Below, one piece after another: positions 1 through 34,033 of a stretch of 34,033 nucleotides of DNA. The DNA lies in assembly GCA_020718225.1 (NCBI GenBank), contig DYSO01000012.1, forward strand, positions 1-34,033, written 5' to 3'. Below the pieces are notes generated by a model that saw only the letters and a list, made by a program, of their open reading frames with translations, ran no database searches and was not told the origin of the DNA. Source of the DNA: Draconibacterium orientale (lineage in GTDB: Bacteria > Bacteroidota > Bacteroidia > Bacteroidales > FEN-979). The number at the start of each line of letters is the position of its first letter. The first letter of the stretch is position 1. The position numbers and the translations under genes were made by a program.

Positions 1-1620
1 GCATTCACGAATGCCAGCAGTAGCAAGTTCAACCGGGGTAACCGGCGCGAGCCGGGAGGTGGTAAGCAATATCTTTGATGGTTTCATCAATGGGTCCTTT
101 TTGATACGTGTTGCAAATTCAAGCCCGTTCATCCCGGCCATCCCGTACTCAATAACCACAAGATTGTAAGGTTTCCGGAGTTCTGCCTGTAGATGGATTT
201 TTTTTATCGCCTCCTCCGGGTCATTGCAAATGATCACATCGCTATCCCAACGTTCGAAATAATTCTGTAACAACTCTGCATGGCTTACATGAGTATCAAT
301 GATCAACACCTTCTTCCCTCTTAGCATATCTTTCATTAAATCGGGTGTTTCCGAATCCTTATATCGTTCAAAAATTATTGAAAAAGAAAATGTTGTTCCT
401 TCTCCGGGAGCGCTTTCCACATCAATCTGGCCATTCATCCGACCAATAAGATGTTTGGCAATGGCCAGTCCCAAACCTCCGCCACTGTGCTTTTTCGACT
501 CTGGTGAGTCGAGTTTTGAAAAAGAGTAGAACAGTTTTTTTATTCCCTCGGGGGAGATTCCGATACCTGTATCAACAATTGAAAAACGGACCCTGACGGT
601 ATCCTCGTCCCATGCCTCGAAACCAGCCTCGATTCTGATTTCTCCTTTTTCGGTGAATTTCAATGAATTATCGGTAAAAACTTTTAAAACCTGGCGTAAC
701 CTCACAGGGTCTCCTATCACTTCGGTAGGAATATTGGGATCCTGATACGAGAGAATTTCAATTCCCTTGTCCACTGCTTTATCGGCCAGGGAGGCTGCAA
801 TCTCCTCAACAACCTGAAAAATACTGAATGGTTTTTCATGGAACTCAACCTTACCGGCTTCGATTTTAGAAAATTCCATGATATCATTGAGGATCGACAT
901 CAGGTCGGTGGCCGATTTTACAATCACGTCGAGGTATTCATTCTGCTCCTGGTTCAGTTTTGATTGCCTCAGTATCTGGGCCATACCGACCACTCCGGCC
1001 ATGGGTGTATAAATTTCGTGCGACATGCTTGCCAGGAAAGAACTTTTTGCCTGACTGTCGGCAATCGACCGGTCCCGGGCTTCGACCAATTCCATTTCGG
1101 TCTTTTTCCGCTGATTGATATCGGCCAGTGTCCCGGCAATTTTCAACGGTTTTCCCAGAATGTCGGTCTCTACGATCTTGCCTTTATCACAAAACCATTT
1201 CCATTCGCCCGATTTGGTCCTAATGCGGTATTCTGCAAAATATTCAGGATGGTTTCCGTCAAGATGCCCCTTAATTTTGTCCATGACAAATTGGTAATCG
1301 TCAGGATGGATGAAATTGACAAGATCATTAAATGTGTGGTACATCTCCTCACCTTCCTCATATCCCAGGAGGCGGGACCGGTTTTTATCAAAATTCAATT
1401 TCCCGGTGACGTGGTCCCATGACCACCAGGAGAGCCCGCCGGCTTTGAGCGCCTGTTCAATGTGTCCGTTGACAGTGGATAACGATTGTTCGAGCTGTTG
1501 CAACTTTTCATTGGCTTCTTTATATAAATTGAATATCCTGTCCCATTGTTGTGTCGCAAGCCGCAGCTTTTGGTTCTCCGATTCTAATTCCTTGATTTTT
1601 TGTTGTAATTCCTCCGACAT
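1..1620 (-). CDS. Soluble PAS hybrid histidine kinase with degenerate receiver (3' end beyond window)
   Basis: I translated this frame by hand: 540 codons are open from an ATG at 1620 to the window edge, so the C-terminus is missing. Order of domains: an N-terminal coiled coil (about residues 1-60), a PAS_3/PAC sensor domain (about 62-178), a HisKA dimerisation helix with phospho-acceptor His201 in MSHEIYTPMAG, a HATPase domain (N box with Asn318, G1 VDTGIG 349-354, G2 GGGLGLA 380-386), and a receiver from about 436. There is no signal peptide or membrane helix, so it should sense a cytoplasmic cue. The receiver has Asp442-Thr443 in place of the acidic pair and Glu491 where the phosphorylated Asp belongs. 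The gene starts 17 bp after an ODP-like di-iron protein, a likely partner. The kinase assignment is firm; the ligand and output are unknown. Confidence 0.9.
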   Translation of the reverse strand, partial: MSEELQQKIKELESENQKLRLATQQWDRIFNLYKEANEKLQQLEQSLSTVNGHIEQALKAGGLSWWSWDHVTGKLNFDKNRSRLLGYEEGEEMYHTFNDLVNFIHPDDYQFVMDKIKGHLDGNHPEYFAEYRIRTKSGEWKWFCDKGKIVETDILGKPLKIAGTLADINQRKKTEMELVEARDRSIADSQAKSSFLASMSHEIYTPMAGVVGMAQILRQSKLNQEQNEYLDVIVKSATDLMSILNDIMEFSKIEAGKVEFHEKPFSIFQVVEEIAASLADKAVDKGIEILSYQDPNIPTEVIGDPVRLRQVLKVFTDNSLKFTEKGEIRIEAGFEAWDEDTVRVRFSIVDTGIGISPEGIKKLFYSFSKLDSPESKKHSGGGLGLAIAKHLIGRMNGQIDVESAPGEGTTFSFSIIFERYKDSETPDLMKDMLRGKKVLIIDTHVSHAELLQNYFERWDSDVIICNDPEEAIKKIHLQAELRKPYNLVVIEYGMAGMNGLEFATRIKKDPLMKPSKILLTTSRLAPVTPVELATAGIREC

Positions 1621-1637
1621 GGCTGATGGGTTTAAGG

Positions 1638-2426
1638 TTATTTTAACTCGGGATAGATCAAGTCAAGGCCGCATTTTAGGTGACGAAGATATTCCAATGC
1701 CTTGGGAATAAATTGTTTGGGAATGATCGATCCATGTTGTGGAAGGATCGCATCCAGTGCGAGATGACGGATTCTGTTGATAAACCCCCTGGCTGCCAGG
1801 TTGGAAGCCATATAATCTATATGAAAGAGGTTCATTTTTAATTCATGGACCGAAAAATCTTCTACAACCAAACGCCAGTCCATATCAATTGCAGCCCATA
1901 CATCGCCGGAAAACAAAAATTTCGAAGTCTCATCATAGGTTGCAAAGGCGCCCGGGGAGTGAAGAAATGGAGCTTCGATAAACCGGAGTTTTCGTCCGGA
2001 CGAAAAAAAGTGAAGGGGTTCCTCATTCACATTTACAAAGGTGTAGTCCAGCTTCCCGAAATGGGGCAGAAGGATATTGGTCCGTGTAGTTGTAAATACT
2101 TTCATGGAGGGGTTGATCCCGAGCCAGTCAACCATCGAAGCTGCCACATCCGGGTCCTGATGGCAGAGAATCATGCCTCCAACCTGTTCACAGGGCAGAA
2201 TCTGGTCTACCCGTTGTTTGACAAAGGAAAACTCACTACGTCCCCCCGGATCCACAAGCAGCGCTTCCGTTTCATCTGTGATAAGATAAACATTGATACG
2301 GAAAGCGCTGTCGTCAGGAACGCCCAGCCAGTAAACGGCGTGCTGGTCATCCTTGTAAAGAGGGGTCGGTTTTTCATAACGTTCCATAAAAGACTTGCCC
2401 AAAACAGTTAAATCGATTGTATCCAT
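1638..2426 (-). CDS. ODP-like di-iron metallo-beta-lactamase-fold protein (probable O2/iron/redox sensor)
   Basis: A 262-residue MBL-fold protein of the flavodiiron/ODP type. Candidate metal ligands are His89, Asp91 and Asp93 (motif HQDPD in place of HxExDH), His156 (LHSPGAF), Asp175 (FSGDVW) and His231 (LPQHGS). This resembles the di-iron domain of FprA-type flavodiiron proteins, but no flavodoxin domain follows. Stand-alone ODP proteins of this kind are known as iron/oxygen sensors that work with signalling proteins such as chemotaxis kinases. The genomic position fits a sensing role: it lies between cysH (15 bp upstream) and a PAS histidine kinase (17 bp downstream) on the same strand. An enzymatic role (oxygen or NO reduction with a separate flavodoxin, or a hydrolase) is the alternative. 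The family call is good; the sensor role is inferred. Confidence 0.82.
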   Translation of the reverse strand: MDTIDLTVLGKSFMERYEKPTPLYKDDQHAVYWLGVPDDSAFRINVYLITDETEALLVDPGGRSEFSFVKQRVDQILPCEQVGGMILCHQDPDVAASMVDWLGINPSMKVFTTTRTNILLPHFGKLDYTFVNVNEEPLHFFSSGRKLRFIEAPFLHSPGAFATYDETSKFLFSGDVWAAIDMDWRLVVEDFSVHELKMNLFHIDYMASNLAARGFINRIRHLALDAILPQHGSIIPKQFIPKALEYLRHLKCGLDLIYPELK

Positions 2427-2441
2427 ATTCAGAAATTTTGT

Positions 2442-3140
2442 TTATTGATGAAGACCACATTCCTTATACTGTGGCAATTCCCACCACCATCGACCCGCCC
2501 TGACATCCTCGCCGGGAGCAATGGCACGGGTGCACGGATAACAACCGATGCTCGGATACCCTTGGTGATGAAGGGGGTTGACAGGGATATGGTTTATTTC
2601 AATATGGGCCCACAATTCTTCCTGCGTCATTTCAAGCAGTGGGTTAAGTTTGACAATGGCGTGGTTTTGGTCCCACTCCAAAAGCTTTAAATCTTTCCGT
2701 GTCACCGACTGCTCCCTGCGTAATCCGGTGATCCAAACCGACATCCCCTTTAATGCCCGTCTCAGGGGTTCAATTTTCCGGATGTGGCAACACAATTTCC
2801 GGTTTTCCACACTTTCATAAAACAGGTTAACCCCTTTATTGTTCACCATCTCTTCAACTTGTGAGGCTTCCGGAAAAAAAACAGCCATTTTTATCCCATA
2901 TTTTTTCTCAGTGATATCCAGTAAATCATAGGTTTCCTGAAACAACCTGCCCGTATCCAAAGTGAAGAGAGAAATTTCCAGACGGCGATGGGCAATAAGA
3001 TATGTAATCAATTGATCTTCAATGCTAAGGCTGGATGAAAAAACAACGGAACCCCGATATTCGCTGGCAAACCACGCCATCACGTCAACCGGAGTAGCGT
3101 TTTCAAATTGTTGGTTCCACACGTCAATTCGTTCTTTCAT
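2442..3140 (-). CDS. cysH: Adenylyl-sulfate (APS) reductase, CysH family, Fe-S type
   Basis: A 232-residue PAPS/APS reductase: SSSLSIED (35-42) and LFTLDTGR (58-65) form the nucleotide/sulfate-binding PP-loop region, WITGLRREQS is near 136-145, and the catalytic cysteine is Cys228 in the C-terminal ECGLH motif. Two extra cysteine pairs, Cys117-Cys118 and Cys200/Cys203 (GCYPCT), are those that bind a [4Fe-4S] cluster in APS-using plant/bacterial-type enzymes and are absent from E. coli-type PAPS reductases. It should reduce APS to sulfite with thioredoxin or a similar donor in assimilatory sulfate reduction. No cysD/N/I neighbours are visible. It is the first gene of an apparent operon with the ODP-like protein and hybrid kinase. 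I saw no clear TAnnTTTG box upstream of its ATG. Confidence 0.92.
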   Translation of the reverse strand: MKERIDVWNQQFENATPVDVMAWFASEYRGSVVFSSSLSIEDQLITYLIAHRRLEISLFTLDTGRLFQETYDLLDITEKKYGIKMAVFFPEASQVEEMVNNKGVNLFYESVENRKLCCHIRKIEPLRRALKGMSVWITGLRREQSVTRKDLKLLEWDQNHAIVKLNPLLEMTQEELWAHIEINHIPVNPLHHQGYPSIGCYPCTRAIAPGEDVRAGRWWWELPQYKECGLHQ

Positions 3141-3229
3141 AGGGTAGTGATGACAATGATCAAAGGGAAATAGTTTGTGAATTTAATAAAAAGTAAGATG
3201 GAAAAGCAACTTTTCACTGTGGAATAAAT

Positions 3230-3237
3230 TAATTTTG
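3230..3237 (+). promoter_or_regulatory. Predicted -7 box upstream of mpl
   Basis: TAATTTTG matches the Bacteroidetes TAnnTTTG element, 16 bp before the mpl ATG, implying a very short leader. No convincing TTTG -33 partner was seen. Confidence 0.45.
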
Positions 3238-3253
3238 ACCAAAATTTCTTCTC

Positions 3254-4609
3254 ATGCACCTCTATTTTATTGCTATTGGTGGCAGCGCCATGCACAACCT
3301 GGCCATTGCATTGTATAAAAAAGGGTATCAGATAAGCGGTTCCGATGATGAAATTTTTGAACCGTCAAAATCACGGCTGGCCTGCTATGGGTTGCTCCCA
3401 CAGGAACAGGGTTGGGATGCATCCCGAATTACAACGCAACTGGACGCCATCATCCTGGGGATGCATGCAAAATCGGACAACCCCGAATTGCTGAAAGCGA
3501 AAGAGCTTGGATTGAAAATATATTCTTACCCCGAGTTTCTGTACGAGCAATCGAAAGATAAACGGCGGGTCGTTATTGGCGGAAGCCATGGAAAAACAAC
3601 CATCACGGCCATGGTGCTCCATGCGCTGCGACAGGCAAACATCGAATGCGACTACCTTGTCGGGGCACAGCTCGAAGGGTTCGATGTAATGGTTAAACTC
3701 TCTGCCACTGCACCCGTAATGATCTTCGAAGGAGATGAATACCTCACCTCCCCCATCGATCCACGGCCTAAGTTTCACCTTTATAAACCAGATATTGCTT
3801 TACTTAGCGGTATCGCCTGGGACCACATCAATGTATTTCCCACCTTCAACAACTATGTGGACCAATTCAGGATTTTCATCCAACAGGTTACACCAGGAGG
3901 AAGCCTTATCTGGTGCGATTCAGACAAGGAACTTCAGCAAATCTGCAGAGGATGCCGCGATGACCTATCGTTACTCCCTTATACCCTGCCCGAATATGAG
4001 ACACAAAACGGTAAAACCTTTATCATTTCCGAAGGACATTCCTTTCCGATCCTTGTATTCGGAAAACACAACTTATTGAATATGAACGGAGCCAAAATGG
4101 TATGCAACCTATTGGGAATCAATGATCGCGCTTTTTTTTCAGCCATGGAGACCTTTACCGGCGCCGCGAAACGTCTTGAGAAGGTTATTGAAACCGGTAC
4201 CTGCATTGTTTATAAAGATTTTGCCCATGCCCCATCCAAGGTTGAAGCAACCCTGAAGGCTGTCAGGGAACAGTACCCCGGCCATAAAATTGTGGCCTGT
4301 CTTGAACTGCATACTTACAGCAGTCTGAGCAGGGAATTTCTGGACCATTATCGGGGGAGTATGGACGCCGCTGATGTCGCCATTGTATATTTTAATCCCC
4401 ATGCCCTGGCTCTGAAACGGTTACCGGAAATCACCGAGGAACAAATCAGGGATGGATTTGGGAAGGAAAACCTGGAGGTTTTCAATGACGCTCAACGCCT
4501 GATGGACCGGTTACGAAGTATTACCAGTGAAAATATGGTTTATCTGATGATGAGTTCGGGAAATTTCGACGGAATCGACCTGCACTCGGGTTTTTCAGCC
4601 ATTCATTGA
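3254..4609 (+). CDS. mpl: UDP-N-acetylmuramate:L-alanyl-gamma-D-glutamyl-meso-diaminopimelate ligase
   Basis: A 451-residue Mur ligase of the Mpl class. The N-terminal Rossmann segment reads [12 protein letters not shown] (7-18), the ATP loop is GGSHGKTT (109-116), and [10 protein letters not shown] follows in the central domain. Length and motifs fit Mpl rather than MurC. It joins recycled murein tripeptide directly to UDP-MurNAc in the cytoplasm, bypassing MurC, MurD and MurE. The NlpC/P60 peptidase at 16620 could act in the same recycling route, although it is not linked. The start is the ATG just after the -7 box. The gene is convergent with rho and its last 15 bp overlap the end of rho, so no separate terminator fits between them. 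Confidence 0.93.
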
Positions 4610-6610
4610 AATCAGGAACTCTTCGTTGGTGGAGGTAAATTTCATCCTTTCTTTCAGAAATTCCATGGCTTCGAGGGGGTTCATATCGGCCAGGTGGTTT
4701 CGCAGGATCCAGATGCGTTGAAGGACATCTTTATCGAGCAGGAGATCTTCTCGGCGGGTGCTTGAAGATACGATGTCGATGGCAGGGTAGATGCGTTTGT
4801 TCGATAATTTGCGATCGAGTTGCAACTCCATATTTCCGGTTCCTTTAAACTCTTCGAAGATCACCTCGTCCATTTTTGAACCTGTTTCTATCAGGGCTGT
4901 TGCTATGATGGTAAGCGAACCTCCGTTTTCAATCTGGCGGGCTGCTCCGAAGAAACGTTTGGGTTTTTGAAGGGCATTGGCTTCAACGCCGCCCGATAAA
5001 ACCTTCCCGGAAGCGGGCGCCACGGTATTGTAAGCACGGGCAAGGCGGGTGATGGAGTCGAGCAGGATAACCACATCATGGCCACATTCCACCAATCGTT
5101 TGGCTTTTTCAAGGATGATGTTTGAAATCCGGGCATGCCGTTCGGCCGGTTCATCGAATGTGGATGAGATCACTTCAGCATGAACGCTGCGTTGCATATC
5201 GGTGACCTCTTCGGGCCGTTCATCGATGAGCAGGATGATCATATAAACATCCGGGTGATTGGCGGCAATGGCATTTGCAATTTCTTTAAGCAGCACGGTT
5301 TTCCCTGTCTTGGGCTGTGCCACGATCAATCCCCGCTGGCCAAAACCGATGGGGGCAAACATATCGATGATACGGGTTGACATGCTCTCGTTTTTGTGGC
5401 CGGTCAACCTGAATTTCTTCATCGGGAAGAGTGGGGTCAGGAAGTCGAACGGGATCCGATCGCGAACCTCTTCCGATTTCCTGCCATTGATCAGGTCCAC
5501 CTTGATCAGCGGGAAGTATTTTTCGCCCTCTTTGGGTGGCCGGATGGTGCCGCGTACGGTATCGCCGGTTTTTAGTCCGAACAATTTAATCTGTGACTGA
5601 GAGACATAGATATCGTCGGGGGAATTCAGGTAATTGTAATCTGACGACCGGAGAAAACCATAGCCATCGCTCATGATTTCAAGCACTCCTTCGCTGACAA
5701 TGATTCCCTCGAACTCAAAGTTATACTCTTCGCGGTGGCGTTCCGGAAATTTTCGCGGAAAATCCCGTTGTTTCCGGTCATCCGGCATGACAGGCATATT
5801 GTTTTCAGGGATGTTTTCAGTGGTTGCCGTTTCGCCATCAGCAGGTTCGGTAATTTCCGCCGGTTTCTGTTCAAACGTTCCCGGATCGATGGTCAGGTAA
5901 GGTTTATCCTGGGGTTCCACGAATTCATAAGCATCATCGGGTAAATCGTTCACTTCGGGTAGGGTCATTTTAACGAGCGGTTCGATCGGCATTTTTTCAG
6001 GGGTTTGCCGATCGGCTATGCTTTCTCTGTCGGTACGTTTGTCGCGGGGAAATTTAAACTCCTTATTCTGACGCCGCCTGGGCAGTTCACGGGGTGGTTT
6101 CTGAAAGGCCGGTGATTTTTTCTCACCGGACGGAAAATTGCGGAGTTCATCCGGACTGGTTTCCATTACCGGGGTAACCGGTTCTTTGCCAGTGACCGGA
6201 GACAATGGTGGACGGGGTTCCGGCTGAGTATCCGGAACAACCGGAGTAAGGGTTTCCAAAGGGGTTCCCGGTGTTACCGGTGGGCGTGGGCCTTTTGGGT
6301 TGCTTTGTGCAGCAGGAATGCGTTTCCCGGTGGGCTGACCGGATGTTTTCTGGTCGCGGGGACCGCCCGGTGTGCGGTTTTCGGCCGGCCGTGGTAAATC
6401 CTCTTTCCGGGGACGCCCACGAAAAGGTTTTGTTTGTTCCTTTTTTTCCTGAAAGAGCGTTTCAGGGGTTGGGTTCAGTGCCTGGTGATCGAGGATTTTA
6501 TAGATAAGCTCCTGTTTTTCGAGCCTGTCAACTTTGGGGATGTTGAATTGTCGTGCTATTTCTTTGATCTCCGACAGCTCTTTGCTGTCAAGGGATATAA
6601 TGTCATACAT
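4595..6610 (-). CDS. rho: Transcription termination factor Rho with long disordered insert
   Basis: A 671-residue hexameric RNA-dependent ATPase, against about 420 residues in E. coli. The Rho N-terminal helical domain is residues 1-45. A proline- and charge-rich low-complexity insert covers about 46-295, followed by the cold-shock-like RNA-binding domain (about 300-375; GYGFLRS 316-322), the Walker A loop AQPKTGKT (431-438), Walker B VVILLDS (513-519), and the R/Q-loop region RARAYN-like 523-528 with GGVEANAL 540-547. Long inserts at this position are known in Bacteroidetes Rho, and in Bacteroides thetaiotaomicron the insert supports phase separation. A 120-nt leader with a strong predicted promoter precedes the ATG. 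The 3' end overlaps mpl tail to tail. Confidence 0.96.
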
Positions 6611-6731
6611 GATAAAAGATGTTTATTGAACAAATGAATGGTCGGTGTAAATAATGAAACGGGTTTGAAATTAAAAATTGAAAAGGGTTGAAAATAGTAC
6701 AGAGAACCGATCGTGGGGATTTAAATCGCTA

Positions 6732-6762
6732 CAAAGATATACATTTTATCATAAATGTCAAT
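6732..6762 (-). promoter_or_regulatory. Predicted rho promoter with inverted repeat in the spacer
   Basis: On the minus strand TATCTTTG (6739-6732) exactly fits the -7 consensus TAnnTTTG, and ATTG (6762-6759) lies 19 bp upstream as a one-mismatch -33 element. The spacer contains ACATTT-N6-AAATGT (6741-6758), a perfect 6-bp inverted repeat that could be an operator. The implied leader is roughly 115 nt. Confidence 0.55.
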
Positions 6763-6804
6763 TTTTTTTTATTCCCTGCCTGCCAGGTGGATAAAAATCT
6801 TTTA

Positions 6805-6812
6805 TAATTTCG
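6805..6812 (+). promoter_or_regulatory. Possible -7 box of the DUF4293 gene
   Basis: TAATTTCG is one mismatch from TAnnTTTG and lies 21 bp before the ATG at 6834. No clear -33 element was found. Confidence 0.3.
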
Positions 6813-6833
6813 CCCTGTTTTTATGACCAACCC

Positions 6834-7310
6834 ATGTTACAGCGCATTCAATCGGTTTATCTGGCGGTAGCGGCCCTTGCCATTATCCTCCTGTTTTTTT
6901 TTCCATTAGCGACCTATTACAATGAACTTCTGGGAAACTACAAATTTTTTATTTACGGGGTAACCTGCATGGATCCTGAACCAGGGGTACATTTCTCCCT
7001 CTTGTTTACCTTCCCATTGATGGTATTGGCTCTGGTATCATTCATCCTCACGGTAACCACCATTTTTTTGTACAAAAAACGGTTTCTCCAGATCCGGCTT
7101 TGTGCCTTCAATCTCCTGACCATCCTGGTGATGATCATGGTAATATTCTTCTTTTATGCCACCCGGATCAGCGCCATGACCGGAATTGAACCCAGTTATA
7201 ACTATACCGGTATGATTATGCCGCTGGTTGCCCTTGTTTTTCTTATCCTTTCACATCGGTCCATAAAACACGATGAAGCGCTTGTGAAATCATCGGAGAG
7301 ATTAAGGTGA
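6834..7310 (+). CDS. DUF4293 family integral membrane protein
   Basis: A 158-residue protein beginning MLQRIQSVYLAVAALAI, the hallmark N-terminus of the DUF4293 family found in Bacteroidetes. Four hydrophobic helices are visible, at about 6-26, 53-76, 86-110 and 124-141, separated by short basic or polar loops, with a polar C-terminal tail. It should lie in the inner membrane. The function of the family is unknown, and I see no catalytic motif. It is transcribed divergently from rho and ends 3 bp before the end of the convergent phosphodiesterase gene. Confidence 0.82.
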   Translation: MLQRIQSVYLAVAALAIILLFFFPLATYYNELLGNYKFFIYGVTCMDPEPGVHFSLLFTFPLMVLALVSFILTVTTIFLYKKRFLQIRLCAFNLLTILVMIMVIFFFYATRISAMTGIEPSYNYTGMIMPLVALVFLILSHRSIKHDEALVKSSERLR

Positions 7311-7313
7311 TAT

Positions 7314-7808
7314 CTATTTCTCTGCAATCTCCAACACTTCCAGCTCCCGCAGGTCACCATGATCAATGATCAGCCTGACGGCTGTTATGGATTTGTGGAT
7401 TCCATATTTTCCGGCGGCTCCGGGGTTGATGTGCAGCAATTCATATTTTTTATCATAGATCACTTTCAGAATATGGGAATGGCCGCAAATAAACAGATTC
7501 GGACGTTCCTGTTCGATCAATACCCGGGCTGTTCGATCGTAACGGCCCGGGTATCCGCCGATGTGGGTCATCAGCGTTTTAACGCCTTCCACTGTAAATG
7601 TTAAAACTTTTTTATATTCCAACCGGACATCCTGACTGTCGATGTTTCCATAAACGGCACGAAGCGGTTTCAGTTTGGCCAACTGATGTGCAGTCGCAGT
7701 ATTCCCAATATCGCCTGCGTGCCAGATTTCGTCGACATTGGCAAAAAAGCCGGAAATCCGGGGATGAATATAGCCGTGGGTGTCGGACAGGATTCCTATG
7801 CGTACCAT
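7314..7808 (-). CDS. YfcE/MJ0936-type metallophosphoesterase
   Basis: The frame is open further upstream to 7991, but family alignment puts the start at the ATG at 7808 (MVRIGILSDTHG), giving 164 residues, the usual length of this single-domain family. Metal ligands are visible: Asp9 and His11 (SDTHG), Asp33 (GD), Asn55 (GNID), His82, His110 and His112 (GHSH), with a C-terminal NPGAAG (128-133). It should be a cytoplasmic Mn/Ni-dependent phosphodiesterase; the physiological substrate in this family is generally unknown. The 61 codons upstream have no family resemblance and run across a predicted promoter. It converges on DUF4293 with a 3-bp gap. Confidence 0.88.
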   Translation of the reverse strand: MVRIGILSDTHGYIHPRISGFFANVDEIWHAGDIGNTATAHQLAKLKPLRAVYGNIDSQDVRLEYKKVLTFTVEGVKTLMTHIGGYPGRYDRTARVLIEQERPNLFICGHSHILKVIYDKKYELLHINPGAAGKYGIHKSITAVRLIIDHGDLRELEVLEIAEK

Positions 7809-7812
7809 AGGA

Positions 7813-7832
7813 CAAAGGTAAGGTTTACCTTT
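7813..7832 (-). promoter_or_regulatory. Predicted -7 box and overlapping inverted repeat upstream of the phosphodiesterase
   Basis: On the minus strand TACCTTTG (7820-7813) matches TAnnTTTG and ends only 4 bp before the chosen ATG. It is embedded in the 8-bp inverted repeat AAAGGTAA-ggt-TTACCTTT (7814-7832). Either the message is almost leaderless or the palindrome is an operator and the true promoter lies elsewhere. Confidence 0.3.
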
Positions 7833-8451
7833 CAGGTTAAAATGGCAATATCTTATTTTGATGTGCTGATGAATTGGTTCATCAAGACAGGCATAAAGAT
7901 GCACCAAAAACAACCCTTCGAAGGTGGATGAATTTTTTTTTATTTTTTCATAAGTATCAATCGCCGGTGTTAAATTTTGCCCGGGTCTCAATCGTCATCT
8001 TAATCCCGCATCGTCTGTGGCATATTAAGCCCGGAGGGCTGTAATAATTATAGAAAAAATGTACAAACAAATGTTTAACCCTGAAGGGGTGATATAATTG
8101 GAAAAAATCCTTTTAAACCCATAATGTGGCCAAGGCCCTCAATATCAAATATTTTTAAACCCGGTCTGAAGGCCGGGGCAATAGATAATCAATCGATTGC
8201 AGTATTCCGACATGAAACTTGATTTTTTTCGGTGTGAACTCCTTTTTTATCCCTTTCACAAAGCGCCGGGAGAACCATTTTCCCTGAATCGGATTAAACA
8301 GAGAAAATGAATGCGACAAAATTGATTGTTTTTAATCCTCCTGTAACAGGCAGCATTATTTCAACACATCAAAAAAATATTTTGCCGTTAAAATCTTTTT
8401 TAATGTGCTTTACAAAATAAAATAAGATATAGCTGCAAAGGGGTATTTGAC
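7833..8451. other. Long gene-free stretch (about 620 bp)
   Basis: No ORF here resembles a protein. It contains the unsupported upstream extension of the phosphodiesterase frame (to 7991), four degenerate hairpin repeats (8026-8190), and an AT-rich segment leading to the -7 box of the next gene. The only other open frame of note is a 32-codon ATG ORF at 8212-8310 with no recognisable features. Confidence 0.6.
8026..8190. repeat. Cluster of four degenerate REP-like hairpin repeats
   Basis: Four units begin with TTAA(A)(G)CCC or TAAGCCC at 8026, 8075, 8114 and 8155, spaced about 40-50 bp. In units 1, 2 and 4 the CCC tract pairs with a nearby GGG tract (GCCCGGAGGGC, ACCCTGAAGGGGT, CCGGTCTGAAGGCCGG). 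Units 1 and 2 share a tail of the form TGATATAATT(A)..GAAAAAAT. They look like eroded copies of one short hairpin element; whether it is a REP of an IS200-like transposase cannot be told here. Confidence 0.5.
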
Positions 8452-8459
8452 TATTTTTG
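8452..8459 (+). promoter_or_regulatory. Predicted -7 box of the metallopeptidase gene
   Basis: TATTTTTG matches TAnnTTTG 24 bp before the ATG at 8484. The wider context, TATTTGACTATTTTTG, closely resembles the efp promoter (TATTTGACTAATTTTG near 33269-33284). Confidence 0.45.
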
Positions 8460-8483
8460 TGAAACATTTTAAAAATCTGTACT

Positions 8484-10535
8484 ATGAAAAAAATCCTTTG
8501 GGTACTTTTACCTTTGACATTGTTTTTTTATCAGTGCACACAAAAAGACAATTTCAAACAATCCGGCAAATTGCAATTCATTAATCAGAAAACCATGGAT
8601 TCTGTGATATTCAAACTCACCCAAAAATACGGCAGCCCCGAAGCAGTGAGAATGGAAAAAGGGGTAAAGCAAATTGCTGCCCTGTGGGGCCAGAAGGATG
8701 GTTCGGAAGAAGCATTTGAATCATTTTGTCTTCAGTATTTTGTAGGGGACCCCGGAAAACGGGATCAATTATTCGACCGGTTAAGCAATAATTTCGAATC
8801 CATATTTGGTCATTTCAACATGATCAGCCTTGACCTGAAGCGGGGGATGCATTTAGATATCGGTGAGATGCTTGACATTGATCCGGTTTTTGCCGCTTAT
8901 GAACCTGGTTCACACTTTGCTGATGATTTTTTCGACAATAAACTGGCCTTCATTACAGCGCTTAATTTCCCTGCTTATTCCCTCAGTGAAAAGGAATCCC
9001 TTGGCCCGGAATGGACCCGGAAAGACTGGGCTTATGTGCGGATGGGGGATGTTTTCACTTCACGGATCCCGGCCAACGTCAATATAAAAGTTGCTGAAGC
9101 GCTCACAGCTTCTGATAATTACATCTCCAATTATAACATATATGTGGGCAACCTTGTCGATGATCAGATGAATAGCCACTTTCCCAAAGAGATGAAACTG
9201 ATCTCCCACTGGAACCTCAGGGATGAACTTAAGGCAAACTATTACAAAGGCGAAGCGGGTTTCCTGAAGCAGTCCATGATTTACCAGGTGATGCAGCGCA
9301 TCATCAACCAGGATATTCCCGAACCTGTTATCAACAATCCTGCATATCAATGGAACCCTTCCAACAATAAACTATACAAAGAGGGGAAAGAGGTTTCCGG
9401 GCCCCCGGAACCGGATACCAGATATCAATTCCTGCTGAACAACTTCAATGCGCTCCGTGAGGTTGACCCATACACGCCGATTTATCCTACCTATATTTTA
9501 CGTGCCTTTGATGCCGGAATGGAAATCCCGGAAGAGCAGGTCAGGAAACTGTTCACCGACCTATGTTCTTCGACCCAGGTAAAAGAGGTGGCCAACCTGA
9601 TCAGTCAAAGACTGGGCAGGCCATTGCAGCCCTTCGATATCTGGTACGACGGGTTCAAGGCCCGGAGTAACATGAATATGGAGGTGCTTGATAAAATTAC
9701 CCGGGACAAATATCCCGATACCCGGGCTTTCGAAGCCGACATTCCCAACATGCTGATCAAACTGGGGTTCAAACCCGAAAAAGCCAGGGAAATAGCCTCT
9801 CACATAACCGTTGATCCGGCACGGGGAAGCGGTCATGCCTGGGGGGCGCAAATGAAAGGCGACAAAGCCCATCTGCGTACCCGCATCGGAAAAGAGGGCA
9901 TGGATTATAAAGGCTACAACATTGCAATCCACGAACTGGGCCATAATGTTGAGCAGACAATAAGCCTCTATTTCGTTGACTACTACATGATGCAGGGAGT
10001 TCCCAACACCGCTTTTACCGAAGCCTTTGCATTTACCTTTCAGAAACGCGACCTCGAACTTCTTGGAATAAAAGACAACGATCCCAACAAAGAGGCCATG
10101 TCGGCCCTGGATAATTTCTGGGCCAGCTATGAAATCATGGGTGTTTCCCTCGTTGATATGGCTGTTTGGAAATGGTTGTACGAAAATCCCACCGCCACCA
10201 AAGAACAATTGAAAGAGACGGTAGTAAAAACAGCCATCGAAGTGTGGAACCAATACTATGCCCCGGTTTTTGGGATTAAAGACAGCCCGATCCTGGCCAT
10301 CTATTCACACATGATCGATAACCCTTTGTATCTATCCAATTATCCCGTCGGACATCTTATCGACTTTCAACTTGATCGGTTTCTTAAAGGAAAGAATTTC
10401 GCCGATGAAGCAATACGGATTTATTCGGCTGGAAGGTTAATTCCGCAACTCTGGATGAAACATGCCGTAGGCTCTGAAATCTCAATTATACCATTGCTTG
10501 ACGCAACGGACCAGGCCTTGAAAACCATCAGGTAA
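8484..10535 (+). CDS. Putative exported HExxH zinc metallopeptidase (gluzincin type)
   Basis: A 683-residue protein with a short hydrophobic signal (about 1-17) and Cys18 in FFYQC, an imperfect lipobox, so it may be a lipoprotein; the residues after Cys18, TQKDN, resemble surface-export signals of some Bacteroidetes lipoproteins. The zinc site is His483-Glu484-x-x-His487 (HELGH) with a probable third ligand Glu513 in FTEAFAF, 26 residues downstream, the arrangement seen in M3-like gluzincins. I could not assign the rest to a named family; M3-like is the best guess and M49 (dipeptidyl peptidase III) a weaker alternative, since its usual HExxGH hexapeptide is absent. Substrate unknown. It has its own promoter, and its last 8 bp overlap the end of convergent hutI. 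Confidence 0.75.
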   Translation: MKKILWVLLPLTLFFYQCTQKDNFKQSGKLQFINQKTMDSVIFKLTQKYGSPEAVRMEKGVKQIAALWGQKDGSEEAFESFCLQYFVGDPGKRDQLFDRLSNNFESIFGHFNMISLDLKRGMHLDIGEMLDIDPVFAAYEPGSHFADDFFDNKLAFITALNFPAYSLSEKESLGPEWTRKDWAYVRMGDVFTSRIPANVNIKVAEALTASDNYISNYNIYVGNLVDDQMNSHFPKEMKLISHWNLRDELKANYYKGEAGFLKQSMIYQVMQRIINQDIPEPVINNPAYQWNPSNNKLYKEGKEVSGPPEPDTRYQFLLNNFNALREVDPYTPIYPTYILRAFDAGMEIPEEQVRKLFTDLCSSTQVKEVANLISQRLGRPLQPFDIWYDGFKARSNMNMEVLDKITRDKYPDTRAFEADIPNMLIKLGFKPEKAREIASHITVDPARGSGHAWGAQMKGDKAHLRTRIGKEGMDYKGYNIAIHELGHNVEQTISLYFVDYYMMQGVPNTAFTEAFAFTFQKRDLELLGIKDNDPNKEAMSALDNFWASYEIMGVSLVDMAVWKWLYENPTATKEQLKETVVKTAIEVWNQYYAPVFGIKDSPILAIYSHMIDNPLYLSNYPVGHLIDFQLDRFLKGKNFADEAIRIYSAGRLIPQLWMKHAVGSEISIIPLLDATDQALKTIR

Positions 10536-11850
10536 AAACTGGTGAAACAACTTTTCCGTTCAGGATGACCGTTTCCACTTTGTTGCTCCCATAGGCATAA
10601 GGCATATATTCAACCGTTGGGATGGGGCAGGTTATAAAAACATTGGCCACTTTCCCTCTGGAAATAGAACCATAATCATCGCTTAAACCCATGGCATAAG
10701 CCCCGTTGAGCGTTACGGCATGAATCGCTTCAGCCGGGATCATTTTATACTTGATACAGGCCATGGAGAGGATAAATTGCATATTACCCGAAGGCGAAGA
10801 GCCGGGATTAAAATCAGAGGCCATGGCAACAGGAAGGCCGGCTTCTATCATCTTCCGTACCGGGGCATACTTCATTCCCAGGAAAAATGCAGCCCCCGGA
10901 AGAATGGTTGGCATGGTATCGCTCCCAAGCAAACATTGAATTTCTGTATCACCGGTAAACTCCAGGTGGTCCACGGAAAGTGCGTTGTATTTTACACCCA
11001 CCTGAATACCCCCTGAGTTAGCCAGTTCATTGGCATGGATTTTCGGGCGCATGCCATATTTCATACCTGCATTCAGTATCCGGTCGGTATCGGTAACCGT
11101 AAAAAATCCACGGTCACAGAAAACATCAATAAAATCGGCCAGCCCTTCCGCTGCAACAAGGGGTATCATTTCGCTGATAACCATATCGACAAATGCCTTC
11201 CGGTTACCCTTAAAACCGGCGGGAAGTGCATGGGCGCCTAAAAATGTGGGGACAATGGTTACTGGTGTCAGGCTTTTTAACTTTTTTATAACCCGGAGCA
11301 TTTTTAACTCATCTTCAACAGATAGTCCATAACCACTCTTAATCTCGACAGCGCCGGTACCCAGCATCATGATCTCACGCAGCCTTGCCAGGGCCTGCAT
11401 CACCAATTCTTCTTCAGATGCATCATGCAGGCGTGCAGCAGAATTTAAAATACCACCGCCACGGCGTGCAATCTCTTCATAACTTAACCCCCGGATTTTA
11501 TCGATATATTCAATTTCACGGCTCCCGGCATAGACAAGGTGGGTGTGACTGTCGCAAAAAGCAGGAAATACCATTTTCCCGGCAGCATTAATGATGGTGA
11601 CCGGCGGAGGGGAACCGGAGCCCTCTGCCCGATTTCCCTCCGATTTGAATCCAATATATCCGGAGGTAAGGTTTTTCAATTCCATCTCATCCGCAGGCAT
11701 CTCGCCGTAATCCCGGATGCGGTCATTTTCAATATAAAGCCAGCCATTCCGGATGGTTGGGAGTGTCGACATAGCCGCACCGGCAATTTTTGGCCCGGGG
11801 TTATCCCCGGCCTGGATGAGTTCCTTGATATTGGTAATGAGGATTGCCAT
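10528..11850 (-). CDS. hutI: Imidazolonepropionase
   Basis: A 440-residue amidohydrolase of the HutI family, which opens imidazolone-5-propionate to N-formimino-L-glutamate in histidine degradation. Metal and active-site motifs are DSHTHLVYAG (100-109; His102, His104), the segment with His207 (GAHALP), KIHANELANSGG (270-281; His272) and SDFNPGS (345-351; Asp346). A non-conserved, Gly/Ser/Pro-rich stretch at about 64-83 looks like a lineage-specific loop. No hutH, hutU or ftcD is nearby. The gene starts 11 bp after a stand-alone IS1595-type zinc-ribbon protein, so the two are probably cotranscribed, and it converges on the metallopeptidase with an 8-bp overlap. Confidence 0.95.
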   Translation of the reverse strand: MAILITNIKELIQAGDNPGPKIAGAAMSTLPTIRNGWLYIENDRIRDYGEMPADEMELKNLTSGYIGFKSEGNRAEGSGSPPPVTIINAAGKMVFPAFCDSHTHLVYAGSREIEYIDKIRGLSYEEIARRGGGILNSAARLHDASEEELVMQALARLREIMMLGTGAVEIKSGYGLSVEDELKMLRVIKKLKSLTPVTIVPTFLGAHALPAGFKGNRKAFVDMVISEMIPLVAAEGLADFIDVFCDRGFFTVTDTDRILNAGMKYGMRPKIHANELANSGGIQVGVKYNALSVDHLEFTGDTEIQCLLGSDTMPTILPGAAFFLGMKYAPVRKMIEAGLPVAMASDFNPGSSPSGNMQFILSMACIKYKMIPAEAIHAVTLNGAYAMGLSDDYGSISRGKVANVFITCPIPTVEYMPYAYGSNKVETVILNGKVVSPVFT

Positions 11851-11861
11851 GGGAAGAAGAA

Positions 11862-12284
11862 TTATCTTCCAGTAAAATTACTTTTATTTTCTGTATAAAG
11901 GATATCGATTTTCCCCAGATTATGGATGCAATCCATGAGGCGTGTCTTTAACTTCCAACAAGTCATCTGCCTGAGATCGATCCGCCGCGATAATTCATAA
12001 GTGGATATGGAGGGATCGTTACATACCATGGAAACAATACGGAAAGCCTCCGGTAATGGAATGTGACAGCGATGAAAGATTGTATTTGCCGTTGCCGATT
12101 CATCGTGCTTACATCGGGTACACCGGCGTGAAAAGGGTGTTTTTCCTTTACAATAATTGGTATGCCCGCATTTCTTACAAACAAACCCTGTCTCCCATTT
12201 TTTTTCTGCAATAAAATTTAAACAATCCTCTTCGGAAAGAGAATCCACGGAAATTTCTTTAATATCAAGCTTTAGAAAATTCAT
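11862..12284 (-). CDS. Stand-alone IS1595-type zinc-ribbon/HTH protein (transposase-derived)
   Basis: A 140-residue protein resembling only the N-terminus of IS1595-family transposases: a helical DExCL-type segment (SEEDCLNFIAEKKW, 17-30), a zinc ribbon with Cys36, Cys39, Cys55 and Cys58, a TIFH motif (68-71), and a helix-turn-helix (TYELSRRIDLRQMTCW, 95-110). The DDE catalytic domain is absent and the frame ends at a normal stop, with hutI 11 bp further. I chose the ATG at 12284: the open frame reaches a TTG at 12326, but a -7 box (12314-12321) lies inside that extension. It may be a domesticated DNA-binding protein or an IS remnant. No terminal inverted repeats were seen. Confidence 0.75.
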   Translation of the reverse strand: MNFLKLDIKEISVDSLSEEDCLNFIAEKKWETGFVCKKCGHTNYCKGKTPFSRRCTRCKHDESATANTIFHRCHIPLPEAFRIVSMVCNDPSISTYELSRRIDLRQMTCWKLKTRLMDCIHNLGKIDILYTENKSNFTGR

Positions 12285-12313
12285 ATTTCCAACACGTTGA
12301 AAAAAATCTTTTG

Positions 12314-12321
12314 CAAAAATA
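12314..12321 (-). promoter_or_regulatory. Predicted -7 box of the zinc-ribbon/hutI unit
   Basis: TATTTTTG on the minus strand matches TAnnTTTG, 29 bp upstream of the chosen ATG. It argues against the upstream TTG start because the transcript would begin downstream of that codon. Confidence 0.4.
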
Positions 12322-12365
12322 ATCAAATTAGTGATATTTATGCGATTTATTTACAAAAAACTTTT

Positions 12366-12373
12366 TATCTTTG
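12366..12373 (+). promoter_or_regulatory. Predicted -7 box of the thioredoxin pair
   Basis: TATCTTTG matches TAnnTTTG, 25 bp before the first thioredoxin ATG. It is divergent from the box at 12314-12321. Confidence 0.45.
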
Positions 12374-12398
12374 CAGCGTCATTTAAAAAAATCACTTT

Positions 12399-12863
12399 AT
12401 GAAAAAACTAACCATTCTCCTATTTTTTCTGAGTTCTTTAACGGTCAGCGCCTGTAGCGGTAACGCCGGCGCCAATGATGAAGTGAAAGACAACAGCAAT
12501 GCTGAAGTTATTCACCTGACCGCTGAGTCATTTCAAAAACTGGTATGGGATTATAAAAAGAATCCCCAGCAATGGATCTACAAAGGGGATCAACCGTGTA
12601 TCATCGATTTTTATGCCGACTGGTGCCGCCCCTGCAAAATGATTGCCCCGATCATGGTAGAATTATCCAATGAATACAAGGGAAAAGTAAAAATATATAA
12701 GATTAATACCGAACAACAGCGCGAATTGGCGCAGTTGTTCAACATCACATCCATCCCGGCAGTTTTGTTTATTCCTAAAAACGGAAAACCGCAGATGTCG
12801 GTCGGCGCGATGCAAAAAGCAGGCTATGTGGATGCAATAAAAAATGTATTACAGGTAAAATAA
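12399..12863 (+). CDS. Exported thioredoxin-fold lipoprotein with WCRPC active site
   Basis: A 154-residue protein with a lipoprotein signal (MKKLTILLFFLSS, lipobox VSAC, Cys19), a short Asn/Asp-rich linker, and a thioredoxin domain (about 38-152). The active site is Trp75-Cys76-Arg77-Pro78-Cys79, with Arg in place of the usual Gly, and a cis-proline in SIPAV. It should be a periplasmic, membrane-anchored thiol-disulfide oxidoreductase. It is closely related to the next gene, including the unusual stretch before the fold in which an aromatic-rich segment precedes PCIIDFYADWC, so the pair arose by duplication with one copy gaining or losing an export signal. Confidence 0.9.
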   Translation: MKKLTILLFFLSSLTVSACSGNAGANDEVKDNSNAEVIHLTAESFQKLVWDYKKNPQQWIYKGDQPCIIDFYADWCRPCKMIAPIMVELSNEYKGKVKIYKINTEQQRELAQLFNITSIPAVLFIPKNGKPQMSVGAMQKAGYVDAIKNVLQVK

Positions 12864-12894
12864 ATCACGAATTTCAATTTAAAACTGATCAATC

Positions 12895-13257
12895 ATGGCA
12901 ATAGAACATTTAACCAAAGAGACTTTTTTGGAAAAAGTCTTTAATTTTGAAAAAAACCAGGAATGGAAATATGAAGGTTCCATCCCATGCATTATTGATT
13001 TTTACGCTGATTGGTGCGGTCCCTGCAAAATGGTTGCACCTATTCTTGAGGAACTGTCAAAAGAGTATGAAGGCAAGATCAATGTATATAAAATCGATAC
13101 GGAAGCAGAGCAGGAACTGGCAGGCGCTTTTGGCATCCGCAGTATTCCTTCCATGCTGTTTGTTCCAATGAATGAGCAACCCCAAATGGCAGTAGGGGCG
13201 CTTCCAAAAGATTCCCTGAAAAAAGCAATCGGCGACGTTTTACTTAAAATGAATTAA
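12895..13257 (+). CDS. Cytoplasmic thioredoxin
   Basis: A 120-residue thioredoxin with the standard Trp40-Cys41-Gly-Pro-Cys44 site, DFYADW before it and the cis-proline in SIPSM. It has no signal peptide, so it should act in the cytoplasm as a general disulfide reductant, possibly also for the CysH enzyme encoded here. The start is the ATG 31 bp after the exported paralogue's stop, and the two probably form one transcript that ends at the hairpin at 13279-13313. The gene symbol trxA would fit by function, but the genome may hold several paralogues. Confidence 0.92.
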   Translation: MAIEHLTKETFLEKVFNFEKNQEWKYEGSIPCIIDFYADWCGPCKMVAPILEELSKEYEGKINVYKIDTEAEQELAGAFGIRSIPSMLFVPMNEQPQMAVGALPKDSLKKAIGDVLLKMN

Positions 13258-13278
13258 AACCGTTTTCATTCGTGATCA

Positions 13279-13313
13279 GGGGCCGGCAAAATTTTTATAA
13301 TTTTGCCGGCCCC
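13279..13313. terminator. Perfect 14-bp hairpin after the thioredoxin genes
   Basis: GGGGCCGGCAAAAT (13279-13292) and its exact reverse complement (13300-13313) are separated by a 7-nt loop. A short T-rich stretch follows (CTGCTTTT). The stem is strong and sits 22 bp after the thioredoxin stop. The right arm and loop also contain TAATTTTG, the likely -7 box of the next gene. Confidence 0.6.
13298..13305 (+). promoter_or_regulatory. Predicted -7 box of the WbqC-like gene, inside the hairpin
   Basis: TAATTTTG matches TAnnTTTG, 22 bp before the ATG at 13328. It overlaps the loop and right arm of the terminator-like hairpin. Confidence 0.35.
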
Positions 13314-13327
13314 TGCTTTTATGTCCT

Positions 13328-13951
13328 ATGATCTTTTCAACCGCATATCTTCCATCCATCGGATACATGGCTGAAATTATCCGGGATAACACCATTGTTG
13401 TTGACGTTTGTGAAACCTATAAAAAACAAACCTGCCGTAACCATTGTACCATATACGGGCCCAACGGGAAGCAAACCCTGTCCATTCCCGTACTCAGGGC
13501 CGACGGAAAACGAACCCTTACAAGGGATATCCGGATATCCTGTCATCAATCGTGGCAAAAAAATCACTGGCGGTCCATTGAAACTGCTTACAACAATTCA
13601 CCATACTTTCTCTATTACCAGGACACCTTTGCCCCTTTTTATAAAAATAAATACACCTATCTGATTGATTTTAATGCTGAATTGCTTCTTCGGGTACTGA
13701 AACTTCTGAAAATCGAACGCCCATTGGTTTTTAGCGATGATTTCATCCGGGATGATTTCCTTCATCATCGTGAGATGCTGGTATCCAAAAAAACAATATT
13801 CGATAATCCTTTTTATCTGCAACCTTTTTCTTCCAAATCGGGATTCATCCCAAATCTATCCATTATTGACTGTTTATTTAACTTAGGCCCTGAAACTTCC
13901 GGGTATCTCCATGGTCTGGGTTCATTCTTTTTTAACTCCAACGCTAAATGA
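13328..13951 (+). CDS. WbqC-like family protein
   Basis: A 207-residue protein with the WbqC-family pattern: an N-terminal YLPSIGYMAEI (7-17), then NHCTIYGPNGKQTLSIPV (38-55), and the conserved WRSIETAYNNSPYF (81-94) followed by YYQDTFAPFY. WbqC-like proteins occur in O-antigen or polysaccharide loci and in isolated positions in Bacteroidetes; their biochemical activity is not established. No polysaccharide genes flank it here. I chose the second of two overlapping ATGs (13321 and 13328) because only the one at 13328 is in frame. It ends 41 bp before the feoAB start and has its own -7 box. Confidence 0.85.
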   Translation: MIFSTAYLPSIGYMAEIIRDNTIVVDVCETYKKQTCRNHCTIYGPNGKQTLSIPVLRADGKRTLTRDIRISCHQSWQKNHWRSIETAYNNSPYFLYYQDTFAPFYKNKYTYLIDFNAELLLRVLKLLKIERPLVFSDDFIRDDFLHHREMLVSKKTIFDNPFYLQPFSSKSGFIPNLSIIDCLFNLGPETSGYLHGLGSFFFNSNAK

Positions 13952-13962
13952 AACAAAAACAC

Positions 13963-13970
13963 TATCTTTG
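13963..13970 (+). promoter_or_regulatory. Predicted -7 box of feoAB
   Basis: TATCTTTG matches TAnnTTTG, 22 bp before the TTG start at 13993. The transcript would start around 13976-13978, which supports use of that TTG. Confidence 0.45.
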
Positions 13971-13992
13971 CCTTAATTTAATCTAAATAAGA

Positions 13993-16398
13993 TTGTCAAC
14001 ATTATTTGACCTTCCCCAAGGGGCATCGGGAATAATTACAAAAGTAAGGGGACGTGGCGCATTCCGCAAACGCATCACGGAGATGGGTTTTGTTAAAGGC
14101 AAGAGGGTCACAGTGATTAAATCTGCTCCGTTGCAAGATCCTGTGGAATATAAAATTTTGGGATACCATGTTTCATTACGTCATAGCGAGGCACGGTTAA
14201 TCGAGATCGATGAGGCGGCTGATGACCTGAATCCGTTGGTGTATTCAAATCAACAATTGGCTTTCAGGGAACTTTTCCCACAGGGAACAACCGGAATTTC
14301 GGATGGGAAAAAAGAGAAGGTGATTGATGTTGCCCTGGTTGGAAATCCGAATTGTGGAAAGACAACCCTGTTTAATGTTGCTTCAGGTTCCCATGAAAGG
14401 GTCGGTAACTTCAGCGGGGTTACAGTCGAATCAAAAAATGCAAAATTCAAAAAATCCGGTTACACATTCAATATCACAGATTTACCAGGCACATACTCCC
14501 TCACCGCTTATTCGCCTGAAGAATTATTTGTACGGCAACACATCTTTGAAAAAGTACCCGATGTGGTTGTCAATGTCATCGACGGTTCCAATCTGGAACG
14601 AAACCTTTTTCTCACGACCCAGCTCATCGATATGGATATCCGGGTTATCATTGCCCTGAACATGTACGATGAATTCGAGGATACAGGCCATTTACTCGAT
14701 GTGGATGCCCTGGGTCAATTGCTCGGAATTCCCGTTGTTCCAACCATCGGGTCAAAAGGGATTGGCATCCAAACGCTCTTCGACCGGATCATTGATGTTT
14801 ACGAAGATCGTGATCCCGTGGTAAGGCATGTCCATATCAATTATGGATCCGACCTCGAAAAAGCCATGCATAAGATACAGGATGTCCTGTGGAAAGACCA
14901 GGGCCTGACCGACCGGATTTCATCCAGATATCTCAGCATCAAACTTCTTGAAAGAGATGAAGAGATACATGATGCATTGCGGTCATCCACCCAATGTGAA
15001 GCTGTTTTAAGTATTGTCAGTAATGAAATTCATCATCTTGAATCCAACTTCCGGGAAGATGTCGCTACTCTTGTTGCGGATGCCAAGTATGGGTTTATTG
15101 CCGGGGCGCTGAAGGAAACCATGACCCCCAGCAGGAAAAAGCAACCGGATAAAACCACCAGCGAACGCATTGACCACTTTCTGACCCACCGGTTTTTCGG
15201 GTTTCCGATTTTTCTCTTTTTCCTTTGGTTGATGTTCCAGGCAACATTTACGCTTGGCGATTATCCAAAGAGCTGGATTGAAGGGGGGGTATCCTGGATT
15301 GGCGAACAAACAACAACGCTTTTACCCGGCGGGCCCGTGCGGGATTTATTGGTCGACGGGATAATCAATGGTGTTGGGAGTGTTGTCGTTTTCCTTCCCA
15401 ATATTTTAATTCTGTTTTTTTTAATATCCATCATGGAAGATACGGGTTATATGGCCCGTGCTGCTTTTATTATGGATAAACTGATGCATAAAATCGGCCT
15501 CCATGGTCAGTCGTTTATACCGCTCATTATGGGGTTCGGTTGTAATGTCCCTGCCATTATGGCCACACGGACGCTCAAAGACCGCAACGACCGGCTACTC
15601 ACCATGCTGATCAATCCGTTTATGTCGTGCAGCGCGCGGTTACCGGTATATATATTGATCGCCGGGATAATTTTTCCAAAATATGCGGGCAGTATCATCT
15701 TTGGCCTCTATCTGACCGGAATTTTATTGGCTGTGCTGGTATCTGTGGTCTTAAAAAAAACCCTCTTTAAAAATAAAGGCGCCCCTTTTGTTCTCGAATT
15801 ACCACCTTACCGTATGCCGACTTTACGGGTTAGTTTACGACACATGTGGGAGAAAGGGGGCCAGTATCTTCAAAAAATGGGGGGGGTCATCCTTATTGCA
15901 GTTATTCTGATATGGGCGCTTGAATATTTTCCCGCAGGAGGCAAAGTCAGCCGTGATGAACGGTTAAAACAATCGTATATCGGGAAAATAGGGAGGACTA
16001 TTGAACCGGTAATTGCCCCGCTTGGGTTCGACTGGAGGATGGGAATCAGTTTGATTACAGGGGCCGCTTCCAAGGAGGTCGTGGTAAGTACCATGGGTGT
16101 TTTATACGGAACAAACCGTTACGATGAAAAAATCGGGGAACGGAACCTCAACACGGAACTTAAAGAAGCTACTTATCAGGATGGAATAAAAAAAGGTCAG
16201 AAAATATTTACCCCGCTCACAGGGATCTCTTACCTGCTTTTTATTCTGATTTATATGCCATGCGTCGCTGTTGTGGCAGTGGTAACACGGGAATCCGGAA
16301 GCTGGAAATGGGCCCTCTTCCTGATAACCTATACAACGGCGCTTGCCTGGATTATTTCTTTTACGGTTTACCAGGTTGGAAGCTTGATATTTATTTAA
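13993..16398 (+). CDS. feoB: FeoA-FeoB fusion, ferrous iron transporter
   Basis: An 801-residue protein. A FeoA/SH3-like domain (about 1-75, MGFVKGKRV) is joined by a linker to the FeoB G domain: G1 GNPNCGKTT (117-125), G2 around Thr144 (SGVTVE), G3 DLPG (163-166) and G4 NMYD (223-226). The C-terminal half holds the Gate-type membrane segments, including MGFGCNVPAIMATRTL and the second conserved pore segment near ASKEVVVSTMGVLYG. It imports Fe(II) across the inner membrane. The start codon is TTG, since an in-frame stop lies two codons upstream and the next ATG would cut into FeoA. FeoA-FeoB fusions are known in this phylum. A small Cys-rich partner gene follows after 1 bp. Confidence 0.96.
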   Translation: MSTLFDLPQGASGIITKVRGRGAFRKRITEMGFVKGKRVTVIKSAPLQDPVEYKILGYHVSLRHSEARLIEIDEAADDLNPLVYSNQQLAFRELFPQGTTGISDGKKEKVIDVALVGNPNCGKTTLFNVASGSHERVGNFSGVTVESKNAKFKKSGYTFNITDLPGTYSLTAYSPEELFVRQHIFEKVPDVVVNVIDGSNLERNLFLTTQLIDMDIRVIIALNMYDEFEDTGHLLDVDALGQLLGIPVVPTIGSKGIGIQTLFDRIIDVYEDRDPVVRHVHINYGSDLEKAMHKIQDVLWKDQGLTDRISSRYLSIKLLERDEEIHDALRSSTQCEAVLSIVSNEIHHLESNFREDVATLVADAKYGFIAGALKETMTPSRKKQPDKTTSERIDHFLTHRFFGFPIFLFFLWLMFQATFTLGDYPKSWIEGGVSWIGEQTTTLLPGGPVRDLLVDGIINGVGSVVVFLPNILILFFLISIMEDTGYMARAAFIMDKLMHKIGLHGQSFIPLIMGFGCNVPAIMATRTLKDRNDRLLTMLINPFMSCSARLPVYILIAGIIFPKYAGSIIFGLYLTGILLAVLVSVVLKKTLFKNKGAPFVLELPPYRMPTLRVSLRHMWEKGGQYLQKMGGVILIAVILIWALEYFPAGGKVSRDERLKQSYIGKIGRTIEPVIAPLGFDWRMGISLITGAASKEVVVSTMGVLYGTNRYDEKIGERNLNTELKEATYQDGIKKGQKIFTPLTGISYLLFILIYMPCVAVVAVVTRESGSWKWALFLITYTTALAWIISFTVYQVGSLIFI

Positions 16399-16399
16399 C

Positions 16400-16609
16400 A
16401 TGGACTATCAGTATATTTTAGTCGGGTTTATTGTTGCCTTTTCCGCTCTTGTTATGTTACGTAACCTGTACCGGTTTTTTGTTAATCCATTGGACCACTG
16501 CCAGGGATGTAATCAAAGCGGTGGTGCATGTGCGCTTTCTGACCTTAAAAAAGAGATGAAAGGAAACAAAATCAAAAATCAAAAATCAATCCATAAAAAT
16601 CACTCCTAA
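16400..16609 (+). CDS. FeoB-associated Cys-rich membrane protein
   Basis: A 69-residue protein: one membrane helix (about 4-22), then an RNLYRFF segment and a cytoplasmic Cys cluster, CQGC (34-37) and a further Cys in GGACAL. This matches the small FeoB-associated Cys-rich proteins that commonly follow feoB. It begins 1 bp after the feoAB stop, so translation is likely coupled. It may bind iron or an Fe-S cluster and tune FeoB; the role is not established. The tail, from about residue 57, is coded by three perfect AAAATCA heptamers (16568-16588), and this part of the protein is Lys/Asn-rich and unlikely to be conserved. Confidence 0.82.
   Translation: MDYQYILVGFIVAFSALVMLRNLYRFFVNPLDHCQGCNQSGGACALSDLKKEMKGNKIKNQKSIHKNHS
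16568..16588. repeat. Three AAAATCA heptamers in the feo small-gene tail
   Basis: Three exact tandem copies of AAAATCA lie within the last 15 codons of the Cys-rich gene. Loss or gain of one unit would shift the frame and change the C-terminus. Confidence 0.7.
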
Positions 16610-16619
16610 ATTCATACAA

Positions 16620-17456
16620 ATGGTTTCGGAATCCGGCATCTGTCTACAAAGTATCGTCCCTGTGAGGTCTGAAGCTGCCCATACAGCCCCGATGGTTACC
16701 CAGGTACTGTTCGGGGAACTCTTCAGGATCATTGGGAAAGAAAAAAACTGGGTATATGTTCAGCTGATATCTGATAACTATGAAGGATGGATTCCTGAAT
16801 TGCAGGTGGAGTTTCTCAGTGAACCAGATTTTATCAGGTTAAAAAATGCCGAAACTTTCCTGACTACGAGCCTGGTACATCCTGTTATTAATAAATCTGA
16901 TCACGCTGATATTCAAATTGTTGTCGGAAGTTCGCTCCCCGGGTTCAAAGACAATCATATGTTTATTGGCCCGCATACCTTTTATTTTGACGGATCGGTC
17001 ACAAACAACACAATGGCCGTTAATCCCCCAAACCCGGGCAGGGTGACCGAACTCCGTAAACACTTGGTGCAATATGCATGGAGGTACCTCCATACACCCT
17101 ACCTCTGGGGAGGGCGTACCCCTTTTGGTATCGATTGTTCAGGGTTCACTCAGATGGTATTTAAGCTGAATCAAATTAAACTTTTCCGAGATGCAAAACA
17201 ACAGGCCGAACAGGGTGAAATGGTCCCTTTTTTAGTGGAAGCAGAAACCGGCGACCTGGCCTTCTTCGATGATGAAAACGGGGCGATCACCCATGTAGGC
17301 ATGTTGATTGACAATCGTACCATTATCCATTGTTCCGGAAGTGTTCACATGGATGTTATTGACCACGAAGGTATTTACAGCAATGCATTAAAAAAATATA
17401 CGCACCGGTTAAGGATCATCAGAAGAATGGTCGAAGGAGTGACAAGCGACAAGTAG
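16620..17456 (+). CDS. NlpC/P60 cysteine peptidase with SH3 domain (YkfC-like)
   Basis: A 278-residue protein. An N-terminal bacterial SH3 domain (about 8-68, WVYVQLISDNYEGWI) and a middle SH3-like segment precede an NlpC/P60 domain (about 145-270) with the catalytic triad Cys173 (GIDCSG), His225 (THVGM) and His237 (IIHCSG); the YLWGGRTPFG approach to the cysteine is typical. There is no signal peptide, as in cytoplasmic YkfC-type gamma-D-glutamyl-diamino-acid endopeptidases that degrade recycled murein peptides. It follows the feo genes by 10 bp and may share their transcript, but a functional tie to iron is not apparent. It converges on the beta-barrel gene with an 18-bp gap. Confidence 0.9.
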   Translation: MVSESGICLQSIVPVRSEAAHTAPMVTQVLFGELFRIIGKEKNWVYVQLISDNYEGWIPELQVEFLSEPDFIRLKNAETFLTTSLVHPVINKSDHADIQIVVGSSLPGFKDNHMFIGPHTFYFDGSVTNNTMAVNPPNPGRVTELRKHLVQYAWRYLHTPYLWGGRTPFGIDCSGFTQMVFKLNQIKLFRDAKQQAEQGEMVPFLVEAETGDLAFFDDENGAITHVGMLIDNRTIIHCSGSVHMDVIDHEGIYSNALKKYTHRLRIIRRMVEGVTSDK

Positions 17457-17474
17457 AATGAGTGCGGATTGAAG

Positions 17475-18185
17475 TTATTCCGGTGAGGAGTAATCGGGGG
17501 TGGCCTTATAACTTTTATTTTCTTTATCTCTTTTTTCCTGATTAAAGACCCAGGTCAGCCGAATGGTGATCACATTGTTGTATTGTTCCCGGGGAAATGG
17601 ATTTTTTGGGTCGTTGGGATCGGTAATCATGACCGACCGGTTGCTTTTCACCGAATATTGATAACGTACGCCGGCCCATAGTTTGGTCCATAAGCGGATT
17701 TGAAGGTCGCCAATGGCAGAAATATCAAAGTTTGACAAACTGGTTGTGGGTTGGGCAAAAAAACTGGTATCGATGGGTTGGCCGCCGAAGGTTTCCTTAA
17801 AATTGATAAGTTGCCCGTACGAAAACCCAACTCCGACAGAAATGATTTTTTTATCGGTAAAATGAAAGAGGACCGGGATTTCGGCATAATCCTGTTTCAG
17901 CCAATAGGTGGTCGTATCGGTTTGTCCATTATGGTGACTTCCTTTTTGGGAATAGAGTAATTCCATACTGACCGACCAGTTTTTTTTCGGGCCAAAAGGC
18001 AGAATAACCATCGGGCCGACATTCAGGCCAACTTTATGAAAACCAAAAAACTCATCACCATCTACCTGTGTAAGGTTCATACCAATGCTGAGCGCTCCAA
18101 GAACGCTTTGGGAATACGATTTTTCGACAAAAAAAACAAAAACAAGGAACAATACCGGGAGAATGAGTAAGCGGAAGAGCTTCAT
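17475..18185 (-). CDS. Outer-membrane beta-barrel protein (PorT-like/OMP_b-brl_2 type)
   Basis: A 236-residue protein with a signal peptide ending near VEKSYSQS (about residue 26), followed by alternating amphipathic strands with many Gly and aromatic residues (for example SVGVGFSYGQ and WAGVRYQYSV), and a strand ending in LTWVF about 20 residues before a charged tail. This is the pattern of small 8-stranded barrels common in Bacteroidetes. It is probably an outer-membrane protein of unknown function; the PorT-like label is by general pattern only. The ATG (18185-18183) is formed by the edge of a CGTAAAT heptamer array, so its 5' untranslated region consists almost wholly of repeats. Confidence 0.75.
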   Translation of the reverse strand: MKLFRLLILPVLFLVFVFFVEKSYSQSVLGALSIGMNLTQVDGDEFFGFHKVGLNVGPMVILPFGPKKNWSVSMELLYSQKGSHHNGQTDTTTYWLKQDYAEIPVLFHFTDKKIISVGVGFSYGQLINFKETFGGQPIDTSFFAQPTTSLSNFDISAIGDLQIRLWTKLWAGVRYQYSVKSNRSVMITDPNDPKNPFPREQYNNVITIRLTWVFNQEKRDKENKSYKATPDYSSPE

Positions 18186-18244
18186 TTACGATTTACGATT
18201 TACGATTTACGATTTACGATTTACGATTTACGATTTACGATTTA
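18184..18244. repeat. Heptamer array 1: (ATTTACG)8.7 overlapping a start codon
   Basis: Eight perfect ATTTACG units run from 18184 to 18239, followed by ATTTA. On the minus strand this is (CGTAAAT)n directly joined to GAAG, so the last AT of the array supplies the first two bases of the barrel gene's ATG. The array fills nearly the whole 65-bp gap between tex and the barrel gene. Confidence 0.97.
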
Positions 18245-18250
18245 AAACGA

Positions 18251-20404
18251 TCAAATGCCTTTATTAGTATTTTGTCCTTTCATGGTTAGTTGAATCCTTT
18301 TTCGTTCGATATCGACATCCAGGACTTCCACCATTACTTTCTGATTGAGTTTTACAACATGGTTTGGATCTTTAACAAAACGATCGGCAAGTTGGCTGAT
18401 ATGCACAAGACCGTCCTGGTGAACCCCCAGATCAACAAAAACCCCGAAATTTGTAATGTTGGTCACAATGCCTGGTAATTTCATCCCTTTCCTCAGATCA
18501 TGAATGGAATGGATATTCCGGTCGAATTCAAAAATTTCAAATTTCAGTCGTGGGTCGCGGCCTGGTTTGGCAAGTTCTGCCATAATATCCTGAAGGGTTG
18601 GCAATCCGATTGTGTTATCGATGAATTCTGTCAGGTTAATTTTTTCACGTAATTCCGGTTTTTCAACCAGTTCAATCACCGAGCAGTTCAGTTTTTCAGC
18701 CATCCGGTCCACAACATGATATGCTTCCGGATGCACGGCGCTACGGTCGAGTGGGTTTTTTGCATCCCTGATACGCATAAAACCGGCTGCCTGTTCAAAG
18801 GCCTTTTCCCCGAACCTGGGAACCTTTCGGAATTCTTTCCTGGTTTGAAACGGTCCGTTTTCATTCCGATAGGTTATGAGATTTTTAGCCAGCGAAGGGC
18901 CCAGTCCGGAGACATAGGTCAGCAATTCTTCACTAGCCGTATTTACCTCTACTCCAACATTATTGACACAGCTGACCACGGTATCCTGAAGGCTTCTTTG
19001 CAGGGAATTCTGGTCCACATCGTGCTGATATTGTCCGACCCCGATTGATTTGGGTTCTATTTTAACCAATTCGGCCAGGGGATCCATCAACCGGCGGCCA
19101 ATAGAAACAGCGCCTCTGACCGTGATATCATAATCGGGAAATTCGCGTCGTGCAGCCGATGATGCAGAATAGACAGAAGCCCCGCTTTCATTGACAACCA
19201 GGGCCAGCAACTCTTTTTCGAAAGCGATTGCCCGGATTAATCGCTCTGTTTCCCGGCCGGCAGTGCCATTACCGATTGCAATTGCCTCAATCTTATAGGC
19301 GTTGACCAGACTTTTAATTTTATGGATGGATTCTTTCACCTCGTTCTGCGGTGGATGGGGGTAGATGGTTTCATTATGAAGAAGTTTCCCCTGTCGGTCA
19401 AGACAAACCAGTTTACATCCGGTACGGAAACCGGGATCGATGGCCAGGACATTTTTCTGTCCGAGCGGTGGCGCTAATAAAAGTTGTCGTAAATTTTCGG
19501 TAAAAACCCGGATGGCTTCCGTATCTGCTTTTTCTTTTGCCCATTGCCGCATTTCTGTTTCCATCGATGGGAAGAGCAGGCGTTTACAACCATCCGATAT
19601 GGCATTCCGGACCAATCTGGAAGATGCATTGTTTCCCCGAATAAAGATTCTTTCAAGGATTTCCTGCGCTATTTCCTCTTCCACATCAACAGATAGCCGG
19701 AGAAAGCCCTCGTTTTCGCCCCGGAGCATGGCCAGCAACCGGTGTGAAGGCGCCCGGTTCAGGGGTTCATGATAATCAAAATACATTTCAAAATTGATCC
19801 CATCCTGTTCCTTCCCTTTGACGTTGCGGGAGGAAATTTGCGATTCCTTTTGAAAAAGATGCCGTATCCGTTTCCGTGAATAACCATCTTCATTTACGGT
19901 TTCTGCAATAATATCGCTGGCGCCCTGAAGGGCATCTTCTATCGTACGGACACCTTTCTCAGAATCAAGATAGGCTTCTGCCCGGATTTCGATATCATCG
20001 TATTTTTGAGATAAAATCAGATTGGCCAGCGGTTCCAACCCTTTTTCACGGGCTATCCCTGCACGTGTTTTCCGTTTTGGCTTGAAGGGGAGGTAAATAT
20101 CTTCCAGTTCAGCCATGGTTTGGGCTGCATCTATTGCTTTTTCAAGTTCAGGAGTCAGTTTTTCCTGATCGGTCAATGACTTGATGACTGCGCTTCTGCG
20201 CGCATCCAGATCTTTCAGTTGCAACAAACGGTCACGTACATTTCCAATTACGACTTCATCCATAGAACCGGTCATCTCTTTCCGATAACGCGCTATAAAT
20301 GGAATGGTTGCACCGCTTTCCAGCAAGTTGATGGTATTGCTGATGAATCCAGCCGGAACACGCAACTCTGCCGAGATGATATCAATATATTTTTCGAACA
20401 TCAT
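18251..20404 (-). CDS. tex: Tex-family RNA-binding transcription accessory protein
   Basis: A 717-residue protein collinear with Tex/YhgF: an N-terminal helical region with IPFIARYRKEMTG (34-46), a YqgF/RNase H-like domain (about 318-445; VLAIDPGFRTGC 319-330), helix-hairpin-helix repeats (about 480-560), and a C-terminal S1 RNA-binding domain (about 640-710; GIVTNITNFGVFVDLGVH). It acts in the cytoplasm on nucleic acid or transcription complexes; its precise role is not settled. Two adjacent ATG codons are possible starts, and I used the first. It is 34 bp downstream of the lutA-like gene on the same strand and 65 bp, filled by a heptamer array, upstream of the barrel gene. Confidence 0.95.
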   Translation of the reverse strand: MMFEKYIDIISAELRVPAGFISNTINLLESGATIPFIARYRKEMTGSMDEVVIGNVRDRLLQLKDLDARRSAVIKSLTDQEKLTPELEKAIDAAQTMAELEDIYLPFKPKRKTRAGIAREKGLEPLANLILSQKYDDIEIRAEAYLDSEKGVRTIEDALQGASDIIAETVNEDGYSRKRIRHLFQKESQISSRNVKGKEQDGINFEMYFDYHEPLNRAPSHRLLAMLRGENEGFLRLSVDVEEEIAQEILERIFIRGNNASSRLVRNAISDGCKRLLFPSMETEMRQWAKEKADTEAIRVFTENLRQLLLAPPLGQKNVLAIDPGFRTGCKLVCLDRQGKLLHNETIYPHPPQNEVKESIHKIKSLVNAYKIEAIAIGNGTAGRETERLIRAIAFEKELLALVVNESGASVYSASSAARREFPDYDITVRGAVSIGRRLMDPLAELVKIEPKSIGVGQYQHDVDQNSLQRSLQDTVVSCVNNVGVEVNTASEELLTYVSGLGPSLAKNLITYRNENGPFQTRKEFRKVPRFGEKAFEQAAGFMRIRDAKNPLDRSAVHPEAYHVVDRMAEKLNCSVIELVEKPELREKINLTEFIDNTIGLPTLQDIMAELAKPGRDPRLKFEIFEFDRNIHSIHDLRKGMKLPGIVTNITNFGVFVDLGVHQDGLVHISQLADRFVKDPNHVVKLNQKVMVEVLDVDIERKRIQLTMKGQNTNKGI

Positions 20405-20438
20405 GAAATCACTGAAATCGTATTAATACAGTAGATAA

Positions 20439-21158
20439 TTACCAGCCTGAAGCCAAAACATCAATGATGTGAATTGTCTGTATGGGGAGGTTGTGTTTGT
20501 CGATATATGCCTGTTGATGCATCAGGCAGGAAGAATCGGTTGAGACGATATATTCTGCGCCGGTGGCCAGTGCATTTTTAATTTTCTGTTCTGCCATTGC
20601 AGTCGAAATGGGTTCAAATTTGGCAGAAAATGTCCCGCCAAAACCACAGCAAACCTCATTGTCTTTCATTTCTCGCAGCTCCAATCCCCGGACGTGGCTT
20701 AACAACCTTCGTGGTTCATCCTTCAGTTTATATTCCCGAAGGGCAGCACAAGAATCATGATAGGTTACCACATGAGGGAAAACAGCTCCGATATCTTCGA
20801 TTTTTCTGACATTGACTATAAAATCGGTGAATTCATAGATATTACGTTTCAACTGTTTGTATTCCAAATGATAGGCAGTATTATGAAACAACCAGGAATA
20901 GTAATTGCGAACAAAACCGGCACAGGAGGCAGAAGGCCCCACTACAGGACGGTCGTTCGGAAAATCTTTCAGAAATTTTTCCCCCATTTTCTTTGCTTCA
21001 TCCCAAAAGCCACTATTAAATGCCATCTGTCCACAACAGGTTTGGTTCCCGTTATAGTGGACGTTCACCCCGAATTTTTCAAGAATTTTAACCATATTTA
21101 ATCCTGTTTCAGGATAAATCTGATCAATAAAACAAGGGATGAAAATATCAACAACCAT
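20439..21158 (-). CDS. lutA: LutA-like (Fe-S)-binding CCG-domain protein
   Basis: A 239-residue protein with two CCG domains: Cys9, Cys41-Cys42-Gly (TCCGQ) and Cys79; then Cys137, Cys170-Cys171-Gly (VCCGFGG) and Cys211. This is the layout of LutA/YkgE, a subunit of the L-lactate oxidation system, and resembles HdrB and GlpC/GlcF modules. It may bind an iron-sulfur cluster and pass electrons from lactate. LutB and LutC are not adjacent: upstream lies aroA and downstream tex, so the gene is an orphan here, and the lactate role is inferred from family only. It has its own predicted promoter at 21219-21226. Confidence 0.87.
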   Translation of the reverse strand: MVVDIFIPCFIDQIYPETGLNMVKILEKFGVNVHYNGNQTCCGQMAFNSGFWDEAKKMGEKFLKDFPNDRPVVGPSASCAGFVRNYYSWLFHNTAYHLEYKQLKRNIYEFTDFIVNVRKIEDIGAVFPHVVTYHDSCAALREYKLKDEPRRLLSHVRGLELREMKDNEVCCGFGGTFSAKFEPISTAMAEQKIKNALATGAEYIVSTDSSCLMHQQAYIDKHNLPIQTIHIIDVLASGW

Positions 21159-21218
21159 AATATCAAGTTAAAACAGAAAGTTAAAAAATCAAAGAAGGAA
21201 ATACCCCCATTGGCAGGT

Positions 21219-21249
21219 CAAAAGTAAAAATTAATGTTCTTGCATGAAC
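21219..21249 (-). promoter_or_regulatory. Predicted lutA promoter with GTTC-N6-GAAC palindrome
   Basis: TACTTTTG (21226-21219, minus) matches TAnnTTTG, about 60 bp before the ATG. The palindrome GTTC-TTGCAT-GAAC (21236-21249) covers the -33 position. An 11-bp exact partial copy, GTTCTTGCATG, recurs at 21308-21318 inside the aroA tail, and a looser copy lies at about 21269. Confidence 0.35.
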
Positions 21250-21287
21250 GGGAAGATAAAAAAAGTTATTGTCTTGCCATGAATGGG

Positions 21288-22547
21288 TTAATGAATTACA
21301 AACCCAAGTTCTTGCATGTGTTTCCAATACCCGGGATAGGATTTCATAACCACATCGGGGTTCATGATTCGAACGCTGCCCGATTTCAAAGCCAACATAC
21401 CAAAAGTCATGGCCATTCGATGGTCCCCATAAGTTTCAAAGGTTTGATCGGGAGGAACAAAGGGTTTGGCAGATTGGAATTCGAGGCTGGGAAAAACTTC
21501 GGAAGGTGCGGAAACAATGATGTCGGGCCTTATCTTGTCAAGTTCATTCTTCAGGGCTCTTAAACGGTCGGTTTCTTTTATCCGGAGGCTTCTGAGGCCT
21601 TCAAACCTGCAACGGATTCCTAATAATGCGCAAGTTGTTATCACAGATGGGGCGATATCGGGGTAATTGGTGAAATCGAAATAGAACCCTTCCGGCTTTT
21701 TACGAACCCGGGTAAGTCGGACACCGGTGTTATGGAATTCGGTATGTATCCCGAAATTCTGATAAATTACCGGAAGGATGGCATCTCCCTGAAGGCTGTT
21801 TTGGAAGAGGCCGTTGAGTTCAAGATCGACTTCCTGCGCAAAGACAGCCGCCTCATACCAAAATGCTGCTGCCGACCAATCGGCTTCAACTTGAAAATCG
21901 CGTGAAGTATAGAGCCCAGGGGGTACTTTTATACATGTTTTTCCATGCTTCGGGCGCGCTCCATAATACTGCATAAGCTGGGTTGTCATCCGGATATAGG
22001 GAATTGAAACAACCGTGCCCTTGTGATGGATGATCAGTCCTTCGGGTAAATACGGGGCTATAAGAAGCAATGCCGTGCTGAATTGACTGCTGATCCCGGC
22101 ATCGATGGTTACCTCTTTCCCGGATAGCAGGTTCCCTTTGATAAGGATTGGAGGATATCCGATTTTTGACAGATAGTCGATGGTGGCCCCCAGGTTTGTC
22201 AAGGCTTCAACAAGCACGCCAATCGGACGTTGTTTCATCCGGTCAGAACCGGTAAGCATCCATTTTCCTGGCCGGGTAGCAAGATATGCCGTCAGAAACC
22301 GCATGACAGTACCGGCATTCTTGGTATCAATCTCCATCAAACGGGATATATCCTGATGGTTTTGGATAGCATCGATCAAATCCTGGAGCAACAAGGTATC
22401 ATCAGCATCCGAAAGGTTATGTATCGGAAAATGATCTCCGCTCAATGCCCGGATAAGCAACAACCGGTTGCTCAAACTTTTTGAGGCAGGCAAGGTTATT
22501 TTTCCCCTCAGGATTTTTGTCGGACTGGTTACCAGGACTGCTTTCAT
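21288..22547 (-). CDS. aroA: 3-phosphoshikimate 1-carboxyvinyltransferase (EPSP synthase)
   Basis: A 419-residue enzyme that joins phosphoenolpyruvate to shikimate 3-phosphate in the chorismate pathway. Visible motifs: PASKSLSNR (20-28; Lys23), NAGTVMRF (77-84), SSQFSTALL (153-161), Asp297 in NYPDIAP as the catalytic acid, KETDRL (324-329) and DHRMAM (375-380). I chose the ATG at 22547; the open frame continues three codons to a TTG at 22556 that is less likely. It follows aroB by 30 bp on the same strand, so two shikimate-pathway enzymes are probably cotranscribed. The tail carries a partial copy of a palindrome found upstream of lutA. Confidence 0.95.
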   Translation of the reverse strand: MKAVLVTSPTKILRGKITLPASKSLSNRLLLIRALSGDHFPIHNLSDADDTLLLQDLIDAIQNHQDISRLMEIDTKNAGTVMRFLTAYLATRPGKWMLTGSDRMKQRPIGVLVEALTNLGATIDYLSKIGYPPILIKGNLLSGKEVTIDAGISSQFSTALLLIAPYLPEGLIIHHKGTVVSIPYIRMTTQLMQYYGARPKHGKTCIKVPPGLYTSRDFQVEADWSAAAFWYEAAVFAQEVDLELNGLFQNSLQGDAILPVIYQNFGIHTEFHNTGVRLTRVRKKPEGFYFDFTNYPDIAPSVITTCALLGIRCRFEGLRSLRIKETDRLRALKNELDKIRPDIIVSAPSEVFPSLEFQSAKPFVPPDQTFETYGDHRMAMTFGMLALKSGSVRIMNPDVVMKSYPGYWKHMQELGFVIH

Positions 22548-22577
22548 CTGAATCAACTTACATTATAAAAACGATGA

Positions 22578-23684
22578 CTATGGCTGCCCCATCTGCATAT
22601 AATAATTCAAAGCCCCAGAAATTTCTTCGGCTCCGCATGCGATATTGATTTTTGGAAACCCGGGAGCTACAAGCAGGGAGAACCTGACCTGCAGGTTCCT
22701 GTTCTTTTTATCATGTGCCAATAAATCAATCAGCAAGGGTAACTCCTCATGTTTAAAGGGTGGCATATAAAAACCGTTTCGGATATAGCATGCAATCTCT
22801 TCCATGTCCTGTTCTGCCAATCCGGTTTTCTTCCATGAGAGCCATGTGGCACAAATCATCCCGATGGCAACGGCTTCTCCATGAAGCAATGGGCGGTTCC
22901 ATCGGGATAACGATAAGGATTCAATGGCATGGCCGATGGTATGTCCAAAATTCAAGGCCCCCCGGAGGTTCTTTTCGAAAAAATCTTTTTTTACGATGTT
23001 GTTTTTACAGGCAATGGCGCCTGCCATCAGGTGGCGCCAGATAACGCTATCAACAGGGATCTTCATCAATTCATCGACGGGATGGGATTTTATTTTTTTC
23101 CATAATCGCGCATCTCCAATCAGGGCCGTTTTGATGATTTCAGCAAGGCCTGAACGGATTTGTTCCGAAGAAAGGGTTTGAAGAAATCCGGGATAGATAA
23201 AAACAGCGACAGGAGTATAAAAAAACCCAACCTGGTTTTTTACCTGGTTGATATTGATCCCGGTTTTTCCTCCGATGGCAGCATCAACCTGTCCAAGCAA
23301 CGTTGTAGGGATATGGATGCAGGTGATCCCGCGTTTATATCCGGCGGCGACAAATCCACCCAGGTCACTAACCATGCCCCCGCCCAAAGTGACCAGGAGC
23401 GTATCGCGGCCTGCCTGTGCCACCATCAATTCACCCCACAACCGAATAACCGTCTCATGGGTTTTGTACTCCTCTCCGGCCGGGACCCTGAGTATCCTTG
23501 CATCTTTCCATTCAGGAAGATACTGAAGTAAAACAGGAAGACAGAATTCCATACTACCGGGGTCAACAAGAATAAAAATCCTGGCTGTGCCGTAATTATT
23601 CCATTTGGCTATTTCAGACAGGGCATCATTCCCGAAAAAAATCCGGGTCCGGTAAGCATGAACAATCCGGCTGGTAAGTTTCAT
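22578..23684 (-). CDS. aroB: 3-dehydroquinate synthase
   Basis: A 368-residue enzyme that cyclises DAHP to 3-dehydroquinate with NAD and a divalent metal. The NAD-binding GGGMVSD (101-107), PTTLLGQVDAAIGGKTGIN (126-144), and the metal ligands Glu182 (GLAEIIK), His248 (NFGHTIGH) and His268 (LLHGEA) are all present. I chose the ATG at 23684; a TTG two codons upstream (23690) extends the frame but is not needed. It starts 16 bp after the ald stop and precedes aroA by 30 bp. Confidence 0.95.
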   Translation of the reverse strand: MKLTSRIVHAYRTRIFFGNDALSEIAKWNNYGTARIFILVDPGSMEFCLPVLLQYLPEWKDARILRVPAGEEYKTHETVIRLWGELMVAQAGRDTLLVTLGGGMVSDLGGFVAAGYKRGITCIHIPTTLLGQVDAAIGGKTGININQVKNQVGFFYTPVAVFIYPGFLQTLSSEQIRSGLAEIIKTALIGDARLWKKIKSHPVDELMKIPVDSVIWRHLMAGAIACKNNIVKKDFFEKNLRGALNFGHTIGHAIESLSLSRWNRPLLHGEAVAIGMICATWLSWKKTGLAEQDMEEIACYIRNGFYMPPFKHEELPLLIDLLAHDKKNRNLQVRFSLLVAPGFPKINIACGAEEISGALNYYMQMGQP

Positions 23685-23700
23685 AAACAATGAGTCATGA

Positions 23701-24924
23701 TTAATGAAATGCCGCCATCAATAAACTTATATCCTGGAAGGGAAGGTTAAACCGTTTGCTGATAAAGAGGTTTGTCATTATTCCGTTATAAATATAAACC
23801 CCCTGGCGCACGCCGGAATCCCTTTTGAGAAGGTTCTCAATGCCCCCTTCGGAACCGATGTCGAGAATGATCGGTGCAATGATGTTGTTCAATGCCTGGG
23901 AAGCGGTATGAGGAACTTTCGATGGAATGTTGGGAACGGCATAATGGGTTACCCCATACAGTTTATATACCGGCGATTTGTGTGAGGTGGGGTGTGAGGT
24001 TTCAAAACAGCCCCCCTGGTCGATACTTATATCAATGGCGACAGCTCCGTCTTTCATCTGCTGTATCATCCCGGCAGAAATCAAACAGGGGCTCCTGCCT
24101 TCGGGGGAGTGGATGGCGCCGATCAGGACGTCGGCGGATTTCAGTGAGTCAACCAATACTTTCGGGTGGAGAATAGAAGTATAAACACGCATTCCAAGAT
24201 TGCTCTGGATGCGACGGAGCCGATACACCGAATTATCAAAAATTTTAACCTGGGCCCCCAGGCCGATGGCCGACCGTGCTGCAAATTCGCCCACAGTGCC
24301 GGCTCCGATGATAACCACTTCGCTGGGGGTGATTCCTGTAAACCCACCGAACATCTTTCCACGGCCATATTCGGGATCAGCAAGAAACTCAGCAGCAATA
24401 AAAATGGAGGTACTTCCCGCAATTTCACTCATGGCCCGAAGGATGGAGAGTTGCTTTGTCCTGTCTCGGATGGTTTCAAAAGCCAAAGCTGTAACCCGTT
24501 TCGAAAGCAAAGTGCGGAAATAGTCTTCACATTGCATGGTCATTTGTATGGCTGATATCAATGTTTGTCTGGGATGCAGCCAGTGCATCTCCTCTTTGGT
24601 AACCGGGGCCACTTTTAGAATGATATCGGCTTTGTATACCTCCTCTGGCGAATTTACCAGCCGGGCCCCGGCTTCGCTGTATTCATGGTCGCTGAAATGG
24701 GCAACGATGCCAGCCCCGGATTCAATGCAGACCTGATGGCCATTTCGGCACAACAATGCAACGCCGTCGGGGACCAGGGAAACCCTGTTTTCCTGTTGGG
24801 ATATTTCTTTTGGTACCCCGATGATAAGGCTGCTTGGCTGCTTTGCAACTTCAAGCATCTCTTCCTGTGGCATCAACCGGCCTGCGGGGGATAAATGGTT
24901 ATAATCCGGACCTGAACCTTCCAT
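23701..24924 (-). CDS. ald: Alanine dehydrogenase-like / transhydrogenase alpha-like protein
   Basis: A 407-residue protein of the alanine dehydrogenase/PNT family. An N-terminal extension (1-33, LMPQEEMLEV) precedes the usual IIGVPKEI start; as I recall it, this extension is typical of Bacteroidetes members. The NAD-binding GAGTVG is 207-212, Lys104 (ILKVAP) corresponds to the substrate-binding lysine, and SIDQGGC carries the conserved aspartate. At the position of the catalytic histidine of characterised alanine dehydrogenases (YLHLA) this protein has Gln127 (SAIQM), as in the NAD(H)-binding subunit of transhydrogenase. It probably still acts on alanine/pyruvate, but the difference is worth testing. 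It lies between tsaE and aroB in a co-directional run. Confidence 0.88.
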   Translation of the reverse strand: MEGSGPDYNHLSPAGRLMPQEEMLEVAKQPSSLIIGVPKEISQQENRVSLVPDGVALLCRNGHQVCIESGAGIVAHFSDHEYSEAGARLVNSPEEVYKADIILKVAPVTKEEMHWLHPRQTLISAIQMTMQCEDYFRTLLSKRVTALAFETIRDRTKQLSILRAMSEIAGSTSIFIAAEFLADPEYGRGKMFGGFTGITPSEVVIIGAGTVGEFAARSAIGLGAQVKIFDNSVYRLRRIQSNLGMRVYTSILHPKVLVDSLKSADVLIGAIHSPEGRSPCLISAGMIQQMKDGAVAIDISIDQGGCFETSHPTSHKSPVYKLYGVTHYAVPNIPSKVPHTASQALNNIIAPIILDIGSEGGIENLLKRDSGVRQGVYIYNGIMTNLFISKRFNLPFQDISLLMAAFH

Positions 24925-24972
24925 GTCCTGAAATTTTAAACGAAGATAAAAAGAAATAGCGGAATAACGAAT

Positions 24973-25401
24973 TTAAAATTCGATCTCGCGGGATCCGTCC
25001 GCCTGGTTTTCATTTATGGATACACGTACGGCATCCTGTGGCAGCAACGCTTCAATTAAACCGGGCCATTCCAGAAAACAATATGAACCGGAATAAATAT
25101 AATCTTCGTAACCGATGTCGTAAACCTCTTCGATCTTTTTGATCCTGTAAAAATCAAAATGAAAAACCGGTTCACCGGTAGCCGTTTGATACTCATTAAT
25201 GAGAGAGAACGTAGGGCTATATACGGAGTCAGGAACCCCCAGGAAGCGACAGATTGCTTTGATAAAAGTAGTTTTCCCTGCTCCCATTGGCCCATAAAAA
25301 GCAAATACACGGGCATCCGGATGGGCCTGGATTAATTGCCTGGCTGTCAGTTCCAGGTCGGATTCGGTGGGAGAAGTGAGAATCAGGGGACGATTTACAA
25401 T
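24973..25401 (-). CDS. tsaE: tRNA threonylcarbamoyladenosine biosynthesis ATPase TsaE (start codon uncertain)
   Basis: A P-loop protein that works with TsaB and TsaD to make t6A37 in tRNA. The first ATG in frame (25287) would begin inside the Walker A loop and lose its first Gly; the family-like N-terminus LTSPTESDLELTARQLI is plainly encoded upstream. The frame is open to an in-frame TAA at 25402-25404, which lies in heptamer array 2, so I give the full open stretch (up to 142 residues). On that numbering Walker A is GPMGAGKTT (37-45), followed by FSLINEYQ and the HFDFYRI segment. Candidate starts are the ATT codons at 25401 and 25383 or the CTG at 25386; none is ATG, GTG or TTG. The identity is firm, the start is not. 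Confidence 0.85.
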   Translation of the reverse strand: MVNRPLILTSPTESDLELTARQLIQAHPDARVFAFYGPMGAGKTTFIKAICRFLGVPDSVYSPTFSLINEYQTATGEPVFHFDFYRIKKIEEVYDIGYEDYIYSGSYCFLEWPGLIEALLPQDAVRVSINENQADGSREIEF

Positions 25402-25433
25402 TTACGATTTACGATTTACGATTTACGATTTAC
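25392..25433. repeat. Heptamer array 2: six GATTTAC units between porX and tsaE
   Basis: Six tandem units (one starts AATTTAC) run from 25392 to 25433. The porX stop codon (25430-25432) is inside the last unit and the tsaE reading frame opens inside the array. In the minus direction every frame of the array contains a TAA each 21 nt, so no ORF can read through it. Confidence 0.95.
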
Positions 25434-26986
25434 AGTTTGGGTTTCAAATTTATAAATGGCACCAGTAATTCTTCCATAGAGATTCCACCATGCTGAAAGG
25501 TGTTTTTATAATAGTTTACATAGTGGTTATAGTTGTTCGGATAGGCAAAAAAATCATCGTTCCGGCAAAAAACAAACGAAGAACTTACATTGCCCCGGGG
25601 AAGGAATATATCGGCCGGATTTTTTACCTCAAAGGCTTCAGTATGTTCGAATTTCAATGCTTTACCTGTTTTGTACCTCAGATTGCTGTTGGTATTCCGA
25701 TCGCCTAATATTTTAACCGGATTGGTAACGCGAATGGAGCCATGGTCGGTAGTTATTGCAACATTTACCTCTTTTCCGGCCAGGAATTTAAAAATGTCGA
25801 GCAGGGGAGAATGCCGAAACCAGCTTACAGTGAGCGAACGGTAAGCTTTTTCGTCGTCGGCAAGTTCCCTGATAATCTCCATCTCCGTACGGGCATGAGA
25901 AAGCATATCGACAAAATTGTAAACGATGACATTCAATTTATTAACCATCAGGTTGGGCATTAATTCAACCAGTTTCTTTCCGTAGGTCTGATTAAGGACC
26001 TTATAATAGGAGTACTTGATATCACGTCCATACCGCCTGAGCAATTCTCCCAATAACTCATTCTCGTTATTGTTCTTTGTTCCCTCCTCATCCTCATTGA
26101 CCCAAAGTTTCGGGTACTTTTTTTCAATTTCAGTCGGTAATAGGCCGCCAAAAAGTGAATTTCTGGCATATTGCGTAACCGTTGGAAGGATGCTGTAATA
26201 AATATCCTCGCGATCGACCCTGAAAAACTCTTCAACGGTGGGTTGTAATACTTTCCACTGATCAAACCTCAGATTATCAATCAGGATGACAAACAAGGGT
26301 TTGTTTTCGTTCAACAGGGGAAATACCTTTTCCTTGATCAGGTTGTGCGATTGGACCGGATGGGGGGTGGTTTTTCCGTTAACCCAACCGGTATAGTTCT
26401 TTTCAACAAACTTACTGAATACCTGGTTGGCTTCATCTTTCTGCATTTTCAATACCTGGTTCATCCCCTCATCGCCCGATTGGTCAAGTTTCAGCTCCCA
26501 ATGGGTGATTTTTTTATAAATTTCCACCCACTCTTCAAAGTTTAGCCTGTTGCTGATCTCCATACCAATGGTACGAAATTCCTGCTGGTAGCGATGGGTT
26601 GTTTTCTCGCTTACAAGTTTTTTATTCTCCAGGTTTTTTTTCAGGGAGAGCAAAATCTGGTTTGGCTTCACCGGCTTGATCAGATAATCAGCTATGTTTG
26701 AACCGATTGCGTCCTCCATGATGGTCTCTTCTTCACTTTTGGTTATCATAACCACAGGCAGATTTGGAAGGTCTGTTTTGATCCTTGCGAGGGTTTCAAT
26801 ACCCGACAATCCCGGCATTTGCTCATCCAGAAAAACGATATCCAGCGGTTTGGACTTAATGATTTCGAGAGCATCGTACCCGTTGTTGACCGTAGTTACA
26901 TCATATCCCTTTTCCCGTAAAAAAATGATGTGTGGCTTCAGCAGGTCAATTTCATCATCAACCCATAAAATCGCGACTTTATCCAT
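25430..26986 (-). CDS. porX: PorX: response regulator with PglZ domain, type IX secretion regulator
   Basis: A 518-residue protein. The receiver domain (1-120) has Asp10, Asp11, the phospho-acceptor Asp54 (FLDEQMPG), Thr82 and Lys104. A helical linker follows, then a PglZ alkaline-phosphatase-like domain: Asp237 (LIDNLR), the probable nucleophile Thr271 (PTVTQYARN), Asp360 and His364 (FVDMLSHAR), Asp414-His415 (TTDHGS) and His500 (FQHGG). This architecture is that of PorX, the regulator that with PorY and SigP controls type IX secretion, and whose PglZ domain can cleave cyclic oligonucleotides. Its presence suggests a type IX secretion system in this organism. It heads a co-directional run (tsaE, ald, aroB, aroA) and is divergent from the HD-domain gene. 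Confidence 0.94.
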   Translation of the reverse strand: MDKVAILWVDDEIDLLKPHIIFLREKGYDVTTVNNGYDALEIIKSKPLDIVFLDEQMPGLSGIETLARIKTDLPNLPVVMITKSEEETIMEDAIGSNIADYLIKPVKPNQILLSLKKNLENKKLVSEKTTHRYQQEFRTIGMEISNRLNFEEWVEIYKKITHWELKLDQSGDEGMNQVLKMQKDEANQVFSKFVEKNYTGWVNGKTTPHPVQSHNLIKEKVFPLLNENKPLFVILIDNLRFDQWKVLQPTVEEFFRVDREDIYYSILPTVTQYARNSLFGGLLPTEIEKKYPKLWVNEDEEGTKNNNENELLGELLRRYGRDIKYSYYKVLNQTYGKKLVELMPNLMVNKLNVIVYNFVDMLSHARTEMEIIRELADDEKAYRSLTVSWFRHSPLLDIFKFLAGKEVNVAITTDHGSIRVTNPVKILGDRNTNSNLRYKTGKALKFEHTEAFEVKNPADIFLPRGNVSSSFVFCRNDDFFAYPNNYNHYVNYYKNTFQHGGISMEELLVPFINLKPKL

Positions 26987-27014
26987 TGATTGGTTTTAAT
27001 AATTATAAATGTCG

Positions 27015-27022
27015 TAAGTTTG
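27015..27022 (+). promoter_or_regulatory. Predicted -7 box of the HD-domain gene
   Basis: TAAGTTTG matches TAnnTTTG; TTGG at 26990-26993 lies 21 bp upstream as a possible -33. The leader to the GTG start would be about 55 nt and crosses the porX promoter. Confidence 0.4.
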
Positions 27023-27062
27023 CTTTTATTGTGACCGGGGGGCATCTTTTATAATTCTTTAA

Positions 27063-27093
27063 CAAAATTATTCAAATCAAGGCCGTGACCAAT
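27063..27093 (-). promoter_or_regulatory. Predicted porX promoter
   Basis: On the minus strand TAATTTTG (27070-27063) matches TAnnTTTG, with ATTG (27093-27090) 19 bp upstream, the same arrangement as at rho. The -33 element is inside the first codons of the HD-domain gene. Confidence 0.45.
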
Positions 27094-28317
27094 AAGCGGA
27101 AATACATCAACGATCCGGTTTACGGAGCGGTCATGATCCCCTCCGATCTTGTATTTGACGTTATCGAACATCCCTGGTTTCAACGGTTACGCAGGATCAA
27201 ACAGCTCGGGCTTGCCCATTATACTTTTCCATCGGCTCAACATACACGTTTTCAGCATGTTTTGGGAGCGATGCACCTCATGGGACTGGCCATAGGGGTT
27301 TTGCGGTCAAAGGGCATCAACATCACCGACGATGAGGCAGAAGGGGTTACCCTGGCTATTCTTTTACATGACATAGGCCACGGGCCATTTTCCCACTCCC
27401 TGGAGCAGATCATTGTCAGAAACATGCCGCACGAGGAGCTGTCGCGACTTCTCATTGCTGAAATGAACCGGCATTTTCAAGGCAGGCTTGGCACGGCCTA
27501 TCAGATATTTACAAACAACTACCCGAAAAAATTTCTCCATCAGTTGGTTTCCAGTCAGCTTGACATGGACCGGCTCGATTACCTTGCACGCGACAGTTTC
27601 TTTACCGGTGTAGCCGAAGGGGTTATCAGTTTTGACAGGATCATAAAAATGCTGACGGTTCATAATGATGCCTTGGTGGTTGAAGCAAAAGGGATCTATT
27701 CCATTGAAAAATTTCTGATATCCCGCCGTTTGATGTACTGGCAGGTATACCTTCACAAAACAGTCCTTGCTGCAGAGCAGATGTTGGTAAACCTGTTGAA
27801 ACGTGCCTTTTTGCTTCAAAGACAGGATGAACTCATATCTGCCACTCCGAATTTCAGCTTGTTTCTGAAAAACCAACCTACAGGAGATGATTTTGAAAAA
27901 GATGCCAGGTGGCTCGACAGATTTGCGCAACTCGATGATTTTGACATTGTTGCCTCCATAAAAATGGGAATGGGGCACAACGACCCGATTTTTTCATTTC
28001 TATGCGAAAGTTTAATCAACCGGAAGTTGTTCAGGGTTGAACTTCAACGCGATCCATTTGATAGCAAGTATGTTGAAAACATCCTGGATGCCATTGTAAA
28101 AAAATTTCATTTACAGGCTGAGGATACCAGATTCTTTTTCACCCATGATAAAGTCTGGAATAAAGCTTACAACCCCCTTCACGACCGGATCATGATAAAA
28201 GGAAAAAACAATGAATTGCTCAATATTTCTGAAGCCTCCGAACAACTGAACATCGCCGTGCTGCCTACCATTGTCAGCAAGCATTTGCTTTGTTATCCGA
28301 AATTAGTCTCCGTCTGA
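27085..28317 (+). CDS. HD-domain phosphohydrolase (SAMHD1/dGTPase-like)
   Basis: A 410-residue protein starting with GTG. The metal site matches the SAMHD1-like HD family: His58 in HTRFQHVLG, His95-Asp96 in LLHDIGHGPFSH, and Asp165 in DMDRLDYLARD. The C-terminal half is the helical extension usual for this family. It is probably a nucleoside-triphosphate triphosphohydrolase or a related phosphohydrolase acting on nucleotides in the cytoplasm; the natural substrate is not known. It sits upstream of lpxD by 89 bp on the same strand and is divergent from porX, a neighbourhood I recall as recurring in Bacteroidetes. The GTG start is supported by the family N-terminus KYINDPVYG. Confidence 0.9.
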   Translation: MTNKRKYINDPVYGAVMIPSDLVFDVIEHPWFQRLRRIKQLGLAHYTFPSAQHTRFQHVLGAMHLMGLAIGVLRSKGINITDDEAEGVTLAILLHDIGHGPFSHSLEQIIVRNMPHEELSRLLIAEMNRHFQGRLGTAYQIFTNNYPKKFLHQLVSSQLDMDRLDYLARDSFFTGVAEGVISFDRIIKMLTVHNDALVVEAKGIYSIEKFLISRRLMYWQVYLHKTVLAAEQMLVNLLKRAFLLQRQDELISATPNFSLFLKNQPTGDDFEKDARWLDRFAQLDDFDIVASIKMGMGHNDPIFSFLCESLINRKLFRVELQRDPFDSKYVENILDAIVKKFHLQAEDTRFFFTHDKVWNKAYNPLHDRIMIKGKNNELLNISEASEQLNIAVLPTIVSKHLLCYPKLVSV

Positions 28318-28406
28318 TAACCTGGAATAAAAAAACCTCCCGGATTTTCATTTTTTTTTGGTAACTTGCGCCCTTGTTTAAAGATAATAAAAACAAAAAT
28401 CCTTTC

Positions 28407-29441
28407 ATGGAATTCACTGCCACTCAGATCGCCGGGTTATTGAACGGCGTTATTGAAGGTAATCCCGATATTAAGGTTTCAAATTTATCAAAAATTGATG
28501 AAGGGCTGCCCGGAACGCTCACTTTTTTAGCAAATCCCAGGTACAACCATTATCTTTATTCCACCAAAGCTTCCATTGTTATCGTAAACCAGGATTTTAT
28601 CCCTACACAACCTGTCGGGGCTACTTTGATACGCGTAACCAATGCCTATTCATCTTTTGCAAGACTGATGGAGATCTATTCGGAAACAACAACCCACCAG
28701 GGAGCGATCTCCCAGAAATCATCGGTTGCCCTTTCTGCCTCCATCGGTAAAGATGTTTCAGTGGGTGATTTTTCATATATCGGTGAACGTGTTACCCTTA
28801 AAGATAATGTATCCATCCATCCCCAGGTATATATTGGTCCCGATGTTACCATTGATGAAAACACCATAATTTACCCGGGCGTTAAGATTTATCCCGGTTG
28901 TACTGTCGGAAAAAACTGTGTCCTTCATTCCGGAGTGATTATTGGTTCCGATGGATTTGGTTTTGCTCCTCAATCGGACAACAATTATCAGAAAATCCCA
29001 CAATTGGGGAACGTAGTGCTGGAAGATGATGTGGAGGTTGGCTCCAATACGACCATCGACCGGGCCACTCTTGGTTCGACCGTCATCCGAAAAGGGGTAA
29101 AATTAGACAACCTGATCCAGATAGCACACAATGTGGAGATTGGCCAAAACACAGTTATCGCGGCACAATCGGGAATTTCAGGGTCAACCCGGATTGGAAA
29201 GAATTGCATGATCGGGGGGCAGGTCGGTATTGTCGGGCACATCATCATCGCCGATAACGTAAAAATTGGCGCCGGATCAGGCGTTGAAGCAAGCATCCTG
29301 CAGGAGGGCGCTGTCATGCTTGGAGCGCCTGCCATCGAAATAGGAAAAGCACGCCGTAACTTTATCCATTGGCGCAAACTTGATGAAATCGTAAAAAAAG
29401 TCTATTCCATTGAAAAATTGGTAAACAAAACGCATGAGTGA
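28407..29441 (+). CDS. lpxD: UDP-3-O-(acyl)glucosamine N-acyltransferase
   Basis: A 344-residue enzyme of lipid A synthesis that adds the N-linked acyl chain. The N-terminal uridine-binding domain (1-95; LTFLANPRY 38-46) is followed by a left-handed beta-helix of hexapeptide repeats (about 105-310), with catalytic His241 in IQIAHNV and a C-terminal helix. I chose the ATG at 28407; an upstream TTG at 28374 extends the frame by 11 residues without family support. TAACTTGC at 28362-28369 is a poor promoter candidate. Its last 8 bp overlap the start of lpxC-fabZ (ATGAGTGA), so the two are translationally coupled. Confidence 0.95.
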
Positions 29442-30825
29442 AAAACAAAAAACCATCCGGGAACCCGTAAACATAGCCGGTGTTGGCTTACATACAGGCA
29501 AAGAGGTAACCATTACATTTAAACCCGCCCCCGAAAATTATGGCATTAAATTCCGCCGCACCGATGTCTCCTCCAATACGCTCGTGGATGCTGACGTTGA
29601 TAATGTTGTGGATACATCCCGTGGGACCAGCATCGAGCAGGACGGAGTCCGGATAGATACCACAGAACACGTTCTGGCAGCGTTGACGGGACTTGAAATC
29701 GACAACATCCTGATTGAGATGGACCAATCGGAAACGCCCATTCTTGACGGCAGTTCCCGGTTTTATGTTGAAGCCCTTCAAACAGCAGGGATCGTGGAAC
29801 AAAAAGCGCTGCGAAAATATTTTGAACTCACCTCGAATATCACGCATGTCAACCCTGAAAAAAAGGTTGAAATGATAGCCATCCCATCCAATGAGTTCAG
29901 GGTTTCCGTGATGATCGATTATGAATCCAAAGTCCTCCAGTCACAAAATGCTACCCTCGACCACATCTCACAATTCAAAACCGATTTTGCCACCTGCCGG
30001 ACCTTTGTGTTCCTCCACGAACTTGAGTATTTGCTAAACAACAACCTGATCAAAGGAGGCGATCTGAGCAATGCCATCGTCTTTGTTGACAGGGTTATTT
30101 CGCGCCAGGAGCTCGACCATCTTGCACAATTATTTAATAAACCAAAAGTTGAGGTTTTAAAAGAGGGTATCTTAAACAACCTCGAACTTCAATATCCCAA
30201 TGAACCGGCCCGCCATAAATTACTGGATATCATTGGCGATCTGACCCTTGTCGGGATGCCTTTGAAAGCCCATATTATTGCTACCAGGCCCGGCCATTAT
30301 TCCAATATAGAGTTTGCGCGGCTTATCAAAAAGCATCTGAAAAAGGAAAAGCGCACCATGGATATTCCCAAATTCGATCTGAACAAAACCCCTCTATACA
30401 ACATCAACCAGATCAAACGCATTCTCCCCCACCGGCCCCCTTTTCTTTTTATTGACAGGATCCTTGAAATGGGCAACGATTATGTGGTAGGATTGAAGAA
30501 TGTGACCATGAACGAATCATTTTTTGTCGGTCACTTCCCCGATGAACCCGTTATGCCCGGGGTAATACTGATCGAAGCCATGGCACAAACCGGAGGGATA
30601 TTGGCCCTGAGCACCGTTGACGATCCACAGAACTATACGACCCTTTTCGTCAAAATCGAAAGTGTAAAATTCCGCCAACGCGTCGTGCCCGGAGATACCG
30701 TTGTTTTTTTCAATCAGCTTAACGGACCGATACGCCGTGGATTGATCAGTATGAAAGGATTGGCCTATGTCGGGAACAAGGTCGTAATGGAAGCCGAAAT
30801 GATGGCCCAGATTCAACGCAAATAA
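29434..30825 (+). CDS. lpxC-fabZ: Bifunctional LpxC deacetylase / FabZ dehydratase
   Basis: A 463-residue natural fusion typical of Bacteroidetes. Residues 1-305 are UDP-3-O-acyl-N-acetylglucosamine deacetylase, the committed step of lipid A synthesis, with zinc ligands His79 (TTEHVLAAL), His261 and Asp265 (HKLLDIIGD) and catalytic His288 (GHYSN). Residues about 318-463 are the (3R)-hydroxyacyl-ACP dehydratase, with His367 ([12 protein letters not shown]) and Glu381 (IEAMAQ). Joining them couples supply of the hydroxyacyl-ACP used for lipid A with fatty-acid elongation, both competing for the same substrate. It overlaps lpxD by 8 bp and precedes lpxA by 18 bp. Confidence 0.97.
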
Positions 30826-30843
30826 AATATTTAAAGCATTATC

Positions 30844-31635
30844 ATGAACCAACCATTAGCCTATGTCAATCCACAAGCAAAAGTAGCTGCCAATGTGGTT
30901 ATTGAACCTTTTGTATCGATCGATAAAAATGTGATTATTGAAGAGGGCACCTGGATCGGATCCAACGTTACCATCATGGAAGGGGCCAGAATCGGGAAAA
31001 ACTGTAAGATTTTTCCGGGAGCTGTAATCTCGGCGATTCCCCAAGACCTGAAGTTTGCCGGTGAAGATACCATTGTTAAAATCGGAAACAATGTAACCAT
31101 CCGCGAATTTGTAACCATCAACCGGGGAACCAAGGCAAGCTATGAAACAGTGGTTTGCGATAATTGCCTCTTAATGGCTTATGTTCACATTGCCCATGAT
31201 TGCGTCATCGGTAACAATGTCATCCTCGGGAACAGTACAGCGCTGGCCGGTCACATCACCATTGATGACTGGGCCATTGTGGGAGGTGTTGTCGCTATCC
31301 ATCAGTTTGTCAGGATTGGGGCACATACCATGGTTGGCGGAGGTTCACTGGTACGAAAAGACATTCCCCCTTATACCAAAGCTGCACGGGAACCCATATC
31401 CTATGTCGGGGTTAATTCAATCGGGCTTCGCCGGAGGGGCTTTTCCGCTGAGAAAATCAACCAGATTCAGGATATTTACCGGATCATCTATCTGAAGGGG
31501 TACAATGTATCGCAAGCAGTTGAATATATCGAAGCCGATATTCCCGCAACACCCGAACGCGACGAAATCCTTTCTTTTATTGCCAATTCAAGCCGGGGGA
31601 TTATGAAAGGATATTCTAAGGTCCGTGAAAAATAG
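30844..31635 (+). CDS. lpxA: UDP-N-acetylglucosamine O-acyltransferase
   Basis: A 263-residue cytoplasmic trimeric enzyme of the first step of lipid A synthesis. Left-handed beta-helix hexapeptides run from about 5 to 185, with the catalytic histidine in HIAHDC (115-120; His118), the IHQFVRIGAH segment and a C-terminal helical domain (about 195-263). The DLKF segment near 68 corresponds to a conserved part of the active-site region. It follows lpxC-fabZ by 18 bp and is followed at 23 bp by an ABC ATPase, so the lipid A block is one operon, here lacking lpxB and lpxK. Confidence 0.96.
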   Translation: MNQPLAYVNPQAKVAANVVIEPFVSIDKNVIIEEGTWIGSNVTIMEGARIGKNCKIFPGAVISAIPQDLKFAGEDTIVKIGNNVTIREFVTINRGTKASYETVVCDNCLLMAYVHIAHDCVIGNNVILGNSTALAGHITIDDWAIVGGVVAIHQFVRIGAHTMVGGGSLVRKDIPPYTKAAREPISYVGVNSIGLRRRGFSAEKINQIQDIYRIIYLKGYNVSQAVEYIEADIPATPERDEILSFIANSSRGIMKGYSKVREK

Positions 31636-31658
31636 CCTGTCCCCGAAAACCACCCCCA

Positions 31659-32285
31659 ATGCAGATCGAACTTCAGGATATCGGTAAAAAGTTCAGTTCT
31701 GATTGGATTTTCCGTCATATTGACTTTGTTTTTGAGAGCCACCGTACCACCGCCATCCTGGGGCGTAATGGCTCCGGAAAATCAACCCTGCTGCAATTGG
31801 TCGCCGGAAACCTCTCCCCGACAGCCGGTCAGGTAAATTATTCCAGGAACGGGATGGAGATTAAAAATTCAGAAATTTTTCGGCATCTGGTCCTTGTTGC
31901 ACCTTATCAGGAGCTGATCGAAGAATTCACTTTACGGGAAATGGTGGATTTTCACTTCGCATTTAAAAGGTACATTCCCGGATTTAATGTTCACAAAGTA
32001 TCGGGGCTCCTTGGATTTAAAGATGCTTTTAATAAGCCAATCCGGCAATATTCATCAGGAATGAAACAAAGGATCAAACTGATCCTGGCTTTTTTGAGCG
32101 ATGTCCCACTCCTTCTCCTCGATGAACCCGCAATGCACCTGGACCCTGCAGGAATTGAATGGTACCTCAATCTGATAAAGGATCTTGCCAAAAACCGGAC
32201 ACTTCTTATATGTTCCAACCAGCATCAGGCAGAAATACCTTTTGCTGATGCGATATTCAGTATTGAAGATTACAGGAAATTATAG
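31659..32285 (+). CDS. ABC transporter ATP-binding protein
   Basis: A 208-residue ABC ATPase with Walker A GRNGSGKST (35-43), Q-loop region VAPYQEL (80-86), signature YSSGMKQR (131-138), Walker B LLLLDEP (151-157) and an H-loop His189. It should power a transporter, but no permease or substrate-binding gene is in the window and the short length gives no clue to the cargo. Placement 23 bp after lpxA suggests a link to the envelope, for example export of a lipid or glycan, but this is only context. The start is the ATG at 31659. Confidence 0.9.
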   Translation: MQIELQDIGKKFSSDWIFRHIDFVFESHRTTAILGRNGSGKSTLLQLVAGNLSPTAGQVNYSRNGMEIKNSEIFRHLVLVAPYQELIEEFTLREMVDFHFAFKRYIPGFNVHKVSGLLGFKDAFNKPIRQYSSGMKQRIKLILAFLSDVPLLLLDEPAMHLDPAGIEWYLNLIKDLAKNRTLLICSNQHQAEIPFADAIFSIEDYRKL

Positions 32286-32334
32286 GAGGGCGAACCTGCA
32301 AATGAATCATTGTGAATGAACATTCGCAAATCCA

Positions 32335-33057
32335 TCAGGGATGGGCTACAAAATAGTATTCCCTGCCGTTCTCAAAGAAATCCCTGAATATTTCCAGGGT
32401 TAAAGAGGGCCGGCCATCCAAAAACCCCTTCAGGGTTGAAATTTTCATGCCACAGTCCAGGGAAATGAAACGGTACAGTTGATCCGGCGTTGAATGATAA
32501 AAATCAGCAGCTCCGAGGCCAAATTCAAAAATAACCACAGGTTTGCAGCGGCTCAAGGTTGCCACCGACCCCTTCATTACCTGATATTCAGCGCCTTCAA
32601 CATCAATTTTAATTAAATCGGGACAAAATCCGGCTGGGATAATTTCATCAAGCAATCCGGTATTAACAGAGATCTGTTCAATCTGCACGTTTTTTCCGTC
32701 GTATTTTCGCTTTTTTATCCCACTGTAAGCAGGCGCGTTTTTAACATACTGAAAACTGGTCTTCCCTGTTTGATCATACAAGGCCGTTGCATTTATGGTA
32801 ACAGAAGGATCAGCCTGATATTTTTCAGATAAAAACTGAAACAGGATAGGGATGGGTTCAAATCCGAATTTCTGCCCCAGGGGGGCGCTTTTAATCATCA
32901 AATCAAGGATTTCTCCCTTATGGCAGCCAATGTCAATGCAATTTGAATGGGTTTTCAGTGACCGGGATATTATTTTCTTGGTATAAGCATCGTATTTCTG
33001 GTTTCTGGTTACCGAAACATGGAGAAGGGAAAGGAATTGTTTGAGAATTTGTTTCAT
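32335..33057 (-). CDS. FkbM-family SAM-dependent methyltransferase
   Basis: A 240-residue protein. The AdoMet-binding motif CIDIGCHKGE (40-49), the FGFEPIP segment (65-71) and LIKIDVEGAEYQVMKG (about 167-182) are the FkbM-type hallmarks. Members methylate hydroxyls on sugars or natural products; the substrate here cannot be told. It is transcribed away from efp, has its own predicted -7 box (33092-33099), and converges on the ABC ATPase across a 49-bp gap containing short imperfect inverted repeats (GCGAA/TTCGC, 32290-32327) but no clear terminator. Confidence 0.86.
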   Translation of the reverse strand: MKQILKQFLSLLHVSVTRNQKYDAYTKKIISRSLKTHSNCIDIGCHKGEILDLMIKSAPLGQKFGFEPIPILFQFLSEKYQADPSVTINATALYDQTGKTSFQYVKNAPAYSGIKKRKYDGKNVQIEQISVNTGLLDEIIPAGFCPDLIKIDVEGAEYQVMKGSVATLSRCKPVVIFEFGLGAADFYHSTPDQLYRFISLDCGMKISTLKGFLDGRPSLTLEIFRDFFENGREYYFVAHP

Positions 33058-33091
33058 CAGCCTCAGATAGCCATTGCATTTATAAACACCG

Positions 33092-33099
33092 CAAAAATA
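33092..33099 (-). promoter_or_regulatory. Predicted -7 box of the FkbM methyltransferase gene
   Basis: TATTTTTG on the minus strand matches TAnnTTTG, 34 bp upstream of the ATG at 33057. Confidence 0.4.
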
Positions 33100-33276
33100 A
33101 CATATTTAATCCATCTGAAGCGTTTTATTACAGAATATCTTGGCTAAATCGTTATTTGATGAGCTGTGCTGCCTCGATCCCTCTGATTTTTTACTTCTTG
33201 GCCTCTTCGCGGTAAAAGGCTTTCAGATTCCTGCACATCAAAATAAGATTTAGCCATAATATTCCAAGTATTTGAC

Positions 33277-33284
33277 TAATTTTG
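33277..33284 (+). promoter_or_regulatory. Predicted -7 box of efp
   Basis: TAATTTTG matches TAnnTTTG, 34 bp before the efp ATG. The preceding bases TTTGAC give the same TATTTGACTA(A/T)TTTTG context as upstream of the metallopeptidase gene. Confidence 0.45.
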
Positions 33285-33318
33285 CATCCCTTAAAGAAAC
33301 GCTCATCAAAATTTCACT

Positions 33319-33888
33319 ATGGCCTCAACAGCAGATATCAGAAATGGTCTAGTCATCGAATTTAACAACGACCTATACAGTGTTGTCGAATTTCAACATG
33401 TGAAGCCCGGCAAAGGCCCGGCTTTCATCCGGACAAAGTTAAAAAGCTTAAAGCACGGACGCGTCATTGCCAATACTTTTGATTCCGGCGCAAAAATTGA
33501 AATTGCCCGTGTCGAACGCCGGAAATACCAGTATCTGTATAAAGATGACTCCGGATATCATTTTATGAATATCGAAAATTTCGAACAGATCTATATTCCC
33601 GGTGACCTTATCAATGCGCCTCAGTTTCTCAAAGAGGGACAGGAGGTTGAGATTCTTTTTCATGTTGATACTGAAACACCGCTCACCTGCGAACTTCCCC
33701 CCTTTGTGGTGTTGAAAATCACCTATACCGAACCGGGAATGCGTGGGAATACCGCAACCAACGCACTGAAAGACAGTACAGTTGAAACAGGGGCAATTGT
33801 AAAGGTCCCACTGTTTATCGACACGGGCGAAATCATTAAGGTAGATACCCGTACCGGGGATTATTCAGAGCGGGTGAAGATGCAGTGA
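33319..33888 (+). CDS. efp: Translation elongation factor P
   Basis: A 189-residue three-domain OB/KOW protein that relieves ribosome stalling at polyproline stretches. The modification loop PGKGPAF (30-36) carries Lys32, the usual site of lysylation or another modification; epm genes are not in the window. The length and the C-terminal [17 protein letters not shown] are standard. Many proline runs in the long Rho insert make EF-P relevant for its translation in principle. The stop codon TGA is the first three bases of heptamer array 3. Confidence 0.97.
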
Positions 33889-33990
33889 CGATCGACGATT
33901 GACGATTTACGATTGACGATTTACGATTGACGATTGACGATTGACGATTGACGATTGATGATTGACGATTGACGATTGACGATTGAGGAG
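33886..33990. repeat. Heptamer array 3: about 14 TGACGAT units starting at the efp stop codon
   Basis: Fourteen tandem heptamers, mainly TGACGAT with variants CGACGAT, TTACGAT (twice) and TGATGAT, begin at the efp TGA (33886) and decay at 33984-33990 (TGAGGAG). The TTACGAT variants are exactly the unit of arrays 1 and 2, so the three are one repeat family. Confidence 0.95.
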
Positions 33991-33997
33991 ATTGGCA

Positions 33998-34033
33998 TTG
34001 GACGAAAAGACTTTCAAGGATCGTACAAAGAAA
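33998..34033 (+). CDS. Possible start of a four-helix-bundle (S23/IVS-type) protein, cut by window edge
   Basis: The last 12 codons read from a TTG give (M)DEKTFKDRTKK, which resembles the N-termini of the four-helix-bundle proteins related to the 23S rRNA intervening-sequence proteins, common in Bacteroidetes. Further TTG codons lie in frame at 33992 and 33983, and an in-frame stop occurs in array 3 at 33977. Twelve residues are too few to be sure. Confidence 0.3.
   Translation, partial: MDEKTFKDRTKK

Follow-up and report, generated by a model that had tools for sequence, protein, structure and literature searches.

At the start of the window (the whole stretch of 34,033 nucleotides that was analysed), the genes for an APS reductase (cysH), a stand-alone di-iron protein of the ODP family and a soluble hybrid histidine kinase lie in one presumed operon, and in the reading that we prefer, to which we give a probability of about 0.5, the ODP carries two irons, binds O2 and influences the adjacent kinase in trans. 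The ODP and the kinase form a gene unit even in those members of this Bacteroidales family that lack a chemotaxis system, which suggests that another signalling circuit has taken over a sensor familiar from chemotaxis. A contig in a source genome of 3.27 Mb in 275 contigs begins with the window, and the features of the locus are these:

1..1620, minus strand: soluble hybrid histidine kinase, N-terminal coil-PAS_3-HisKA-HATPase-receiver 1 part; reading frame open at the window edge, the contig itself beginning at window base 1 (Pfam, orthologue alignment, AF2 model of orthologue L003)
1638..2426, minus strand: ODP, stand-alone metallo-beta-lactamase-fold di-iron protein (Pfam, PDB matches, AF2 model, ligand table)
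2442..3140, minus strand: cysH, thioredoxin-type APS reductase (TIGR02055, 2.1e-78)
3141..3253, no strand: divergent intergenic region cysH/mpl, 113 bp, with putative promoter (gene coordinates)
3254-4609: mpl, divergent from cysH (gene coordinates)

The kinase is truncated because the contig start coincides with window base 1. Lying 15 bp upstream of the ODP gene, cysH heads the presumed three-gene operon cysH-ODP-kinase; the three genes are presumed to be co-transcribed, and the operon promoter should, judging by gene coordinates, lie within 3141..3253. An initial annotation of this DNA had described the ODP and kinase reading frames as they are found here and had overlooked cysH at the head of the operon.

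The ODP and its predicted metal site

The window ODP (262 aa) is a true stand-alone ODP. It belongs to Pfam family ODP (PF19583; 1.6e-59, 201.5 bits against a cut-off of 27.2), has no flavodoxin domain and no further domain by Pfam, and finds its closest solved structures in the ODPs of T. maritima (6qrq, 1.4e-42) and T. denticola (6qnm, 1.3e-40), flavodiiron enzymes being far weaker matches in the structure database than either. For its AlphaFold2 model (pLDDT 79, pTM 0.84), the ten top Foldseek matches are all ODPs, with TM of about 0.8, and the best is again 6qrq (E 3e-23, TM 0.80). With the two solved ODPs, to each of which it is 36% identical, the window ODP has in common the Pfam family, the fold and a ligand pattern that includes the Gln of PQHG, and all three are without a flavodoxin domain; with flavodiiron proteins (ROO, FprA, FlRd) it shares the metallo-beta-lactamase di-iron fold, but it has neither their H-x-E-x-D-H motif nor their flavodoxin domain. 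The initial description of a metallo-beta-lactamase-fold protein that lacks a flavodoxin domain and ends 17 bp before the kinase agrees with both Pfam and the reading-frame coordinates, and the flavodoxin partner that might have made the protein an ordinary reductase is not part of it: an ordinary flavodiiron protein is encoded separately in the same genome, with GHG and H-x-E-x-D-H at the corresponding places.

The predicted ligands of the window ODP are H89, D91, D93, H156, D175, Q230 and H231, which fit the pattern H-x-D-x-D-[V/I/L] ... H ... D ... QH; the residues HDDV, H, D and QH agree with both solved ODPs. All of these except Gln230 had been named beforehand, at the right positions and matching the ODP pattern. 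Gln230 (PQHG) is probably the seventh ligand, since in the T. maritima ODP the Gln of motif 5 stands in place of the third His of motif 2 (PMC7785958); the pattern with Gln beside the last His (QHG) is common to ten ODPs from elsewhere and both solved ODPs. Whether close homologues keep the metal ligands, a question that the initial annotation had raised, is answered by the retention of its six in 26 of the 28 ODPs found in the window's family. The ODP of genome G009 has lost H89, H156 and Q230 and that of G028 has lost H156, the kinase being still present in both and intact in the former; the damaged-site ODP of G009 lies at L033:1685-2563, next to that intact kinase.

Distribution, synteny and joint inheritance

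When about 85,000 species genomes were scanned, 17 close relatives came to light. By title they are MAGs of Bacteroidales or Bacteroidetes, save two with the labels Draconibacterium (also Bacteroidota) and Alphaproteobacteria; in both, the locus is syntenic with those of the remaining relatives. Whole-genome search placed the ODP in 28 genomes, which belong to three genera within the family of the window; 38 other families (one sample each) gave no true ODP, 295 genomes drawn from the order gave none beyond that of the window's genome, and viral contigs held no ODP relatives, while a draw of 395 Bacteroidota genomes gave four further, more distant ODPs. The same kinase lies directly downstream in 25 of the 28 family ODPs, so that the adjacency is beyond chance and, on the point that the initial annotation had wished to see surveyed, extends well outside the window's genome; the two genes share a strand, with gaps of about 9-39 bp in most loci and larger ones in a few. 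Upstream, cysH is found in every family ODP locus that has that side on its contig. ODP-less relatives carry an empty site with the order rho / mpl / cysH / FtsX-type permease, in which the permease gene is the immediate neighbour that cysH faces; this makes the ODP-kinase pair an insert, or a lost unit, behind an older cysH gene.

Among 43 family genomes, 25 have both genes, three the ODP only, one the kinase only and 14 neither (Fisher p 1.2e-7, a value that ignores relatedness), and the sole kinase-only case is a 3.3-kb contig ending inside the kinase. The whole-genome kinase search covered 31 of the 43 genomes, the remaining counts resting on the locus, and the orthologous kinase was absent from all ODP-less genomes searched, bar that one contig-edge case. 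On a tree built from Mpl, Rho and CysH, the ODP state shows six changes, which can be read as a single gain of the ODP-kinase pair and about five losses of both genes together. The kinase goes with the ODP in about 3.9 of 4 independent pairs, four pairs being too few for significance, and much of the synteny is accounted for by vertical inheritance within one family. In their branch-wise rates, the ODP and the kinase domains did not covary more than controls did, and an apparent correlation of kinase coil decay with the damaged ODPs of G009 and G028 (pairwise-distance robust z about 5) was discarded, having vanished on a fixed tree and not exceeding control genes.

The three ODP-only genomes (G005, G011 and G014) form one clade in which the kinase was lost cleanly and all ODP ligands were kept, the ODP evolving at a normal rate in G005 and G011, the two measured; the ODP thus has some function without the kinase, and probably a further role that does not need the adjacent kinase. 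This retention, and the very different partners with which ODPs are paired elsewhere, would suit an ODP that is a multi-partner sensor, which has several outputs, the kinase among them, and to which another kinase or regulator listens in trans in some lineages. Against such a sensor, no second partner was identified and the kinase is never kept after ODP loss in a scorable genome; we hold it to be the best placed of the alternatives and still unlikely.

Quite unlikely, in our estimation, is an ODP that works as an enzyme, either a hydrolase or one reducing O2, NO or peroxide, and is co-transcribed with a kinase sensing something else via its PAS domain. The fold and most of the ligands are as in flavodiiron enzymes, the ODP survives without the kinase and the kinase survives beside the damaged sites of G009 and G028, all of which an enzyme would accommodate; yet the protein is without a flavodoxin or other electron-supplying domain, the genome already has its separate flavodiiron protein, Pfam and fold group the window ODP with sensor ODPs and not with enzymes, and the gene is gained and lost jointly with the kinase. 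A sulfur-assimilation unit, in which cysH, ODP and kinase jointly protect or regulate APS reduction, is improbable in spite of the constant place of cysH as first gene, because the same cysH site exists in relatives without ODP and kinase (where cysH, being in place without them, was there first), cysH stands in other families without ODP, other ODPs are seen without an annotated cysH neighbour, and the occurrence of cysH in nearly all family members, with or without ODP, and in many other families makes its operon membership weak evidence for a sulfur function. As the main functional partner of the ODP, cysH was likewise rejected on account of the ODP-less sites.

The hybrid kinase and its proposed route of signalling

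In the window, the kinase has the Pfam domains PAS_3 (77-164), HisKA (191-256), HATPase (303-415) and a partial receiver (438-538), and its complete orthologues, of ~695-703 aa, comprise coil, PAS_3, HisKA, HATPase, receiver 1 and receiver 2, the last lying beyond the window's contig. H200 of HisKA is invariant among the orthologues, the phosphoacceptor Asp of receiver 1 is often Glu, and the Asp and Lys of receiver 2 are intact in all complete orthologues. The parts of a hybrid histidine kinase (HisKA His, HATPase, and a receiver with Asp and Lys) are present, receiver 2 by way of the complete orthologues. No membrane segment was seen (over 19 residues, the hydropathy of the window kinase reaches 0.98 at most), and no Hpt or output domain was found by Pfam or in the orthologues, of which L003 gave an AF2 model with a pLDDT of 78. 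The membrane-free PAS-HisKA-HATPase-receiver architecture proposed at the outset is hence borne out by Pfam and hydropathy, to which the complete orthologues add a second receiver. With soluble hybrid histidine kinases (BarA/ArcB-like core), the ODP-linked kinase has HisKA, HATPase and receivers in common; unlike that core, it is without a transmembrane or Hpt part, its receiver 1 is often without the phosphoacceptor Asp, and a separate di-iron protein would replace the fused sensor.

The ODP of T. denticola is an oxygen sensor with a genetic link to a sensorless receptor, and this receptor modulates CheA (PMC7666581, PMC6978683). Its partner is thus a sensorless chemoreceptor acting on CheA, whereas the adjacent partner of the family ODP is a soluble hybrid PAS kinase; no sensorless MCP gene was found beside the family ODPs, the neighbours being cysH, the kinase and an FtsX-type permease. 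Also unlike the chemotaxis-coupled ODP, several carriers of the family ODP are without a CheW domain: it is absent from five genomes that have both ODP and kinase, namely G001 (100% complete), G009, G017, G018 and G025, so chemotaxis cannot be the route there and cannot be the general route of the ODP-kinase pair. In the window's genome, a CheA fragment and two MCP-type proteins are encoded, and chemotaxis may be a route there. The proposal of the initial annotation, that the ODP is the input of a kinase outside chemotaxis, is favoured by the adjacency and by the five carriers without CheW; its notion of a dedicated input is weakened by the ODP-only clade and by the damaged sites of G009 and G028.

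For the preferred reading, that of an ODP acting in trans on its neighbouring kinase, the following steps may be proposed. By analogy with the ODPs of T. maritima and of T. denticola, for the latter of which a stable peroxo form is reported, the ODP most likely carries two irons and binds O2; being a soluble protein distinct from the kinase, it would alter the activity of the kinase, probably via the N-terminal coil and PAS region; and within the kinase phosphate would move from His200 to receiver 2, then to a free HPt protein and to a response regulator encoded elsewhere. We infer iron and O2 binding, kinase contact, the direction of the effect and the downstream targets alike. Somewhat short of even, in our judgement, are the chances of the fuller picture, a two-component phosphorelay that certain Bacteroidales have, including some with no chemotaxis genes. 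In it, a detachable di-iron ODP would serve as the O2/Fe(II) sensor and would act in trans on a soluble hybrid kinase at its coil/PAS end. If true, the peroxo-di-iron sensor would be a general plug-in input for different signalling machines, here an ordinary two-component kinase. The compact soluble pair is suited to direct tests of whether a metalloprotein can place a histidine kinase, encoded apart from it, under O2/iron control, and the natural variants (no kinase, damaged metal site) offer built-in controls. The sole free-standing HPt found in the window's genome lies at L075:7636-8025; it was rejected as a dedicated kinase partner because its relatives occur in ODP-less genomes, so that it is not specific.

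ODP partners elsewhere and other genes of the window

The ODPs of another Bacteroidota class mostly adjoin a 218-263-aa protein of no assigned family, and conserved neighbours of ~260 aa are encoded at L042:7913-8695, L043:8634-9413, L045:8437-9213, L080:2420-3187 and L081:4815-5606. The three of these neighbours that were tested had no Pfam match, and their identification as a sensorless chemotaxis protein was abandoned, a degenerate chemoreceptor tip being discernible by eye only and profile comparison not being significant. In L045 the ODP is followed by a REC-HisKA-HATPase gene, and L044:6254-8014 encodes a receiver-ODP fusion of 586 aa, with an unassigned stretch between REC and ODP, that is flanked by two PAS kinases. 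The ODP gene overlaps a chemotaxis-protein gene on a Pseudoalteromonas plasmid and is followed by a short GGDEF gene on the plasmid of a Fusobacteriota strain; the ODP of an Acinetobacter plasmid has no evident signalling partner among its neighbours.

The initial annotation was too strong in regarding the combination as undescribed. According to the passage of PMC7319448 that summarises Muok et al. 2019, different signal-transduction genes also share operons with ODPs, and ODPs occur as fusions with signalling domains, so far as that summary goes; the coupling of ODPs to non-chemotaxis signalling genes is to this extent an idea already published in general terms. The ODPs of that summary and the family ODP have in common a genetic coupling to signalling outside receptor-type operons, and the operon of cysH, ODP and PAS hybrid kinase is not named in the summary.

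Three further genes of the window were noted. A FeoA-FeoB fusion, an 801-aa ferrous iron transporter, is encoded at 13993-16398 (+), and the gene at 25430-26986 (-) encodes a receiver + PglZ-domain protein, which we take to have the architecture of the PorX-type regulators of Bacteroidota. At 29434-30825 (+), between LpxD and LpxA-type genes, LpxC is fused to a FabA-like (FabZ-type) domain.
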